Source of the DNA: Muriicola sp. Z0-33
GTDB taxonomy: Bacteria > Bacteroidota > Bacteroidia > Flavobacteriales > Flavobacteriaceae
DNA length: 64,000 nucleotides
Direction of reading: 5' to 3'
NCBI RefSeq assembly: GCF_026126425.1
Contig: NZ_JAFMPW010000002.1
Location: 558,001 to 622,000 of the forward strand
Numbering within the stretch: position 1 is the first letter of the stretch; each line of letters opens with the position of its first letter. Positions 1 through 64,000 of this stretch are shown here, piece after piece. The notes beneath the pieces were generated by a model. The model searched no databases and was not told the DNA's origin. It was given only the letters and a program-made list of their open reading frames with translations. Made by a program: the position numbers and the translations under genes.

Positions 1-1457
1 ATTTCCAGAATTTAAGTGTGGTTCAGAGTCCTAACGTAAACAGTTTCCAGTTTAAAGGGGTTAACTTCTATTCCTTATTTGGTAAACTGGATTATAACTG
101 GGATGAAAAATACTACGTAACCGGGGTAATCAGAAGAGACGGTTCCTCCAGGTTTGGTGGAAATAACAGATATGGTACTTTCCCTGCGGTTTCAGGTGCA
201 TGGAGGGTTATTGCAGAGCCATTTATGCAAGACCAGGATATCATCTCCGATTTTAAAATCAGAGGTGGTTGGGGACAAATGGGTAACTCTAACAACGTTG
301 ATCCAAATAACCAGTTCTCTTTATTCGCATCTAACAGAGGAAATACTTTCTATCCTGTAGATGGTCAGAACAGTGGTGCTAACGAAGGGTTTGCCCAGAG
401 TAGAATTGGTAACCCGGATGCAAAGTGGGAAACCAGTACAACAACCAATATCGGGTTTGATATCGGTTTATTTAACGATAAGTTAGAGATCATATTAGAC
501 TGGTGGGAAAAAGATACTGAAGATCTATTGTTCCAGGTACCTCTTGCTGGGGTAACAGGTAACTTTGCTTCTGCTCCATCTGTAAATATCGCCAGTATGA
601 GTAACAAGGGTGTTGATTTCCAGATTGTAAACAGAGGAAACATAACAGAAGATTTATCTTATACCCTTACTTTAAACAACTCCTTCCTTTCCAATGAAAT
701 TACCTTCCTTGCAGATGGTATAGAATTCTTTGACGGAGGTTCTTATAGAGGTATCCGCCCAATTAGAAATGCAGTAGGGCAGTCTATCTCTACTTTCTTT
801 GGATATAAAGTTGCCGGTTATTTTAACAGCCAGGCAGAGGTTGACAGTTCTCCTGCTCAGGATGGTGCCGGGATTGGACGTTTCAGATATGAGGATGTAA
901 ATGGTGATGGAGCAATTACTCCTGACGACAGAACATTCCTTGGTAGTGCTGTACCAGATTATACTGGTGGTGCTACAATCAACTTACGTTACAAGAATCT
1001 TGAATTTGAAACGTACTGGTATGCTTCTATTGGAAATGAGATTTGGAATCAGTCCAAATGGTTTACAGATTTCTTCGGAACTTTTGAAGGTTCTGCCAAA
1101 GGAGTTAGGGCCAAGAATTCATGGACACCGGAGTTAGGAAACAACGCTGGCGCTCCAATTTGGGAAAGTGCATCTAACCTAAGTACCAGTGCTGCAGAGA
1201 ACTCTTGGTATGTAGAAGACGGATCTTTCTTAAGATTACAGCGTTTGGCATTTATCTACAATTTTGACACCGACATGGTTGAGAAATGGGGTATGAGCAA
1301 ATTTAGCTTAGGGCTTTCCGCTAACAACATCTGGACAATCACTGATTACAGCGGTTTAGACCCTGTAGTTTCTGGTCCTGATACCAATTTTGGTATTGAT
1401 GTGGGTAACTATCCTGTAACACCAAGTTATTTAATTAGCCTGGAGATAGGTCTTTAA
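1..1457 (+). CDS. susC: SusC-like TonB-dependent outer-membrane transporter, C-terminal part
   Basis: About 485 residues of the C-terminal beta-barrel of a SusC/RagA TonB-dependent transporter; the reading frame is open to base 3, so the gene starts left of the window. Seen: the family hallmark RRDGSSRFG followed by a [11 protein letters not shown] block near the start, alternating aromatic beta-strands, an [15 protein letters not shown] segment and a C-terminal strand ending SLEIGL. A full SusC is about 1000 residues, so roughly half is here. It imports oligosaccharides across the outer membrane using TonB energy. SusD follows at once, the standard pair, so this is the end of a polysaccharide utilisation locus. 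The substrate cannot be read from the barrel; nearby sulfatases suggest a sulfated glycan (inference). The GTG at 18 is internal, not a start. Confidence 0.95.
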
Positions 1458-1515
1458 TATTTAACCGACTAAGATGATGTATAAATTTTTTATATCTTTA
1501 AAACAAAAATTAACT

Positions 1516-3276
1516 ATGAAAACTATGAGTAGAGTAAAGAAACTTACCCTCTGTGTGATGGCACTATTAATGGTGACTGTCTCTTGTAGCGACGAATTTC
1601 TCGAAATTGCGCCTACAGGATCCCTAGCGGATGCACAGGTTGGAACCAAAGATGGTATTGAAGGTCTTTTAATTGGTACCTACGCTGCCTTGAATGGGGT
1701 GTTTGGCAACCGTTTTGAAGGTCCAAACCACTGGATCACCGGATCTATCCTTGGAGGTGAAGCCAACAAAGGAACAGATGCGGGAGATTATGGCTCCATT
1801 AATCCTGTACAAAGATTTGAGCATGATGCCACCCAGGGAGACCTTAACAACTTATGGAGAGGTAGATTTGAAGGGGTTAGCCGATCAAATGCTGTTTTGG
1901 CGGCAATCGCTAATGCAGATGATCTTACCGCAGGAGATGCTGCACGTTTAACAGGCGAGGCTAGAATGTTAAGGGGTCATTTCTATTTTGACCTTAAAAA
2001 GCATTTTAACAGCGTTCCCGTTTTTGACGAAACCGTTGCAGCTGCAGACATTATTACAATTCCTAACACTCCGGATGTATGGCCACAAATTGAGGCAGAT
2101 TTTCAATTTGCATTTGACAACCTTCCGGCAGTTAACGGAGCAGGTAGGGTAAACAAATGGGCGGCAGGTGCATACCTGGCCAAGGCCTATTTATTCCAGG
2201 GGAAATTTGCACAGGCTAAAACTATGTTCGATGACGTAATTGCCAATGGTGTTACTTCAGACGGACAAGCCTACGCCCTACTCGATGATTATTCTGCTAT
2301 TTATAATGCGGAAAACGACAACCATGCAGAATCTGTTATGGATGTGGAATCTGCTAACAATACAGGTAGTACTCAGAATGCCAACTATTTTGATGACTTA
2401 AACTATCCATACAATACGGGTCCTGATGGTCCTGGTAACTGCTGTGGATTCTTTCAGCCAAGTATAGAATTAGGTAACTCTTTCAGAACTGATGCTAATG
2501 GCCTTCCATTATTAGACGGTTCTTACAATGACGCAGCCAACGCTGTTGCCAATAACTTTAAGCATGTTGTTGTTGACGGAAATGATGAAGGTACTTTTGT
2601 TGAAGATGCCGGTAACTTAGATCCTCGTATAGATCATTCTATTGGAAGAATGGGTATCCAGTACCTGGATTGGATAGAGCACCCAGGATCTGCCTGGATC
2701 AGAAGTTTCCCATATGCCGGGCCTTATTCGCCTAAGAAGTATATCTATTACAAGTCTCAGGAAAACTCCTTTACAGATGGAAGTTCCTGGACGCGTGGAT
2801 ATGCTATTATGAACTACACCATTATTCGTTTTGCTGACGTTCTTTTAATGGCTGCTGAAGCTGAAATTGAAGCTGGTTCATTGGAACAGGCCAGAACTTA
2901 CGTTAATATGGTAAGAGCAAGAGCCGGTTTGGCAGAGCATTGGGTTAAAAATGCCGATACTGATTTAGATGAAGCTAATTACGTGATTGGTGAATACCCA
3001 GCATCTGCTTTCGCAGATCAGGCTTCAGCACGAACTGCAGTCCGTTTCGAAAGAAAATTAGAATTATCTGGTGAAGGACATCGTTTCTTCGACCTGGTTC
3101 GTTGGGGAGTTGCTGCTGAAACTCTAAATGCTTATCTACAGTATGAAGGGCAGTTCTTAGTAACTAAGTTTGGTGGTGCCAGCTTTGCGGCAGGTAAAAA
3201 TGAATACCAGCCAATACCACAACCTCAAATAGATATTCAAGGAGCTGATGTATTAACACAGAATCCCGGATACTAA
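1516..3276 (+). CDS. susD: SusD-like surface glycan-binding lipoprotein
   Basis: Starch-binding-associating SusD/RagB family protein, about 586 residues. It sits on the cell surface, lids the SusC pore and binds glycan. I prefer the ATG at 1516 over the in-frame ATG at 1474, because it gives a compact lipoprotein leader (MKTMSRVKKLTLC..., lipobox TVSC, Cys24) followed by the usual SDEFLEIAP. Further family signs: NADDLTAGDAARLTGEAR with MLRGHFYFDL (TPR region), VLLMAAEAEIEAG with TYVNMVRARAGL, and near the C-terminus RFERKLELSGEGHRFFDLVRWG followed by a PIPQPQID motif and a terminal NPGY. The gene begins 58 bases after susC, so they are co-transcribed, and a strong terminator closes the pair. 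Substrate unknown. Confidence 0.95.
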   Translation: MKTMSRVKKLTLCVMALLMVTVSCSDEFLEIAPTGSLADAQVGTKDGIEGLLIGTYAALNGVFGNRFEGPNHWITGSILGGEANKGTDAGDYGSINPVQRFEHDATQGDLNNLWRGRFEGVSRSNAVLAAIANADDLTAGDAARLTGEARMLRGHFYFDLKKHFNSVPVFDETVAAADIITIPNTPDVWPQIEADFQFAFDNLPAVNGAGRVNKWAAGAYLAKAYLFQGKFAQAKTMFDDVIANGVTSDGQAYALLDDYSAIYNAENDNHAESVMDVESANNTGSTQNANYFDDLNYPYNTGPDGPGNCCGFFQPSIELGNSFRTDANGLPLLDGSYNDAANAVANNFKHVVVDGNDEGTFVEDAGNLDPRIDHSIGRMGIQYLDWIEHPGSAWIRSFPYAGPYSPKKYIYYKSQENSFTDGSSWTRGYAIMNYTIIRFADVLLMAAEAEIEAGSLEQARTYVNMVRARAGLAEHWVKNADTDLDEANYVIGEYPASAFADQASARTAVRFERKLELSGEGHRFFDLVRWGVAAETLNAYLQYEGQFLVTKFGGASFAAGKNEYQPIPQPQIDIQGADVLTQNPGY

Positions 3277-3293
3277 TATTTATCTGTTTATAT

Positions 3294-3322
3294 TAAAAGG
3301 CCGCAATATTGCGGCCTTTTTT
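3294..3322 (+). terminator. Rho-independent terminator after susCD
   Basis: An essentially perfect palindrome, with AAAAGGCCGCAAT running into ATTGCGGCCTTTT, followed by more T residues. It lies 18 bases after the susD stop. The A-tract on the left arm could let it work on both strands. It separates susCD from the next gene at 3384. Confidence 0.85.
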
Positions 3323-3332
3323 ATTTGCCAAA

Positions 3333-3363
3333 TTGCCGAGGTTCTTGCATTTTTGTACGTTGC
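3333..3363 (+). promoter_or_regulatory. Candidate Bacteroidota promoter for the FG-GAP lipoprotein gene
   Basis: TTG at 3333-3335, a 20-base spacer and TACGTTGC at 3356-3363 resemble the flavobacterial TTG / TAnnTTTG promoter, with two mismatches in the -7 box. It lies just after the susCD terminator and 21 bases before the ATG at 3384. Pattern match only. Confidence 0.35.
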
Positions 3364-3383
3364 TTTATAATACCGTTTAAAAA

Positions 3384-6300
3384 ATGAAAATTAGATATGC
3401 CGTTGCCGTTGCAGTACTGCTAATGATCTCTTTAGCAGGATGTAATAATGAAAAAGACAAGAAACAGTTATTTCATAAAATTCTAAGCCAGGATTCTGGC
3501 CTGGATTTTAATAATAGGCTAACTGAAAACGACTCTATTAATATACTAGACAATGAGTTTGTCTATAATGGTGCTGGAGTTGCCCTGGGAGACGTTAATG
3601 GAGACGGGCTAGACGATATCTTCTTTGCCGGTAACCAGGTGGACAATAAATTATTCCTGAATCTCGGAAAATTAAAATTTAAAGATGTTTCCGAATCCTC
3701 GAACATTGGTAAACCAGATTCCCTATTATGGTCTTCAGGGGTATCTATGCTAGATATTAACCTGGATGGTTTATTAGATATCTATATATGTAATACCTTC
3801 TATAAGGATAGTACAAAAAGAAAAAATCTGCTCTATGTAAATCTTGGGAACAAGGAAGATAAAATTCCGGAATTTAAGGAAATGGCCGAAGATTACGGGA
3901 TTGCAGATAATACTTATTCTTCCCATGCCCAGTTTTTTGATTACGATAATGATGGTGATTTAGACCTGTTTATTGGTGTAAACAGAATTGAAGGTATTAA
4001 TCCCAATCAGTTTAGCCCATTAACAGACGATGGCACTTCCCTTTCCAAAGACAGATTATATGAAAATACCTGGAAAGAGGGTGAGCCTCATCCGGTCTTT
4101 ACAGATATAACTACTCAGGCAGGCATACGCTACCACGGGTATAGTCATAGTACATTAATACACGATTTTAACGAAGATGGGTGGCCGGATATCTATGTAG
4201 CAAACGATTTTTTAAGTAATGATCTGATCTATATAAATAATCAGGACGGTACTTTTAGTAACCGAGCTAATGATGTCTTTAAACATTTTAGCCTTTCTTC
4301 AATGGGAAGCGATATTACCGATATCAACAATGATGGTACAATGGACCTATTTACCACTGAAATGCAGCCCTACTACAACAAGCGAAAAAAATTATTCCAG
4401 GGTCCCAGTAGTTACCAAAAAGAAATTTTTACCAGAAAGTACAAATACAACTACCAGTATACCCGTAATACCCTTCAGCTGAATTTAGGGACCAATCCGG
4501 AAACAAACCTGCCGATTTTTAGCGAAACGGGTATGTTCGCAGGCATTCAGGAAACAGATTGGAGCTGGGCACCGCTATTTGCGGATTACGATAATGATGG
4601 TTGGAAAGACCTCTTGATTACCAATGGTTTTCCTAAAGATGTCACCGACAGAGATTTCGGCGATTTCAGGGTAACGGCGAGTAGGTTGGTCAGCAAGGAA
4701 AAACTCATAGCAGCCATCCCCGAGATTAAGATTCCAAATTTTATGTTTCGAAATAATGGTGACCTCACATTTGAGGATGCCACGGAAGAATGGGGCCTCA
4801 ACTTTGGCACCTACTCCAACGGGGCCGCCTATGGCGACCTGGATAAAGACGGGGATTTAGATCTGGTGATCAACAACATTAATGATCCTGCCCTACTGAT
4901 GGAGAACAGGGCCTCGGAACTTTCGCCTGAAGCTAATTTTCTTCGTATTAAATTGTATGGATCAGCGCAGAATCCGGATGCATTTGGCAGTGAAGTAACT
5001 ATTATTTCTGATAGCGTTAAAATAAAACAATCGCTCCTATCGGGAAGAGGATATCTTTCCAAACCGGAAAATGTATTGCATTTTGGTCTTGGAAAACTAG
5101 ACAAGGCAGATGCCATTCTGGTTACATGGCCCGGAGGTAAAACACAGCGAATAGACCAGGTTACACTCAACCAGGTACTGGAAATAAAATATGACCCCGC
5201 AAAGCTTAAAGATTTAAATGCCAATGACCTGGCAGCCAACGCACTTATGCAGGAGGTTGCTCAGCTATATGGCCTTGAACATCAAAGCAGGGATATAGAT
5301 TTTATAGATTTTAACTTCCAAAGAACGCTGCCCCATAAATTTTCCCAGTACGGCCCGGCAGTCTCTGTAGGTGACGTTAATAATGACGGATTGGATGATA
5401 TGTTTGTAGCAGCCAGTAGAAATTTTAAAGAAAAGTGGTTCCTGCAGCAAACAGACGGATCCTTTGTCCAAAAAGAAGTAGCCTACAAACAACATGAGGA
5501 ACTGGAAGAAGAAGATGCAGGGACACTGCTTTTTGATGTAGATAATGATGGGGATCTGGATCTTTATATTGCCAGGGGTTGCGCTCAGTACCCTACAGGG
5601 CATGAATACTACCGCGATCTTCTTATGATAAATGACGGCAGTGGTAATTTTGAAGAAAACACAGAAGCGCTTCCCGGTTTTAAAAACAACTCATCCGCTG
5701 TAAAAGCGGCAGATTATGACAGAGATGGCGATCTGGATCTCTTTTTAGGTAGTAGGGTCCTCCCCTTTTCCTATCCCAATTCTGACAGGTCGTATATTTT
5801 AAGGAATGAGAGCAAGGATGGTACGGTTAAGTTTGTTGATGCAACTAATGAAGTTTCAGAGGATTTAAGTAGCCCGGGAATGATAAGTGATGCCATCTGG
5901 ACCGATTTCAACAATGACTTTTGGCCAGACCTAATCCTCGCCGGAGAATGGATGCCACTGCGCTTTTTCGAAAACAATAATGGAAAACTCAACGAAATTA
6001 CAGCATCTACAGGAATACAGGATAAATCCGGATGGTGGAACAGCCTGATGGCTGCAGATATTGATAACGACGGAGATGTGGATTATGTAGCCGGGAATTT
6101 TGGCCAGAACATTTATTTTCAGGGAAGTGCTGAAAAGCCGGTTAGGTTATATGCTAAGGATCTGGATAATAACGGGATGACAGACCCCCTGATTTCCTAT
6201 TATCTCAGAGACAGTACAGGCGTAGAATACGAATACCTCTATCATCCCTGGCAGGATGTGGTAAAGCAATATGCAGAAATAAGGAAAAGATTTAATTCTT

Positions 6301-6974
6301 TTGGAGAATTTGGCGCCTCCACCCTACCCGAAATGTTTACAGACGGACTTCTTGATGACGCAGCGGTGTATGAATTCAACTATATGAAAACCTCCTGGGT
6401 TGAAAACCTCGGAAACGGGAAATTTAAAATGCATGCCCTACCTGTTGAAGCTCAACTTGCCCCTGTTTATGGTACTCTGGCAACAGATCTGGATAATGAT
6501 GGCTTTACAGATCTTCTCCTTGTTGGTAATGACTACGGGATGGAAGTTCAACAAGGAAGAGCAGATGCTTTTAGTGGACTGGTTTTAAAAAATACCGGAA
6601 ATAAGAGCTTCAGCCCTGAAACTCTGGAGCATTCACATTTCTTTGTCCCTGGTGATGCCAAGGCCCTGGTTGCCCTAGACAGAAAGGATAAAAACCCCTT
6701 ATATATAGCAAGCCAGAATAATGATTCCTTGCGTGTTTTTGAAACTATTAAAGCTATAAAACAAGAAGTGATACGTCTTAGAAACAATGAGGTAAAGGCC
6801 CAAATGGTGTTTAAAGACGGGGGTATGTCCTTGCAAGAATTCTATTGGGGAGACAGCTTCCAATCACAATCTAGCAGAACAATTTCTGCCGGAGAAAGGA
6901 TTAAAGAAATCAGATTCTTCGATAATTCAGGTAAAGAAACGCGTACGGTTAGTATTCCCCAGGCAGGATCTTAG
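3384..6974 (+). CDS. Large FG-GAP/VCBS repeat lipoprotein with ASPIC/UnbV domain
   Basis: An 1196-residue protein with a lipoprotein leader (MKIRYAV...SLAGC, Cys20). It carries about fourteen calcium-loop-like FG-GAP/VCBS motifs of the form D-x-[DN]-x-D-G-x-x-D, for example DVNGDGLDD, DYDNDGDLD, DINNDGTMD, DVDNDGDLD and DLDNDGFTD. They form two blocks, about residues 60-520 and 650-1060, likely two beta-propellers. Between them, about residues 530-605, lies an ASPIC/UnbV (CRTAC-like) segment: GSEVTI, GRGYLS, HFGLG, ILVTWPGGK. Such proteins are common beside SusCD pairs in marine Bacteroidetes; their role is not established, with surface glycan or calcium-dependent binding the usual guess. It has its own terminator-separated start, and its stop abuts the stop of the convergent sulfatase. 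Confidence 0.85.
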   Translation: MKIRYAVAVAVLLMISLAGCNNEKDKKQLFHKILSQDSGLDFNNRLTENDSINILDNEFVYNGAGVALGDVNGDGLDDIFFAGNQVDNKLFLNLGKLKFKDVSESSNIGKPDSLLWSSGVSMLDINLDGLLDIYICNTFYKDSTKRKNLLYVNLGNKEDKIPEFKEMAEDYGIADNTYSSHAQFFDYDNDGDLDLFIGVNRIEGINPNQFSPLTDDGTSLSKDRLYENTWKEGEPHPVFTDITTQAGIRYHGYSHSTLIHDFNEDGWPDIYVANDFLSNDLIYINNQDGTFSNRANDVFKHFSLSSMGSDITDINNDGTMDLFTTEMQPYYNKRKKLFQGPSSYQKEIFTRKYKYNYQYTRNTLQLNLGTNPETNLPIFSETGMFAGIQETDWSWAPLFADYDNDGWKDLLITNGFPKDVTDRDFGDFRVTASRLVSKEKLIAAIPEIKIPNFMFRNNGDLTFEDATEEWGLNFGTYSNGAAYGDLDKDGDLDLVINNINDPALLMENRASELSPEANFLRIKLYGSAQNPDAFGSEVTIISDSVKIKQSLLSGRGYLSKPENVLHFGLGKLDKADAILVTWPGGKTQRIDQVTLNQVLEIKYDPAKLKDLNANDLAANALMQEVAQLYGLEHQSRDIDFIDFNFQRTLPHKFSQYGPAVSVGDVNNDGLDDMFVAASRNFKEKWFLQQTDGSFVQKEVAYKQHEELEEEDAGTLLFDVDNDGDLDLYIARGCAQYPTGHEYYRDLLMINDGSGNFEENTEALPGFKNNSSAVKAADYDRDGDLDLFLGSRVLPFSYPNSDRSYILRNESKDGTVKFVDATNEVSEDLSSPGMISDAIWTDFNNDFWPDLILAGEWMPLRFFENNNGKLNEITASTGIQDKSGWWNSLMAADIDNDGDVDYVAGNFGQNIYFQGSAEKPVRLYAKDLDNNGMTDPLISYYLRDSTGVEYEYLYHPWQDVVKQYAEIRKRFNSFGEFGASTLPEMFTDGLLDDAAVYEFNYMKTSWVENLGNGKFKMHALPVEAQLAPVYGTLATDLDNDGFTDLLLVGNDYGMEVQQGRADAFSGLVLKNTGNKSFSPETLEHSHFFVPGDAKALVALDRKDKNPLYIASQNNDSLRVFETIKAIKQEVIRLRNNEVKAQMVFKDGGMSLQEFYWGDSFQSQSSRTISAGERIKEIRFFDNSGKETRTVSIPQAGS

Positions 6975-8483
6975 TTAATGTTCATTTTTGTGTTTATAGT
7001 CTCCGAAACGATATTTTACGGTACGCTTTAATGGAATTTGCATGCCATTAGTTTCCTCTAACCAATCATAGATAGCAGTACTCATTTCCTTAGCTATATC
7101 CTGTTTATCCGGGTCTGCAATAAGGTTATACATCTCATCGGGATCATTTTTTAAATCGTATAATTCATTTCTGTCCCAAATGCCCTGATATTTCATGTAT
7201 TTATACTGATCTGTGCGCATACCAAATACTGTAGGGGTCATTGGAAAGTCATATTCCCAATAGTATTCATAAAATATTTCCTTACGAGAGGGTGCGCTGG
7301 TGTCTCCGGTAAGTATTGGAATAAAGGAGACTCCTGGCATATTCTCTGGTTGTTTTACCCCGGCTTCTGCCAATACTGTTGGCCCAATATCAATATTCTG
7401 AACCATTTGCTCCGGGCGTATTCCTCCCTCAAATAATTCAGGACATCTCACCAGTAAGGGTACTTTTACGGATTCCTCGTAAAAATGCCTCTTATCAATA
7501 AGTCCGTGCTCTCCCCAGCTAAATCCGTTATCCCCCATATAGATGACCAGCGTAGATTCATCCAATCCTTCTTTTTCTAAATAGTCCATCACCGTACCCA
7601 CACTTTCATCCACTCCCAGAAGTGTCTCGCAATAATCTACTACCATGGCGTGAAAATCCTTATTATCATGGTACATATAGTCTACCCCATGCCAGCTAAT
7701 TCTTTGATCTGCCACCCATTGCGGCCATTTTAAATCTCTGTATTTCCCGGTCTTAGTCTGATCATAGGTAGCTGGTAATGCTATTTTATTTCCCTTGTAA
7801 CGCCCCTTATGACGACGCGCGGGTTGAAAGCCTGCATGTACCGCCTTATGTGACAAATACATAAAAAAGGGCTTTTCTTTATCCCGTTTATCAAGCCAAT
7901 CTACGGCATGCTCTGTCAGCAGATCTGTAATGTAGGTAGAGTCTTTATAAGCCACTCTCTTCCCGTTGATATTTAAAGTAGGGTTGTAATATACTCCCTG
8001 CCCGGGAAAACTTTCCCAGTGGGTAAACCCGGGTTGAGGTTCATCTCCATGACTCCCCATATGCCATTTACCAAAGAACCCCGTCTGATACCCTGCTTTT
8101 TCCAAGTGTTGGGGAAAGTATGTCAGGTTTCCGGGATCCGGTGCCTGGTTATCAACTATGGTATGTGCGTGTGAAAACTGCCCTGTTAAAATAGAAGCCC
8201 TGCTGGGAGAACAAAGCGATGTAGTCACAAAAGCATTGGGTAAATAAGCCCCTTCAGCGGCCAATTTATCCATATTGGGGGTTTCTAACCAGGGAACTTT
8301 TCCGGTAAAACCCATATAATCAAAACGGTGATCATCTGTAAGGATAAAAATAACATTCCTTTGTTTCTTCTTTTTTACAGTAGCCATTCCCGGTGCTGTG
8401 TCAGGATTGGGTGCAAAATCATTGCTGCTTGCTATAAACGCAAAACTGCACAAAAAGAGGAAGACAATTTTTAAGTATTTCAT
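6975..8483 (-). CDS. Family S1 formylglycine sulfatase, exported
   Basis: Arylsulfatase-type hydrolase of 502 residues that removes sulfate esters from glycans. N-terminal hydrophobic signal (KIVFLFLCSFAFIASS). Catalytic site: C91-S-P-S-R, the C-x-P-x-R motif whose cysteine becomes formylglycine; metal ligands include the DD of FILTDDHR (residues 50-51) and the DN of GDNGFSWGEHG. GKWHMG and SHKAVH supply further active-site Lys/His. The C-terminal subdomain (YDLKNDPDEMYNLI) is typical of S1 enzymes resembling N-acetylglucosamine-6-/iduronate-type sulfatases; the exact subfamily and sulfate position cannot be read. It lies downstream of an esterase and another sulfatase on the same strand, probably one transcription unit belonging to the neighbouring susCD locus. 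No anaerobic maturase or FGE gene is in the window. Confidence 0.92.
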   Translation of the reverse strand: MKYLKIVFLFLCSFAFIASSNDFAPNPDTAPGMATVKKKKQRNVIFILTDDHRFDYMGFTGKVPWLETPNMDKLAAEGAYLPNAFVTTSLCSPSRASILTGQFSHAHTIVDNQAPDPGNLTYFPQHLEKAGYQTGFFGKWHMGSHGDEPQPGFTHWESFPGQGVYYNPTLNINGKRVAYKDSTYITDLLTEHAVDWLDKRDKEKPFFMYLSHKAVHAGFQPARRHKGRYKGNKIALPATYDQTKTGKYRDLKWPQWVADQRISWHGVDYMYHDNKDFHAMVVDYCETLLGVDESVGTVMDYLEKEGLDESTLVIYMGDNGFSWGEHGLIDKRHFYEESVKVPLLVRCPELFEGGIRPEQMVQNIDIGPTVLAEAGVKQPENMPGVSFIPILTGDTSAPSRKEIFYEYYWEYDFPMTPTVFGMRTDQYKYMKYQGIWDRNELYDLKNDPDEMYNLIADPDKQDIAKEMSTAIYDWLEETNGMQIPLKRTVKYRFGDYKHKNEH

Positions 8484-8589
8484 ATGACTTTGAAGTTAAT
8501 TGAATGTACGGCCCGGGCCTTGAAAATAAACAAAAAATTAGAGTTTTTTACGCATTTTTCAATGACTCCCCTGGTATTTACTATTGTTC

Positions 8590-9309
8590 TTATTTTTTTT
8601 TCTCCTGTAGCATCAACCAATCATACAACTCCTGGGTGGTATATGCCTGTACCCATGAATTATGACCCACACCCTCATAGGTGGTCAATTTCACTGGATA
8701 GCCCATAGATTTAAGCTTTTTTACCATTTCTTCTGATTCTGAATAGGGCACAGATTGGTCCTCAGTGCCATGAAATACCCATATGGGCAATTCCTTATTT
8801 ATCCAGGAAGCGTAGGGTAAAGGGGTCATCCCACAGACTACGGCCAAAGCTGCAAATTTATCCGGATACTGTACAACAAGTTCCCAGGCAGCGCCTCCTC
8901 CCCTGCTTAAGCCGGTTAAATACACCCGGTTTGTATCTACCCGGTTATTGGAAATAACGGTATCTAATAATTGCATTACCGCCCTGGTATTCCACCATTT
9001 CTTCTTATGCGGATTTTGAGGTGCCAGGATAAGAAATGGGAACTGCTTCCCTTCTGCAATAAGCTTAGGCGGACCGTTAGATTTTAATGTAGCCAGGCTA
9101 TCTCCAGACTCTCCTCCCCCATGTAAGAATAGCAATAAGGGAAATTTTTCATTTGCCCTCTCTTCATAATCCTCGGGGAAATAGAGGTAGTATCTTAAAT
9201 TTTCAATGGTGACGGTCTCCTCAACATCTTCAATCAAAACAGACTTGCTTTGGGCGGCACAACTACCCAGTAGTAAACAACTCATAAAAAAAAATAGATA
9301 TTTACCCAT
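8590..9309 (-). CDS. Alpha/beta-hydrolase lipoprotein esterase
   Basis: A 239-residue alpha/beta-hydrolase of the dienelactone-hydrolase / prolyl-oligopeptidase-like esterase type. Leader with lipobox LGSC (Cys17). Oxyanion-hole loop FLHGGGESGD at 62-70, nucleophile elbow GLSRG (Ser135), acid in HGTEDQSVP (Asp184) and His216 in GVGHNSW, so the triad is complete. Short one-domain esterases of this kind in PULs are often acetyl- or feruloyl-type glycan esterases (family knowledge), but the substrate is not determined here. It lies between two sulfatases on the same strand (55 bases from the upstream one, 106 from the downstream one), suggesting removal of ester decorations from the same sulfated polymer. 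Confidence 0.85.
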   Translation of the reverse strand: MGKYLFFFMSCLLLGSCAAQSKSVLIEDVEETVTIENLRYYLYFPEDYEERANEKFPLLLFLHGGGESGDSLATLKSNGPPKLIAEGKQFPFLILAPQNPHKKKWWNTRAVMQLLDTVISNNRVDTNRVYLTGLSRGGGAAWELVVQYPDKFAALAVVCGMTPLPYASWINKELPIWVFHGTEDQSVPYSESEEMVKKLKSMGYPVKLTTYEGVGHNSWVQAYTTQELYDWLMLQEKKK

Positions 9310-9364
9310 CTCAGCATCCTTTCAAGGCAATTAAGATACTATAATTAACCGTTCGCTGTCAACC

Positions 9365-11095
9365 TTAGCCGCCCATTTTAAATGAATGATTTTCGGAATA
9401 ACGACTAAGTCGTTTTTGTGCATCCCAAATTCGTACCTTCCAATAGTATATCTTACCGGCCAGGAGGTCCCCTTTGTGAACAATTTCGTTATATTCTGGG
9501 GAATCTACACGGCCACTATCCCAAACATCACCGATATTGGTATTGATATTTTCTTCTGTGGAAGCCACCAGGATCTGAAAGGAAGTCTGAGAAGTTGAAT
9601 GTCTGGAGGCCTTCCAGCTATATGCAGCCCTCTTCTCATCAGAGTTATTCTTAATAAACTGCACGGATAGTTCCACAGGTCCTTCCGAAAAATTATCACT
9701 ATGGTCTATTATCATAGCATCTAAACGACTTCTGAATTGTTGTAGTTTGCCTGCAAATTTGGGATCCCCAGCCAGATTTCGGGATTCACTTGGGTCAGTT
9801 TTCAGATGATATAGTTCCTCTAATGACTTGTCATTTATATACCTGAAATATTTCCAGTCTTTTGTTCGCAATCCCTCACTCGGTGGTATGTCGTTAAATT
9901 CCCAAAGGTGTTCAATCAGCACCGTATCTCGTTTAAATTCATAAGCAGGCTTATAGACTACAGGCATTAAACTTTTCCCTTGCCAGCTCTCTGGGGGGGA
10001 TACCCCCGCAATATCCAGTATGGTAACAGGTATGTCGACATTCAATGTCAGGGCATCACTTTTTTTAGCGGTTCTATTCCTAGGATCATATATGATCAAT
10101 GGTACCCTGATAGAATTATCATATAAAAGCCACTTCCCCGCCAGTTGGCGTTCCCCAAGAAAATAGCCATTATCTCCCATAATGATGATCACAGTATTCT
10201 TATCCAGGCCTTTATTCTTTAAGGTTGTCCTTATTTTTCCTATTTCCCTGTCTATCCCGGATATCATGCGATAATATCCCTTTAAGCTATGCTGGTACTT
10301 CTGGGGGGTATCATACCGCCAGGTCCAGCGTAACCTGTTAAAACCGTTACGTACAATCTCAGGTAGCGCATTAAAGTGCTTAGCTTCCCCTGATGCCGGC
10401 GGGGGTATGGTTGCCCCCTGGAGAAATTTATCCGATTCCTCCTGCCAGAAATATTGTTTTTCCGCACTATCATGGGCATGAGGAGCACTAAAACTAAGAG
10501 AAAGGCAAAACGGTGTATTGGGATTTGCTTTACTAATAAAATCGATAGCCTTTTGCCCGGTATACCTGGTAAGATGTACGGTATCCTGCCCGAGGGTTTT
10601 GTAATAGTATCCCCTTCTATCTTTAAAATTACCGTTTCTATCATAAGATTCGTACTCATGAAATTGACTTTGAAGATCAGTGTACCTGACTCCGTATTTA
10701 CCATAAAAACCAGTGTAATACCCATTATTTTTTAGAATTTCCGGATAGGAATTCCTCATATAAAGTGCTCTTATCTTTTCATTGCCAAAATCGTATCTAT
10801 GTGTGCGTTCATAAACCCCTGTCAGAATACTTGCCCTGCTCGCTGCGCAAATAGGCGTCGTTACCATAGCATGGCTAAAATAAGTTCCTGCCTGGGCCAA
10901 CTGGTCCATTTCCGGAGTACGGGCATATTTGTTACCCGCAAATCCTAAAGCGTCAAACCTCTGATCGTCTGTAAGTATAAAAATGATGTTTGGGCGATTT
11001 TCCGAATTCCGGATATTCACCAATTGATAAGCCAGGCCTACTTCAGGAAAGCACAGGAACCATACTAATATCAGAGACAATGGCGATAATTTCAT
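9365..11095 (-). CDS. Sulfatase with C-terminal GH78-like Fn3 module
   Basis: A 576-residue exported S1 sulfatase. Signal peptide about residues 1-22. The active site reads C83-A-A-S-R, so the usual proline is alanine (C-x-A-x-R); this variant exists in the family and is expected still to be matured by FGE. Metal ligands: LTDDQR (43-44) and [10 protein letters not shown], where the usual GEH is GER. The catalytic domain ends near residue 470. About residues 475-576 form a beta-sandwich with [24 protein letters not shown] and SENHSFKMG. This strongly resembles the N-terminal Fn3 domain of GH78 alpha-L-rhamnosidases, here used as a C-terminal appendage. It is the first gene of the minus-strand sulfatase-esterase-sulfatase run. 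Substrate unknown; a sulfated deoxy-sugar polymer is possible (inference). Confidence 0.88.
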
Positions 11096-11303
11096 TCAGT
11101 GTAGCAAAGCGTTTATTGGCTTAACATTAAATTTAGCGAAAAGATTGGGAATTACGATTTACCTGGTTTAGAATACTTTTCAAAAGGAGACCTTTCGGTG
11201 GAATTTACCTTGTCTTAATGGGGCCCTATTCGTTTTAGAAAGCTTAATTTTATAATTCAATTAATTTATATTTTTAGCTTAATCAACCATATCTTCAATT
11301 TCT

Positions 11304-12626
11304 ATGAACAAGGAAAAAGACTTTGATATTCAATCACTTGGAACCGCTTCTATCCCATCCCCCATTAAGTTGAGTACGATCACAGGAGATAAAATCCATA
11401 ATTTTGTCAAAGAAGACTACAGAATTCTACACGATGTAAGTCTGGCTGGTTTCAATAAATGTCTGGATAACAAAGAAACTCCTGCCTGCCTTGAAAAGGC
11501 GGGGCCCAGGGAAAATATCTACTTCGATCCAAAAAACACCACTGCTGCTATTGTGACATGTGGCGGACTTTGCCCCGGCATCAATAATGTTATCCGGAGT
11601 CTGGTGATGGCGCTACATTATTTTTATGGGATAAAAAGAATTATAGGGATTCCTTATGGTTATGAAGGTCTCGGCCTGGAAAATGGGCATCAATTAAAGG
11701 AGCTCACCCCTGATAGTGTTAAAGACATACATGAATTTGGAGGCACAATATTGGGTTCATCCCGGGGAGCTCAATCTGTTCCGAAAATGGTTGATACCCT
11801 CCAGGAAAATAGCATCGACATATTATTTACCATAGGAGGTGATGGCACATTAAAGGGCGCAAATGCGATTGGAGAAGAAATTGAAAAGCGGGGATTGGAC
11901 ATCTCTGTAGTAGGCATTCCTAAGACCATAGACAATGACATAGAGCTGATAGATAAATCGTTTGGCTTCGAGACCGCTTTTGACGTTGCCAGTCGCATTA
12001 TCAAAGATGCACATAACGAAGCTACCGGGGCCTATAATGGCATGGCCATTGTTAAATTGATGGGCAGAGATAGTGGCTTTATTGCTGCTTCTACCGCCAT
12101 TGCAGTCCCGGTCGTTAATTTTGTATTGGTACCTGAAATGGATTTTACGCTCGGAGGTGAAAATGGTTTTTTGGAGGCTCTAGAAAAACGCCTGAAGTCA
12201 AAGCATCATGCAGTAATTGTAGTAGCAGAAGGCGCAGGGCAGCATTTGTTCGGAAGTGATAGCGAGCAGGTAAAGGATGCATCCGGCAATGTGCTGCATA
12301 AAGATATAGGGCTCTTGTTAAAGCAAAAGATTAAAGAATATTTTGATGCTAAAGACATCGAAACAACTATAAAATATATAGACCCAAGTTATATCATCAG
12401 AAGTGCCCCTGCCAATGCTAACGACAGTACTTTCTGTACACGGCTGGCTTATCAGGCCGTTCATGGCGCTATGGCTGGTAAAACCAAATTTGTAGTAGGC
12501 AGGGTAAACAATCATTTTGTTTATATCCCCATATCTAAAGTAGTCACAAAAAGGAAAAAGATAGATCTGGAGGCCGACTTCTGGTTTGCTGTATTGGAAA
12601 GTACCGGACAACCTATTAAAATGTAA
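11304..12626 (+). CDS. pfkA: ATP-dependent 6-phosphofructokinase, plant-type clade
   Basis: A 440-residue phosphofructokinase that converts fructose 6-phosphate to fructose 1,6-bisphosphate in glycolysis; cytoplasmic. Motifs: CGGLCPGIN at 86-94, the phosphate-donor loop GGDGT at 178-182 and the catalytic block PKTIDND at 206-212, then FGFETA and MGRDSGFIA. The glycine in GGDGT and the asparagine in TIDND are the ATP-using signature; pyrophosphate enzymes have Asp at GGDD and usually TIDGD. The long N-terminal extension and length above 400 fit the plant/spirochaete-like clade rather than the 320-residue E. coli PfkA. Single-gene unit with flanking non-coding gaps of 208 and 164 bases and no obvious partner. 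Confidence 0.9.
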   Translation: MNKEKDFDIQSLGTASIPSPIKLSTITGDKIHNFVKEDYRILHDVSLAGFNKCLDNKETPACLEKAGPRENIYFDPKNTTAAIVTCGGLCPGINNVIRSLVMALHYFYGIKRIIGIPYGYEGLGLENGHQLKELTPDSVKDIHEFGGTILGSSRGAQSVPKMVDTLQENSIDILFTIGGDGTLKGANAIGEEIEKRGLDISVVGIPKTIDNDIELIDKSFGFETAFDVASRIIKDAHNEATGAYNGMAIVKLMGRDSGFIAASTAIAVPVVNFVLVPEMDFTLGGENGFLEALEKRLKSKHHAVIVVAEGAGQHLFGSDSEQVKDASGNVLHKDIGLLLKQKIKEYFDAKDIETTIKYIDPSYIIRSAPANANDSTFCTRLAYQAVHGAMAGKTKFVVGRVNNHFVYIPISKVVTKRKKIDLEADFWFAVLESTGQPIKM

Positions 12627-12790
12627 CTATTTACCCAACTACCGAACTGAGAGGTTAATCATTTTATAATGCAACAAATGCGTTGAAAAACTGCTTTCTT
12701 AAGTATTTGAAACAGTAAATCTTACTTGATTAAATTAAATTGGGCCCATTCCGGTTTAAAATTCTAAGAGAAATATTTTGTCATTAATTT

Positions 12791-15124
12791 TCAGGACCGG
12801 ATAACTTCACCGGCACTAATTAGGAAAAGTTCACCAAGGATTTTTGATGTATCCAATATGGCTTGCTGAGGGGTAAGGGCTGTGTCCGAAATTCCGGAAA
12901 CCACCCTAGAAATATTATGATCTACCGCGCCTTTTAAATTCCATGTAGATGTTTGAGCTACAGTTAGATATGCCGAAAAATTGTGATGCCCGGATCCCGG
13001 CCTTTCCCCAATGATATGCACTATTGCATGACTTTTTGATCCTCCTGAATCCTGGCCAAACAGTACTTCTCCACAGGCATAGCCAGCCCTTACGCGCCCG
13101 TTCTTTATTACAATATGTTTGTTGCTCAATGAAAAGTTGTGGCCTTTAAGTGTTTTTATGAGTCCCTCCAAGAAAGGAAAGATATGCCCTTCATCCATTA
13201 AAGCCCTTGCATTTAATCCGTCAGAAATTATTATTTGAATATCTGGCGCGTTTCCATTCCATGAATTTCTTATCGATTTTAGGTTTCCAATATCCTTTGG
13301 ACTTAATACTTCTCCAGATTCGGGATGATAAACGTAGTCTTTCCTGTTTTCAGATTGTGTGGTAATAGGAACAGCAGCCGGAATGCTTTGAACAAATGAA
13401 TCATTAATTTCTGTCCATAAACTCACCTTGGCATCCTGGTATAAATAATGTACTTGCTGGTCCAGTTCCGGCTTAAGGTCCCAATAATGCTCTCCATATC
13501 CTTGTGCAATAGGCACGCCCCTTTTCTCAACACGAACAAGGGCTTGTCTTCCTTCTTCGTATATATTTTCGAGAGTTCTGGGATCATTCTTAGCCTTTTT
13601 GAATTTGTAATACACCCAGAGGGGATCACCAAAATGTTGGGTGGGATTACCTTTCTCATCAATTACCTCGAGTTTTTTAAAGAATTCCCACATGGCATCA
13701 TTTACTTTGTACCCAAATTGCTCCCTTACCTTAATATGGTTATTAAATGCCGTGGTTAGGTAACTAAGCATAGGATCATTTTTTGTAGGTAAAGCCATCA
13801 AATAGGCCGGATTTGCTGGCATTACCTGCTCTATACACCAATCCAGGTCTTCTAAATTAACATCCATATGCAGAGTAGAACAGATGTCTAAACCAATAGT
13901 TAATCCGTGAAGCTTACCCATAACGGTGTCTTCCAGACAACACCTTACCAACTGCTCTTTAGTTCTGAATACTTCGGGGCCAATAAAGCCCGCAACATCA
14001 TTTACATGCACCCAGGAGTTGTTCTTCCCTTTAAGTGCATTAATCTCTTGTTTTAGGACCCTGAGAAAGCCATATTTTCTGGATTCGTGCATAAGCATGT
14101 CGAAGCCTTCTGCGTGGCCGTTGGTTAAATCTGCACCTTGACCCGTTTCTGCATAAAATCCGTACTGCCCATCTCTTTGGGCAGCGTACTTGAGCATTTT
14201 TTCAATAGTCAGATCAAAGGTGTGGTTGGCTTTAACCGTACCGGCAATACTTTGAAACCAGATCCCGGTAGATCCGGGATTTTCTTTTTCTACCTCAGCC
14301 TGTATGTCTACATGTGAGAGAACACAATTGGGAATTGTTTCTTCTAAATTAAAACTTGTAATAATATCAAAAAGGGCGTTTTCAATTTTAGCAACGGAAG
14401 CTGGCTCACTGGATACGGGGTTGGTCCCTAAGACGACATCCCCTACCGCGTAAGACCAGGCATTAAAAACTTGCCAGGAAATGTCTTCTATATTATCGGT
14501 TGGAGAGTTGGGTTGTACTCTGGCACCCATATAACCTTTGCTGCCTATTTTGCTGTTTGGCAATGGATTAAATACTTTTTGCCCTATTTGGATAAGTTCC
14601 TCATTGGTCATTAGTTTAACCAGGCAGGCAATGGTATCACTGCTAAGGCCGGGCATAAGTTCTTTTATCTTTTCCTCTGGTTGTGATAGGGTAAACTCTT
14701 TTAGCTCCTGTAATGTCCATTGTTCTAAATCCTGATTTGGAACAACCGATTGCCTAATTAATTCCTGGAGCTCGTCCTTGAAAACGACATATTTGTTGAG
14801 GCTTTCTATACGTGTATTCGCCAGCAATTCTCTGGCGTGGGTTCTGGAGTTATTATCAACAGCTGCAATATTTAAGGTTTTGTCCCCTTCTTTAAATTCA
14901 TTAGCGGCCCCTAATATTTGTTTGTAGAGGGTAGCATCAAACTTTCCATTCACCCTGTTGATATATCCCAATATATCTTCTCCGGTCTTTGGTTTTTTGA
15001 TAATTGTCCCCGCCAAATCAGAATTAATGACCTCTTCTCTTGAACCGAAAAGATTACATCCATTTAGTACTAAAACAGAAGCTCCTGTTAAGCCCGCTTG
15101 TTTTAAAAAGTCTGTTCTGGTCAT
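12791..15124 (-). CDS. eutBC: Ethanolamine ammonia-lyase EutB-EutC fusion with export-like leader
   Basis: A 777-residue fusion of both subunits of adenosylcobalamin-dependent ethanolamine ammonia-lyase (ethanolamine to acetaldehyde and ammonia). The EutB part spans about residues 45-515: RVQPNSPTD (Arg202, Gln204), GTNPVS (Asn235), ETGQG (Glu326), VAGFIGPE, MGKLHGL and GLDIC (Asp413). These correspond to the Arg/Gln/Asn/Glu/Asp substrate pocket of enterobacterial EutB. The EutC part spans about 525-777: SDGLNARAL, KNGRVRAG, GERPGSGHHNFSAYL, VDHNISRVVSGISDTAL. The N-terminus is odd: MTRTDFLKQAGLTG then a hydrophobic run to NGC (Cys23). This resembles a Tat (RRxFLK) or lipoprotein leader with one arginine replaced, although the enzyme is normally cytosolic. 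No EutA reactivase, shell genes or cobalamin riboswitch are visible. Gene identity is certain; location is uncertain. Confidence 0.93.
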   Translation of the reverse strand: MTRTDFLKQAGLTGASVLVLNGCNLFGSREEVINSDLAGTIIKKPKTGEDILGYINRVNGKFDATLYKQILGAANEFKEGDKTLNIAAVDNNSRTHARELLANTRIESLNKYVVFKDELQELIRQSVVPNQDLEQWTLQELKEFTLSQPEEKIKELMPGLSSDTIACLVKLMTNEELIQIGQKVFNPLPNSKIGSKGYMGARVQPNSPTDNIEDISWQVFNAWSYAVGDVVLGTNPVSSEPASVAKIENALFDIITSFNLEETIPNCVLSHVDIQAEVEKENPGSTGIWFQSIAGTVKANHTFDLTIEKMLKYAAQRDGQYGFYAETGQGADLTNGHAEGFDMLMHESRKYGFLRVLKQEINALKGKNNSWVHVNDVAGFIGPEVFRTKEQLVRCCLEDTVMGKLHGLTIGLDICSTLHMDVNLEDLDWCIEQVMPANPAYLMALPTKNDPMLSYLTTAFNNHIKVREQFGYKVNDAMWEFFKKLEVIDEKGNPTQHFGDPLWVYYKFKKAKNDPRTLENIYEEGRQALVRVEKRGVPIAQGYGEHYWDLKPELDQQVHYLYQDAKVSLWTEINDSFVQSIPAAVPITTQSENRKDYVYHPESGEVLSPKDIGNLKSIRNSWNGNAPDIQIIISDGLNARALMDEGHIFPFLEGLIKTLKGHNFSLSNKHIVIKNGRVRAGYACGEVLFGQDSGGSKSHAIVHIIGERPGSGHHNFSAYLTVAQTSTWNLKGAVDHNISRVVSGISDTALTPQQAILDTSKILGELFLISAGEVIRS

Positions 15125-15323
15125 TTTTAATTAGAATTTTTAATTTTTATTTATTTGACCATCAGGTACTTGACTCTGTTCTTAATACCATCGCGTCATA
15201 TATTAAATATACTGGATTTAATTATGCTAAACAGGCATATGTAAATATTTTAATGATTTCGAATAGAATTTATACACTTCTTTACAAGATTTTGTAACGA
15301 TCTTAAATTATCACAGTCCTTAT

Positions 15324-16319
15324 ATGAAACTAAAGCAAGGATTTATGACATTACTTACCACAAAACTTAAATGGAATATCCTGGTACTGCTCTTCCCAAT
15401 GTACCTAATAGCTCAAACGAATGAAATTGTCAAAAAACATACAGAGTTTCTGGCCTCTGATAAACTGGAAGGGCGGGGAACTGGCAGTAAAGGCATCCGC
15501 CTTGCCGCGAATTATATTGAAAAGCAGTTTAAGGCAATTGGCCTTGAGTCTGCAGAACCAGGGTCTTACCTTCAGGAATTTCCATTCCCGGGGCAGGACG
15601 AACCGGAAACTAATGTGGTAGGCTTTGTAAAAGCCGCTTCCCCCACCAAAAAATCTATAGTGTTTACTGCACATTATGATGCCTATGGCATAAAAAAAGT
15701 AGAAGGAGAGACCGACTCAATTTATAACGGGGCCCAGGACAACGCCCTGGGAGTGGGAGCTTTAATAGCGATTGCCAGTATTTACGCTAGTGAAAAAGCA
15801 CCTCAACACAACCTTGTTTTTATAGCCACGGCGGGGGAAGAATTTGGACTTTACGGAAGCAAATTTTATATCGAAAACCCTCTGTTCCCAAGCGATGAAA
15901 TAATCATATGTTTAAATATTGATGGGTTTAATATTTCAGGACCACGAGAAGATTACTTTATTTTCCCAAGGCAGGGCATAAATTTTGTAGATAAAATTGA
16001 AACTATCCTTAAACCATTGGGCTGGTACTATATAAGTCCGGACTGGGTAGATAGTTTAAACACCAATTTTGATACGGCTTCCTTTTTACAGCAAGGTATC
16101 CCGGCGCTGACTTTGTGGACGGGTAATAGATTAAAGGGCGGTAAAACTGCAGAGCCTATAGCCTTTGGCGGCATACATAGTCCTGCTGATGAAATAACTG
16201 ATTTGTGGAATTGGGAAGGCGTTGAAGAGCATATTTTACTTTACAGGACCATCGCCGACTATTTTCTTGCCAAGCCAGATGGAATTAAGGTTACCGAACC
16301 GAAATTGTTTGTAAAGTAG
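15324..16319 (+). CDS. M28-family zinc aminopeptidase, exported
   Basis: A 331-residue secreted peptidase of family M28. Signal peptide in the first 30 residues (WNILVLLFPMYLIAQ); the internal Met8 is an alternative start. The di-zinc ligands are all visible: H117 and catalytic D119 in AHYDAYG, bridging D139 in NGAQDNALG, catalytic E172/E173 in TAGEEFGLYGS, D200 in NIDGFN and H285 in GIHSPADE. It releases N-terminal amino acids from peptides in the periplasm or outside. It is divergent from eutBC with 199 bases between, and a hairpin terminator follows. No operon partner. Confidence 0.9.
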   Translation: MKLKQGFMTLLTTKLKWNILVLLFPMYLIAQTNEIVKKHTEFLASDKLEGRGTGSKGIRLAANYIEKQFKAIGLESAEPGSYLQEFPFPGQDEPETNVVGFVKAASPTKKSIVFTAHYDAYGIKKVEGETDSIYNGAQDNALGVGALIAIASIYASEKAPQHNLVFIATAGEEFGLYGSKFYIENPLFPSDEIIICLNIDGFNISGPREDYFIFPRQGINFVDKIETILKPLGWYYISPDWVDSLNTNFDTASFLQQGIPALTLWTGNRLKGGKTAEPIAFGGIHSPADEITDLWNWEGVEEHILLYRTIADYFLAKPDGIKVTEPKLFVK

Positions 16320-16362
16320 TAAGCACAAATTCAGAATTGCATTTTTATTAAATGTAAGTGGG

Positions 16363-16388
16363 AGGCGTTTATTTTTTACTAAACGCCT
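16363..16388 (+). terminator. Hairpin terminator between M28 peptidase and serine hydrolase
   Basis: Inverted repeat AGGCGTTTA / TAAACGCCT around an 8-base T-rich loop, followed on the plus strand by TTACTTTTT. It lies 43 bases after the peptidase stop. It overlaps the last codons of the convergent serine hydrolase gene, so one strand's coding sequence doubles as the other's terminator. Confidence 0.5.
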
Positions 16389-17850
16389 TTACTTTTTCAT
16401 TGGTATTATTTCTTAGCAGGAAAATATCCAGTGAATCTTCAAGTTCATTATTTACGAATCTCATTTTCGAAGGCGATCCATCAATTATAAAAATATTATC
16501 TCCGATATAGGTAAGTTCGTTTGTACCATTACCAATAAATCCTTTTATGTACAATTTTTTATCCCTAACAACTAATTCTATTTCTTCCCCAAAGAGGATA
16601 TGAGTGTATTTACCCGTGATCAGTTGAATTAATTCACTTGTTAAAGGCTTTTGAAGTGATTTGTCTATTGGTTTATACCATTGATGCGTTTTTATAATAC
16701 TGTTTCTTAACTGATCTAATACTGGGATTCTATTAGTATTGGAGCCATTTCCCAATAAGGCTATTCCGTTACCTCCTTCCATTGTCCCGTATATATGACC
16801 GCCAATACCGGTATTGGCTCCGCCATGAGAAAACCAATCATAATTGCCAAAGCCATATCTTCTTTCCCAGCCTAAACTCCAACCCCCCAAGACTTTGGAA
16901 GTAACAATAGCGGTCACTCTTTTTGCTACTTTGTTAGATATAACTGTATTGTTTTTATTTCTTAGGGCATTTTGCATTTCAATGACAAAAGTTGCCATAT
17001 CTGAGGGGGTAGACCACAATCCTGAAGCCGCTATTTGCGGGGTGATTGGCAAACCGTTTCCAACTATTTGGCCATTTTCATCATGGGCTTTAGCTACATT
17101 AGCAAGAAACCCAGGTTCATTAGGCTGCTTCATAGTGGTATTTCTTAAGCCAAGAGGTTTAAACAGGTATTTATCTGCCAAATCAGCCAAAGGTATTCCC
17201 AAGCTGTCTTCTACAGCCATTTGAGCAATCACATACCCCCCGCCACTATAGCTCCAATGAGTACCCGGTTTCCATTTTATCTCAATTTCCGAGTCATATC
17301 CAGGGATTTGGCCTTTTAAGCTTTGTACAATTGTAGGTATAGTATCCCCTTCATAAAAATCTGTGAATCCATGCTGTGAAGTTCCTGCGGTATGACTTAG
17401 TAAATGTTCGAAGGTGATTTCAGTGTCCTTTAAAAATTCGCTTTCAGGCAATGTCCAGCGTTTGAGATAGTTAGAAACCGGGTCTTTTAAGCTAATGAGC
17501 CCTTGCTCTTCTAGGATGGCAAACAAGGTAGCCGTTACTGGTTTGGCTATAGAGGCAGTTGAATAAGCAGTACTATCATCAATCAGCTCCTTAGACACTA
17601 CATCTTTAATGCCCCATGCTGCGGTCCAAACTACCTGATAATTTTCAATAACAGCCACGCTTAGGCCATTCAGACCATTTAAATTCATAGCATCTTCCAC
17701 TGCATAAACCGTGCTGTCATTTTTTGCCAGGTTATTAATGGCAACTTCTTTTTTGGAATTGGTTTTGTTGCTGGTATTTTCAGTACATCCCAGAATAAAT
17801 GAATGGCAAATAATAAAAACCATTAAACCCTTATAATTTAATCTTTGCAT
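16369..17850 (-). CDS. Class-C beta-lactamase-like serine hydrolase, lipoprotein
   Basis: A 493-residue penicillin-binding / beta-lactamase (PF00144) fold enzyme. Lipobox ILGC (Cys22). Active-site motifs: S100-I-A-K103 (SxxK), Tyr201-Ser-Gly in THWSYSGGGY (YxN position with altered third residue) and H342-G-G in SHGGANTG (KTG equivalent). An additional C-terminal domain of about 90 residues (GKYTHILFGEEIELVV...) is like the beta-sandwich tail of EstB/Pab87-type enzymes. The family includes esterases, D-amino-acid peptidases and carboxypeptidases. A real antibiotic-hydrolysing role is not supported, as the YSG and HGG variants fit esterase/peptidase members better. Single gene. Confidence 0.85.
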   Translation of the reverse strand: MQRLNYKGLMVFIICHSFILGCTENTSNKTNSKKEVAINNLAKNDSTVYAVEDAMNLNGLNGLSVAVIENYQVVWTAAWGIKDVVSKELIDDSTAYSTASIAKPVTATLFAILEEQGLISLKDPVSNYLKRWTLPESEFLKDTEITFEHLLSHTAGTSQHGFTDFYEGDTIPTIVQSLKGQIPGYDSEIEIKWKPGTHWSYSGGGYVIAQMAVEDSLGIPLADLADKYLFKPLGLRNTTMKQPNEPGFLANVAKAHDENGQIVGNGLPITPQIAASGLWSTPSDMATFVIEMQNALRNKNNTVISNKVAKRVTAIVTSKVLGGWSLGWERRYGFGNYDWFSHGGANTGIGGHIYGTMEGGNGIALLGNGSNTNRIPVLDQLRNSIIKTHQWYKPIDKSLQKPLTSELIQLITGKYTHILFGEEIELVVRDKKLYIKGFIGNGTNELTYIGDNIFIIDGSPSKMRFVNNELEDSLDIFLLRNNTNEKVKAFSKK

Positions 17851-18074
17851 TTTACGCTGTTTCTTATAATTAATAATTCACTAATAATTACAAAGACGGT
17901 GCCGGGTATAGAATGTTGCAAATAATGATGAGAATTATCGTCCTGAGTGTTGTTAATAGCAACTAATACAGAGCTACTTCGTTTTGTATTGCTATACAAT
18001 TCTGAAAGCCTGCGGCTTTATAAAGGATTAACTACGTTGATCCTGATTGCAATCCCCTTTGCAAATGTAAACCT

Positions 18075-18152
18075 GCATTGCCCAGGCAATGCTGTTTGTT
18101 GTTTCCATAAAAAAGCTGAAGCGAGCTTCGCTTTTTAATAGAAACAACAAAC
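18075..18152. repeat. Stack of nested inverted repeats beside tRNA-Arg
   Basis: In the 336-base non-coding gap 17851-18186. First an 8-bp hairpin, GCATTGCC / GGCAATGC, at 18075-18092. Then a 12-bp inverted repeat, GTTTGTTGTTTC at 18094-18105 paired with GAAACAACAAAC at 18141-18152. Inside that lies a smaller AAAAAGC / GCTTTTT and GAAGC / GCTTC hairpin. The right arm overlaps the tRNA-terminator hairpin, so alternative pairings are possible. The rest of the gap (17851-18074) shows no gene I can support. Confidence 0.6.
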
Positions 18153-18176
18153 CCTGCAACGAAAGTTGCAGGGTTT
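18149..18176 (-). terminator. Hairpin terminator downstream of tRNA-Arg
   Basis: A perfect 12-bp stem, AAACCCTGCAAC / GTTGCAGGGTTT, with a GAAA loop on the plus strand. It lies 10 bases downstream of the tRNA 3' end in the direction of tRNA transcription. The minus-strand tail reads GTTGTTTCTATT, so it is moderately T-rich. Confidence 0.6.
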
Positions 18177-18186
18177 ACGCTTGTAG

Positions 18187-18260
18187 TGATCGCGACAGGA
18201 TTCGAACCTGTGACCGTCTGCTTAGAAGGCAGATGCTCTATCCAGCTGAGCTACGCGACC
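18187..18260 (-). tRNA. tRNA-Arg(UCU)
   Basis: A 74-base cloverleaf read on the minus strand. The 7-bp acceptor stem GGTCGCG pairs with CGCGATC (one G-U) and is followed by discriminator A. The D-arm contains AGCTCAGCTGGATAGAGC. The anticodon loop is CTTCTAA with anticodon TCT (plus-strand AGA at 18224-18226). The T-arm is ACAGG-TTCGAAT-CCTGT. CCA is not encoded. It decodes AGA. No integrase or duplicated 3' end is visible nearby. Confidence 0.95.
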
Positions 18261-18268
18261 TTTTTTTA

Positions 18269-18310
18269 GCGGGCTTGCCCGCCGAAGCAGCTTTTTGCTG
18301 CGTAGGCGGG
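18269..18310. repeat. GC-rich double hairpin immediately upstream of tRNA-Arg
   Basis: GCGGGC-TT-GCCCGC at 18269-18282 overlaps an interrupted hairpin at 18278-18310: CCCGCC, GAA, GCAGC, a T5 loop, GCTGC, GTA, GGCGGG. The GC content is well above the surrounding non-coding DNA. The structure lies just 5' of the tRNA in its own transcription direction. Its form recalls REP-type intergenic palindromes; identity unknown. Confidence 0.55.
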
Positions 18311-18311
18311 T

Positions 18312-18604
18312 GCAAATATACAATTAACATTGAAAATGAAACAAATTGAAGTCAATAAAAGTTCCTTTCTTTATTAGATTAAAAAAATAGCAGATTAGCT
18401 GGTGGCAGACGCATTGACAGACAAATTTTTGTAAGAAATATTCATCTTCTATCCCTAAAACAATAAGGGCTATCAGAATATTCGTCGTGCTGTTAATTTT
18501 CATCTATTAAAAGTCATCTATCCATTTTATAATATTGTTTTATTGGGTTAATTTGGCTCCATATCAACAACCATTATAACTTATTAATCAAAACCAGTTA
18601 TTAA
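18312..18604. other. Non-coding leader before the exopolysaccharide locus
   Basis: AT-rich region with no supportable ORF. It should contain the promoter of the plus-strand run starting at 18605. A TAATTTGG-like box near 18549 is the best -7 candidate, but I found no TTG at the right distance, so no promoter is called. Confidence 0.3.
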
Positions 18605-19606
18605 ATGAATACAAACCCTAAGAAAATTTTAGTAACCGGGGTAGCGGGTTTCCTGGGCTCTAACTTATTGAGCAAATTATTACTCGAAGGTCATAATGTT
18701 GTAGGTATTGATAATCTTTCCATGGGGAGTTTAAAAAATATTGAAATCCATCTATCCCATGAAAATTTCGTCTTTTTAGAAAATGATATCCTGGACAAAT
18801 CTGCTATCGATGCGCTCGACACCGATTTTGATGTCATAATTCACCTGGCTGCATACAAAATCCCCAGGTACGGGAAAGCAGTAGACACCTTAAGAATAAA
18901 TTCAAAAGGTTGTGAAAATATGCTTGAATTTGCCAGAAGCATCTCCTGCAAGTTTGTACTCGCCTCCACTTCAGACGTTTATGGAATGAGTAACGACCTG
19001 CCTTTTGTAGAAGACGGTAATTGCGTTATGGGAGATTCCAAGGTTCCGCGTTGGGCGTATGCAGTATCAAAATTATACGATGAACACCTGGCACTAGCCT
19101 ATATGGAGGCCTATAATTTCCCTGTGGTTATGCTCAGGTTCTTTGGTTCTTATGGCCCTAACCAGCATTTGTCCTGGTGGGGAGGCCCGCAATCTGTATT
19201 TATAGACTGCATCCTGAACAATAAGGATATCCCCATTCATGGAGATGGGTTACAGACTAGAACATTTACCTTTGTAGATGATACCGTAGCCGGTATATAT
19301 GCCGCCGCCATTAAACCTGAGGCCAACGGTGAAGTATTCAATATTGGAGCCGATCAGGAAATAACTATTCTGGAATTGGCCAATACCATAAAGCGTATTG
19401 CAGACGTTCCTACTGATTCCAAAATTACCCTCATCCCCTACGATCAGATATCGGTTGGCAGGAAATATCAGGATGTTATGAGACGCGTTCCGGATACCAC
19501 AAAAGCACAGAGGATTTTGGGGGTAAAGGAGAAAACTTCATTAGAAGATGGATTACGCCAAACTTTTGAATGGCAAAAAAACATTTCCCTGGAAAAAAGC
19601 AACTAA
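18605..19606 (+). CDS. NAD-dependent nucleotide-sugar epimerase/dehydratase
   Basis: A 333-residue extended short-chain dehydrogenase. NAD-binding G12-V-A-G15-F-L-G18, active-site STSDVYG, and the Tyr/Lys pair in YAVSK (about 152-156). The substrate region GSYGPNQHLSWWGGPQS and RTFTFVDDTVAG match the UDP-glucose/GlcNAc 4-epimerase and decarboxylase-type group. It makes a precursor sugar for the polysaccharide assembled by the downstream genes. It is first in a tight plus-strand series: the next start lies 1 base after its stop. Exact sugar not determinable. Confidence 0.88.
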   Translation: MNTNPKKILVTGVAGFLGSNLLSKLLLEGHNVVGIDNLSMGSLKNIEIHLSHENFVFLENDILDKSAIDALDTDFDVIIHLAAYKIPRYGKAVDTLRINSKGCENMLEFARSISCKFVLASTSDVYGMSNDLPFVEDGNCVMGDSKVPRWAYAVSKLYDEHLALAYMEAYNFPVVMLRFFGSYGPNQHLSWWGGPQSVFIDCILNNKDIPIHGDGLQTRTFTFVDDTVAGIYAAAIKPEANGEVFNIGADQEITILELANTIKRIADVPTDSKITLIPYDQISVGRKYQDVMRRVPDTTKAQRILGVKEKTSLEDGLRQTFEWQKNISLEKSN

Positions 19607-19607
19607 T

Positions 19608-20918
19608 ATGAAAATTGCTATCATTGGTGGAGGGTTTATGGGCCTGGTACTGGCGCATAAGATCTCAAAAACCAATGCTAAAGTCAAGGTCTTTGAAAGA
19701 GAAACCCAGCCTGGCGGTTTATCTACTTATCATGACTATGAACATTTTATTTGGGACAGGTTCTACCATGTCATATTGCCGACAGATGCAGATTTAATAC
19801 ATCTAATGGAAGAAATTGGTCTGGGAGACCAGATAAACTGGAGGCGATCCATGACAGGTTATTATGTGCAAAACAAATTTTACTCTATCAGTAGCCTGAA
19901 AGAATTTTTATTCTTCCCACCCCTCAATATTATCGACAAATTAAAACTGGGGTTTACTATTTTCTATGGTTCAAGGATTAAGAATTGGAAAACCCTTGAA
20001 AAGATAACAGCAAAAGACTGGCTGATAAAAATTGGAGGAAAAAAGACCTATGAAAAATTCTGGTCTCCTTTATTACTTGCCAAATTAGGTGAAATGCATG
20101 AAAGTGTTTCGGCTGTATTTATTTGGTCATATATTAAACGGCTGTTCCAGGCACGGAGTTCAGCTGCACAAAAAGAACATATGGGTTATGTCTCTGGGGG
20201 CTATAAAACTGTTTTTGACCGTTTGCAAGAATTACTGGTTCAGAAAGATGCAGAATTGTTGCTAGACTGCTCAGTTAAAAAAATAATTCCTGGCGCATCA
20301 GGAGGAATTACTGTCTTTTATAATGATAGAGAAGAGCATTTCGACAAATTAATATTTACCGCTCCCTTAAATGCTTTGAATATTTTAGCCGCTCCTAAGC
20401 TTGTGGAGGTAACTAAAAAGCAAAAACCTATAGAATATCTGGGAGTCATATGCATGGTGATGCTTACAGAGCAACCCCTTACCCCCTATTATGTGCTGAA
20501 CATTGCAGATAAGGAAATACCATTTACTGGAGTAATTGGCATGAGTACCCTGGTAGATCTGGAAGAGACCGGCGGTAAGTACATCACTTATTTTCCGAAA
20601 TACGCCACCGCTGATGACACCTATTGGCAGAAGACCGACCAGGAATTAGAAGACATTTTCTTAAAAGGAGTTCAAAAGTTGTATCCGGAATTTAACATGG
20701 GAACAGTTAATTCAGTCCACATTAATAAGGCCATGAAGGTGCAACCATTGCAAGTGCTAAATTATTCGGAATTTATTCCAAAAATACAAACCAAAAATCC
20801 TGACTTTTACGTTCTGAATACCTCCCAATTCGTTAATGAAACACTCAACAATAATACGGTAACCCAGCATATAGACTATTTTATGATTAATTTCAATAAG
20901 GATTTAGAATCTATTTAA
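19608..20918 (+). CDS. FAD-dependent oxidoreductase of the HemG/UDP-galactopyranose-mutase-like group
   Basis: A 436-residue flavoprotein. Starting at ATG 19608 gives the dinucleotide-binding motif at the very N-terminus (IAIIGGGFMGL, then FERETQPGGLSTY), as the family expects. Later features: GGYKTVFDRL, and a C-terminal NTSQFVNETLNNNTVTQ in the FAD-binding position. Proteins of this COG1232 type recur beside nucleotide-sugar epimerases and polysaccharide deacetylases in polysaccharide loci. The reaction is not known; a sugar oxidation or mutase-type ring rearrangement is plausible. It is translationally close to the epimerase (1 base) and to the deacetylase (20 bases), implying a shared pathway. 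Confidence 0.78.
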   Translation: MKIAIIGGGFMGLVLAHKISKTNAKVKVFERETQPGGLSTYHDYEHFIWDRFYHVILPTDADLIHLMEEIGLGDQINWRRSMTGYYVQNKFYSISSLKEFLFFPPLNIIDKLKLGFTIFYGSRIKNWKTLEKITAKDWLIKIGGKKTYEKFWSPLLLAKLGEMHESVSAVFIWSYIKRLFQARSSAAQKEHMGYVSGGYKTVFDRLQELLVQKDAELLLDCSVKKIIPGASGGITVFYNDREEHFDKLIFTAPLNALNILAAPKLVEVTKKQKPIEYLGVICMVMLTEQPLTPYYVLNIADKEIPFTGVIGMSTLVDLEETGGKYITYFPKYATADDTYWQKTDQELEDIFLKGVQKLYPEFNMGTVNSVHINKAMKVQPLQVLNYSEFIPKIQTKNPDFYVLNTSQFVNETLNNNTVTQHIDYFMINFNKDLESI

Positions 20919-20938
20919 GATAGCAATAGACACACTGC

Positions 20939-21898
20939 ATGAATAAACCACTAGCAAGCCTTTCTCTGGACCTCGATAATCAATGGTCTTACATGAAAAT
21001 TCATGGGGAAGAAGGATGGGAAGAATATCCTTCTTACCTCGATATATTTGTGCCCTATGCGCTAAAAGTACTGGAAGAACTAGATTTAAAGATTACTTTT
21101 TTTATAGTAGGACAGGATGCCGCCTTCAAAAAAAATCACAAAATGTTGAGGAGTCTGGCCGAGGCCGGTCATGAAATTGGCAATCATTCATTTAAACACG
21201 AGACCTGGTTGCACCTGTACACCAAAGAAGAGATGAAAAATGAGATAGATAAGGCTCATGATATTATTGAAGAGGTTACAGGACAGGCACCAACAGGGTT
21301 CAGAGGACCCGGCTTTAGCTGGAGCAAAATTTTACTGGAAGTACTTGGAGAAAAGGGATATCGCTACGATGCCACTACCCTACCAACTGTAATTGGGCCA
21401 TTGGCCAGGTTTTATTATTTCAGGACATCCAAATTGTCTAAACAGGAAAGGGAAGACAGAAAGGAAATTTTTGGGAAATTCTCTGACGGCTTCAGAAGGT
21501 TAAACCCTTATTACTGGAAATTGAGGAATGGAAACAGGTTACTGGAAGTACCGGTAACAACAATGCCCGTATTTCGTATTCCTTTTCATTTAAGTTACCT
21601 TTTGTACCTGAGTAATATTTCCGTTGGTTTGATGATGCTGTACTTAAAAACTGCCATTTTCCTCTGTAAACTGACCAAAACCGAACCGAGTTTCTTATTG
21701 CATCCTTTAGACCTAATTGGCGGGGATCAGATTTCCGAATTGACGTTCTTTCCCGGAATGAATATTTCCAGTGAAAGAAAGATATACATCTTTAAAAAAG
21801 TCATGAAAGTATTAGATAGAAATTTTGATCTGGTGACCATGGATGAGCATGTTTCTGATATTTTAAAAAACCCCAAACTGGATGTAAAATTGATATGA
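20939..21898 (+). CDS. Polysaccharide deacetylase (NodB-type, CE4)
   Basis: A 319-residue cytosolic-looking NodB-homology enzyme with no signal peptide. Motif 1 is SLDLDNQW, with Asp11/Asp13 as general base and metal ligand. Motif 2 is H83-S-F-K-H87, the zinc-binding HxxxH. Motif 3 is R122-G-P-G. A late LLHPLD matches motif 5. It should remove N-acetyl (or similar) groups from a sugar at nucleotide-, lipid-linked or polymer level. Lack of a leader suggests action on a cytoplasmic or membrane-associated intermediate, as in PIG-L/ArnD-like logic (inference). It lies in the epimerase / FAD enzyme / deacetylase / sulfotransferase series. Confidence 0.88.
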   Translation: MNKPLASLSLDLDNQWSYMKIHGEEGWEEYPSYLDIFVPYALKVLEELDLKITFFIVGQDAAFKKNHKMLRSLAEAGHEIGNHSFKHETWLHLYTKEEMKNEIDKAHDIIEEVTGQAPTGFRGPGFSWSKILLEVLGEKGYRYDATTLPTVIGPLARFYYFRTSKLSKQEREDRKEIFGKFSDGFRRLNPYYWKLRNGNRLLEVPVTTMPVFRIPFHLSYLLYLSNISVGLMMLYLKTAIFLCKLTKTEPSFLLHPLDLIGGDQISELTFFPGMNISSERKIYIFKKVMKVLDRNFDLVTMDEHVSDILKNPKLDVKLI

Positions 21899-21967
21899 GA
21901 CCAGGAAAAGAACATAAGGGTTATCCGATTGTTAAATTAGGATTTCCAATTATCAAACTATTTTGCA

Positions 21968-22978
21968 ATGGGTTATTCAAATTTTAAAGATCCTTTTGGG
22001 CTGCTGAAAAGGATGTTACTTTCTGGTAATAAGATTGCCTACTCTGTTCTTATTCGGGAAGTCCTCAATAAAATTTTGATCCCTGTCGATTTTCTTTTGC
22101 ATAGGAAAGAAAAGAGAAGACTGCAAAAACAAAGGAGTATCTCAAAAGATCCGATTATTTTGGTTCTTGGGGGTTCCAGAAGCGGCACTACCCTATTGTA
22201 TCAAACCCTGGCCTATTATTTACCCGTCGGGTATATCAGCAATTTTATTGCTGCTTTTAGCAGATCGCCCATATCTGCATTAAAATTATTTGGCAGGTTT
22301 TTACCAAAACCAAAGAAAAGTTTTCAAAGTTATTATGGTAGCGTATCTGGCATGGGAGGACCTAATGATGCATTTTCCCTGTGGAACAGATGGTTAGGCG
22401 ACGATAGAAATCATATTCCAAAGGAAATTAATGAACAATCTTCTGCAGATATGAAATTGTTTTTTAATACTTGGTTGCATATAACCAAAAAACCCTTCCT
22501 CAACAAAAACAACAGAAATTCGCTTTGCGCCCCCTTGCTGGATGAAATATTGGAAAATGTATACTTTATAGAAATTCATAGAGACCCCATTTTTGTTGCT
22601 CAATCTTTGGTACTTTCACGTAGGGCAGTTCAGGGGACTAACAAAATTGGATGGGGCCTTTTGAGTCAGGACTCAGAAAACACGGGAGACCCCCTGGATT
22701 ATATTGATGACATATGTAAACAGGTGTACCAAGTAGACCAAACCCTTGCTTCTGGCAGAAAGAAAATAGATCCAAAAAAATACCTGCGTGTGTCCTATGA
22801 AGATTTTTGCAAGCAACCGCAAGAATTGATTCAAAAAGTTGCTAAAAACGTTTTGAATTATGAAATTGAGACAGAAAGCCTTAAAGATCTTAAGTTATCA
22901 ACCAATACAAATAGTCAAAGGCTTAATGACGCAGAGTTTAACCGCATCTGCAATTGCATTGAAAAACTGTATAATTAA
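21968..22978 (+). CDS. PAPS-dependent sulfotransferase
   Basis: A 336-residue sulfotransferase (Sulfotransfer_3-like). The 5'-phosphosulfate loop is clear: LGGSRSGTTLL at 67-77. The 3'-phosphate region is EIHRDPIFVAQSLVLSR, and YLRVSYEDF near the C-terminus is also typical. The reaction moves sulfate from PAPS to a hydroxyl or amine of an acceptor. Set in an exopolysaccharide locus after a deacetylase, it probably makes sulfated (or N-sulfated) sugar units. No PAPS-synthesis genes are in the window; the siroheme gene at 54415 only hints at sulfur assimilation in the cell. Confidence 0.85.
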   Translation: MGYSNFKDPFGLLKRMLLSGNKIAYSVLIREVLNKILIPVDFLLHRKEKRRLQKQRSISKDPIILVLGGSRSGTTLLYQTLAYYLPVGYISNFIAAFSRSPISALKLFGRFLPKPKKSFQSYYGSVSGMGGPNDAFSLWNRWLGDDRNHIPKEINEQSSADMKLFFNTWLHITKKPFLNKNNRNSLCAPLLDEILENVYFIEIHRDPIFVAQSLVLSRRAVQGTNKIGWGLLSQDSENTGDPLDYIDDICKQVYQVDQTLASGRKKIDPKKYLRVSYEDFCKQPQELIQKVAKNVLNYEIETESLKDLKLSTNTNSQRLNDAEFNRICNCIEKLYN

Positions 22979-23047
22979 ACAAAACTGTGATAGGCAGCTA
23001 ATGATATAGTTATTCTTCAGGGCTGTAGAGAAAATTTTATTGTAACT

Positions 23048-24094
23048 ATGAAGGCCAACCATAAACCGCTTGTATCAATTATTCTTCCGGCATTTAATGA
23101 GGCCGGAGTGATTGTCAAAAGTCTGACTACGTTGACAGAGTATTTGAATACCCTCAGTGATAAATTTGAATGGGAAATTCTTATTGTAAATGATGGTAGT
23201 TCTGATAACACTGCGGAGCTGGCCGATAATTTTGCCATATCCAATGACAATATTCGTGTAATTCACCACAGAGTTAATCGCAATCTGGGAGGCGCCCTGC
23301 GTACCGGATTTAGGAACGCGATTGGGGAATACATAGTTGTTCTGGATATTGATTTGAGCTATGCACCAGATCATGTTGAGATGATGGTAGACGAGCTTAT
23401 TGCAACAGAGGCAGAAGTGGTTGTAGCCTCTCCTTATATGAAGGGAGGAAGAACAACAAGTGTTCCTTTTTTAAGACTGGTTTTAAGCAAAACGGTGAAC
23501 AAATTAATGCGCCTGGCATCGGGCATAAACATTCACACTTTCACCAGCATGGCGCGGGCTTATAAAGCAGATTTTCTGAAATCGTTAAATCTAAAATCGA
23601 GTACCTATTCAATAAATCCGGAAATAATCCAGAAGGCTACCATTCTCAGGGCGCGTATTGTAGAAATTCCTGCGCATTTAGATTGGAGTTATCAGTTAAC
23701 AGAAGGTAAAACAAGGACCTCGAGCCTAAGGATATACAAAGGGGTACTTTTGGGTCTGATGAATAGTTTCATTTTCAGGCCTTATGTGTTTTTTATGTTT
23801 GTTGGCATTACTTTGTTGCTCATTTCTACCTATGTAATTGTATGGATCTTTTATCATACTTATGTAGTATTTCCCGACATTGTGGTTCCCTCAGGACTAT
23901 GGAATGATAGATTTACAGAAGCCATTGCCTCGGTTTTCAGAGACAGACCCCATGCCTTCTTTGTTGGTGGTTTCACATTAATTGTTGCTTTACAGTTCAT
24001 AGGAATAGGTTTCCTATCATTGCAAAGTAAGAGGTATTTTGATGAACTGTTCCATCTGAATTCCGGGCTACTTAGAAAATCCAAAGAATCATGA
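23048..24094 (+). CDS. Polyprenyl-phosphate glycosyltransferase, GT2 (DPM1/ArnC-like)
   Basis: A 348-residue GT2 enzyme. GT-A motifs: SIILPAFNEAG, VNDGSSDNT and the DxD in VVLDIDLSYAPDH. Two C-terminal membrane helices (about 240-265 and 310-335) tether it. Such enzymes load one sugar onto undecaprenyl or dolichol phosphate. The next gene, 16 bases on, is a GT39-like transferase that uses exactly such lipid-linked sugars, so the two probably form a decoration couple. Confidence 0.87.
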   Translation: MKANHKPLVSIILPAFNEAGVIVKSLTTLTEYLNTLSDKFEWEILIVNDGSSDNTAELADNFAISNDNIRVIHHRVNRNLGGALRTGFRNAIGEYIVVLDIDLSYAPDHVEMMVDELIATEAEVVVASPYMKGGRTTSVPFLRLVLSKTVNKLMRLASGINIHTFTSMARAYKADFLKSLNLKSSTYSINPEIIQKATILRARIVEIPAHLDWSYQLTEGKTRTSSLRIYKGVLLGLMNSFIFRPYVFFMFVGITLLLISTYVIVWIFYHTYVVFPDIVVPSGLWNDRFTEAIASVFRDRPHAFFVGGFTLIVALQFIGIGFLSLQSKRYFDELFHLNSGLLRKSKES

Positions 24095-24109
24095 ACCCGA
24101 ATACTTAAA

Positions 24110-25396
24110 ATGAGTAGAAAATTATTTTTTAAGCCCATATTACTTTTTTTACCCCTATTGGTAATCTATACGATAATTGTGCTTGTTTTTGCATCAGATG
24201 AGATAATTGGTGATGAAGCTAGATACTTGCAGTACGCAAAAAATTTGGTCCAGGGATTCTATACAGATTCTGCCAATCCGGATCTGAGCAATGGTCCTGG
24301 TTACCCCATAATATTAATACCCTTTGTAGCCTTTAATATTCCTTTCATATTGGCTAAAATTCTTAATGGGGTATTTGTTTTTATTGCAGTCAATTACTTG
24401 TATGGAGCATTGAAAATATACATTTCCGATAAAAGTGCTTTGCTGTTATCTTATGCAATGGGTTTTTATCCTCCTTTGCTTAAATGGATGATTTTGCTTT
24501 ATACAGAATCACTGTCATTTATGCTTATCTGTGGTATAATCTATCATTTGTGTATAATATTGAATAAAGGTCATAAACCAAATAAACATTATTTAATGGC
24601 ATCATTTTACCTGGGCTTTTTAGTAGTGACCAAAGCTGTTTTTTTTCATGTCATAATTATAGCAACATTGCTGTTATTGGTTAACTATTTAATACAAATA
24701 AATCGTAAAACCAAGGCCGCAATAATTGTTTCTTTTGGCGCAATGATCCTAATTGCACCTTATATTTTATACACATATAACATAACCGGCAAAGCATTTT
24801 ACTTGGGCACCAGGGGTGGAGAAATATTATATCATAGGTCTACACCTTTTGAGAAAGAACAAGGAGATTGGTTTTCACCCGACCTAATTCTTGGTACACC
24901 TCACGCTATTGAAAACTCGACTTATTCGAAAGAGGATTTATCAAAATTAGCGGATAATCATCGGGCATTCTATCTAAAATTACAGGCTTACGACAATATA
25001 AAGAAAGATAGTATTTTCAAGGCCAAAGCGATAATGAATATGAAGGAATATCCTTTTAAATATATAAGAAATACAATATCAAATACCGGTCGCCTGTTAT
25101 TCAACTATCCCCTGTCATACAGATATCACAATTTAACAAGTTACGGCTATATAATTCCTAATATGTTCATAGTAGTATTCTTTATAGTTCTACTTTACCC
25201 TGCATATCTTATCAGGAAAGTAATTCCTTATGAATTAAAAGCGATTCTTTGCTTCGTTTTGATTTACTGTTTTGGGATGATACTATTGGGAGGGAAAGCA
25301 AGATATTTTATCCTGGCAGTTCCTGGTATACTTTTATTTTTAAGTTTCGTTTATTCCAGGACAATAAAAGTAGTACCTCTTAATCGTTCCGATTAA
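24110..25396 (+). CDS. GT39/ArnT-like polytopic glycosyltransferase
   Basis: A 428-residue membrane protein with about ten or more helices. The first periplasmic loop has DEIIGDEARYLQYAKNLVQG, the acidic DE signature of the PMT/ArnT (GT-C) superfamily that holds metal and the lipid-phosphate donor, and GPGYPIILIPF follows. It transfers a sugar from a polyprenyl-phosphate donor to an acceptor on the outer face of the inner membrane. It is the last gene of the plus-strand run and converges on the lyase gene. Acceptor unknown: the exopolysaccharide, lipid A or a protein are all possible. Confidence 0.82.
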   Translation: MSRKLFFKPILLFLPLLVIYTIIVLVFASDEIIGDEARYLQYAKNLVQGFYTDSANPDLSNGPGYPIILIPFVAFNIPFILAKILNGVFVFIAVNYLYGALKIYISDKSALLLSYAMGFYPPLLKWMILLYTESLSFMLICGIIYHLCIILNKGHKPNKHYLMASFYLGFLVVTKAVFFHVIIIATLLLLVNYLIQINRKTKAAIIVSFGAMILIAPYILYTYNITGKAFYLGTRGGEILYHRSTPFEKEQGDWFSPDLILGTPHAIENSTYSKEDLSKLADNHRAFYLKLQAYDNIKKDSIFKAKAIMNMKEYPFKYIRNTISNTGRLLFNYPLSYRYHNLTSYGYIIPNMFIVVFFIVLLYPAYLIRKVIPYELKAILCFVLIYCFGMILLGGKARYFILAVPGILLFLSFVYSRTIKVVPLNRSD

Positions 25397-25460
25397 AATA
25401 TTTCAATAATTTAATAACAAACGGGCAAAAGCCCAATATGGGGTACTAAACTTGGTAATA

Positions 25461-27923
25461 TTAATTTGGAGATACCTCGTTATAGGAATTCTTTCCGTAG
25501 TCTACATCCCCCGGTTTTCTTGTAATCATCCTTATAGGTCCTAAATAGGTGGTTAATTTCGTTATCCCCTGATTTAAAGACTTTTGTACCTGATCTGCGT
25601 TATTCCATGGCCATTTGTAAATTCCCCATTTTGCATTTCCTCCCCAAGGTGTTCCTGGGTGAACGGTACTTGCGTTTTCGTTAAATACAAGATTATCATT
25701 TATCCAAACCTGTAATAGTCCGGTAGAAGCGTCACCCCATACTACATGCACGACTATATCCAGTTTTTCTCCTGCAGCTGGTGTAAATCCTGTTGGCCGA
25801 TAATCCTTATCTCCACCTTGTCTGACGACATAGACTTCTCCGGCATTATGATTATTAAATTGTGTTGCGTGGATAACCTCCAAACTTATATTTGGGGATA
25901 GACCAGGTGGGCCAGGATAAACCTGAAAAAATTTCCATTGATTGTTCTGGTCAATTTCATAATCATTACCAAAGGTATAGCTCCAGCCAAACCATTCCTC
26001 TGTACCCAGACTATGTTGAACATTCCATGGGGCAGTTCTTATTTCAGAGCGCATATTAAAATTTCTGCTGCACCAACTTTCAACTCCTGGGTTAATAGGA
26101 TCTATCTCAAATTTTAATTGACTCCCAGAATTTGTGACCTGCCTTTCATAGCATTCCGAATCAATATACAACTCATTATTACTAAAGGACACTCCCTTTC
26201 TATCCGAATATTCTGGAATAGAAATATCTTCCCAGCACCATGATTTAAACCCGGTATCATCGGCCCTTCCACCATTGGTAATGCAACCCGTGCCACCGCC
26301 GGATCCTCCACCAGTATTTTGGGTAACGCTAATACTGAGCGTGCTTGTATCTGTCAGACCTGCGTCATCTGTAACGGTCAGCATAACATCATATACCCCT
26401 GGAGTATTAAAAGTATACTCAGGATTGGGATCAGAGGAAGAACCACCCGGAAAGTCCCATAGATAGCTGATAATGCCATTGTCATCAAATGAATTCATTC
26501 CGGTGAAGTTTACAGTTAATGGTGCTTCTCCGGTCATTGGATTAGCGGAAGCTTCTGCAACCGGAGCTTCATTGCTTGCAGGTTCATTTACGGTAATTGA
26601 AATACTCTCTTTGTCCGTAAGGCCCTGTTCATCTGTAACTGTCAATTCAACCAGATAGGATCCAGATGTGTTAAAAATATGCGTTGGATTAGCGTTGCTG
26701 GCAGAAGTACCGTCCTTAAAATCCCAGGAGTAACTTGCTATGGAATTGTCATCTGAAGAGCTACTACCCACAAAAGAAACTTCCAAAGGCAGTACCCCCG
26801 AAAGTGGCGAGGCGGATACCTGAGCAATAGGAGCCGCATTGACCTCTTCATTTACTTTAATGGTTACATTATCTGTAGAACTAAGACCAGCCGCATCTGT
26901 TACGGTAAGTACAGCTTCATAAGTCCCAATAGATGAAAAAGTATGTTTAGGGTTTGCAATGGCAGCTGTACTGCCATCTTTAAAATCCCAGGAATAAGAA
27001 ACAACCCCATTGTCATCCGTAGAATTACTGCCGGTAAAAGTCACTTCAAGCGGTGCCTGCCCAGCTGACGGACTTGCATCTGCTATGGCCATTGGGGCAG
27101 CGTTCTCAGTTGTTGCACTATCTTCTTCAGGTGTTTCTTCTTCATCTGAAGTTGCGGGCTCCTCTTCTTCTATAACAATAATATCGGCATTTTCAGGGGC
27201 ATGGTAACTCACCAATAACTTAGGACCAATTTTGGATGGGTGTTCTTTTGAAGCTATTGCCAAATCGTTCCCACCCTGATGACGTAATATAAGTGTGGTA
27301 TGCTCGGGAAGCAGGTCAGAAGCACTCAATAAGACTTCTTCTGTGTTGCCAATTTTATACTCCTTGGTTATAGATCCCAGAAGTATATCAATTTCAGGAA
27401 CATTGCTATCATCTAATTCTTCTTCTGTCCAATTTGTATTTAAACCCTTATTAATATCAATTGTACCGTTACCCTCATCACTTTCAATTGTAAATTGTAG
27501 GACAGCATCAGTTATATAGCCATCAATAGCTGCTATGGGGGTAAGATCAAACTTTAGGTAAGAAGTTCTGTTATTTTCATCGAGACGGATAATGGTCTGG
27601 TCATATCCTTTGTTACTCTGAACATATGCATCTTCAATAGGAGGGAACTGTGTATTTCTGCTGACAAATCCGTCTTCAATACCACTCCCCTCGCCCATTT
27701 CATCAGGGGGTGTTTCACTTTGTTCACCCGCTTCATTTTCAGAATTTGCAGCCTCTCGTTCCTCTACCATAGTTTCCGTATCATTGATCACGGCATCAGT
27801 GAGAATGTCAATATCATTGCTGCATGCAAGGATTATGGCAAGGAGGAATATATACATTGATATTTTATGGCAAGATACAGGTAAGTTGCTCACATTCGTA
27901 GGTTTAGGGACAATAAAGATCAT
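25461..27923 (-). CDS. Lipoprotein with three PKD domains and a C-terminal polysaccharide lyase domain
   Basis: About 820 residues from ATG 27923. That start supplies the basic residues (HKIS) before the hydrophobic core and lipobox ILAC (Cys34); the later ATG at 27857 would leave a leader without positive charge, and the furthest upstream start is GTG. Order: acidic low-complexity linker; about 85-243, a DNRLRE/CBM96-like carbohydrate-binding sandwich (SYLKFDL, TLILRHQGG); three PKD repeats at about 273-350, 358-444 and 449-538 (SYSWDFKDG, SYSWDFKDGT, SYLWDFPGG); about 545-820, a jelly-roll lyase like the heparin-lyase-I group PF14099 (RSEIRTAPW, EWFGWSYTFG, QWKFFQVYPG, QVWINDN). It probably cleaves an acidic polysaccharide at the cell surface. 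It is the only degradative gene within the biosynthetic locus. Confidence 0.78.
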   Translation of the reverse strand: MIFIVPKPTNVSNLPVSCHKISMYIFLLAIILACSNDIDILTDAVINDTETMVEEREAANSENEAGEQSETPPDEMGEGSGIEDGFVSRNTQFPPIEDAYVQSNKGYDQTIIRLDENNRTSYLKFDLTPIAAIDGYITDAVLQFTIESDEGNGTIDINKGLNTNWTEEELDDSNVPEIDILLGSITKEYKIGNTEEVLLSASDLLPEHTTLILRHQGGNDLAIASKEHPSKIGPKLLVSYHAPENADIIVIEEEEPATSDEEETPEEDSATTENAAPMAIADASPSAGQAPLEVTFTGSNSTDDNGVVSYSWDFKDGSTAAIANPKHTFSSIGTYEAVLTVTDAAGLSSTDNVTIKVNEEVNAAPIAQVSASPLSGVLPLEVSFVGSSSSDDNSIASYSWDFKDGTSASNANPTHIFNTSGSYLVELTVTDEQGLTDKESISITVNEPASNEAPVAEASANPMTGEAPLTVNFTGMNSFDDNGIISYLWDFPGGSSSDPNPEYTFNTPGVYDVMLTVTDDAGLTDTSTLSISVTQNTGGGSGGGTGCITNGGRADDTGFKSWCWEDISIPEYSDRKGVSFSNNELYIDSECYERQVTNSGSQLKFEIDPINPGVESWCSRNFNMRSEIRTAPWNVQHSLGTEEWFGWSYTFGNDYEIDQNNQWKFFQVYPGPPGLSPNISLEVIHATQFNNHNAGEVYVVRQGGDKDYRPTGFTPAAGEKLDIVVHVVWGDASTGLLQVWINDNLVFNENASTVHPGTPWGGNAKWGIYKWPWNNADQVQKSLNQGITKLTTYLGPIRMITRKPGDVDYGKNSYNEVSPN

Positions 27924-28057
27924 TAATTTGTCGCTATTTGCGACTAAATGTTCGATTTTTTCGATGAAATGCACTCGACAAAAAATAATTCACCTTCGAA
28001 ATGAGATATGATACATATTCAATCTTCAAAGATTAAATATGGTACAAATCCAATTAC

Positions 28058-29161
28058 TTAGTTAGCTATATGACTATTGTAAAGTTGTGAGTAGGAATTG
28101 GTCATTTTGTCCAGACCAAAATTGTTCTCAAGACGTTTTCTTGCATTTTCACCCATAAGCAGGCATTGCTCAGGATTCTCTAAAAGATGTAGTATTTCTT
28201 TGGCCATTATAACAGGAGAATGAGGATCTACCAGTATCCCGGTTACCAGATGATCAACAACTTCATCTGTTCCGCCCCCCCGGGTAGCGATGGTCGGCTT
28301 TTCTAATGCCATATATTCCAGGATGGCGTTAGATATTCCTTCTCCATGCCTATGGGTATTTGTAGACATTACCCCTATATTAAATATATTGATGATAGAT
28401 TCCACATCATTTTGCAATCCGACAAACTTGAAGTATGGTTGCAAATCATTCGGGATCATAGTCTTGCTTTTCGCAAATTCAGGGCCGTCTCCAACAAAAA
28501 CGAAACTGACATCTTTTCTAATATTGAGTATTTGAAAGGCAGCTTCTATTAAGGTTCCATAATCTTTACGATCAGAAAAACTACCTACCATACCAATGAC
28601 ATATTCGCTTTCTATACTAAATTCTGTGCGTACCGACTTCTTTTCCTTTAACAAATTTAGACGGTTAAGATCAAATCCGTTGTAGATGCAGACCCGTTTA
28701 TTTTCAGGCACCTTGTAAGCATCCAGACCGGCCATTGAATTCCCAACAACTACCCTGGAAAATGGGTAAGTTAATCTTGCCCGGAATAATCTCTTGTCAA
28801 AAAACTTCATGTCTTTAGGAGCATCTACAATGTTACCATTAATCAATGGGGTTTTTAGAAATACTGCAGAGGGAATGGCCCAAATGGAAGACATAGTGCC
28901 CCAACTATGAATTATATCCGCTTGCCATTTTCTGCATATGCTAAACAGTCTGTAAAAAACTAATGGGTTTCGTTTGGGAACTCTTTTAAGGATTATAACG
29001 GGGATACCTGTTCTATATATCTCCTTATAATGGATGTTATCAGAAAATATTATCAATTTTAGCTGAATTTGCGGTTGTTCTCTTAATCCTTTGATCAACT
29101 CAATTAATCTCCTTTCTCTTCCCCCAGATCCAAGGCTGTCAATAAGTAACAGTATTTTCAT
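28058..29161 (-). CDS. GT4-family glycosyltransferase
   Basis: A 367-residue GT-B enzyme. ATG 29161 (MKILLLIDSLGSGG) is preferred to an upstream GTG. N-terminal SGGRERRLIEL acceptor loop, donor-domain GMVGSFSDRKDYGTLIEA, FVGDGPE, and the E-x7-E motif in HGEGISNAILEYMALEKP. It adds a sugar to the lipid-linked repeat unit on the cytoplasmic face. It is first from the left in the central minus-strand group, 79 bases downstream of the epimerase gene. Confidence 0.88.
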   Translation of the reverse strand: MKILLLIDSLGSGGRERRLIELIKGLREQPQIQLKLIIFSDNIHYKEIYRTGIPVIILKRVPKRNPLVFYRLFSICRKWQADIIHSWGTMSSIWAIPSAVFLKTPLINGNIVDAPKDMKFFDKRLFRARLTYPFSRVVVGNSMAGLDAYKVPENKRVCIYNGFDLNRLNLLKEKKSVRTEFSIESEYVIGMVGSFSDRKDYGTLIEAAFQILNIRKDVSFVFVGDGPEFAKSKTMIPNDLQPYFKFVGLQNDVESIINIFNIGVMSTNTHRHGEGISNAILEYMALEKPTIATRGGGTDEVVDHLVTGILVDPHSPVIMAKEILHLLENPEQCLLMGENARKRLENNFGLDKMTNSYSQLYNSHIAN

Positions 29162-29240
29162 AGCCACAAAATATTGAAGTATTAAAAGGTCCTAATTTTA
29201 TATTGTTTTTTAGCTTGAATTGCAATATAAATCCGCATAC

Positions 29241-30296
29241 CTATTCCGAAACGGCATTCAGCATCTCCTTTAAAATTCTATCCATATCATAATCATATTC
29301 AAATTCCGGGTAATGGTCCTTAAATTTTCTTATATCAGAAATATACCAAATATGATCTCCGGAACGCGCTTCATCCGATACCGTATATTGGATTTTCTTA
29401 CCACTAAACTCTTCAATCTTTTGAATTGCCTCCAAGATAGAAATATTAGAATTCCTCGAACCCCCTATATTGTATACTTCACCCTTTCTTGGATTTTGAT
29501 AATAATGCCAAAAGGCCTTTATCAGGTCCGAACTATGGATATTATCTCTTACCTGTTTCCCTTTATATCCAAAAATTGTATAATGTTTTCCTTCCATGGC
29601 ACATCTGATCAAATAAGATAGAAAACCATGTAATTCTGCACCTTTGTGCGATGGGCCAGTTAAGCACCCTCCTCTAAAAGCAACCGTATTCATTCCAAAA
29701 TACCTTCCATACTCCTGTACCAGTATATCTGCAGATAATTTACTCGCTCCAAATAAACTGTGTTTGGACTGATCAACAGACATAGATTCATCAATACCGT
29801 GTTCATGAAAAGGATGATCTTCACTTATCTCCCATCTATGTTCCAATTCTGTCATTGGCAAACTGTTTGGAGTGTCGCCATAGACTTTATTGGTACTTGT
29901 AAAAATAAATGCTGCCTCAGGACAATACTTCCGGGTTAATTCTAACATATTTAAAGTGCCGGTTGCATTTATAGAAAAATCGGTAAAAGGTTCTTTGGCC
30001 GCCCAATCATGAGAGGGCTGAGCTGCCGTATGTATTATTACTTTAATTTGGGTTTTGAATTTAGAAAACAATAATTTTAATTTATCATAATCCCTGATAT
30101 CTATAGAATGACTTGTAAAGTTATTCAAGGAGCTTTTCAATTTACTTTCCATATTCAAAGTACTGGCGTCTGCTCCAAAAAAATAACTTCTCATATCGTT
30201 ATCAATACCAATAACTGAAAATCCTTTTTTGTCCCAAAACTTACAGGCCTCACTTCCTATTAAACCCGAGGATCCTGTTATCAAAGCTATATTCAT
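29241..30296 (-). CDS. CDP-paratose 2-epimerase-like nucleotide-sugar epimerase
   Basis: A 351-residue extended SDR. NAD motif GSSGLIGSE, then [46 protein letters not shown] and [18 protein letters not shown]. These blocks are the recognisable signature of the RfbE/tyvelose-epimerase subgroup (CDP-paratose to CDP-tyvelose). The usual catalytic Tyr of YxxxK reads Phe here (FGASK). No CDP-glucose synthase, dehydratase or paratose synthase is in the window, so a different nucleotide sugar may be the substrate. It is flanked by glycosyltransferases on the same strand. Confidence 0.82.
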
Positions 30297-30386
30297 AGTC
30301 TAAAAATTTGTATTTAATAGTATTTAAACACCTTTATATTAATGGGCCAATACCCTAAAAATCATGCGAAAAAATCCTAATTAATG

Positions 30387-31607
30387 TTATGTACTATCAG
30401 GTTTCAAAATTGCAAAGTACTTGCGCAAGTCCTTTCCAAAATTGGTATAATTAAAATTCTTATATCCCATTTGCCTTCCTTCAATTCCTATACTTTTTGC
30501 AACTGAAGGATTATTTATAACAAAATTCATTTTATCGGCAAAATCGCCAGGATCATATTCATCAGCGATCAATACGTTTTCGCCATCAATAAAGTCATAA
30601 TTATTGATTTCTCCATACCCGGTGGTTATCATTGGTTTACCAGCTGCCAAATATTCCCCAATTTTATGAGGAAACCTCGCTTCATCCTGTACTGTAGGCC
30701 TTAAGGGGATTAAAAGTGCGCTGGCCATGGAATAATACTTTGGTATATCTTTATGAGGAACATTTGTTGTTAGCCTTATATGATCCTTATTTAATGCTTC
30801 CCCTATTCGTTTCTTAACTCTATTAAGCTCTGCTTCTCCTCCTCCCAGTATTAATTGTAAAATAATAGTGTCTCCCTGCATTGTTAACTGGTCAAAGGCG
30901 ATAATCAGGAAGTCAATAAGTTCAAGATAAGATGCTGCTCCGGAATACATGAAGATTGTCTCGGATTCTTCATAAGCAGCTACATCAAATTTTTCAAAAT
31001 CACATAAAATAGGAAGTTTTAAATAGGGTTTTGAAGGTGAATATTGACGATAATAATCCACCAGCTTGTTGCTAATAGGCAGAGCTCCATCCACAATTTT
31101 AATTATTCCGTAATCAAAAATATAGTCATTGATTTTCGTTAATAACCTTTCCCGTCCTTTCATGGATGAGGCCATTTCAACAAAATTCAAAATAATAGGA
31201 AATCCAATTATCAATGAAAAAATCCTATATCGAAAGACGTGGAAGGCACTATGATTAGAAATAATTGCTGCAGTAATTTTATTTCTTTTATTAAAGCTGT
31301 ACAAATAAATAAATTCTCCAAATATTCCCTTAATTTTTAAAAGATTTCTTTTTAAAAAATTTTTGGGCCTTAAAATATTTCCTGAAGTATAAACATATTC
31401 AATACCTTCAAAATTCCCATTGCTTGGGAAGTCAATAATCTTACCTCTTGAACCCCCTTTTCTGCAAACGACCATAACACCAAATCCATCATTTAATAGA
31501 GCCTTGGCCATTAATGTCATTCTTTGAATTGCCGCCAGACCCGCTGGAAAAGTTGATTCTCCCAAAAAGACGATATAGTCCCTATTGTCGTTGCGAGGAG
31601 TCGTCAT
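30387..31607 (-). CDS. Glycosyltransferase, GT-B (GT4-like)
   Basis: A 406-residue GT-B protein. The N-terminal domain begins VFLGESTFPAGLAAIQRM; the C-terminal donor domain has FMYSGAASYLELIDFLI, LILGGGE, and the conserved end block RFPHKIGEYLAAGKPMITTGYGE. The E-x7-E pattern is less canonical than in the neighbours. It starts 3 bases after the stop of the upstream GT4 gene, so translation is probably coupled. Donor and acceptor unknown. Confidence 0.8.
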   Translation of the reverse strand: MTTPRNDNRDYIVFLGESTFPAGLAAIQRMTLMAKALLNDGFGVMVVCRKGGSRGKIIDFPSNGNFEGIEYVYTSGNILRPKNFLKRNLLKIKGIFGEFIYLYSFNKRNKITAAIISNHSAFHVFRYRIFSLIIGFPIILNFVEMASSMKGRERLLTKINDYIFDYGIIKIVDGALPISNKLVDYYRQYSPSKPYLKLPILCDFEKFDVAAYEESETIFMYSGAASYLELIDFLIIAFDQLTMQGDTIILQLILGGGEAELNRVKKRIGEALNKDHIRLTTNVPHKDIPKYYSMASALLIPLRPTVQDEARFPHKIGEYLAAGKPMITTGYGEINNYDFIDGENVLIADEYDPGDFADKMNFVINNPSVAKSIGIEGRQMGYKNFNYTNFGKDLRKYFAILKPDST

Positions 31608-31610
31608 ATT

Positions 31611-32750
31611 TTAAGAATTATTATAAGTGTTTTTTAATATTTGATCATATAATTTATCATACTGCTTTGCAATTACCTGACTCGAATATTCATTAATCAC
31701 CCGTATTCTGGCTTTAACCGCCTTTTCTTTCATTATAGCTGTATTTGTTGCCGCCCAGCCAAACTTTTCAGTAAAATCAATACTGTCATTCGCTTTAAAA
31801 AATAGGGCTTCCTGAGGGGTAAAAACATGTGTATTTTCAGGTATATCGCTGCAAAGGATAGGGGTAGTACCTCTTACACCTACTTCAAGTAGCATTAATG
31901 ATAAACCCTCCGTAAGGGACGGGAATACAAACAATTCAGACCTGTCTAGTAATCTCATTAAAATAGCCTTATCACCTATATAACCCAGAAACTTTACATC
32001 GAGACCCTCAGCAAGCTTAAAAATAGTTTTCATGTAACTCTTCGCATGAGAATGCTGACCAGCTATCAAAATCTTTCCCTTATAGTTTAAATTGTGCATT
32101 GCTTCGAGCATGGTATGCAGTCCTTTGGTCGACATGATTCTACGGGCAGCAAATAAAATAAACCGTTCGTCTTCCCTAATTCCATATTCCAATAACAAAC
32201 TATCTATTGAAACATCTTCCTTTGATTCGCTGATCGTAACACCGTTAGGAATATAATGCACTGGTTTGGAATACCTTCTTTGGTAGATATTTGCCAGGGG
32301 TTGTGAAACAGATGTACGTATCGTGGAAAAATATATAAAAAAGTACTCCATAAATCGGAAGTAACCCTTAGAAATAATATTCCATTTATCTCTGAGGTAG
32401 GGTGCTTCCTGGGATGTAGCTATTACTTTACCCCTTAGCCTCAGCAGTGGTATAAATATTGCACTATCCGTTTTGTGAACATGTATTATATCATACTTTT
32501 TAGAAAACAATATGTGAATGCAACAAAGGAAATAATATATAAATACGCCAAATTCCTTTAACGGAATTCTTGGTATTTGCACTGCCCTGACATGCTCCAA
32601 ATGGCCATCGGCCAATGGGTTTTTATAGCAATAAAATGTAATATGGTATTTATCTTGCAATTCCCTGGCAATACTCTCGGCTGTTCTGCTTGATCCTCCT
32701 TGAGAAGGAAAATATTTAATGCCAAAAAATGCAATTTTCTTTTTAGTCAT
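31611..32750 (-). CDS. GT4-family glycosyltransferase
   Basis: A 379-residue GT-B enzyme. Starts AFFGIKYFPSQGGSSRTAESIAREL; interdomain block VHYIPNGVTI; donor domain FILFAARRIMSTKGLHTMLEA and the E-x7-E motif in SLTEGLSLMLLEVGVRG. Typical cytoplasmic-face assembly enzyme for an oligosaccharide repeat unit. First gene of the four-gene minus-strand group ending at 28058, with 280 non-coding bases upstream that should hold the promoter. Confidence 0.9.
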   Translation of the reverse strand: MTKKKIAFFGIKYFPSQGGSSRTAESIARELQDKYHITFYCYKNPLADGHLEHVRAVQIPRIPLKEFGVFIYYFLCCIHILFSKKYDIIHVHKTDSAIFIPLLRLRGKVIATSQEAPYLRDKWNIISKGYFRFMEYFFIYFSTIRTSVSQPLANIYQRRYSKPVHYIPNGVTISESKEDVSIDSLLLEYGIREDERFILFAARRIMSTKGLHTMLEAMHNLNYKGKILIAGQHSHAKSYMKTIFKLAEGLDVKFLGYIGDKAILMRLLDRSELFVFPSLTEGLSLMLLEVGVRGTTPILCSDIPENTHVFTPQEALFFKANDSIDFTEKFGWAATNTAIMKEKAVKARIRVINEYSSQVIAKQYDKLYDQILKNTYNNS

Positions 32751-33030
32751 ATACGGCCCTAATAAAGGGTTAAATCTAGGTATTTTGTTCGATTACGTAA
32801 GTAAAATATACCTCAACAACACATATGCTCGATATACTACCCTCAAAGTGACTATTTACTTAAATATCCTAGGAATTTCAGTATTTTGTGCCCAATTAGA
32901 ACAATGAATCACCTAAGATTTTATATATAATTCCTGTCGAAATTATATAAAATAATTTTTGAAGATCTTAAATGTGATATACAATACATTAATTGGCGCA
33001 ATCTACCATAAAGTTTAGTTTCATTATAAC

Positions 33031-33753
33031 ATGATTATGAAGAGTTATTTGAATTTACTTAAAAGTGATATTAATAAAATGACAAGGCAGGAGCATTTGT
33101 ATTATTGGGTAATACCTATCACCGTACTCAGTATTCTAATGATTTTTTATTTTTCTAAAATACCTGCACTTGTTGAATTTGTTTGCCCAAAAGAGAATTG
33201 GGAATGGGGAATTCTGGAAAATATACAGTTAGTAATAATTTTTTGCATATTAATTTTTGCTTTTCGCTCTTTTTTAAAGTCAGAAGATTCAATTTTAAAA
33301 GTAGGCTTTCTATTTATCTCGCTGTTTGCTGTTTTTGTATTCTTAGAAGAAATTGATTACGGAGAACATTTTGCTCAATTTTTGGGAGGCGAAAAAGAAG
33401 AATTCTTGAGTAAATATATTCCGGACAAAAATATCCATAACAGAGGAAATAATGCCAAACTATTTAAAAGGTCGGTTTATTTGGTTATGGGCTTAATATT
33501 TGTAATTGCCCCGTTTTTAAATTCAAAATTTAAGCACCCATACCTTAAATACCTCATCCCTAAACCCAGAATTATAATTGTAGCAGTCCTTGCAATAATA
33601 TCAGATTTAGTTCCTAGACTTCTTGTTGGTCTTAATATACTGGAAGATGGCGGCTTGGGAGTAAATATTGGTGAATTTTCGGAAATAATGGTGTATTATA
33701 TTTTCCTGATTTACCTAGTGCAATTGATCTATATAAAGCAACTGAAACTATAA
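33031..33753 (+). CDS. Unrecognised polytopic membrane protein of the polysaccharide locus
   Basis: I do not recognise this 240-residue protein. It has about six membrane helices (around 23-42, 65-82, 92-108, 148-165, 180-200 and 218-236). A highly acidic motif with His, FLEEIDYGEHFAQFLGG, follows the third helix, then NIHNRGN before the fourth. Conserved-looking CPKENWEWG lies early. The E-E-x-D-x-G-x-H and N-x-H-N pattern suggests metal or ion chemistry at the membrane face, but no function can be given. It is alone on the plus strand between glycosyltransferases; the second ATG at 33037 is equally possible. Confidence 0.75.
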   Translation: MIMKSYLNLLKSDINKMTRQEHLYYWVIPITVLSILMIFYFSKIPALVEFVCPKENWEWGILENIQLVIIFCILIFAFRSFLKSEDSILKVGFLFISLFAVFVFLEEIDYGEHFAQFLGGEKEEFLSKYIPDKNIHNRGNNAKLFKRSVYLVMGLIFVIAPFLNSKFKHPYLKYLIPKPRIIIVAVLAIISDLVPRLLVGLNILEDGGLGVNIGEFSEIMVYYIFLIYLVQLIYIKQLKL

Positions 33754-33762
33754 AATTAGATG

Positions 33763-33785
33763 CAACATCTTAACCAGATGTTTTG
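33763..33785 (+). terminator. Short hairpin between convergent genes
   Basis: AACATCT / AGATGTT, a 7-bp stem with a TAACC loop followed by TTGTC on the plus strand, between the membrane protein stop and the GT2 stop. A modest terminator for one or both genes. Confidence 0.4.
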
Positions 33786-34709
33786 TCAGTTCCCTTTAAC
33801 TTTCTGAGTAATACCATAAATTGATTTTAATATTCCCGGAGGCATAATTTCCGGCAAGGAGTAGGTAATGATATTTTTAAAAGAAAGTTCTGAACGCGCT
33901 TTCCGGAGTCTGGTTCGGTAAGCATTAAGTCCCTGTTTGTCTCCATCCAATGCAAGAAAATATTTTCCTTTAAAGCACTCCTTTTTATATCTGGGCAAAT
34001 TATATTTATATAAAACATCCCAATAAAAATCATCCCTGACTAATATCCGGTAATACTTTATTTTATTTTTGAGTGTTTTCAAATTTTGGGTAACATGATC
34101 ATTCCCATCCATATGATATATGCGCAAAGCCTCATGTAAATAATAGCGCCTTGCAATATTATCAATTCTGTACCATAATACATTACCCACGCCTGGTAGG
34201 TCTTCATTGAAGCGCTTGTTTCCCAATAAACTGGTTTTGGTTATTCCCCAATATTCCCCTTTACATTTCTGAACAATATCTTTAAGGTCTATGTAACCAC
34301 TTCCGGAAAGGCCAATACCCGAAAATTCATTTGTACTTGTATTTATACAATTGCAGGTGACGGCATCTATTTTTGCATCTATCATTTTTGGAACGTTCAA
34401 CATGGTTTCCAGAGCATGTGGAAGCAGTTCATCATCATCATCCAAAAAAGCAAACCAATCCCCTTTTATTTGATTAAGACCAGTATTCTTGGCTGCACAC
34501 ACCCCTTTATTAAAAGGGTGTTTAAACAGTCTAATCTTGTCCTCATAAGGCTTCAATACATTCAGTGTATTATCAGTGCTACCGTCATCAACCACAATAA
34601 TTTCCAAATCAGAAAATGATTGTCTTAAAATGCTACTAATGCAACGTTCAATGGTGCCAGACCTATTATACGTGGCGATGATAATACTTATAGTTGGATT
34701 ACTGTTCAA
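33786..34709 (-). CDS. GT2-family glycosyltransferase
   Basis: A 307-residue GT-A enzyme: ISIIIATYNRSGTIERC, VVDDGSTDNT, NKGVCAAKNTGL and the DxD block FAFLDDDDELLP. The start codon must be TTG at 34709: it places the SIIIATYNR strand at residue 8 as usual, and no in-frame ATG precedes the domain. It adds one sugar to the growing repeat unit. Followed downstream by a convergent gene, preceded by another unrecognised membrane protein (73 bases). Confidence 0.87.
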   Translation of the reverse strand: MNSNPTISIIIATYNRSGTIERCISSILRQSFSDLEIIVVDDGSTDNTLNVLKPYEDKIRLFKHPFNKGVCAAKNTGLNQIKGDWFAFLDDDDELLPHALETMLNVPKMIDAKIDAVTCNCINTSTNEFSGIGLSGSGYIDLKDIVQKCKGEYWGITKTSLLGNKRFNEDLPGVGNVLWYRIDNIARRYYLHEALRIYHMDGNDHVTQNLKTLKNKIKYYRILVRDDFYWDVLYKYNLPRYKKECFKGKYFLALDGDKQGLNAYRTRLRKARSELSFKNIITYSLPEIMPPGILKSIYGITQKVKGN

Positions 34710-34782
34710 TTTTAGGAAGCTTAAATTTGCATTGTTTGATAAATAATAGGATTAACCATTATGGTAATGTGCATAATCATTT

Positions 34783-35454
34783 TTAATTAATTGAGTTGTT
34801 CTCCTCTGAAAATGAAAGTTTCAAATAATCAATGTCTGTTCGCACGAAATAGGTAAACCAGGTGACAATACCACATATTTTGAAACCGTCTTCCAGGACG
34901 TATACTCCGGGAATTTTAATAAATTGTCCGATATAATCAATAGAAACTGAACCTCCAAAAAAGAATATTGCCAATAAAAGCAGTACATATTCTCCTTTTG
35001 AAATCTTCTTGTAATATGCGGTAAAATACCATATCAGAATTAGAGCATAGACTATATACACAAGTAATTCAGGAATGTTCAATAATTTGGGAAAGATGTT
35101 TTCATGAAGTAGAAACAAGTCGTCTAACATCAAAAAAGAAGTAAACAACCCGGAATAAAAAAGAAACTTTGATGAAGCTTTATATCGTTTACTTCCCCAG
35201 AGCATATAGCTTGTAAAAAAAGTGATACTTACCGTGGCCGCCCAAAATAAAATTCCAATATTGGACAATATACCGATATAGGGGTCTCCTCCGAAAAACT
35301 GGATGGGATCCCTGGTAAACGTACTTACCCTTATGCCATATTTAATTTGAAGAACTACAAAGAGCGCTAATAAGGCTATAATTGGAATATATAGCTTAAC
35401 TAACACCCAAAAAAGCTTTATCAATTGCTGATAAATTTGATTAATTATTGACAT
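34783..35454 (-). CDS. Unrecognised polytopic membrane protein of the polysaccharide locus
   Basis: I do not recognise this 223-residue protein. About six helices (around 15-35, 65-85, 95-112, 128-146, 153-172 and 190-206). Notable motif LMLDDLFLLHE at the end of the third helix, and YVLEDGFKICG before the last. It differs in sequence from the 33031 protein, but the arrangement (acidic pair, then His, in or near helix three) is similar, so a shared remote fold is possible. Just upstream of a GT2 gene; divergent from a GT4 gene. Function not assigned. Confidence 0.72.
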   Translation of the reverse strand: MSIINQIYQQLIKLFWVLVKLYIPIIALLALFVVLQIKYGIRVSTFTRDPIQFFGGDPYIGILSNIGILFWAATVSITFFTSYMLWGSKRYKASSKFLFYSGLFTSFLMLDDLFLLHENIFPKLLNIPELLVYIVYALILIWYFTAYYKKISKGEYVLLLLAIFFFGGSVSIDYIGQFIKIPGVYVLEDGFKICGIVTWFTYFVRTDIDYLKLSFSEENNSIN

Positions 35455-35947
35455 AGAATTAAGTATATATCTTCTGGTTAAAAATCATTTTATAAGAGCC
35501 GTTGACTCTCTAAACAATTTTAATAGCAACTCTTAATTGACATGCCATTACAGGGTGAATCAAGAATCGAAAACACATCAGATAATTTTTAGGGAACAGA
35601 TCGAAAATAGTTGACCATTACCCATTCATCTTAAGTATTATTTACTGCATGAATACTCTGGTAAAAAACGATATTTGCAAATCAAAATAAAGTGTAAAGA
35701 AAACAAAATAGCAGCCATAAACTAATAGTTTTCGGTAAAAGAGTTAAAAAGTTGGCTACACGTTACGCTCATTCAATAATAAGCGCAAAAATCGAAGGAA
35801 ACCCTAAGAAGTACAGGGATAATTTTAAAAAAATATATCATTTTATATATTTATATTGCATCGATATTCCAGGTTACCCAAGGACGAGAACCATTTGAAA
35901 ATTGCCCTTTACTTAAATATTTATTTCCACTTAATAGTAAAAATTAA
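35455..35947. other. Divergent intergenic region
   Basis: 493 AT-rich bases between the start of the minus-strand membrane protein and the plus-strand GT4 gene, so it must hold promoters for both. I see no ORF, strong hairpin, RNA gene or clear TTG/TAnnTTTG pair. Confidence 0.4.
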
Positions 35948-37087
35948 ATGAAAGTTGTTTTAGTAGGTGATTTTCCCATTAATGACAAGATTCAAACTGG
36001 TATAGAAGGCGTATTGGTTAACCTAACCAACGAATTTGTTGACCGAAACGAAATTGATCTTGTACTCGTATCTTTTTCCAATAGCATATATTTAGATAGA
36101 TATCGGAATAAATGTAAAATCTATACTTTAGATTTCAGATCATCAATTCTACAATCCAGATCTAAATTCAATGAAATAGTAAAAAAAGAAAAACCAGACA
36201 TTATTCACTTACAGGGGGTTGTTCCAGGTATATTATTGTTTAATAAAAAAAACAAAAATAGATTTATAGTAACGCAGCATGCTATTTTAAGCAAAGAAAG
36301 GCTGCAACAGGTCTCATTAAAGAAAAAAATCAAGTTCTATATTAAGGAAATTGTAGAGCGTATATATTTGACCAAAGTTGCCAATATCGTATTTATTTCA
36401 AATTATAATAAGGAAGTATATCTTAAGAATCGTACTGCACCTGAATTAAATTATGTGTTAATACCCAATCCTGTTAGTAAAATTTTTGATAGTCGAAGTT
36501 TTAATGAGGCTTTACAAAAGAAGAACGAGTTATATTTTGTTGGTGAGATTAAAAAAAGGAAAGGGTTATATATACTTCTAAAGGCACTATCTGAAATAAA
36601 AAAGCAGCAGATAAATTTTAAATTACATGTTATCGGTGGCTTCAAGGAAAAGGAGTATGAAAAACTGATCATGCAAGCTGTGGGAACTTTAGGACTCGAG
36701 AAAAACGTACTATTTTGTGGTTGGAAGAGCCAGTCAGAAATACTTAGTTATACCAAAGACATTCCCATATTTGTGCTACCATCATTTCAGGAAACACTCC
36801 CTTTAAGTGTGGCTGAAGCGATGACTCAGGAAAAATTGGTGATTGCGACAGATGTAGGGGGAACGGCAGAAATGATATCTGATAATGTTTCCGGATTTCT
36901 TTTTCCGGCAGGAGATCATAAAACTTTAGCAGCTATTATCAAAATTGTACTTCTTCATCCTGACAATCACAGGGATATGGCAATTAACGCAGGGCGTGAG
37001 AGTGTTAAATACAGAGCGGCCGCCGTAGCAGACAAAACATTAGATTTCTATTCTGACATTATAAAATCCCGGGTGAATACGTCTTAA
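35948..37087 (+). CDS. GT4-family glycosyltransferase
   Basis: A 379-residue GT-B enzyme: VVLVGDFPINDKIQTGIEGVLVNL at the start, IIHLQGV, VLIPNPVS, then donor domain ELYFVGEIKKRKGLYILLKAL and E-x7-E in PSFQETLPLSVAEAMTQ, followed by VIATDVGGTAEM. Cytoplasmic assembly enzyme. It stands alone on the plus strand, converging with the flippase gene (30-base gap). Confidence 0.88.
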   Translation: MKVVLVGDFPINDKIQTGIEGVLVNLTNEFVDRNEIDLVLVSFSNSIYLDRYRNKCKIYTLDFRSSILQSRSKFNEIVKKEKPDIIHLQGVVPGILLFNKKNKNRFIVTQHAILSKERLQQVSLKKKIKFYIKEIVERIYLTKVANIVFISNYNKEVYLKNRTAPELNYVLIPNPVSKIFDSRSFNEALQKKNELYFVGEIKKRKGLYILLKALSEIKKQQINFKLHVIGGFKEKEYEKLIMQAVGTLGLEKNVLFCGWKSQSEILSYTKDIPIFVLPSFQETLPLSVAEAMTQEKLVIATDVGGTAEMISDNVSGFLFPAGDHKTLAAIIKIVLLHPDNHRDMAINAGRESVKYRAAAVADKTLDFYSDIIKSRVNTS

Positions 37088-37090
37088 TAG

Positions 37091-37119
37091 AGGCATAATA
37101 TGGGTTATCTATTACGCCT
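37091..37119. terminator. Imperfect hairpin between GT4 gene and wzx
   Basis: AGGCATAATA pairs with TATTACGCCT (10 bp, one mismatch) around a 9-base loop. It sits between two convergent stops and overlaps the flippase stop codon. The T-tail is weak, so confidence is low. Confidence 0.35.
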
Positions 37120-38479
37120 ATTTCGCCCAAATACCCTTTTCTTTTCTTGCGAGAATTTTAAGTACTTGTAAAGGAGACAAAATTGCAAGTGGTATCAGGC
37201 TAGTAATGGTTCCCAAAACAATTCCGACTACGCCAAGATTCAGCACCTTTACAAAAAATAATGATGCCGGAATATTTATGACAGCAGCAAAAATCCAGGC
37301 ATACATCTGCAGCTTAATTTTACCTGTTCCATTTAAAACAAGATTAAACATATTTACCCAGGTAGTTAGGCAAATAGACCCTGCAACTGCTATTGAAATA
37401 ACTATAGGGATGTACAGATTATCTCGTAACCATAATTCGTAAATAAAGGGAGATATTATAACCATTAGTGCTGCCAAAACAACGGTTCCTACCCAAATTT
37501 TCAATACTATACGCATAGACTTCTTCATCCAAGCATAATCTCCCTTGGCATATGCGTCGAGGTTCGAAGGCCACAATTGATTATTGAGAATTACAAACAA
37601 CATCATAAAAATAGAAAGATATTTATAGGCGGCCTCGTATTGGGGAACTCCCTCCAAAGAGACAAAGCTTGCAATTAAAATATTATTCGTTTGGTGAATT
37701 ACCAGCATCGCTATTTTTATCAAAAAAAACTTAATTCCCAGTGAAAACAAATCCTTAAAATAATCAAGTCGGACATATTTTAAAGATGGTTTGTATTTGC
37801 TGAAATTGCGCCTAAAATAATACAGCCCTACCGCTAAGGGCACAAGGGCAAAAGTTAATGATTTAGCCGTTCCAAACAACAACAAAGAATCTTCGACAAC
37901 AAATGGGATTAACAGTATTAGTACAAGGAAGGATGCCTTAGTCAGAAAGGAAAAAAATTCTACATAAGCCATTTTCTGCAATGCAAAAAATATTTCATAA
38001 ATATTGGATGATACAAATCGAATACCAAAAGCAATTATTATAATGGCACCAAGAATTTCAACTTCAGCAGTAAGGTTTGGCGCAATGTTGAGCCAAAGCG
38101 TCCATGGCAATGTAAAATTTAAAATTAACAATACACCTGTTAATATTGTAACTATAGTACCCAATGTGAAATAAGCTGTACTCACATAGTGGACGGCCTT
38201 TTCATCATTATTATATGCTACTGCCTCACCAAACCTATTTCTCAATCCATGGCCTATTCCTATATCAAAATTTAAAAACCAATCGACTATTGAAAGTAGC
38301 GTAAGAAAAATTCCAAATTTAACGGCACCTAAATAATCAAGAGATAATGGAAAGTAAATAAATCCAATTAACACTCCAAAAGCCTTGATTACAATGGTTA
38401 ATACGACGTTCTTTTTTGCTCGAACAGATCTCGCATTTCCTTTAAGAAACAAAGTTTTAACCCTTTCTAATAAATTCAT
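37118..38479 (-). CDS. wzx: Wzx-type polysaccharide flippase (MOP superfamily)
   Basis: A 453-residue inner-membrane protein with about 12 to 14 helices. Family sign: FDIGIGHGLRNRFGEAVAYN in the first loops, matching the polysaccharide-transport MATE-like group. It flips the undecaprenyl-diphosphate-linked repeat unit to the periplasm. 28 bases downstream of wzy in the same run; last gene of the five-gene export/assembly set that starts at 44688. Confidence 0.9.
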   Translation of the reverse strand: MNLLERVKTLFLKGNARSVRAKKNVVLTIVIKAFGVLIGFIYFPLSLDYLGAVKFGIFLTLLSIVDWFLNFDIGIGHGLRNRFGEAVAYNNDEKAVHYVSTAYFTLGTIVTILTGVLLILNFTLPWTLWLNIAPNLTAEVEILGAIIIIAFGIRFVSSNIYEIFFALQKMAYVEFFSFLTKASFLVLILLIPFVVEDSLLLFGTAKSLTFALVPLAVGLYYFRRNFSKYKPSLKYVRLDYFKDLFSLGIKFFLIKIAMLVIHQTNNILIASFVSLEGVPQYEAAYKYLSIFMMLFVILNNQLWPSNLDAYAKGDYAWMKKSMRIVLKIWVGTVVLAALMVIISPFIYELWLRDNLYIPIVISIAVAGSICLTTWVNMFNLVLNGTGKIKLQMYAWIFAAVINIPASLFFVKVLNLGVVGIVLGTITSLIPLAILSPLQVLKILARKEKGIWAK

Positions 38480-38507
38480 GAGTAAGGAAAGAAGTGTTTT
38501 AGCAAAA

Positions 38508-39878
38508 TTAGCTATTCATTTTAACAGTTTTATCCTGTCGCCGTATCTTATTTATTCCCATGCCAATACCGATATGGATAGCATAGAGTACGGCAATGTA
38601 TTTCAGAAATAAAAATGTATTGGTCAGATTGCCTATCAAATAAATGACACTAACCATGAGGGGTATTGTAAAATAGTTATTCTCTTTAAATAATCTGGCA
38701 TAGTAGATTACAGAGAGAGATACAAAAAACATAAAGCTTATAAAAGCTGGAACTCCATATAAGAATAGTGCTGAGAAATAGCCACTATGCAAATCTCCAG
38801 ACTCTGCTGTTGCTCTTTTTCTGTTCCCGGTAATACGAAGCATATTATTATAGTATACATCATTAGTCAGATCTCCATACCCAAATAATGGTTTTTCACC
38901 AATATTATCAAGCACCAATGCATAATATCCTTTTCTGCCGTCCACACTATCACTAATTCGTTCTTTAAAAAGTGAACTACTCTTGACATCCTGATAATAA
39001 AAAATAGAAAGTGATAAAAGGATGGCAAGCCCTGATAAACCAATCAGTACCATTTTCTCAATTGCCAATCTCTCTATATAGATAAAATAGACAATTAGAA
39101 TTATAGCCAAGATAATCCAACTCATTCTTTGAAAAGATGTCAAAACACCAATTGAAAACAAACAGACCAAAGCTATTTTCAGATACTTATTTTGTAGGGT
39201 GGTTAAAACCCATGTAATGGCAATAATAAGGTAATACGAGTTAAAATATTCCGTAGTGAAAATTCCATTTGATCTAATATAACTGCCAAAAGCCCCTCTG
39301 TCATCTCCGATTCTTAAAAAATAAGGATCAACAAATAATTGTACAAGACTCACTATACTAGATAAAACCGCTCCAATTATAATTGCTTTACCAATAAGAT
39401 CGTATGACGGTTTGTCTGCCATTAATTGAAGTCCATAAATTATAGCCAGAAAGGCAATGGCTTCAATAATTTTTTCAAGTACTTCAGCCATAATCATATC
39501 CGGACTATTTACCAGAACAGCAATTACCAGCCAAATTATATAGAAAAATAGAGCAACCTGAAACCATGGAATATTATAACCTTTAATTTTTATAGGCGTT
39601 CTAGACAAGATGGTTTTCCTGATTACTAAGAAAAATAATAACAAATAAACTATTCTAAGTGGTTGAATTTCTAATAGACTAAAACCTGGAATCTTAATGG
39701 TAAGCAACTTATTTATGTTTCCGGTTATTAAATAAAAAAATATGAAAAATATTTCTAGTTTATATTTAGACTCACTTTTAAATACCAGGTAGGAAGTCAG
39801 GATTCCTGCGAATATGAAATATGCAAGGAAGTACTCTACATCTGTACTCCAATTAAAATAAGCTTCAAAATTATTCAT
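38508..39878 (-). CDS. wzy: Wzy-like O-antigen/exopolysaccharide polymerase
   Basis: A 456-residue membrane protein with about 12 helices. A large periplasmic loop follows the ninth or so (VKSSSLFKERISDSVDG... GYGDLTNDVYYNN... ESGDLHSGYFSALFLYG), with the H-[SN]-G-Y-F element typical of O-antigen ligase/polymerase family PF04932. It polymerises repeat units in the periplasm. Polymerase rather than ligase is inferred from Wzx and Wzc on either side. Confidence 0.87.
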   Translation of the reverse strand: MNNFEAYFNWSTDVEYFLAYFIFAGILTSYLVFKSESKYKLEIFFIFFYLITGNINKLLTIKIPGFSLLEIQPLRIVYLLLFFLVIRKTILSRTPIKIKGYNIPWFQVALFFYIIWLVIAVLVNSPDMIMAEVLEKIIEAIAFLAIIYGLQLMADKPSYDLIGKAIIIGAVLSSIVSLVQLFVDPYFLRIGDDRGAFGSYIRSNGIFTTEYFNSYYLIIAITWVLTTLQNKYLKIALVCLFSIGVLTSFQRMSWIILAIILIVYFIYIERLAIEKMVLIGLSGLAILLSLSIFYYQDVKSSSLFKERISDSVDGRKGYYALVLDNIGEKPLFGYGDLTNDVYYNNMLRITGNRKRATAESGDLHSGYFSALFLYGVPAFISFMFFVSLSVIYYARLFKENNYFTIPLMVSVIYLIGNLTNTFLFLKYIAVLYAIHIGIGMGINKIRRQDKTVKMNS

Positions 39879-39950
39879 ATTATCAGGATTTCACCTTATC
39901 TGAATTGTGGGTGATATCGGATCAAAGTTTAAATTGTACAAATACGGGAG

Positions 39951-42359
39951 TTAGACAGAAAGTGTCTTATTGACCAATTTAGGTTCCCTATTAACCCCAT
40001 ATTTTTGCCCATATCCATACTTATGATATTTCTCCAGAGTATCATTAAAAACAATACAGCTCTTTTTCCTTTTCCCTTTAGGAATAAGTTTTTCGAGGTC
40101 TTCTAGAAATCCTATTTTAGCAACCTTTCTTCTAATCACAAAGAGATTAATATCTATCTCTTCACTAAACAGTTTGAAGTCAGAAACAAGGCCAACAGCC
40201 GGAGTGTCGAGAATTATATAATCGTAGTCTACCCTTAGTTGATCGATCAACATTTTCATTTTTTCCCCTGAGAGTAATTCATGAATATTACTTTCAGCAA
40301 CAGAAGTAGGAATAAACTTCAGATTACTCAATTTCTCATGGGGATATATAATTTCTTCCATTTTAGCTATATCGCCAGCCAAATAATTTGATAATCCCTT
40401 GCCTTCAATTTTCTTAATACCATCCACAAGACTGGGGTTTCTGAGGTCCGTATCTATCAAAATAGTTTTATACCCTGCCTCTGCCAAACTTATTCCCAGG
40501 TTAATAGCGCAGAAAGTTTTACCCTCTTCGGGCATGATGGAGGTAATCCCCAATACACTACTGCCCTCTTTGGGACGAATAAACCTAAGATTAGCTGTTA
40601 AGTCCCTGAAAGACTCCTTGATATTCCACAAAGAGATATCAGCCTTAGATTTTTTAGAATTGGTATCATGAAAGGTGACGCTGGCAATTACGGGTAAATC
40701 GGAATTTGCCATGATTTGACCCACATTGTGTATTATATCGTTTGGTGAAAACCATAACATCCATGCCAGAGGAAACAAAAATCCTAGTATGAAGGCCAGT
40801 ATTAAAATCAGCATTTTTTGAGGAGCTACCGGTTTATCTCCCACCATCCTGGCTTCATCCAAAACACGGGTGTCCGAGATGCTCTCCGCCCTGGCAATTC
40901 CGGTTTTAGCCAATTCCTGACTTAAATAATTAAAGAGGTTTTCGTATAAATTACTTTGGCGTTGAATATTCAGTAATTGTTTTTCCCTGGTCGGTAAAGA
41001 GCTAATTACACCATTATATCTCCCTATTTGCTGATTTAGTCCTTCCAGAGCAAATTCTGAGGATCTATTGGTACTTTTTAAATCATTTAATAATGCCTCT
41101 GTTGTTTCATTTATTTGAGCATTCAGCATGCTCATCTCCTGATTATTCTCAGTGACAAAGAACTTTTTTCTGGATCTTTCGGCATATAACCTTTTTAGTT
41201 CAGTTATATTCTCATTTGCCTGTGAGTCATCTATACCTGTTGAAGTAGGGATGGCAAAATCATCACTGTTTTTATTATTTTCCACATAATCTATCAGCGA
41301 TTTATTGTATTCTATATCCATTGCTATTTTAGCCCTTTCCATCTGTAGATTTTGACTCTGATCTAACGCATTAATAGCAGTCGCTCCTAAATTAACAGCT
41401 CTTTTGTTCTTTTTAAAAGATTCTAATTCCGATTCTGCCTTTAACAGCGTGTCGGCTACCAAAGCCAATTGGTTTCTTATAAATGTTTCCTTGCTGGAAG
41501 CAATTCTATTTCTGGAAACCAGTTTATTCTGGACATAATTATCCGTTAGTTTCTTAAGAAATGCAACTTCCTTTTCTACAACAGCTCCTGTAGTCACTAA
41601 CTTAAAAATACTCGCCTGGATATCAATATTATTTACTTCCAGGTTAGAGAGATAATCATTGGTCAAATCATCTGTATGGTGGACAACAAATTGAAGACTT
41701 TTATTCTCAAAATCGTCCTTAAAAACTTCATAATCTGGCTTTTGAATGGTGAAATTAAAATATCTATGCGCTACTCTTTCCCCAAAGGAATAAATCTTTG
41801 AAAACTTTAATTTTTTATCCACAATACTTGTTGAACCGTTTACCGGATTCGAAACTTTATAGCCCGAAGTGCTAATTGTCAAACGATATTTGTCATTTGC
41901 CAATAAGGTAATTTCGAAAGGAGTGTTGTAGAGTTGTACTTCCTCATCGATCAAATCCACTTCAAATGGGAAATAACCATAATACTCCTTAGATTTAAGA
42001 ATGTTTTTAGCATGATAAGAGACTTCAAAATCAAGATCTTCAACCGTTTGGCTGACCAAACTGAAGGACTGTATAATTCCTATTTCGTTATAGAGATTTT
42101 TCTCCATCTCGATAAGGCCAACTCCACCATCAACATACTGACTTTCACCTAAAAGTCTACTATTCCCAGACGGATCTATAAGGATTGAAGTAGCCACTTC
42201 ATAAGTAGGGGTGGCAAGCTTAATATAAGCAAAGGCAATAGCCAAACACAATGCAATACCGCCAAGGAATATCCATTTGTGACGGTACAATTTTTGGAGG
42301 AACAACTTTAAATTCACCTCCTGATTCATATTAAGATGAGTATCTTTTCTTTTTTTCAT
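39951..42359 (-). CDS. wzc: Wzc-like polysaccharide co-polymerase with BY-kinase domain
   Basis: An 802-residue chain-length regulator. Wzz domain with first helix about 30-52 (WIFLGGIALCLAIAFAYIKL), a long coiled-coil periplasmic part (about 250-480), second helix about 515-535, then the tyrosine-kinase domain: Walker A IMPEEGKTF (about 605-613), Walker A' ILIDTDLRNPS and Walker B YIILDTPAVG. The C-terminal tyrosine cluster EKYHKYGYGQKYG is the expected autophosphorylation tail. Phosphorylation cycles control polymer length and export with Wza, whose gene starts 33 bases upstream. The internal Met11 is an alternative start. No Wzb phosphatase gene is visible. Confidence 0.93.
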   Translation of the reverse strand: MKKRKDTHLNMNQEVNLKLFLQKLYRHKWIFLGGIALCLAIAFAYIKLATPTYEVATSILIDPSGNSRLLGESQYVDGGVGLIEMEKNLYNEIGIIQSFSLVSQTVEDLDFEVSYHAKNILKSKEYYGYFPFEVDLIDEEVQLYNTPFEITLLANDKYRLTISTSGYKVSNPVNGSTSIVDKKLKFSKIYSFGERVAHRYFNFTIQKPDYEVFKDDFENKSLQFVVHHTDDLTNDYLSNLEVNNIDIQASIFKLVTTGAVVEKEVAFLKKLTDNYVQNKLVSRNRIASSKETFIRNQLALVADTLLKAESELESFKKNKRAVNLGATAINALDQSQNLQMERAKIAMDIEYNKSLIDYVENNKNSDDFAIPTSTGIDDSQANENITELKRLYAERSRKKFFVTENNQEMSMLNAQINETTEALLNDLKSTNRSSEFALEGLNQQIGRYNGVISSLPTREKQLLNIQRQSNLYENLFNYLSQELAKTGIARAESISDTRVLDEARMVGDKPVAPQKMLILILAFILGFLFPLAWMLWFSPNDIIHNVGQIMANSDLPVIASVTFHDTNSKKSKADISLWNIKESFRDLTANLRFIRPKEGSSVLGITSIMPEEGKTFCAINLGISLAEAGYKTILIDTDLRNPSLVDGIKKIEGKGLSNYLAGDIAKMEEIIYPHEKLSNLKFIPTSVAESNIHELLSGEKMKMLIDQLRVDYDYIILDTPAVGLVSDFKLFSEEIDINLFVIRRKVAKIGFLEDLEKLIPKGKRKKSCIVFNDTLEKYHKYGYGQKYGVNREPKLVNKTLSV

Positions 42360-42392
42360 TGTGTCAACGTATAAAGTAGTTCTTTAATTCAA

Positions 42393-43223
42393 TTAGTTAT
42401 TGGAAACAAAATTCAAGACCAAAATCGTCGTTGAGACTGCAGATAAAAGTACAGAAAACAGCCCTAAATTATTATTGAGTAAATTTTGTTTGGAAGGTTC
42501 TACATAGAGTACATCGTTAGGGTGTAAGAAATAGTAAGGGGACTGAATAATAGAAGGGTCCGTAAGATCTAAATCTACCACAATAGATTCATCTCCCTGT
42601 TGGCGTATCAATTTCAGACCTTTCCGTTTTGCGGTTAAATTTAAGTCTCCTGCTGCGCTAAGTGCCTCAAAAATAGTCGACTGTGTATTAAATACATAAT
42701 TAGTCCCCGGATTCTTAACATCACCTAATACGGAAATCTTAAAACTGGTAAGTTTTACAAGTACCATAGCATTTAGGAGGTATTTATCTATCTCCGATTG
42801 AACCAGATCTCGTATTTCCTCTACCGTTTTACCAGCCACCTGAAGCTCGCCTACCACTGCCATTTTTATAGTTCCTTCCTGGGTAACCGGATATCCACTC
42901 AAAAACAAATTCGCCGGATTTGCCTGATTATTTCTATTGGTATTCAGCGTTGACAGGTTAAAAAATGTAGCTTGTTCCGGATCGCGGCTTTGGATTTTAA
43001 TATTCAACACATCATTGGGCTGAACAGCATATACTGTAGGATATACAGGAATACTAAGTTTACGTTTATCACTTTGTAAATAATTTACATTCCTGGACGT
43101 GTAACAGGAAGATAACATTAAGAGCACCAATAATGGGAATCCCCGTCTACCTATCCTAAAAAACCAAGTTGCACAACTTACATACTTCTTAATTCCAGTT
43201 TTATTGCTTAAAGTTTTTTTCAT
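42393..43223 (-). CDS. wza: Wza-like polysaccharide export outer-membrane lipoprotein
   Basis: A 276-residue polysaccharide-export (Poly_export + SLBB) protein. Long leader with lipobox LSSC (Cys40), typical YTSRNVNYLQ after it, export domain YAVQPNDVLNIKIQSRDPEQ, an SLBB-type segment FKISVLGDVKNPGTNYV, and a C-terminal hydrophobic helix ending VLNFVSNN. Shorter than E. coli Wza (about 380), as is usual in Bacteroidota. Forms the outer-membrane export channel. Between the initiating transferase gene (73 bases) and wzc (33 bases). Confidence 0.92.
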   Translation of the reverse strand: MKKTLSNKTGIKKYVSCATWFFRIGRRGFPLLVLLMLSSCYTSRNVNYLQSDKRKLSIPVYPTVYAVQPNDVLNIKIQSRDPEQATFFNLSTLNTNRNNQANPANLFLSGYPVTQEGTIKMAVVGELQVAGKTVEEIRDLVQSEIDKYLLNAMVLVKLTSFKISVLGDVKNPGTNYVFNTQSTIFEALSAAGDLNLTAKRKGLKLIRQQGDESIVVDLDLTDPSIIQSPYYFLHPNDVLYVEPSKQNLLNNNLGLFSVLLSAVSTTILVLNFVSNN

Positions 43224-43296
43224 TTAGCGGCCAATTTAATTGATCTATTATTTAATGTATATTTTAAAAGAGATTCGTTTTAACAGGCAATTATCC

Positions 43297-44688
43297 TTAA
43301 AATGCCTTTTGGTGGTGCCTGCCGAAAAGGGTAAGGAAGATAATTTTAATATCCAGCCAAAAACTCCAATTTTCAATATACCACAAATCGTGTTTTATGC
43401 GTTCTTTTTTTTGTTCATCAGTTACTGTAGGACCGCGCCATCCATTCACCTGGGCCCAGCCTGTAATTCCGGGTTTCACATAACTCCTCACCATATAGTC
43501 GCTGACGCTCTTTCTAAAATCTTTTTGCAGGTTTACTCTATGTGGTCTGGGGCCAATGACACTCATCTCTCCTTTTAACACATTAAAGAATTGCGGCAAT
43601 TCATCTAAATCGCTCTTGCGCAGCAGCCTTCCTACCCTTGTAATTCTCGGATCATTAATCTCCGTAGATTTTGTTCCGTCTAACGGATTGTCACACACAG
43701 ACATGGTTCTGAACTTGTAACACCTGAAGGTCTTGCCAGCTTCGCCTTTTCTATAAGGGGCATAGATTATTGGTCCCCTGGAATCCAAAAATATTAAAAT
43801 ACCTATAAAAAGGTATATCGGGGAACACAGCAAAATAATCGTTAGTGCAAACCAAAAATCGAACAATCTTTTTATTATAGTAGCATTAAAACTGTCTAAA
43901 GGCGATTTTCTCAACTTAAAAGCTGCCACATCACCAAAGGTAATCGCCTTATAATTATGTGTAAATTCCTTTGGATGCTCCGGTATTAATTTAACACGGA
44001 CGCCAAAATTATCTGCCAGTGTAATTGTGTCCCTTATTTTTGAACGTTCCAAATTTGCGGTTGCGATAAATATTTCTTCAACCGTATTTTTATTAAGGAC
44101 TTGTGACAGATCCTCAATATGGCCTAAGACTTTTAATTTTTTATTATTCCCGGTAATCTCATCCCCGTCTTCAAGGCAACCCACTACATTATATCCATAC
44201 TGGGCCATATCCTTTACAAAACCATTGAGTTTATTAACCTCCTGGGCCGATATAATAAGCAATGTGTTCGTGATTAATTTCGACCCCTTTTTCTTTAAAA
44301 AATTGAGTAAAAACTTATGTGATAAAAAGTCCAGAAAGGAAAAAATAAAGATTGGAATAATAAAATTAGAGCGCGCAAAATTCCGGAATTGAAAAAGTAT
44401 TACGAAAGAAATGACCAATCCCACAAAGAAAAATAAGGAAGTAAGTATACTTCTTAGGGAACTGTATTCCGGGTTAAAATAAAACTCCTTGTCTCTTATA
44501 TATAGTATAATAAAGAGCCAACATAAATTATAAATAACAATTAAAGGTATCAGTGTCTTGAGAAATACTGGATCGCTAAAAGAAAATTCATCAAGCCTGA
44601 AATACAGAAATAATATCAACACCAAATTTAGTAGAACAAATTCGATGGTAAGCAGTAGTTTTAGTATGAACCTATTTTTTGAATTCAT
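43297..44688 (-). CDS. Undecaprenyl-phosphate sugar phosphotransferase (WcaJ/PglC-type initiating enzyme)
   Basis: A 463-residue polyprenyl glycosylphosphotransferase. Four N-terminal helices, a CoA-binding-like Rossmann middle (NTLLIISAQEVNKL... GCLEDGDE), one re-entrant helix at about 270-292 (FDFWFALTIILLCSPIYLF) and the catalytic domain: YKFRTM, DPRITRVGRLLRKSDLDELPQ, NVLKGEMSVIGPRPH and KPGITGWAQVNGWRG. It starts each repeat unit by placing a sugar-phosphate (often glucose or galactose) on undecaprenyl phosphate. First gene of the assembly operon, with a 691-base non-coding leader. Confidence 0.93.
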   Translation of the reverse strand: MNSKNRFILKLLLTIEFVLLNLVLILFLYFRLDEFSFSDPVFLKTLIPLIVIYNLCWLFIILYIRDKEFYFNPEYSSLRSILTSLFFFVGLVISFVILFQFRNFARSNFIIPIFIFSFLDFLSHKFLLNFLKKKGSKLITNTLLIISAQEVNKLNGFVKDMAQYGYNVVGCLEDGDEITGNNKKLKVLGHIEDLSQVLNKNTVEEIFIATANLERSKIRDTITLADNFGVRVKLIPEHPKEFTHNYKAITFGDVAAFKLRKSPLDSFNATIIKRLFDFWFALTIILLCSPIYLFIGILIFLDSRGPIIYAPYRKGEAGKTFRCYKFRTMSVCDNPLDGTKSTEINDPRITRVGRLLRKSDLDELPQFFNVLKGEMSVIGPRPHRVNLQKDFRKSVSDYMVRSYVKPGITGWAQVNGWRGPTVTDEQKKERIKHDLWYIENWSFWLDIKIIFLTLFGRHHQKAF

Positions 44689-45379
44689 TAATTATAGTCG
44701 GTCATTATTTTACAAAAACAAATCTTATGTGGAAATTAAGTATCCACCATACAGCCATAGTACAGCAAAGTCAGTGTAAAAAACAAAGTAACACCTGGGG
44801 AGGTATAATTAAGTGTCAGAGGTATCTCTGACGGAGGGAACAATTTGTATTCTCAAAATTAATTCAATTCAAATGCTAATAAGACAAAATCTTTAAAATA
44901 TTAATAGAAACCTTCTCTTTCCCCGAATATCCTCACGACAAATATTTAATATAAGACTTAAAATTTCTCAGGAACACATCGAAAATAGATGTAACTCCTT
45001 AAAGCGTGCAAAAAATTAGATTAAAGGTTAAAATATCGTTTATAATACACGGTTTTTGGGCCGGAGAAAAACTTCAATAATTCCCGTGTGGGAATACGAC
45101 AAGTAATTCAGCAAAATGACGCGAACAATTGTGATATAAAAGCAAGAATTAATCCCAGTCCTTGAAAGTATTTTCTTTAATACTCAAAACTATTAAATGA
45201 TGAATAGCCAGGAAGTTATTCATTGGCCAAATAGCCTTTCTATAAGGGCTTAACGGCCATTAAAGAGGAGACCAATATTGCCCTGAAGCAAAGCAAACCA
45301 GGTTTCTATTTTTCTTAAAAATTTGTTAATTAATTTTCAATTCGCTATCTTTATTACTGTAAACCAACCAATTGACATT
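44689..45379. other. Long non-coding region upstream of the export operon
   Basis: About 690 AT-rich bases between the divergent initiating-transferase gene and a small membrane-protein gene. No ORF with coding character, RNA gene or JUMPstart-like element is visible. It should contain the operon promoter and possibly an untranslated leader; I could not place a convincing TAnnTTTG box for the minus strand. Confidence 0.4.
45322..45353 (+). promoter_or_regulatory. Candidate promoter for the small membrane-protein gene
   Basis: TTTG at 45322-45325, a 20-base spacer and TATCTTTA at 45346-45353 match the flavobacterial TTG / TAnnTTTG pattern, with the last G missing. It lies 26 bases before the ATG at 45380. 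Confidence 0.4.
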
Positions 45380-45568
45380 ATGAAAGCAAATGATAATAAA
45401 ATCGACAAAAAAACTATTATAGATTTTACCTTGCTTTTACTTCTAATAGTAGCTGCTATTCTTTATGTTGAATATTCAACAGATTTACAGCATTTGATCA
45501 GCGATCTGAAATATAATTCAATGGCTGGGCTCAATGAAGGTATCGCCGTCCTTACTTCCAATAAGTAG
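45380..45568 (+). CDS. Small single-helix membrane protein
   Basis: A 62-residue protein of unknown function, starting at ATG 45380 (an upstream in-frame ATG at 45323 would swallow the candidate promoter). Charged N-terminus MKANDNKIDKKTI, one helix FTLLLLLIVAAILYV (about 16-30), then a short soluble tail ending LNEGIAVLTSNK. The positive-inside rule places the N-terminus in the cytoplasm. Alone between the exopolysaccharide and catabolic clusters. Real-gene status rests on promoter match and composition only. Confidence 0.5.
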   Translation: MKANDNKIDKKTIIDFTLLLLLIVAAILYVEYSTDLQHLISDLKYNSMAGLNEGIAVLTSNK

Positions 45569-45647
45569 CAACACATCTTTATAAATTATGGGATGGGTAA
45601 GTAGCTTACTTGCTGTCTTCAATTCACAATTTATACCTTCCCCTCTA

Positions 45648-47267
45648 TTAATTTCCGCTAACCAATTTAAACAACTCCTTGTCTAGTTGTGGCTTTACCA
45701 TACTTGTATTATCAAAATGCATGGTAGCCGTATTATCGCTATTATAAGCCGGCCATTCTGGCAAGCCCACATGATTAGGATTTCCTGTTTTAGCAAAATT
45801 TATCCATGCCTGGCTCATCTTGTCTGCCAGTTCATGAGCCTGCTTTCCACCGCCCGTCATATGATTGGCAAGATCTATATTATCAAAAACGAAAGGCAAT
45901 TCCATACAATGCAAGGCCTTGTATCTGCCATCAAAAACAGGAGATTGCCAGGTAAACAAATACATATAAACCTCGGCCCCTCCTTCTAAGGAAGATTTTT
46001 GATTTGCCTGAACCACTGCACCAGGCCGGAACATCAGGTCTACATCTATCAGGTCTTTTGCCGCCGTATCATCAGGATACGCTTTCTTTACAGCCGCAAT
46101 ATAGGCATCGGCCTTATCTTTATACTGTTCTTTTATATGTGCCATAATGGTTTCGTCAGAGGCACCGACAAAACGCAGATTGGGAAAAGGAGCAAATTCG
46201 TTCTTTACAGTGCCAATAAGCAGCGGTACATCTTTTGAAAGTTCAAGGGCTTCATCTGAAGCCATCTGATAGGGTAAATCTTCCCCATCAACACTTGGGC
46301 CCCAACCCAGACCAAAGCCCATAACAGGTTTTCCTGCGGCTTTCATTTTAGTCTCTATATTTTTAAGCGCTTTTGTACCGGCATCGGCCAGGGCACTAAA
46401 AGGAATATTTTGCAGGCTATCTACCTGGGTGGCATCCAGGCCTAAAATGGCCAGGGTTTCCGCCGCAATCGCAGCAGTATCCTCTTTCTCCAGAATACCT
46501 CCCCTAAAAGATCCACTTTGGTTAATGGCTTTATGAAACAGCCCGTTTGCCCTGGGCATCGCCATAAGGGTATTTACTTTGGCCCCTCCTCCAGACTGGC
46601 CATATATGGTTACATTTCCGGGGTCGCCACCAAAATTAGTTATGTTGTCTTGCACCCACTGCAACGCCAGGACCATATCTAAAATACTGTTATTGGCAGA
46701 ATGTTTGTACTTGTCTCCATAGGCTGCCAAATCCAGGAACCCAAGAACATTAAGTCTGTGGTTGATAGAGACCACTACAACATCGCCTTTTTTACTTAGG
46801 TTTTCGCCGTCATAAGAAGGCAACTCATGGCTTGAACCTGCGGTAAACCCTCCACCGTGGATCCAGAATAATACCGGTCTTTTTTTGCCATCACTAATCC
46901 CGGGGGTCCAAACATTTATACTCAAACAATCCTCATTAGTATAGCCCCAGTCATGGTCAAATACAAACTCGGGCTCATCCATCACTGTGGTTGTAGGTGT
47001 AAGCAATGGTGCTACAGGACCATAGGTGGTAGAACTCCGGATCCCTTCCCAGGAATCCGGTGGTACAGCAGCCTCAAATCGCTTAGCCTGACCATAGGGT
47101 ATGCCTTTATAGGTGTAGATATTATTGTGAATATACCCCCTCACTTTCCCATTCGCCGTGCTGGTAACGGCAATGTCTGCCCCGGTGATTATTTCGTCTT
47201 GTGCCTGAACATTAGCCGCTATTGATACAAATGTTATTATCGCTATGAACTTGAAATATTCTTTCAT
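45648..47267 (-). CDS. Exported type-B carboxylesterase
   Basis: A 539-residue carboxylesterase/lipase (COesterase family). Signal peptide 1-22 with cleavage near NVQA-QDE. Family marks: TYKGIPYGQA, EDCLSINVWTP, WIHGGGFTAGSS (oxyanion hole), nucleophile Ser225 in YGQSGGGAKV and the late His in ALHCMELPFVFDN. It hydrolyses carboxylic esters in the periplasm. Last gene of a minus-strand set with an isomerase-like gene and a Nudix regulator, so it may remove acyl groups from the glycan handled by this cluster (inference). Confidence 0.9.
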   Translation of the reverse strand: MKEYFKFIAIITFVSIAANVQAQDEIITGADIAVTSTANGKVRGYIHNNIYTYKGIPYGQAKRFEAAVPPDSWEGIRSSTTYGPVAPLLTPTTTVMDEPEFVFDHDWGYTNEDCLSINVWTPGISDGKKRPVLFWIHGGGFTAGSSHELPSYDGENLSKKGDVVVVSINHRLNVLGFLDLAAYGDKYKHSANNSILDMVLALQWVQDNITNFGGDPGNVTIYGQSGGGAKVNTLMAMPRANGLFHKAINQSGSFRGGILEKEDTAAIAAETLAILGLDATQVDSLQNIPFSALADAGTKALKNIETKMKAAGKPVMGFGLGWGPSVDGEDLPYQMASDEALELSKDVPLLIGTVKNEFAPFPNLRFVGASDETIMAHIKEQYKDKADAYIAAVKKAYPDDTAAKDLIDVDLMFRPGAVVQANQKSSLEGGAEVYMYLFTWQSPVFDGRYKALHCMELPFVFDNIDLANHMTGGGKQAHELADKMSQAWINFAKTGNPNHVGLPEWPAYNSDNTATMHFDNTSMVKPQLDKELFKLVSGN

Positions 47268-47293
47268 CTTTCTATTATTGAGGTCTGTAATTA

Positions 47294-48169
47294 TTAGTTA
47301 AATCCTATTTTCTTAATGCCTTTATGACTTACCTTGATGGCCTCCAGAGGCTCCATAGTAAAGGTCCTGTCTTGCTCTACCATATAATACTTCATACCCG
47401 AAAGCTCTTTCTGTGCTAAAATTCGGCCGAAATCAATGGTCCCATTCCCTACCGGGGCAAATTTGCCTTCACTGTCCATGTCCTTGACATGCCACATTTT
47501 AAAACGGCCAGGGTACTTCTCAAAATAGGCCAAAGGATCGGCCCCGGCCTTAGTCACCCAAAAGAGGTCCATCTGAAAATTCACAATTTCGGGATCTGTA
47601 TTTTCCAATAAATAGTCTATGGTTACTACACCATCTTTATCTTTTACAAACTCAAAATCATGATTGTGGTAGAGCAGTTGAAGTCCGGCCTTCTTAGCTT
47701 TTTTACCTAATGTTGTAAGTATCTCAGCTAAATTTTCAGCTCCACCGGTCATTCCCATCGTCCTGTTCTCCGCATTAAATTTAAAAAGCCCCATGGGCGG
47801 TACCGGGATCACAAAATACTTGAAACCGGCAGCTTTGACGTTTGCCATCATTGCATCCGCATTTTCTAGTGTTACACTTCCCTGATGTGTACTTATAGGC
47901 GTTAATCCTATACCTTCTACATAGGCTTTAAATGCTTCGGGGGCCATATTATAAAACTTACCATCCTTATAGCCGGCAGCTTCCAGATTTTTATATCCGG
48001 CATCTGCAACCGCCTTCAGGGTGGTTTTGGCATCCTGCCCCATCGCATCGCGCACAGTATACAGCGCAAGGCCGCCAAATTTTTCCTGAGCATTGAGGGT
48101 ATAAACACTAATAAGTATCATAGCAAAGAATGCCCTGCTGATCATTTTTTTAATTGTTGATTTTTTCAT
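47294..48169 (-). CDS. Exported sugar isomerase/epimerase-like TIM-barrel protein
   Basis: A 291-residue xylose-isomerase-like TIM barrel (AP_endonuc_2 family). Signal peptide about 1-27 (FFAMILISVYTLNAQ). Barrel motifs: LALYTVRDAMGQ, ISTHQGS, YHNHDFEF, FQMDLFW and MWHVKDMD, with His/Asp/Glu positions that would hold a divalent metal. Export makes a phosphorylated substrate unlikely; related exported proteins have been linked to 3-keto-sugar chemistry (family-level knowledge, not shown here). 12 bases after the regulator gene and 26 bases before the esterase, so co-transcribed. Confidence 0.83.
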   Translation of the reverse strand: MKKSTIKKMISRAFFAMILISVYTLNAQEKFGGLALYTVRDAMGQDAKTTLKAVADAGYKNLEAAGYKDGKFYNMAPEAFKAYVEGIGLTPISTHQGSVTLENADAMMANVKAAGFKYFVIPVPPMGLFKFNAENRTMGMTGGAENLAEILTTLGKKAKKAGLQLLYHNHDFEFVKDKDGVVTIDYLLENTDPEIVNFQMDLFWVTKAGADPLAYFEKYPGRFKMWHVKDMDSEGKFAPVGNGTIDFGRILAQKELSGMKYYMVEQDRTFTMEPLEAIKVSHKGIKKIGFN

Positions 48170-48181
48170 CTTAACTGTCTA

Positions 48182-48928
48182 TTAAAGTTGTTTAATGTTA
48201 TCTGTATTACTTGATTTGAAGCTGTATAAATAGGGCGCCTTATGGGCTTTCCCCTGAAAAAGCTTTTCGTGCCTGTCTAAAATATTCATGCCCAAAAGGC
48301 GACGTTGAAAAGTGGTTCGGCGCAAATCCTCCCCGAGAATAACTTCGTAAACCCGTTGCAACTGTTTCATGGTAAACTTGGACGGCAGTAAATTCATACC
48401 CACCAATTTCTTTTCGAGATTATTCCGCAACACCTCTAAGGCGGTTGCTACAATCTGCCGATGATCCATCATCAAAGGTGGAAGCTCATCAATGGCATAC
48501 CAGTTTATGCTATCGGAAAGCGCATCCGGTATAGGCACTACCTTTTCATAATTTATTAAAGCGTAATAGGCAATGGAAAGAAACCTGTCTAGCATCCATT
48601 CATGGTCTTTTATATCAAGTCCGTTCTTTTCCAGTATACGTCTCATGGCCCTGGCATCCGATCTTTTTAATCCCCCAAAAGTGTGGAATTGTTCCAGATA
48701 AATATGGTCTAAACCAGTACGTTCCTTTAAACCCCTTTTAACCGCGTCATCCAAACTTTCATTGCGCCGTACAAAACCACCGGGCAAGGCAAATAAGCCG
48801 GTATTGTGGTATTCCAGAATTAGGATTTTGAGCTGTTCCCCGTTAAAACCAAAAATAACAGAGTCATATGAGAGGTTCTCTATAAACTCCTCACGATTAA
48901 GACCTTTGGATATTTTTTTCGGACTCAA
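48182..48928 (-). CDS. NrtR-family (Nudix plus winged helix) sugar-responsive regulator
   Basis: A 248-residue regulator. An N-terminal Nudix-fold domain is followed by a C-terminal winged helix (SKFTMKQLQRVYEVILGEDLRRTTFQRRLLGMNIL). The Nudix box reads GGFVRRNESLDDAVKRGLKERTG: the catalytic REUxEE is RGLKER, so hydrolase activity is probably lost and the domain only binds a ligand. Members in Bacteroides (e.g. AraR) control sugar catabolism. The start must be TTG at 48928; no in-frame ATG precedes the Nudix domain and a stop lies just upstream. Divergent from a sulfatase, with inverted repeats between them that look like its operators. Confidence 0.88.
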   Translation of the reverse strand: MSPKKISKGLNREEFIENLSYDSVIFGFNGEQLKILILEYHNTGLFALPGGFVRRNESLDDAVKRGLKERTGLDHIYLEQFHTFGGLKRSDARAMRRILEKNGLDIKDHEWMLDRFLSIAYYALINYEKVVPIPDALSDSINWYAIDELPPLMMDHRQIVATALEVLRNNLEKKLVGMNLLPSKFTMKQLQRVYEVILGEDLRRTTFQRRLLGMNILDRHEKLFQGKAHKAPYLYSFKSSNTDNIKQL

Positions 48929-48969
48929 TTTGTATTTTTTTTCAAATAAAGAACAAAACGATAAGAAAT

Positions 48970-49000
48970 CAAAGTATTATTGTAACAAAATGAGACAATA
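48970..49000 (-). promoter_or_regulatory. Promoter with overlapping inverted-repeat operator for the Nudix regulator
   Basis: On the minus strand: TTG (plus 48996-48998), a 19-base spacer, then TACTTTG (plus 48970-48976), one base short of the consensus box. A 6-bp inverted repeat, TATTGT / ACAATA with an 11-base spacer (48978-49000), fills the gap between the two boxes, ideal for autorepression. Confidence 0.45.
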
Positions 49001-49021
49001 GGATAAATTCTCCAAATTATC

Positions 49022-49052
49022 AAGGTAATTAGTAGACTATTTTGATTACCTT
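49022..49052. promoter_or_regulatory. Inverted repeat, likely operator in divergent region
   Basis: Perfect 8-bp arms AAGGTAAT and ATTACCTT separated by 15 bases, centred about midway between the regulator and sulfatase starts. Arm spacing of about two helical turns fits a dimeric winged-helix regulator. Confidence 0.45.
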
Positions 49053-49053
49053 C

Positions 49054-49069
49054 ATCACTTGAGTGTGAT
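49054..49069. promoter_or_regulatory. Small inverted repeat upstream of the sulfatase gene
   Basis: ATCAC-TTGAGT-GTGAT, 5-bp arms, ending 23 bases before the sulfatase ATG. Possible second operator site; short enough to be chance. Confidence 0.25.
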
Positions 49070-49092
49070 AAGTTAATTACAATTTCCGACCA

Positions 49093-50772
49093 ATGAATTC
49101 ATCCATAAAGTTATTATGCCTCGTTTTAATTGTTGTATTGGCAGCCTGCAGTGACCAAGACCAGGAAGTAGCCAAAAGGCCTAACATTATATTTATCATG
49201 TCTGACGATCATGCCTACCAGGCCATCTCGGCTTATGATGACAAACTCCTTCAGACTCCTAATATCGATAGGATTGCAAAAATGGGGATGCTCTTTACCA
49301 ATGCCAGTGTAACCAATTCTATCTGTGCCCCTTCCCGGGCGACCATCCTGACCGGCAAACATTCTCATATCAATGGTAAGATTGATAACCATTTTCCGTT
49401 CGATACCACCAATATTACCTTCCCTCAAATACTAAAAAAATCTGGATATCAAACTGCCATGTTCGGGAAATTGCATTTCGGAAATAACCCCAAAGGGTTT
49501 GATCAGTTTAAAATATTGCCCGGACAAGGTGCTTATTACAATCCCGACTTTATAACCAAGGATGAAGGGAGAGTTAATTTCAAGGGGTATGTAACGGATA
49601 TCATTACTGATATGACCCTGGACTGGCTAAAAAATGAACGCAAACCCGAAGATCCGTTTATGCTAATGTACCTGCACAAAGCACCGCACAGGTCATGGAT
49701 TATGGCAGAGCGCCATATGGAAGAGTTCACCAACACCACCTTCCCTGAACCCGAGACCTTGTTTGATGATTATAGCAGCAGACCTGCAGCCAGGGAGGCA
49801 GAAATGAGCATCCTTAATCACCTGAGCTGGGCAGGGGATTCAAAAATTTCACCCGAAACAATGGATGAAATGAATTTACCAGAAATAGGCATCGATAAGC
49901 TCAGGTATAAATTTGGGATGGACCGCCTGGATAGTACCCAGCTTGCAAATTTCAACGCCTCTTATTCAAAAGTAAATGAGAAGCTCAAAGCAGCGTACCC
50001 TAACATGACCGAGGAAGACAAAATGAGATGGCGCTACCAGCGCTATATGCAAGATTACCTGGGTACCATTAAAGCGGTTGATGAAAACGTGGGCAGGCTG
50101 CTAGATTATCTGGAAGCCAATAATCTAATGGAAAATACCATAATTGTATATACCTCAGATCAGGGCTTCTACCTGGGCGAACACGGCTGGTTTGATAAGC
50201 GATTTGTTTATGATGAATCTTTTAAAACCCCTTTACTGGTTGCCTGGCCCGGAAAAATAGAAGCCGGCTCAACCTCAGACGAAATGGTGCAAAACCTGGA
50301 TTTTGCACAAACCTTCCTGGATGTTGCCGGGGTAGAACAACCCGAAGACATGCAGGGCGAAAGCCTGGTTCCCATCCTTACCGGGCAAATGGAAAATTGG
50401 GAAAGGGAGGCTGTATATTATCATTACTATGAATATCCGGCAGAACACATGGTGAACCGGCATTATGCCATCGTCACCAAGGAGTTTAAACTAATTCATT
50501 ATTATTTTGACCTGAACTATTGGGAACTGATAGACCGTCGTAAAGATCCCCGGGAACTCACCAATGTATATGACGACCCTGCCTATGCCGATGTAAAAGA
50601 AAAGTTGCATAAGGAACTGGAAGAAATTCGCAAGAAATATGGCGACAGTGATGAATTAAATCAACACTATATAGACATCTTCATGAAAGATGTGGAAGAG
50701 AACGGAATTTTTGGGGTAAATAAAGAAAAACTACAACAAATCATTGATAAGCGAAACAAGGCAATGCCCTAA
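49093..50772 (+). CDS. Family S1 sulfatase, lipoprotein
   Basis: A 559-residue formylglycine sulfatase. Lipobox LAAC (Cys19). Catalytic C78-A-P-S-R; metal ligands SDDH (38-39) and the DQ of TSDQGFYLGEHGWFDKR; GKLHFG and HKAPHRSW supply Lys/His. Extra length between the two halves (about 210-320) and the C-terminal DLNYWELIDRRKDPRELTNVYDD resemble mucin-desulfating / N-acetylglucosamine-6-sulfatase-type S1 members. It is divergent from the Nudix regulator across shared inverted repeats and is followed 83 bases on by GH117, so both are probably induced together by a glycan product. Sulfate position unknown. Confidence 0.92.
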   Translation: MNSSIKLLCLVLIVVLAACSDQDQEVAKRPNIIFIMSDDHAYQAISAYDDKLLQTPNIDRIAKMGMLFTNASVTNSICAPSRATILTGKHSHINGKIDNHFPFDTTNITFPQILKKSGYQTAMFGKLHFGNNPKGFDQFKILPGQGAYYNPDFITKDEGRVNFKGYVTDIITDMTLDWLKNERKPEDPFMLMYLHKAPHRSWIMAERHMEEFTNTTFPEPETLFDDYSSRPAAREAEMSILNHLSWAGDSKISPETMDEMNLPEIGIDKLRYKFGMDRLDSTQLANFNASYSKVNEKLKAAYPNMTEEDKMRWRYQRYMQDYLGTIKAVDENVGRLLDYLEANNLMENTIIVYTSDQGFYLGEHGWFDKRFVYDESFKTPLLVAWPGKIEAGSTSDEMVQNLDFAQTFLDVAGVEQPEDMQGESLVPILTGQMENWEREAVYYHYYEYPAEHMVNRHYAIVTKEFKLIHYYFDLNYWELIDRRKDPRELTNVYDDPAYADVKEKLHKELEEIRKKYGDSDELNQHYIDIFMKDVEENGIFGVNKEKLQQIIDKRNKAMP

Positions 50773-50855
50773 AAGACAGCAATTTGGATAAATTTAAATT
50801 CTATTGCTCCTGGAGTTCAACCAAGGTGGGATTAATCTTAAAATAAACACTAAGA

Positions 50856-52082
50856 ATGAAAAATGTCCTCAGCATTATATATTTGATTTCTCTTATTTTG
50901 ATCGTATGCTGTAATCCATCCCCTGATACTTCAAAAGAAAGTAACAATAATTCTTATAAAGAAAGGGTTGAGGAGATCTCAGAGGAACAAATAGATCATC
51001 TTGGCATCACTAATAAAAAATATCTAAGCGCAGCTTCAAAAAGGGCTTTAAAATGGCCAGCCATAGGCAATGAATGGTTTATTGAATTTAGTAAACCTGA
51101 ACCACTTAAGGGCGATTTGGCTTATGAAAGTGGGGTTGTTCGCAGGGACCCCAGCGCAATGATCATGGAAAATGGCAAGTACTATGTCTGGTATTCAAAA
51201 AGTTTGGGCCCTACACAGGGTTTTGGCGGAGACATCGACAATGATAAGGTTTTTCCCTGGGATCGATGTGATATTTGGTATGCCACTTCTGAAGACGGCA
51301 TTAATTGGAAAGAAGAAGGGATCGCTGTTGCACGCGGTGAAGATGGTGAATATGACGACCGCTCTGTCTTCACGGTAGAGATCATGAAATTTGAGGATAA
51401 GTATTACCTGTGCTACCAGACGGTAAAGTCGCCTTATACCGTTCGCGTTAAAAACCAGGTGGGCCTTGCCTGGGCAGATTCGCCGGACGGCCCCTGGATA
51501 AAAAGCAAAGAACCAATATTAAGTCCGGCAGATAACGGTGTTTGGAAGGGGGAAGAACAAAACAGATTTCTTGTTGAAAAGAAGGGTGATTTCGACAGTC
51601 ATAAGGTCCATGACCCCTGTATCCTTCCTTACCGGGGCAAATTCTATCTTTACTATAAAGGAGAACAAATGGGCGAACAGATCACCTTTGGCGGGCGTCA
51701 GATAAGACATGGGGTTGCTATTGCAGATCATCCTGAAGGTCCTTATGTGAAATCTCCATACAACCCTATTAGTAATAGCGGTCATGAAATATGTGTCTGG
51801 CCTTATAATGGGGGAATTGCATCCCTGATAACAACAGATGGGCCAGAAAAAAACACCATACAATGGGCTCCTGACGGTATTAATTTCGAAATTATGTCGT
51901 CTATAAAAGATGCCCCTCATGCCATTGGATTAAACAGGGCAGTGGATAATGAAATTGAACCAACATCCATTCTACGATTGGGACTGACACATGTTTATAA
52001 CAATCCCGATGAACAGAGCATTATGCGATTTACCTCCAGGCGAAGAACGTCTCATACAGCAAAAGGGGAAGCTTCAGAATAG
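50856..52082 (+). CDS. GH117-family hydrolase (3,6-anhydro-galactosidase type)
   Basis: A 408-residue five-bladed beta-propeller with a lipoprotein-like leader (LILIVCC, Cys18/19). Long recognisable blocks of GH117: [72 protein letters not shown] and [15 protein letters not shown]. Asp98, Asp253 and His310/Glu311 sit where the Zobellia enzyme AhgA has Asp97, Asp252 and Glu310 (from memory), so the active site looks intact. Characterised members release 3,6-anhydro-L-galactose from neoagaro-oligosaccharides; other clades have no known activity. Which clade this is cannot be settled here. It lies downstream of a sulfatase, hinting at a sulfated red-algal galactan. Confidence 0.87.
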
Positions 52083-52104
52083 CGGAACCCTGGTTTAGAG
52101 ATAT

Positions 52105-53562
52105 TTAGTGTGAAGTAGAAAACTCCTTCCTGAATTTGGAAAAGCCTGGCGCTATCCCATCTTTTTCAATATGTGCTAAAGCAGAAGCAATTGCCTCCTT
52201 TAATTGTGGAGTTTCTGTAAGATCTTCCCCCCAATACTCCCTATTTTGTAACACCTTATCTATTATAACTTTATAAGATTCAGATTCCCAAATGACACTT
52301 AAATTATTTACGATGGCCTTATTATCGTTTACAGGCAACACTTCCCCTTCCCAACTCCCTTTATAAAAGCGAATGAGACATGCAAAAGCATATACCAAAT
52401 GTATCGGGAGCCCTCTCCCCTCTTCTATGTATGTCAGAAGGCTTGGGAGTACCCTAACCTTAAATTTAGAAATGGAGTTCAGTGCAATGCTGGATAATTG
52501 ATGAACAATAAAAGGGTTCTTAAAACGGTCGAAGACCGCTGCTGCAAAAACCAGAAGTTCTTCCTGTTCCATATCTAAAGTGGGTATTACTTCGTCAACC
52601 ACCAGAGATCTGATAAATGCCCCTGTGAAGTTGTTATCCATGGTCTCTTTAACCGTTGTATTCCCATATAACAATGAAAAAGGAACCATTGCGGTATGTG
52701 CGCCATTAAGAATACGCACTTTCCTGGTTCGGAAAGGTTGCATATTATCCACAATTTTTACATCTAAATTGGCCTTGTGAAAAGGCAGCTTTTTCTTTAA
52801 TTGATCATCACCCTCAATCACCCACAAAAAAAAAGATTCAGCACTCACAATGAGCTGGTCCTCATAATCTAACTGGCTGTTGTACTGTGCAATCTGGTCT
52901 TTCGGATAACCAGGTACAATCCTGTCTACCAAAGTATTATGAAAACTGCAGGCTGCTTTAATCCATTCTTTAAAGTCCTCGGGCAGCTTCCATAATTTAA
53001 TGTAATCAATGATAATTTGCCTTAGGGTATCTGCATTATAGTTGATGAGTTCACAGGGGATAATGGTTAGTCCCTGCTCTCTGTCCCCATTAAAATGAGA
53101 ATATCTTTTAAACAAAAAAGCCGTCAATTTCCCCGGAAATGAGGTTGGCGGTGTCATCTCTAAAGTATCGGTGGCTACAAATGCTATCCCGGCTTCCGTG
53201 GTATTAGATACCACAAATTCCAGGTCCTCCTCTCTGGCCAGGGCCATAAAATTGTTGTAATCAGTATAAGGGTTTATAGCGGCCACAACATTGGTAATGA
53301 GTTCCTTTTCTTCAACTTCCCTCCCATTTTTGATTCCTTTGGTAAACAAGGTATACAGCCCGTCTTGCTCGTTCAGTTTAGCCACCATCCCCGTCTCAAT
53401 TGGCTGCACCACCGCTATGCCGGCATTAAAATCTACTTCCTGATTTAATTTTTGAAATGCCTGTTCTACAAAAGCCCTTAAAAAATTACCCTCTCCAAAT
53501 TGAATTACTTTTATGGGTAATGTTGTTTTAAGTCCTGTATTTTCCCTATTTATTCTTTGCAT
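52105..53562 (-). CDS. uxaB: Tagaturonate reductase (altronate oxidoreductase)
   Basis: A 485-residue NAD-dependent polyol/uronate dehydrogenase of the mannitol-dehydrogenase family. Close block-by-block match to E. coli UxaB: VIQFGEGNFLRAFVEQ, VVQPIETGM, VVSNTTEAGI, IIPCELINYNADTLR, TLVDRIVPGYP, RKVRILNGAHTAMVPF and KNPFIVHQLSSIALNSISKF. It reduces tagaturonate to altronate in galacturonate degradation. UxaC, UxaA and the kinase/aldolase steps are not in the window. Convergent with GH117 (22 bases between stops), so not in the same transcript. A uronic acid in the target polymer is one reading. Confidence 0.9.
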   Translation of the reverse strand: MQRINRENTGLKTTLPIKVIQFGEGNFLRAFVEQAFQKLNQEVDFNAGIAVVQPIETGMVAKLNEQDGLYTLFTKGIKNGREVEEKELITNVVAAINPYTDYNNFMALAREEDLEFVVSNTTEAGIAFVATDTLEMTPPTSFPGKLTAFLFKRYSHFNGDREQGLTIIPCELINYNADTLRQIIIDYIKLWKLPEDFKEWIKAACSFHNTLVDRIVPGYPKDQIAQYNSQLDYEDQLIVSAESFFLWVIEGDDQLKKKLPFHKANLDVKIVDNMQPFRTRKVRILNGAHTAMVPFSLLYGNTTVKETMDNNFTGAFIRSLVVDEVIPTLDMEQEELLVFAAAVFDRFKNPFIVHQLSSIALNSISKFKVRVLPSLLTYIEEGRGLPIHLVYAFACLIRFYKGSWEGEVLPVNDNKAIVNNLSVIWESESYKVIIDKVLQNREYWGEDLTETPQLKEAIASALAHIEKDGIAPGFSKFRKEFSTSH

Positions 53563-53782
53563 AAAATTTTTTGAATTCAGCGTCGAAACTAAAATATGGA
53601 CGCGACTGATGTGGTTTAGATAACTTAAGGTTTAAAGATACTAATCTCGACTCAAATTTAATTTGGAAAATGGGTCTTAACAGCACACTAATTAAATGGG
53701 TAATATATCTTTCGATCATTATTTAATCATTGATAAAATAACATTGCTGCATACCGCCCCTCTTTGTATCTTAGTCTAAAAT

Positions 53783-54379
53783 ATGAGCATGGTGATCTCG
53801 GATAAACTTGGGCAGGCGTTTCGGCTTTTTGATCTGGCAAACAGTGCAGATCCGAATTCCGAGGACTACCAGGGCGAAAGCTACCCAAAGGAAGTCCTTT
53901 ATGCCATGCGGATGACAGAAAAACTGAAAGCATTTGCACCAAATGCTTCTGAATCCCTGCAATTGGCCGCCCGTTGCCAGCACATTTGCCGATGGGAAAT
54001 CTCTAGAGATGCTTATGAAATGAACAGGACAGGCTACCTTAAATGGCGGCAAGCACTAAAAAAATTTCATGCCCAAAAGGCCAGCGAAATCCTAACGGAG
54101 GTGGGATATTCTGAGAACCTTATCAGGGAAGTCTGTATTTTGCTCGAAAAAAAGCAAATGAAGAAAAACCCGGATAGCCAGACCTTAGAAGATGTCATTT
54201 GCCTTGTTTTTTTGCAATACTACTTTGATCCGTTTGCTCAAAAACACGAGGAAAATAAAACCATAGACATCTTACAAAAAACCTGGCGAAAAATGTCTGA
54301 ACAAGGGCAGGAAGCAGCCCTGTCCCTGCCTCTTTCACAAGAAGCAATACATCTCATTAAAAAAGCGGAATTAACCTGA
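53783..54379 (+). CDS. DUF4202 family protein
   Basis: A 198-residue all-alpha protein of family DUF4202, function unknown. Blocks: FDLANSADPNSEDYQG, YPKEVLYAMRMTEKL, ARCQHICRWEISRDAYEMNRTGYLKWR, DVICLVFLQYYFDPF and a basic C-terminus. The His-containing ARCQHICRWEI and Asp/Glu residues recall HD-like metal sites, but no HD motif is explicit. It is 35 bases before the siroheme gene; this pairing suggests a role in sulfite/nitrite reductase cofactor supply or sulfur assimilation (inference from context). It starts at ATG 53783, with an internal ATG at codon 3. Confidence 0.8.
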   Translation: MSMVISDKLGQAFRLFDLANSADPNSEDYQGESYPKEVLYAMRMTEKLKAFAPNASESLQLAARCQHICRWEISRDAYEMNRTGYLKWRQALKKFHAQKASEILTEVGYSENLIREVCILLEKKQMKKNPDSQTLEDVICLVFLQYYFDPFAQKHEENKTIDILQKTWRKMSEQGQEAALSLPLSQEAIHLIKKAELT

Positions 54380-54414
54380 TGTGCCGGTTGATACTTTTCT
54401 AATAACTATTATAC

Positions 54415-55002
54415 ATGGAGCGGAACGAATTATACCCGGTATTTTTAAAAGTGGCCCAACTTAACACTCTAATTGTAGGAGGTGGAAATGTGGCATTGGA
54501 AAAACTTAGCTTTTTACTAAAGTCGAGCCCCAGTGCACAGGTAACAATGGTTGCCCCAATGTTCAGGGATGAAACCGCTGCACTTGCAGAGCAATTTAAT
54601 ATCCAAATGCATTTAGACCGTTATGACGCTAAGTACCTTAGTGATAAACATCTGGTAGTGGCCACTACGGATAATGTGGCAGTGAACCAGTTGGTATACG
54701 ATGATTGCAGAAAGAGAAATATTTTGGTAAATGTAGCTGACAACCCACCCTTCTGTGATTTTTATATGGGAGGAATTGTCACCAAGGGTAATGTAAAAGT
54801 GGCCATATCCACTAATGGCAAATCGCCCACCACGGCAAAACGGCTGCGGCAATTTTTTGAAGATGTGATCCCGGAGAATATAGACGATTTAGTTAAAAAT
54901 CTGAACGAATACAGAAAAACGATCAAAGGAGATTTTGAGGAAAAGGTGGAGACGCTGAACGAATTTACCAAGGGTTTGGTCAGTAAAAAGGAAAAGAAAT
55001 GA
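54415..55002 (+). CDS. Precorrin-2 dehydrogenase / sirohydrochlorin ferrochelatase (CysG N-domain, Met8-like)
   Basis: A 195-residue single-domain enzyme. NAD motif VGGGNVALEKL (about 22-32), NVADNPPFCDFYMGG (catalytic Asp in the NVAD segment) and ISTNGKSPTTAKRLR. It oxidises precorrin-2 and inserts iron to make siroheme for assimilatory sulfite or nitrite reductase. The methyltransferase half of CysG is absent, so a separate uroporphyrinogen methyltransferase is needed elsewhere. Its stop overlaps the next start as ATGA. Confidence 0.92.
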   Translation: MERNELYPVFLKVAQLNTLIVGGGNVALEKLSFLLKSSPSAQVTMVAPMFRDETAALAEQFNIQMHLDRYDAKYLSDKHLVVATTDNVAVNQLVYDDCRKRNILVNVADNPPFCDFYMGGIVTKGNVKVAISTNGKSPTTAKRLRQFFEDVIPENIDDLVKNLNEYRKTIKGDFEEKVETLNEFTKGLVSKKEKK

Positions 55003-55364
55003 AAATACGTATAAAAGGCAATGCTGTACGCTTAAGGCTGACAAAAACAGAGGTGGCTACACTGTGTAAGACGGGCCGAATTGAAGAAAAGACCCAATTC
55101 CCTAACGGGCTGTTTACCTATGCCTTACTGGTGGCTGAGGCTAACGATCCCCTGGCAGCGCGTATTATTCAGAACACCATGGAAATAATCCTCTCTAAGG
55201 AGCTGATCAAAGATTGGGAAACTAATGACAAGGTGGGCTTTGAACATAGCATAACGCTTGATAATAATGAAAAGCTATCGCTATTGGTGGAGAAAGATTT
55301 TGTCTGTATGGATGAGACTGTAGAGGACCAGACAGACAATTATCCGAATCCGAAAATGCAATAA
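54999..55364 (+). CDS. Small conserved protein (DUF7009-like) coupled to the siroheme gene
   Basis: A 121-residue soluble protein with no known function. Begins MKIRIKGNAVRLRLTKTEV, which recalls a family now called DUF7009 (memory, uncertain). Beta-rich with acidic C-terminus DETVEDQTDNYPNPK. Its ATG overlaps the preceding TGA by 4 bases, so it is translationally coupled to the siroheme synthase; a role in siroheme delivery or regulation is inference. Confidence 0.7.
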   Translation: MKIRIKGNAVRLRLTKTEVATLCKTGRIEEKTQFPNGLFTYALLVAEANDPLAARIIQNTMEIILSKELIKDWETNDKVGFEHSITLDNNEKLSLLVEKDFVCMDETVEDQTDNYPNPKMQ

Positions 55365-55483
55365 GGCCGCTGATATCTTGGTGACTTTCTATAAATTTTT
55401 TAGCCCCATGTTAAACCCTATTCCTAAAATCAAAACTTATCAGATAGTTGTATCATAATTTGATCCGTAAATTAGTATATTTT

Positions 55484-55525
55484 GTTTAATTTATTTTGTT
55501 TAACATATTTATAGATATATTAAAC
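55484..55525. promoter_or_regulatory. Direct and inverted GTTTAA repeats upstream of the efflux operon
   Basis: TTTTGTTTAA occurs twice 14 bases apart (GTTTAA at 55484-55489 and 55498-55503), followed by the reverse complement TTAAAC at 55520-55525 with a 16-base gap. It lies 48 bases before the first gene. In such AT-rich DNA chance is possible; a repressor site is the attractive alternative. Confidence 0.3.
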
Positions 55526-55572
55526 ATTATTAAAGAAATACTTTTTATATTTTTACAGCCAAAACTTTAAAA

Positions 55573-55983
55573 ATGAAACCACTTTACCATATACTAATAT
55601 TTATATTTTTTTTAGGAGGGTTGTCCAATTCAATTTATTCCCAAACCAGTCAAGACAATAAGAAACCCGTTGATATTTTTAAAAGTACTGAAAGGGATAG
55701 TTTGCAGATATGGTTTTATAACAGGGCTACCGTAATGGGTCTAAAAGGAGAAGAAAGGGATGAGTTTTATAATATTATATTGTACCATACTTTTAAAATG
55801 ACCAGCCTTGAAAAGAAAGATAAAGGGTATACACCCATTCAAGTTCGCTCTAAATTTGAAGAACTTTTACAAAAGCAGCATTCTGAAATCAAAGCTATTT
55901 TAGATGAAAAACAGTATTCTTATTACTTAGACACCTATAATAAACTTTTAAAGGGCGTTTATGAAAGAAAAGCTTGGAAATAA
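55573..55983 (+). CDS. Small exported protein heading the efflux operon
   Basis: A 136-residue protein with signal peptide (about 1-23, ILIFIFFLGGLSNSIYSQ). The mature part is helical: RDSLQIWFYNRATVMGLKGEERDEFYNIILYHTFKM and a C-terminal helix KQHSEIKAILDEKQYSYYLDTYNKLL. The repeated ILDEKQY...Y pattern is reminiscent of Spy/CpxP-like LTxxQ chaperones and metal sensors, but similarity is not decisive. 9 bases before the TolC fusion gene, so it is the first gene of that operon; it may sense or buffer the exported compound. Confidence 0.72.
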   Translation: MKPLYHILIFIFFLGGLSNSIYSQTSQDNKKPVDIFKSTERDSLQIWFYNRATVMGLKGEERDEFYNIILYHTFKMTSLEKKDKGYTPIQVRSKFEELLQKQHSEIKAILDEKQYSYYLDTYNKLLKGVYERKAWK

Positions 55984-55992
55984 TTTAAAAAT

Positions 55993-58335
55993 ATGAGAAA
56001 ACAATTAATAATACTCCTATTTCTTTTAGGAACAGTAATTTCATTTGCACAAAGTTCGAGAACTATCACCATTGGTATACTGGCTGACGAAACCTCGGAA
56101 CAGAATGCCCCTTTATTGGAAAAACTTCAAAATGAGATTCGAGCCGTTGTAGGTCAGGATGCTAGTCTGGTTTTTCAAAATCCTTTAGCAAACGACTTTG
56201 ATTTAGCTAAAGCCAAAGCTAATTATCTCGCATTGGAATCAAGTGATGTTGATATCATTTTAGCTTTTGGCGTCATCAATAATATAGCGTTATATCAACA
56301 AAAAACCTATACCAAACCCGTAATAGTGTTTGGGTCAGTCAATAGCGATTTTATCAAATTGCCGGAAGGTCAAAAAACCTCAGAAATAGATAATATCACT
56401 TATATCATTGCACCCTTATCTTATCAAAAGGATCTGGATGCTTTCAATTCAATTTACGAATATCAAAAAGTAGGAATATTAGTGGATGACTATCTTCCTG
56501 AAGCTTTACCCATTAAGGATCTCTTTGATACGTATTTTGCAGATAAGGAATCAACATATGAACTAATGACCCTGCCTGAAAATGGAGACGTTTCCAACCT
56601 CTTGGGCGATGTTGACGCAGTCTATTTAGCAGGAGGTTTCACTTTGTCAGATACTGCCCTTAAAACTTTGATTTCGACAATCAATGATAATCAATTGCCT
56701 TCCTTTTCAGCCAATAGGAAACAGGACGTGGAGAAGGGTATACTTGCCACCAACCAACCGGAATCAAATATCGACCAGTTTTTTAGGCGTATCGCTTTAA
56801 ATGTGGAGTCGATTATCAATGGCACCAATCCGTCTGAGCTTCCAATGTTCTTAGAGTATAAAAACAGACTATCCCTAAATTTCAATACTGCTAAAGAAAT
56901 CAAATTCCCATTACGTTATAGTATGTTAGGCACTGTTGATATTGTGGGAGGTGAAAGTAGTTTCATTCCTGAAAATGCCTATTCTCTATTGGATATTATG
57001 AACGGGGTGATAGGTCGAAATTTAGGACTTGAAGTGGAGCGCAAAAGTGTTGATTTGAGCTCGCAAGATGTAAAAACCGCTAAAAGCAACTTTCTGCCAG
57101 ATGTATCAGCATCGGCCACAGGAAGTTATTTAGACCCTAGAGTCGCTGAAATATCAGGCGGCACGAATCCTGAATTCTCAACTTCCGGAAGCTTAGGCTT
57201 ACAGCAACTCATTTATTCCGAGGGTGCGGCAGCGGGCATTACTATTCAAGAAAATTTACAGAAAGCACAACAAGAGACCTATAATGCTGCCGAATTAGAT
57301 GAAGTTCTTAATGGGTCGGTAGCTTACTTTAATGCGTTGATTTTAAAAACCAATGCTCAAATTCAAGCACAAAACCTGGAGGTTACCAAGAAGAACCTTG
57401 AAATCTCAGAACAAAATTTTCAGGCAGGTGCCTCCGGAAAATCTGATGTACTCCGTTTTCGCAGTCAAATGGCCCAGAACATGCAAACCTTGATTGAGGC
57501 TGGCAATCAATTAAACCAGGCGTATTACACCATCAACCAATTGATGAATAATGCTATTGGCATGGAGATTGATATTGAGGATGCCATAATCTCTGAAGGT
57601 ATATTCTCCAATTATAATTATCAAGATTTTTATGATATTTTGGATAATCCAAAATTGAGACCCAACCTCGTGGATTTTCTGATAGAAGAAGCAAAGATCA
57701 ATGCTCCGGAATTGAAAAATATTGGTTACAATTTAGAGGCGACCCGGCGTACTTATAGATTAAATACTGCTGGAAGATTCGTGCCTACAATAGCCCTTCA
57801 GGGACAATATAATTTAGCATTATCTCAATCAGGAGCTGGCTCCGTTCCTACACCTGGAATCCCTGTTGCTCCTGATGGCACATATAATTTGGGATTGAAC
57901 GTATCCCTTCCACTCTTTAATCAAAACCTACGAAATATCAATAAGCAAACAGCTAAGATTCAAGAAGACCAGTTAAACATTCAAAAGAGCAGTATTGATT
58001 TGAATATCGAAACGAATATAAATGCACTCGTATTGGATTTGACCAATGAAATCGCCAATATTCAAATTTCAAAAATTGCCGAAGAGGCCGCCAAAGAGAG
58101 TTTAGATTTGACTCAGATTGCATATAGTGAGGGTGCGGTTCCATTAATCCAACTCATTGATGCACAAACCAATTATTTTCAATCACAGTTAGCGAGTGCT
58201 ACCGCTAATTATAATTACCTTTTGGCTTCGATGCAATTGGAGCGCGCCATTGGTTATTTCTTCCTATTGAATTCCGAAGATAATAATCAAGCATTTATAC
58301 AAAGAGCAAATGAATTCATTTTGAATAGAAACTAA
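55993..58335 (+). CDS. Fusion of periplasmic binding-protein domain and TolC-like outer-membrane efflux protein
   Basis: 780 residues. Signal peptide 1-19. About 23-300 is a type-1 periplasmic binding protein (ABC_sub_bind-like): ITIGILADETSEQN, DVDIILAFGVINNIA, PVIVFGSVNSDF, YQKVGILVDDYLPEA, AVYLAGGFTLSD and GILATNQPESNIDQFFRR. About 325-770 is an outer-membrane factor with two TolC repeats: LDIMNGVIGRNLGLEVER, DVSASATGSYLDP, FQAGASGKSDVLRFRSQM and, in the second repeat, YNLGLNVSLPLFNQNLRNI and YSEGAVPLIQLIDAQTNYFQSQ. Normal TolC is about 450-490 residues, so the N-domain is a true addition. The chain is continuous, with no frameshift visible. It probably forms the outer channel for the pump encoded next, with the extra domain perhaps capturing ligand in the periplasm. 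Confidence 0.87.
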   Translation: MRKQLIILLFLLGTVISFAQSSRTITIGILADETSEQNAPLLEKLQNEIRAVVGQDASLVFQNPLANDFDLAKAKANYLALESSDVDIILAFGVINNIALYQQKTYTKPVIVFGSVNSDFIKLPEGQKTSEIDNITYIIAPLSYQKDLDAFNSIYEYQKVGILVDDYLPEALPIKDLFDTYFADKESTYELMTLPENGDVSNLLGDVDAVYLAGGFTLSDTALKTLISTINDNQLPSFSANRKQDVEKGILATNQPESNIDQFFRRIALNVESIINGTNPSELPMFLEYKNRLSLNFNTAKEIKFPLRYSMLGTVDIVGGESSFIPENAYSLLDIMNGVIGRNLGLEVERKSVDLSSQDVKTAKSNFLPDVSASATGSYLDPRVAEISGGTNPEFSTSGSLGLQQLIYSEGAAAGITIQENLQKAQQETYNAAELDEVLNGSVAYFNALILKTNAQIQAQNLEVTKKNLEISEQNFQAGASGKSDVLRFRSQMAQNMQTLIEAGNQLNQAYYTINQLMNNAIGMEIDIEDAIISEGIFSNYNYQDFYDILDNPKLRPNLVDFLIEEAKINAPELKNIGYNLEATRRTYRLNTAGRFVPTIALQGQYNLALSQSGAGSVPTPGIPVAPDGTYNLGLNVSLPLFNQNLRNINKQTAKIQEDQLNIQKSSIDLNIETNINALVLDLTNEIANIQISKIAEEAAKESLDLTQIAYSEGAVPLIQLIDAQTNYFQSQLASATANYNYLLASMQLERAIGYFFLLNSEDNNQAFIQRANEFILNRN

Positions 58336-58351
58336 AAAATCAACCTTAATT

Positions 58352-59440
58352 ATGAAATATTTCTGTCATATAGTCTTAACCGCCTTAACAGTTCTAGTAT
58401 TTGGTTCATGTAAAGAAGAAAGTGAAAAGAAGGAAGAAGTTCTTAGGCCTGTTAACTATCAGGTGGTGGGCACCTCGGATGCCCAGAAAATACGCTCCTT
58501 CAGTGGCATAGCCAAAGCCGGCGACGAAATTGAACTGAGTTTTAGAAGTAATGGAATTATTACCGAACTTAAAGTGACTGTTGGGCAAAATGTTAAGAAA
58601 GGTGACCTCATTGCCAAACTAGATAATGTACAAGCTAATTTGGCCTATGAACAATCGGTTTCCGCTTTAAATAGCGCCAATTCGGCCATGAAAACTGCTA
58701 AGTCGGCCCTGGACCGGGTTAAATCGCTTTATGAAAGTGGTAGTCAATCGCTCAGTGATTATGAAGCTGCCAAGAACAGTTATCAAAGTGCTTTGGATCA
58801 GTACGAATCTGCAAGGCGTAATAAAAGCATTCAACAATCACAAATTAATTATGGCTATATCTATGCTCCAAAAGATGGAACCATCGCTAGCAGACCAGGG
58901 ACGCTCAATGCGAATGTAAGTGCCGGACAGGTAATCGCTGTGCTCAATGCCGGAGAGCAGATCAATATTATGGTAGGGCTACCCGAGAATGTTATTAACA
59001 AAGTACAAACAGGAATGGAAGTGGATATTTCGCTTTCTTCTTTGGAAGATGCGTTTAAAGGAAGTGTTTTGGAAGTTTCCCCTGTGGTAGACCCCAACTC
59101 ATCTACCTATCCGATAAAGATAGACATCGTTACCCCAACCACTGCCGTTAAACCTGGGATGGCCGCCAATGTAACCTTTAATTTTGGGAGCGGTGAGGAA
59201 GCCAATGATGATACTTTGGTGGTTCCCGTAAAAGCAGTCGGAGAAGATAGTAATGGAAACTATGTGTTTGTTATTAAGACTGATGACAACAAGGTTGGAG
59301 TGGTCAAAAAGCAAACGATAGAAGTGGGAGAATTAACCAGCGATGGGTTTAAAATCCGTAGTGGACTTGAAGGAGGAGAAAAGATAGCTACCGCGGGTTT
59401 ACAAACTTTATTGGACGGACAAAAAGTAAAATTGCAATAG
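58352..59440 (+). CDS. RND efflux periplasmic adaptor (membrane fusion protein)
   Basis: A 362-residue adaptor lipoprotein (lipobox FGSC, Cys20). HlyD-type lipoyl half-motif GIITELKVTVGQNVKKGDLIAKLDN, coiled-coil hairpin about 90-150 with SALNSANSAMKTAKSALDR, second lipoyl half YIYAPKDGTIASRPGTLNANVSAGQ, then beta-barrel and membrane-proximal domain. It links the RND pump to the TolC fusion protein; 16 bases after that gene, 21 before the pump. Confidence 0.93.
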   Translation: MKYFCHIVLTALTVLVFGSCKEESEKKEEVLRPVNYQVVGTSDAQKIRSFSGIAKAGDEIELSFRSNGIITELKVTVGQNVKKGDLIAKLDNVQANLAYEQSVSALNSANSAMKTAKSALDRVKSLYESGSQSLSDYEAAKNSYQSALDQYESARRNKSIQQSQINYGYIYAPKDGTIASRPGTLNANVSAGQVIAVLNAGEQINIMVGLPENVINKVQTGMEVDISLSSLEDAFKGSVLEVSPVVDPNSSTYPIKIDIVTPTTAVKPGMAANVTFNFGSGEEANDDTLVVPVKAVGEDSNGNYVFVIKTDDNKVGVVKKQTIEVGELTSDGFKIRSGLEGGEKIATAGLQTLLDGQKVKLQ

Positions 59441-59461
59441 CCAATTTAAACCATACAAATT

Positions 59462-62400
59462 ATGAATCTTACCAAATTTTCCATCAATAACAACAGGGTT
59501 GTTTTAAGTATTCTAGGGGTTGTTTTGCTTATGGGGTTGGTCGGCTATCAAAGCCTTTCAAGGGACAGTATGCCACCATATACCATCCGGGTCGCTTCAG
59601 TAGTTTCTTCTTTTCCGGGGGCTAGCCCTGAACGCGTGGAGGAACTGGTCACAGATAAAATCGAGAAGGTAGCCCAAGAGCTTCCAGAATTAAAAAAAGT
59701 AACAAGTACGTCTAGAACCGGCCTTTCAGTAGTTCAAGTAGAACTGGTCATGCAGGTCGAACCGCAAGACCTGCAACCCGTTTGGGATAGGCTTCGAAGA
59801 AAGTTAAATAACATTCAGGGCCTTCCCAGTGGGGTTCAACCACAATTGAAAGATGATGGTATCGGAGAAGTTTTTGGAATCGCGGTAGGTCTCACTAGCG
59901 ATGGGTACTCATTTTCTGATATGAAAGATTATGCCGATGATATGCGGGATGACTTGATCAAATTACCAGATGCGGCAAAAGTTGAAATTAATGGGGACCA
60001 AGAAGAAAGGGTATTTGTTGAGTTTGATAATGCAAAACTAAAGAGTTACGGTCTTACCTCTAATCGTCTACAGGGATTGATTAGTAATACAAATATTTTG
60101 AGTTCTGGAGGGCAAATCAATGTCGAGGATGAACGTATTATTTTGGAACCCACAGGAAACTTTGATGAAGTTTCTGACATCGAAGAAATGCTAATCCCCG
60201 TTGGGGAGGGAGGGCAAGTTGTTCCCTTAAAGGATATCACAAATGTTCGAAAAGGATATATTAATCCACCAACTCAAATTGTACGAATCAACGGCAAAGA
60301 TGCTCTATCACTTCATGTTTCCCTTAAAAAAGGAGCGAACATCATTAAATTAGGTGAAGAACTAGATGTTGTGCTGAACGAATGGAAGGAAAAACTTCCC
60401 GTGGGTCTAGAGGTGAATAGATTAGCTTCCATCGATACTTATATTGATGTAAAAATCAGTGATTTTATTGGCAATCTATTGCAGTCCATAGGTATTGTTT
60501 TGGCAGTGATGTTATTTTTTCTAGGGCTTAGAACTGGTCTGGTTATAGCAAGCTTGATTCCGATTGTGACGATTACCACCTTATTTGTAATGGGCTTAAT
60601 TGATGTTGGGCTAAATCAAATCACTTTGGCAGCATTAATTATGGCTTTGGGAATGATGGTAGATAACGGAATTGTGGTGGCAGAATCGGTCATAGTAAAA
60701 ATGGAAAATGGCGCGGATGTCAAAAAAGCGGCCATAGATTCCTGTTCAGAACTCTTTACACCACTACTGATTTCTACCTTGACAACTTCTGCGGCATTTC
60801 TGTCCTTTTATATGGCCGAATCTGTAATGGGTGATATTATGGGACCAATTTTTGTGGTCATTACCATAGCCTTATTGTCCTCATGGATTATTTCGTTAAG
60901 TATTATCACCTTGTTCTGTGTTTTCTTTTTAAAGGTAAAGAAGCAAGAAGAAGGAAAAGTAAGTTTCTTAGATAAGTTAATCAATGGATTAAAGAGTAAA
61001 TACAAAAATTTGATTTTGATTGCATTGAATTGGAAACGAAGCGTCCTTCTTGGAATTGTAGGAATGTTCGTTTTGTCCATTTTAGGCTTTGGCTTGTTAG
61101 CATTTGTATTTTTTCCAGATAGTGACCGTAATATGATTACTGCGGACATCAACCTACCGGAAGGCACAAAAATTGAACGTACCCAAGAAATGGTTGCTGC
61201 GATAGAAGCTTTTATGAAAAGTGAGCTGCAAGTTTCCGAAAATAAATCTGAAGGTATTTTGGATTGGTCCGCTTATATCGGTGAAGGTCCTTCCGCCTAT
61301 GATTTAGGATACAACCCCGATGAAGCGAATTCCAATTACGCACATATTCTTATAAACACCTCAAATTTTTTGGTCAATAATGAAATGGTCAAAAAGTTGG
61401 ATTCTTTCAGTTTTTCATCTTTCCCCAATGCAGATATCAAAGTAGGTCTTTTGGGTTCTGGTGGTGGTGGTACACCAATAGAAATAAAGGTTTCGGGGGA
61501 CGATCCAGATAAATTGGCCGAAATTTCACAATCGATAAAAACTAGATTATTCGGAATTTCAGGCACCAAGAATATCAAAGATGATTGGGGGCCAAAAGGA
61601 AAGAAATTTATTATTGATATCGACCAAAACAAAGCACAATTGGCCGGTGTTACTAATCAAGATATTGCAACTTCTTTGCAAACAGTTCTAGATGGCTTTA
61701 GAACGGGTGAATATCGTGAGAACGATAAGTCAATTCCAATTGTGATGCTAAGCGATCAGAATCAGCAACAATCTTTAGCCTCTTTGGAAACTTTAAATAT
61801 CTATGCACAGAATTCGGGTAAAAGTGTGCCATTATTGCAAGTTGCTTCTATTATTCCTCAATGGCAGTATACGCGAATTAAGAGATTAAATCTAACTAGA
61901 ACAATAAATGTTTCAAGTGAATTATCGGAAGATGGAAATGCGTCTGCGATTACGGCAGAAATAACCCCATGGTTAGAAGAACAAGCCGCTTCTTGGGGTC
62001 AGGGTTATAGTTATAACTTAGGAGGTGATGCTGAAAGTACGGCTGAAAATATGGGTGCGGTAGCTAGTTATCTGCCATTATCGGCCTTTATTATTGTGAT
62101 GCTATTAATTATTCAATTTAACTCTTTTCGAAAGATGGTCATGGTTGTTTGTACGATTCCTTTAGGAGTTATTGGTATGGTATTGGGACTTCTTATTTTT
62201 AATGTTCCCTTCGGATTTATGGCGTTTTTAGGTGTGATTTCTTTGGCGGGTATTGTCATCAATAATGCAATTGTACTGGTAGATAAAATAGAAATTGAAC
62301 AGAACGAGGTAAAACGCAAACCTCAGGATGCTATCATATCCGCTTGTCTACAACGGTTTCGACCGATATTGTTGGCAACCTTTACCACTGTATTGGGCTT

Positions 62401-62572
62401 AATACCGCTTTATTTAGGTGGCGGGGAAATGTGGGAGCCTATGGCCGTAACTATCATGGTCGGTCTGCTATTCGGTACCGTGATTACCTTACTATTTATT
62501 CCTGCTTTTTATAGTGTTTTGTATAAGGTAGACTACAAAGGGTATCAATTTAACGAAGCATTATTGGATTAG
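59462..62572 (+). CDS. RND-family efflux pump (AcrB/MMPL-like)
   Basis: A 1036-residue inner-membrane transporter with the classic two-fold layout: helix 1, porter loop to about 335, helices 2-6, helix 7, second porter loop to about 865, helices 8-12. The proton-relay position in helix 4 reads GMMVDNGIVVAESV (Asp401-Asn402), one Asp where AcrB has two. Late block FLGVISLAGIVINNAIVLVDKIE and PLYLGGGEMWEPMAVTIMVGLLFGT are family-typical. It exports hydrophobic or amphiphilic compounds or lipid-like molecules; substrate class not readable. The K+-channel-like gene starts 3 bases after its stop. Confidence 0.93.
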   Translation: MNLTKFSINNNRVVLSILGVVLLMGLVGYQSLSRDSMPPYTIRVASVVSSFPGASPERVEELVTDKIEKVAQELPELKKVTSTSRTGLSVVQVELVMQVEPQDLQPVWDRLRRKLNNIQGLPSGVQPQLKDDGIGEVFGIAVGLTSDGYSFSDMKDYADDMRDDLIKLPDAAKVEINGDQEERVFVEFDNAKLKSYGLTSNRLQGLISNTNILSSGGQINVEDERIILEPTGNFDEVSDIEEMLIPVGEGGQVVPLKDITNVRKGYINPPTQIVRINGKDALSLHVSLKKGANIIKLGEELDVVLNEWKEKLPVGLEVNRLASIDTYIDVKISDFIGNLLQSIGIVLAVMLFFLGLRTGLVIASLIPIVTITTLFVMGLIDVGLNQITLAALIMALGMMVDNGIVVAESVIVKMENGADVKKAAIDSCSELFTPLLISTLTTSAAFLSFYMAESVMGDIMGPIFVVITIALLSSWIISLSIITLFCVFFLKVKKQEEGKVSFLDKLINGLKSKYKNLILIALNWKRSVLLGIVGMFVLSILGFGLLAFVFFPDSDRNMITADINLPEGTKIERTQEMVAAIEAFMKSELQVSENKSEGILDWSAYIGEGPSAYDLGYNPDEANSNYAHILINTSNFLVNNEMVKKLDSFSFSSFPNADIKVGLLGSGGGGTPIEIKVSGDDPDKLAEISQSIKTRLFGISGTKNIKDDWGPKGKKFIIDIDQNKAQLAGVTNQDIATSLQTVLDGFRTGEYRENDKSIPIVMLSDQNQQQSLASLETLNIYAQNSGKSVPLLQVASIIPQWQYTRIKRLNLTRTINVSSELSEDGNASAITAEITPWLEEQAASWGQGYSYNLGGDAESTAENMGAVASYLPLSAFIIVMLLIIQFNSFRKMVMVVCTIPLGVIGMVLGLLIFNVPFGFMAFLGVISLAGIVINNAIVLVDKIEIEQNEVKRKPQDAIISACLQRFRPILLATFTTVLGLIPLYLGGGEMWEPMAVTIMVGLLFGTVITLLFIPAFYSVLYKVDYKGYQFNEALLD

Positions 62573-62575
62573 GGG

Positions 62576-63253
62576 ATGTTTAAAAAACTTTATTCATATC
62601 GTTTTGAGTTTTTCTTTATTACACAGATAGCCGTATTATTTGGTTCATTGTTCATTCAGAGAGAAATTTTTGAAGAGAGTATCGGACCTATTTTATTTTT
62701 ACTAAACCTGATAGCAGGAATTATATTGATTTCTAAGAGAAAGGATTTTTTCTGGTTCTTCTTAATTTTGTTGGTCTCCAGTAGTATTATTTTCGGTTTG
62801 ACTCAAGCAAATGGTGAAATGCCACTATTCACAAGCTATATGCAATTCGGAATTTATTTCGCTTTTTATTTAGCAGTTACTTTTGAAATTATCAGGCAGG
62901 TATGGTATTCCGTTCAGGTAGACAAAAAAGTGATCTTCGGTGTGATTAGCGGTTTTATATCTCTAGGTCTTATTGGATTTTTCATTTGTATGAGCATTGA
63001 ACTAGCCAATCCTGAATCGTTTGAAGGAGGGTTATTGGCCATGCAAGTGGGCCATGCACATACCCTTACAGAGCAACTCATGTATTTTAGCTTCATTACA
63101 TTGATGACCATCGGCTATGGGGATATAATTCCGGTAACACCCCTTGCTCAAAAAGCAGCAATTTTAATTGGATTAATAGGGCAATTTTATCTGGTTGTTA
63201 TTACGGCTGTCGTGGTAGGGAAGTTTATCAATCAAAGAGACTCCGACAAGTAA
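62576..63253 (+). CDS. K+ channel-like membrane protein (Ion_trans_2)
   Basis: A 225-residue protein with about six helices. The pore loop near the C-terminus has the potassium selectivity filter T178-I-G-Y-G-D183, preceded by the pore helix QLMYFSFITLM and followed by the last helix. The first four helices do not show a charged S4 voltage sensor, and no cytosolic RCK/TrkA domain follows (it ends KFINQRDSDK). It should conduct K+ passively. Start lies 3 bases after the RND stop, so it is co-translated with the pump, an unusual partnership. Confidence 0.85.
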   Translation: MFKKLYSYRFEFFFITQIAVLFGSLFIQREIFEESIGPILFLLNLIAGIILISKRKDFFWFFLILLVSSSIIFGLTQANGEMPLFTSYMQFGIYFAFYLAVTFEIIRQVWYSVQVDKKVIFGVISGFISLGLIGFFICMSIELANPESFEGGLLAMQVGHAHTLTEQLMYFSFITLMTIGYGDIIPVTPLAQKAAILIGLIGQFYLVVITAVVVGKFINQRDSDK

Positions 63254-63265
63254 CAAAATAGAAAC

Positions 63266-64000
63266 CTAAAAAGCTTCATTAACCCCAAAATAAATACCAT
63301 TTTGGCCATCTTTCCCATTTCCAATATCCAAACGCAGCCAGGTACCTTGGTCTTTCAATAACTTAAATCGAACACCAGCACCGTAACCCGGTTTTACCGA
63401 ATTAAATCGTAAAAGATCTGATGCGTCTCCGGCCAAGCTTCCTATTAGACCAAAGGCAGCCAATGTCCATCTAGGCCTTAAGCGATAGCGATATTCTGCT
63501 TGTACAACATACATGTTTTTATCCAAGAATCGACCATAAAAATATCCCCTTGCACTGCTGCTGCCGCCAAAAAAGGCCATGCCTTGAAAAGGTACGTCTC
63601 CATAATTATTCTCGATATATATTTGGGTTGCAAGTGTACTTCTTTCACCTAAGGGTTCATAGTTTCTTAAATCAAGGGTGAACTTATTGAAACCATGGGT
63701 AGCTCCTAGAATTTGACTAGAAAAATGTGCGCCAATTTCAAAAAGTTGTCCGTCAGTGGGTGAATTGATATCATTTCTGGTATCCAAATTAAATTCGGCA
63801 CCTAATCCACTTATTACGGTTCTATCTGAGCCTAAAATTGTTCCTGAATCCAACTGTCTTCCTTCTTCAACCTCGGTTACTTGATGGTTGGCAAAATTAT
63901 AGGTGAACCCAAAATTCAAGTCAGGAGGTAGTCGCTTCAAGAAACTTAATTTAAGTTTGTGCGTGGTTTGATCGTACAACTCCTCATTCTCTTCGGTAGT
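63266..64000 (-). CDS. Omp85/BamA-type outer-membrane barrel protein, C-terminal part
   Basis: About 244 residues of a bacterial surface antigen (Omp85) barrel; the frame is open to the right edge, so the gene begins beyond the window (the TTG at 63979 is internal). Signs: NLDTRNDINSPTDGQLFEIG, FQGMAFFGGSSSARGYFYGRF (the L/A-R-G-Y motif of strand 13), GYGAGVRFKLLKDQGTWLRLDIGNG and a final aromatic YFGVNEAF. Similar to BamA/TamA-like proteins of unknown role; a patatin-like N-domain cannot be excluded as that part is missing. Convergent with the channel gene, 12 bases apart. Confidence 0.88.
   Translation of the reverse strand, partial: TTEENEELYDQTTHKLKLSFLKRLPPDLNFGFTYNFANHQVTEVEEGRQLDSGTILGSDRTVISGLGAEFNLDTRNDINSPTDGQLFEIGAHFSSQILGATHGFNKFTLDLRNYEPLGERSTLATQIYIENNYGDVPFQGMAFFGGSSSARGYFYGRFLDKNMYVVQAEYRYRLRPRWTLAAFGLIGSLAGDASDLLRFNSVKPGYGAGVRFKLLKDQGTWLRLDIGNGKDGQNGIYFGVNEAF

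Follow-up and report, generated by a model that had tools for sequence, protein, structure and literature searches.

A fused EutB-EutC ethanolamine ammonia-lyase with an export-type leader in Muriicola and its relatives from three bacterial phyla

Introduction

Can an adenosylcobalamin (AdoCbl)-dependent enzyme work outside the cytoplasm? The question is raised by a single gene in the window, the 64,000-nucleotide stretch of Muriicola sp. Z0-33 DNA analysed here, which encodes both subunits of ethanolamine ammonia-lyase (EAL) in one chain behind a leader that resembles a twin-arginine (Tat) or lipoprotein signal. AdoCbl radical enzymes are, to our knowledge, confined to the cytoplasm or to shell organelles inside it. 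A preliminary description, made from the letters of the sequence alone, proposed that the protein is either exported or carries the relic of a former export signal. This kind of enzyme is already known; its extracytoplasmic location would be new, and no report of an exported EAL was found in the open-licence literature, among the matches listed. In E. coli and Salmonella a microcompartment guards the cell from acetaldehyde, according to a review (PMC9397018).

A one-chain ethanolamine ammonia-lyase

The gene and its parts are as follows.

12791..15124, minus strand: fused EutB-EutC EAL, 777 aa (ORF, Pfam, PDB matches, AlphaFold2 model, fold match)
15056..15124, minus strand: leader, residues 1-23, MTRTDFLKQAGLTGASVLVLNGC, with R3 and F6 of the Tat motif, T4 for the second arginine, a weak hydrophobic stretch and Cys23
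14927..15055, minus strand: residues 24-66, a poorly conserved linker (24-46) and the stretch ahead of the Pfam EutB match (47-66)
13637..14926, minus strand: EutB domain, residues 67-496, with R202, Q204, N235, E326 and D413 (Pfam, alignment)
13514..13636, minus strand: segment joining EutB and EutC, residues 497-537
12827..13513, minus strand: EutC domain, residues 538-766 (Pfam, PDB profile match, fold match)

That both subunits share one chain, as first proposed, is borne out by Pfam, which finds the two domains in a single open reading frame on this strand; the EutB match scores 439.6 bits against a cut-off of 25, and the EutC match 103.9 bits against 25.8. The NCBIfam EutB model is passed as well (578.5, cut-off 554). 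The NCBIfam EutC equivalog model gives the window protein 66.1, below its cut-off of 230, and by this measure the EutC domain is divergent.

A search of PDB sequences with the window protein matched Listeria and E. coli EutB, and a profile of the clade matched EAL light chains too. The AlphaFold2 model (mean pLDDT 78.1; below 50 for residues 1-37) resembles E. coli EutB (3abo_A) with Z 38.6 and rmsd 2.3 over 426 aligned residues, Listeria EutB (2qez) with Z 37.5, and EutC chains with Z about 22 and rmsd 4.5-5.0 over 236 residues (22.9 and 4.5 for 5ysr_D; 22.3 and 5.0 for another chain). Diol and glycerol dehydratases also stand in the list of fold matches (Z about 20), which is unsurprising for related B12 enzymes; at the sequence level, the matches are EAL.

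The preliminary description had also stated that the pocket residues are kept, and the alignment agrees: R202, Q204, N235, E326 and D413 correspond to E. coli EutB R160, Q162, N193, E287 and D362, which we take to line the substrate pocket. The accessible part of PMC10440813 does not name these residues. The window protein and E. coli EutBC are thus alike in both domains, fold and pocket residues, and differ in that the former is one chain instead of two, bears an additional N-terminal export-type leader, belongs to a fused clade that forms a branch of its own, and comes without a eut operon, BMC-domain genes, EutA or EutH.

Fused homologues and their leaders

Fused relatives came from several searches. 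The window protein, used as query against species genomes, gave 21 loci, and a Pfam EutB search of 397 genomes of the same family, a draw independent of the window protein, gave 20 carriers (14 fused, six conventional). A profile built from 27 fused proteins found 13 carriers, two of them fused, in 395 genomes of Bacteroidota; 32 carriers, of which 16 have a long fused protein, in 345 genomes of the phylum to which L036 (a Desulfobacterales record) belongs; and 25 carriers, 13 fused, in 343 genomes of the phylum to which L037 (a Pirellula record) belongs, these two phyla being termed Desulfobacterota and Planctomycetota here. The fused set holds 59 rows: 27 from Bacteroidota, some of them found with the window protein as query, 18 from Desulfobacterota, two of which come from one genome, and 14 from Planctomycetota. 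The 42 comparison rows are 37 conventional EutB sequences and five leaderless fusions. Near copies were kept (L153/L164, L051/L057 and L048/L054); L035, titled Deltaproteobacteria and Myxococcota in the tree tool, was grouped with Desulfobacterota because it nests there; and G1125 (a 130-codon contig-end fragment), G961 (no locus) and G1345 (EutC part only) were left out of both sets. The contig of L022 begins within the leader, and this row was left unscored, giving 58 scorable fused rows.

Homologues devoid of the leader would have refuted the preliminary description, but the homologues do carry it: an export-type leader is present in 55 of the 58 scorable fused rows and in none of the 42 other EutB sequences, counts that are not independent events, given the shared ancestry on the tree. 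The 55 comprise 24 twin-arginine (RR), 14 RK and 13 Sec-type leaders, together with four in which the arginine is followed by T, D, Q or E, the window protein among them. Bacteroidota have RR (8), RK (14) and R-T/D/Q/E (4) leaders besides the unscorable one, Desulfobacterota Sec-type (13) and RR (4) with one row without a leader, and Planctomycetota RR (12) with two without.

Leaders were sorted by script, and five labels were then corrected by eye: L023 became R-E, not Sec; L142, L149 and L036 became Sec-type; and L097, with an arginine-rich frame upstream of the start, became leaderless. For L149, in which MRRAI is followed by a strongly hydrophobic stretch, RR and Sec-type are both arguable. 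The raw labels were RK 14, RR 8, RT, RD and RQ 1 each, Sec-like 1 and none 1 for Bacteroidota; Sec-like 10, RR 6, RQ 1 and none 1 for Desulfobacterota; RR 12 and none 2 for Planctomycetota; and none 41 and RR 1 for the others.

In a midpoint-rooted tree of a quick type, built from all 101 rows and carrying a long-branch warning (L151 among others), the 42 other EutB sequences all fall on one side of a branch with support 100. The rows with a leader make up a crown whose 56 members include unscored L022 (SH-aLRT 98), and the three leaderless fused rows lie at the base outside this crown. Leader presence requires a single change on the tree and leader type nine. The leaderless EutB-EutC fusions L095, L096, L098 (about 705 aa), L128 and L129 likewise hold both domains in one open frame and group with conventional EutB; on this placement they are separate fusions, and fusion by itself is not novel.

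The fused clade is also marked by a Ser-to-Thr change at the position of E. coli S295 (58/59 rows) and by cysteines 395, 396 and 430, found in 57, 59 and 58 of the 59 fused rows versus 0, 0 and 1 of the 42 others. These cysteines were considered as disulfide evidence of export and set aside, because the leaderless fused rows must have at least some of them.

The leader of the Muriicola protein

The ORF translation confirms the leader and its Cys23, with R3-T4 in place of a twin arginine. All 23 aligned Bacteroidota rows keep R3 and F6; at position 4, eight have R, 11 have K and four have T, D, E or Q. Within the window subclade (n=7), the leader is close to EutC in conservation: mean pairwise identity is 0.60 for the leader and 0.67 for EutC, as against 0.26 for the linker, and the window protein shares 18/23 residues with L046 in the leader and 10/23 in the linker. 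Cys23 is found in 9/15 non-RR and 0/8 RR Bacteroidota (9/23 rows), and in six of the seven rows of the window subclade.

The hydrophobic stretch scores 1.52 in the window protein versus a median of 2.64 (lowest 1.29) in 25 lipoprotein-like leaders from flavobacterial loci, and is also weaker than in the Sec-type leaders of Desulfobacterota; a weaker stretch is expected of Tat-type leaders. The lipobox reads LNGC (residues 20-23), and Asn at -2 occurs in 0/25 of the flavobacterial lipoprotein-like leaders. The pattern used on these flavobacterial neighbours missed an MNRRFLL leader in L047, and its count of zero RR leaders among them, being pattern-dependent, is not used as evidence. TatC exceeds its cut-off in 20/20 genomes, including that of the window, and in 16/17 genomes of another set, the remaining one being a 43-position fragment. 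Taken together, these features suggest that the leader descends from a Tat signal; its second arginine is lost, and it still looks constrained.

The most serious rival starts from the same observations. It holds that a Tat-exported ancestor left a relic leader, and that the flavobacterial enzyme, having lost the second arginine, is now cytosolic or membrane-tethered. The replacement of that arginine by K in 14/26 and by T, D, Q or E in 4/26 scorable Bacteroidota fits this account, as do the weak hydrophobic stretch and the atypical lipobox of the window protein; a relic, however, would hardly be expected to approach EutC in conservation when the 23 residues behind it diverge, nor to keep R3 and F6 in 23/23 Bacteroidota and Cys23 in 6/7 subclade rows. 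We regard the relic as unlikely, though deserving of some weight. Of the earlier proposal, which left exported form and relic side by side, the shared part stood: an export-type leader exists in the clade, and both readings have one ancestry. The window protein itself may still be exported. For the clade, export is well supported, since the type of leader switches while a leader persists and since the leader is conserved in the window subclade; the sequence evidence thus speaks more strongly for export in the clade at large than in the case of this one protein.

Gene neighbourhoods

The EAL gene of the window stands alone, divergent from an M28 peptidase gene and convergent with a phosphofructokinase gene. 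Nine neighbours, reaching to 18-1457 on one side and 16369-17850 on the other, were scanned; they encode a SusC/SusD pair, an FG-GAP/ASPIC protein, two sulfatases, an esterase-like protein, the phosphofructokinase, the M28 peptidase and a beta-lactamase-fold protein. All belong to families other than EutA, shell proteins or acetaldehyde dehydrogenase, in agreement with the preliminary description, and no aldehyde dehydrogenase EutE is found among them; the absence of a B12 riboswitch likewise holds, tRNA alone reaching its Rfam gathering score within the window. In Bacteroidota, neighbours common to more than a few loci can be put down to six related genomes being syntenic. None of the neighbours that recur in Planctomycetota is a eut gene, judging by sequence, and no widely shared partner gene was found in the loci of either phylum.

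The fused loci of Desulfobacterota (n=17) have recurrent partners: aldehyde:ferredoxin oxidoreductase (AFOR) in nine, a conserved 260-aa membrane protein (IMP260) in eight, a TorF-type putative porin in seven, and BtuF-like and BtuC-like genes in four each, while a PchP-like phosphatase gene stands 43 bp upstream in one (L035; E 2.2e-18 to 4as2). IMP260 lies about 300 bp or less downstream of EAL in its eight loci, and the TorF-type gene at most 190 bp upstream in six, being more distant in L136. At least one gene for a TorF-type porin, AFOR, IMP260, a BtuCDF-like protein or a PchP-like protein accompanies 13/13 Sec-type loci. Among the four RR loci, L146-L148 have no such partner and L144 has just a weak AFOR match, 5.8 kb off. 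The same genes were found in none of 15 other EAL loci of Desulfobacterota (three of them leaderless fusions), nor in 14 Planctomycetota loci, 26 Bacteroidota loci or the window; all these partner counts are lower bounds, because fused loci supplied the profiles and contig ends truncate several of the loci.

The transporter genes have BtuC-like and corrinoid-ATPase models as their best NCBIfam matches, below curated cut-offs. AFOR genes are plentiful in such Desulfobacterota genomes (4-25 in five tested); they lie 28-152 bp from EAL in five loci, upstream in three and downstream in two, and this closeness on both sides argues against a single chance event. The N-termini of adjacent AFOR that were inspected carry no leader, and the second step would therefore presumably be cytosolic. 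No AFOR gene was found in the genome of the window. In the members scanned, neither Pfam nor NCBIfam recognises IMP260, and a sequence search of the PDB gave nothing under E 0.3. As a side observation, its AlphaFold2 model (pLDDT 73) is like MFS transporters (best Z 16.5, rmsd 6.5, 222 residues), which is weak proof for a helical protein.

Alternative explanations

Could the protein be exported and yet inactive as an EAL, with a binding or structural role? The EutC score below the NCBIfam equivalog cut-off and the Ser-to-Thr change would be consistent with such a role. The pocket speaks against it: the equivalents of R160, Q162, N193 and E287 are present in 59/59 fused and 42/42 other EutB sequences, and that of D362 in 59/59 fused and 39/42 others, so that all five are kept throughout the fused clade, and AFOR and BtuCDF-like genes adjoin EAL in part of the Desulfobacterota loci. 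We consider an inactive protein quite improbable.

The leader might also be an artefact of a mis-called start codon in an ordinary cytosolic EAL that truly begins near the EutB domain, for which TTG37, TTG52 and GTG58 are the next possible starts. Against this, the annotated ATG is the sole one before residue 67, the protein sequence of the leader is conserved in 23 Bacteroidota, and leaders occur in three phyla, which together make a mis-called start very improbable.

As the EutC of the classical Eut system bears a microcompartment-targeting peptide, a short peptide on a variable linker could be read in the same way instead of as an export signal, a reading that we find scarcely credible and reject for the window protein, whose own genome has no gene with a BMC domain (PF00936) of shell proteins: such genes occur in 0/27 of the non-planctomycete fused-clade genomes tested, own included, the relatives bear RR motifs or strongly hydrophobic Sec-type leaders, and the BMC-domain genes of Planctomycetota (5/5 genomes tested) lie away from the EAL gene.

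Other accessory genes bear on export in different ways. EutH was found in 0/30 genomes, that of the window included; as conventional EAL carriers in this set are also without it, its absence is uninformative. A candidate EutA, a single weak match per genome in 20 genomes, always in a frame some 440-455 codons long, was rejected, the one example scanned being FtsA; the six family members with a conventional EAL are likewise without a clear EutA. That this reactivase was not found in these genomes counts against export, since an exported enzyme could then not be repaired. An adenosyltransferase of family PF01923 is present in the genome of the window; the family is absent from 5/25 genomes, four of them of Desulfobacterota.

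A model for ethanolamine cleavage outside the cytoplasm

We think it probable, from leader, pocket and genome content, that the window protein is an extracytoplasmic, AdoCbl-dependent EAL from an exported clade, and that it splits ethanolamine beyond the inner membrane, no microcompartment being involved. The ancestor of the clade would have acquired a twin-arginine-type export leader. Members with RR leaders would be carried across the inner membrane by Tat together with their bound cofactor, most Desulfobacterota members would cross by Sec, and the window subclade may depend on either Tat or Sec, its proteins perhaps becoming lipoproteins at Cys23. Sec members would have to be loaded with AdoCbl outside, which would give a role to the adjacent BtuCDF-like genes as a corrinoid system that helps in loading.

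The substrate may be ethanolamine freed from phosphoethanolamine or phospholipid head groups. P. aeruginosa PchP, described in PMC3170909 as a periplasmic enzyme that converts phosphorylethanolamine to ethanolamine, is an analogue of such a partner (4as2), matched by the gene upstream of the L035 EAL and absent from the window. Ammonia and acetaldehyde would be made outside the cytoplasm, and with the chemistry placed there no shell organelle would be needed; the products might enter by diffusion or the acetaldehyde be oxidised inside, in anaerobes by AFOR. The broader proposition, that in three phyla a periplasmic, exported one-chain EutBC replaces the microcompartment and releases acetaldehyde outside, Tat carrying bound AdoCbl and Sec members being loaded outside with BtuCDF-like help, strikes us as evenly poised.

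Reductive dehalogenases (PceA/RdhA) have a fold and chemistry different from those of EAL and are not adenosylcobalamin radical enzymes. As corrinoid enzymes that are exported by Tat and face the outer side of the inner membrane, according to PMC10624902, they are nevertheless like an exported EAL in being Tat-carried corrinoid proteins; no sequence relation is claimed.

If export holds, light- and oxygen-sensitive AdoCbl would work outside the inner membrane, where its loading and repair become questions in their own right; evolution would seem to have met the acetaldehyde problem in a second way, next to Eut microcompartments; and marine and sediment bacteria would have a means of drawing nitrogen from phospholipid head groups that requires no ethanolamine import. 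Fused homologues were found in named strains of Leeuwenhoekiella, Flaviramulus, Saonia and Robertkochia, which makes export of the enzyme directly testable.

Cysteines typical of the fused clade

Cys167 is present in 48 of the 59 rows of the fused EutB-EutC clade and in none of the 42 other EutB rows (37 conventional EutB and five leaderless fusions). Cys395, Cys396 and Cys430 are each conserved in almost every member of that clade, whereas other EutB lack them entirely or almost entirely.

Window 13835-14626: codons of C430 to C167

Origins of the fusion

EutB-EutC fusion seems to have had more than one origin, since leaderless fusions with both subunits in one frame (L095, L096, L098, L128 and L129; 705, 705, 706, 734 and 798 open codons, respectively) lie outside the putatively exported clade; their hosts are Desulfobacterota and Planctomycetota. 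One genome, G864, encodes two fused ethanolamine ammonia-lyases (EALs), the Sec-type L140 and the divergent, leaderless L151.

Neighbouring genes

A group of genes close to the fused EAL gene in the window is likely to form a sulfated-glycan utilisation locus. In a Bacteroidia genome, the gene of an RR-type fused EAL has a metallophosphoesterase gene 87 bp upstream. At L137 the gene immediately downstream of the Sec-type fused EAL encodes a conserved membrane protein without a family match, the predicted structure of which resembles part of an MFS transporter; relatives occupy this position at L035, L036, L138, L139, L140, L143 and L145.

Window 18-11095: SusC/SusD pair, FG-GAP/ASPIC protein, two sulfatases, esterase-like protein
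L026:6172-7902: metallophosphoesterase, TIGR03768 family, lipoprotein-like start
L137:10622-11419: 260-aa membrane protein
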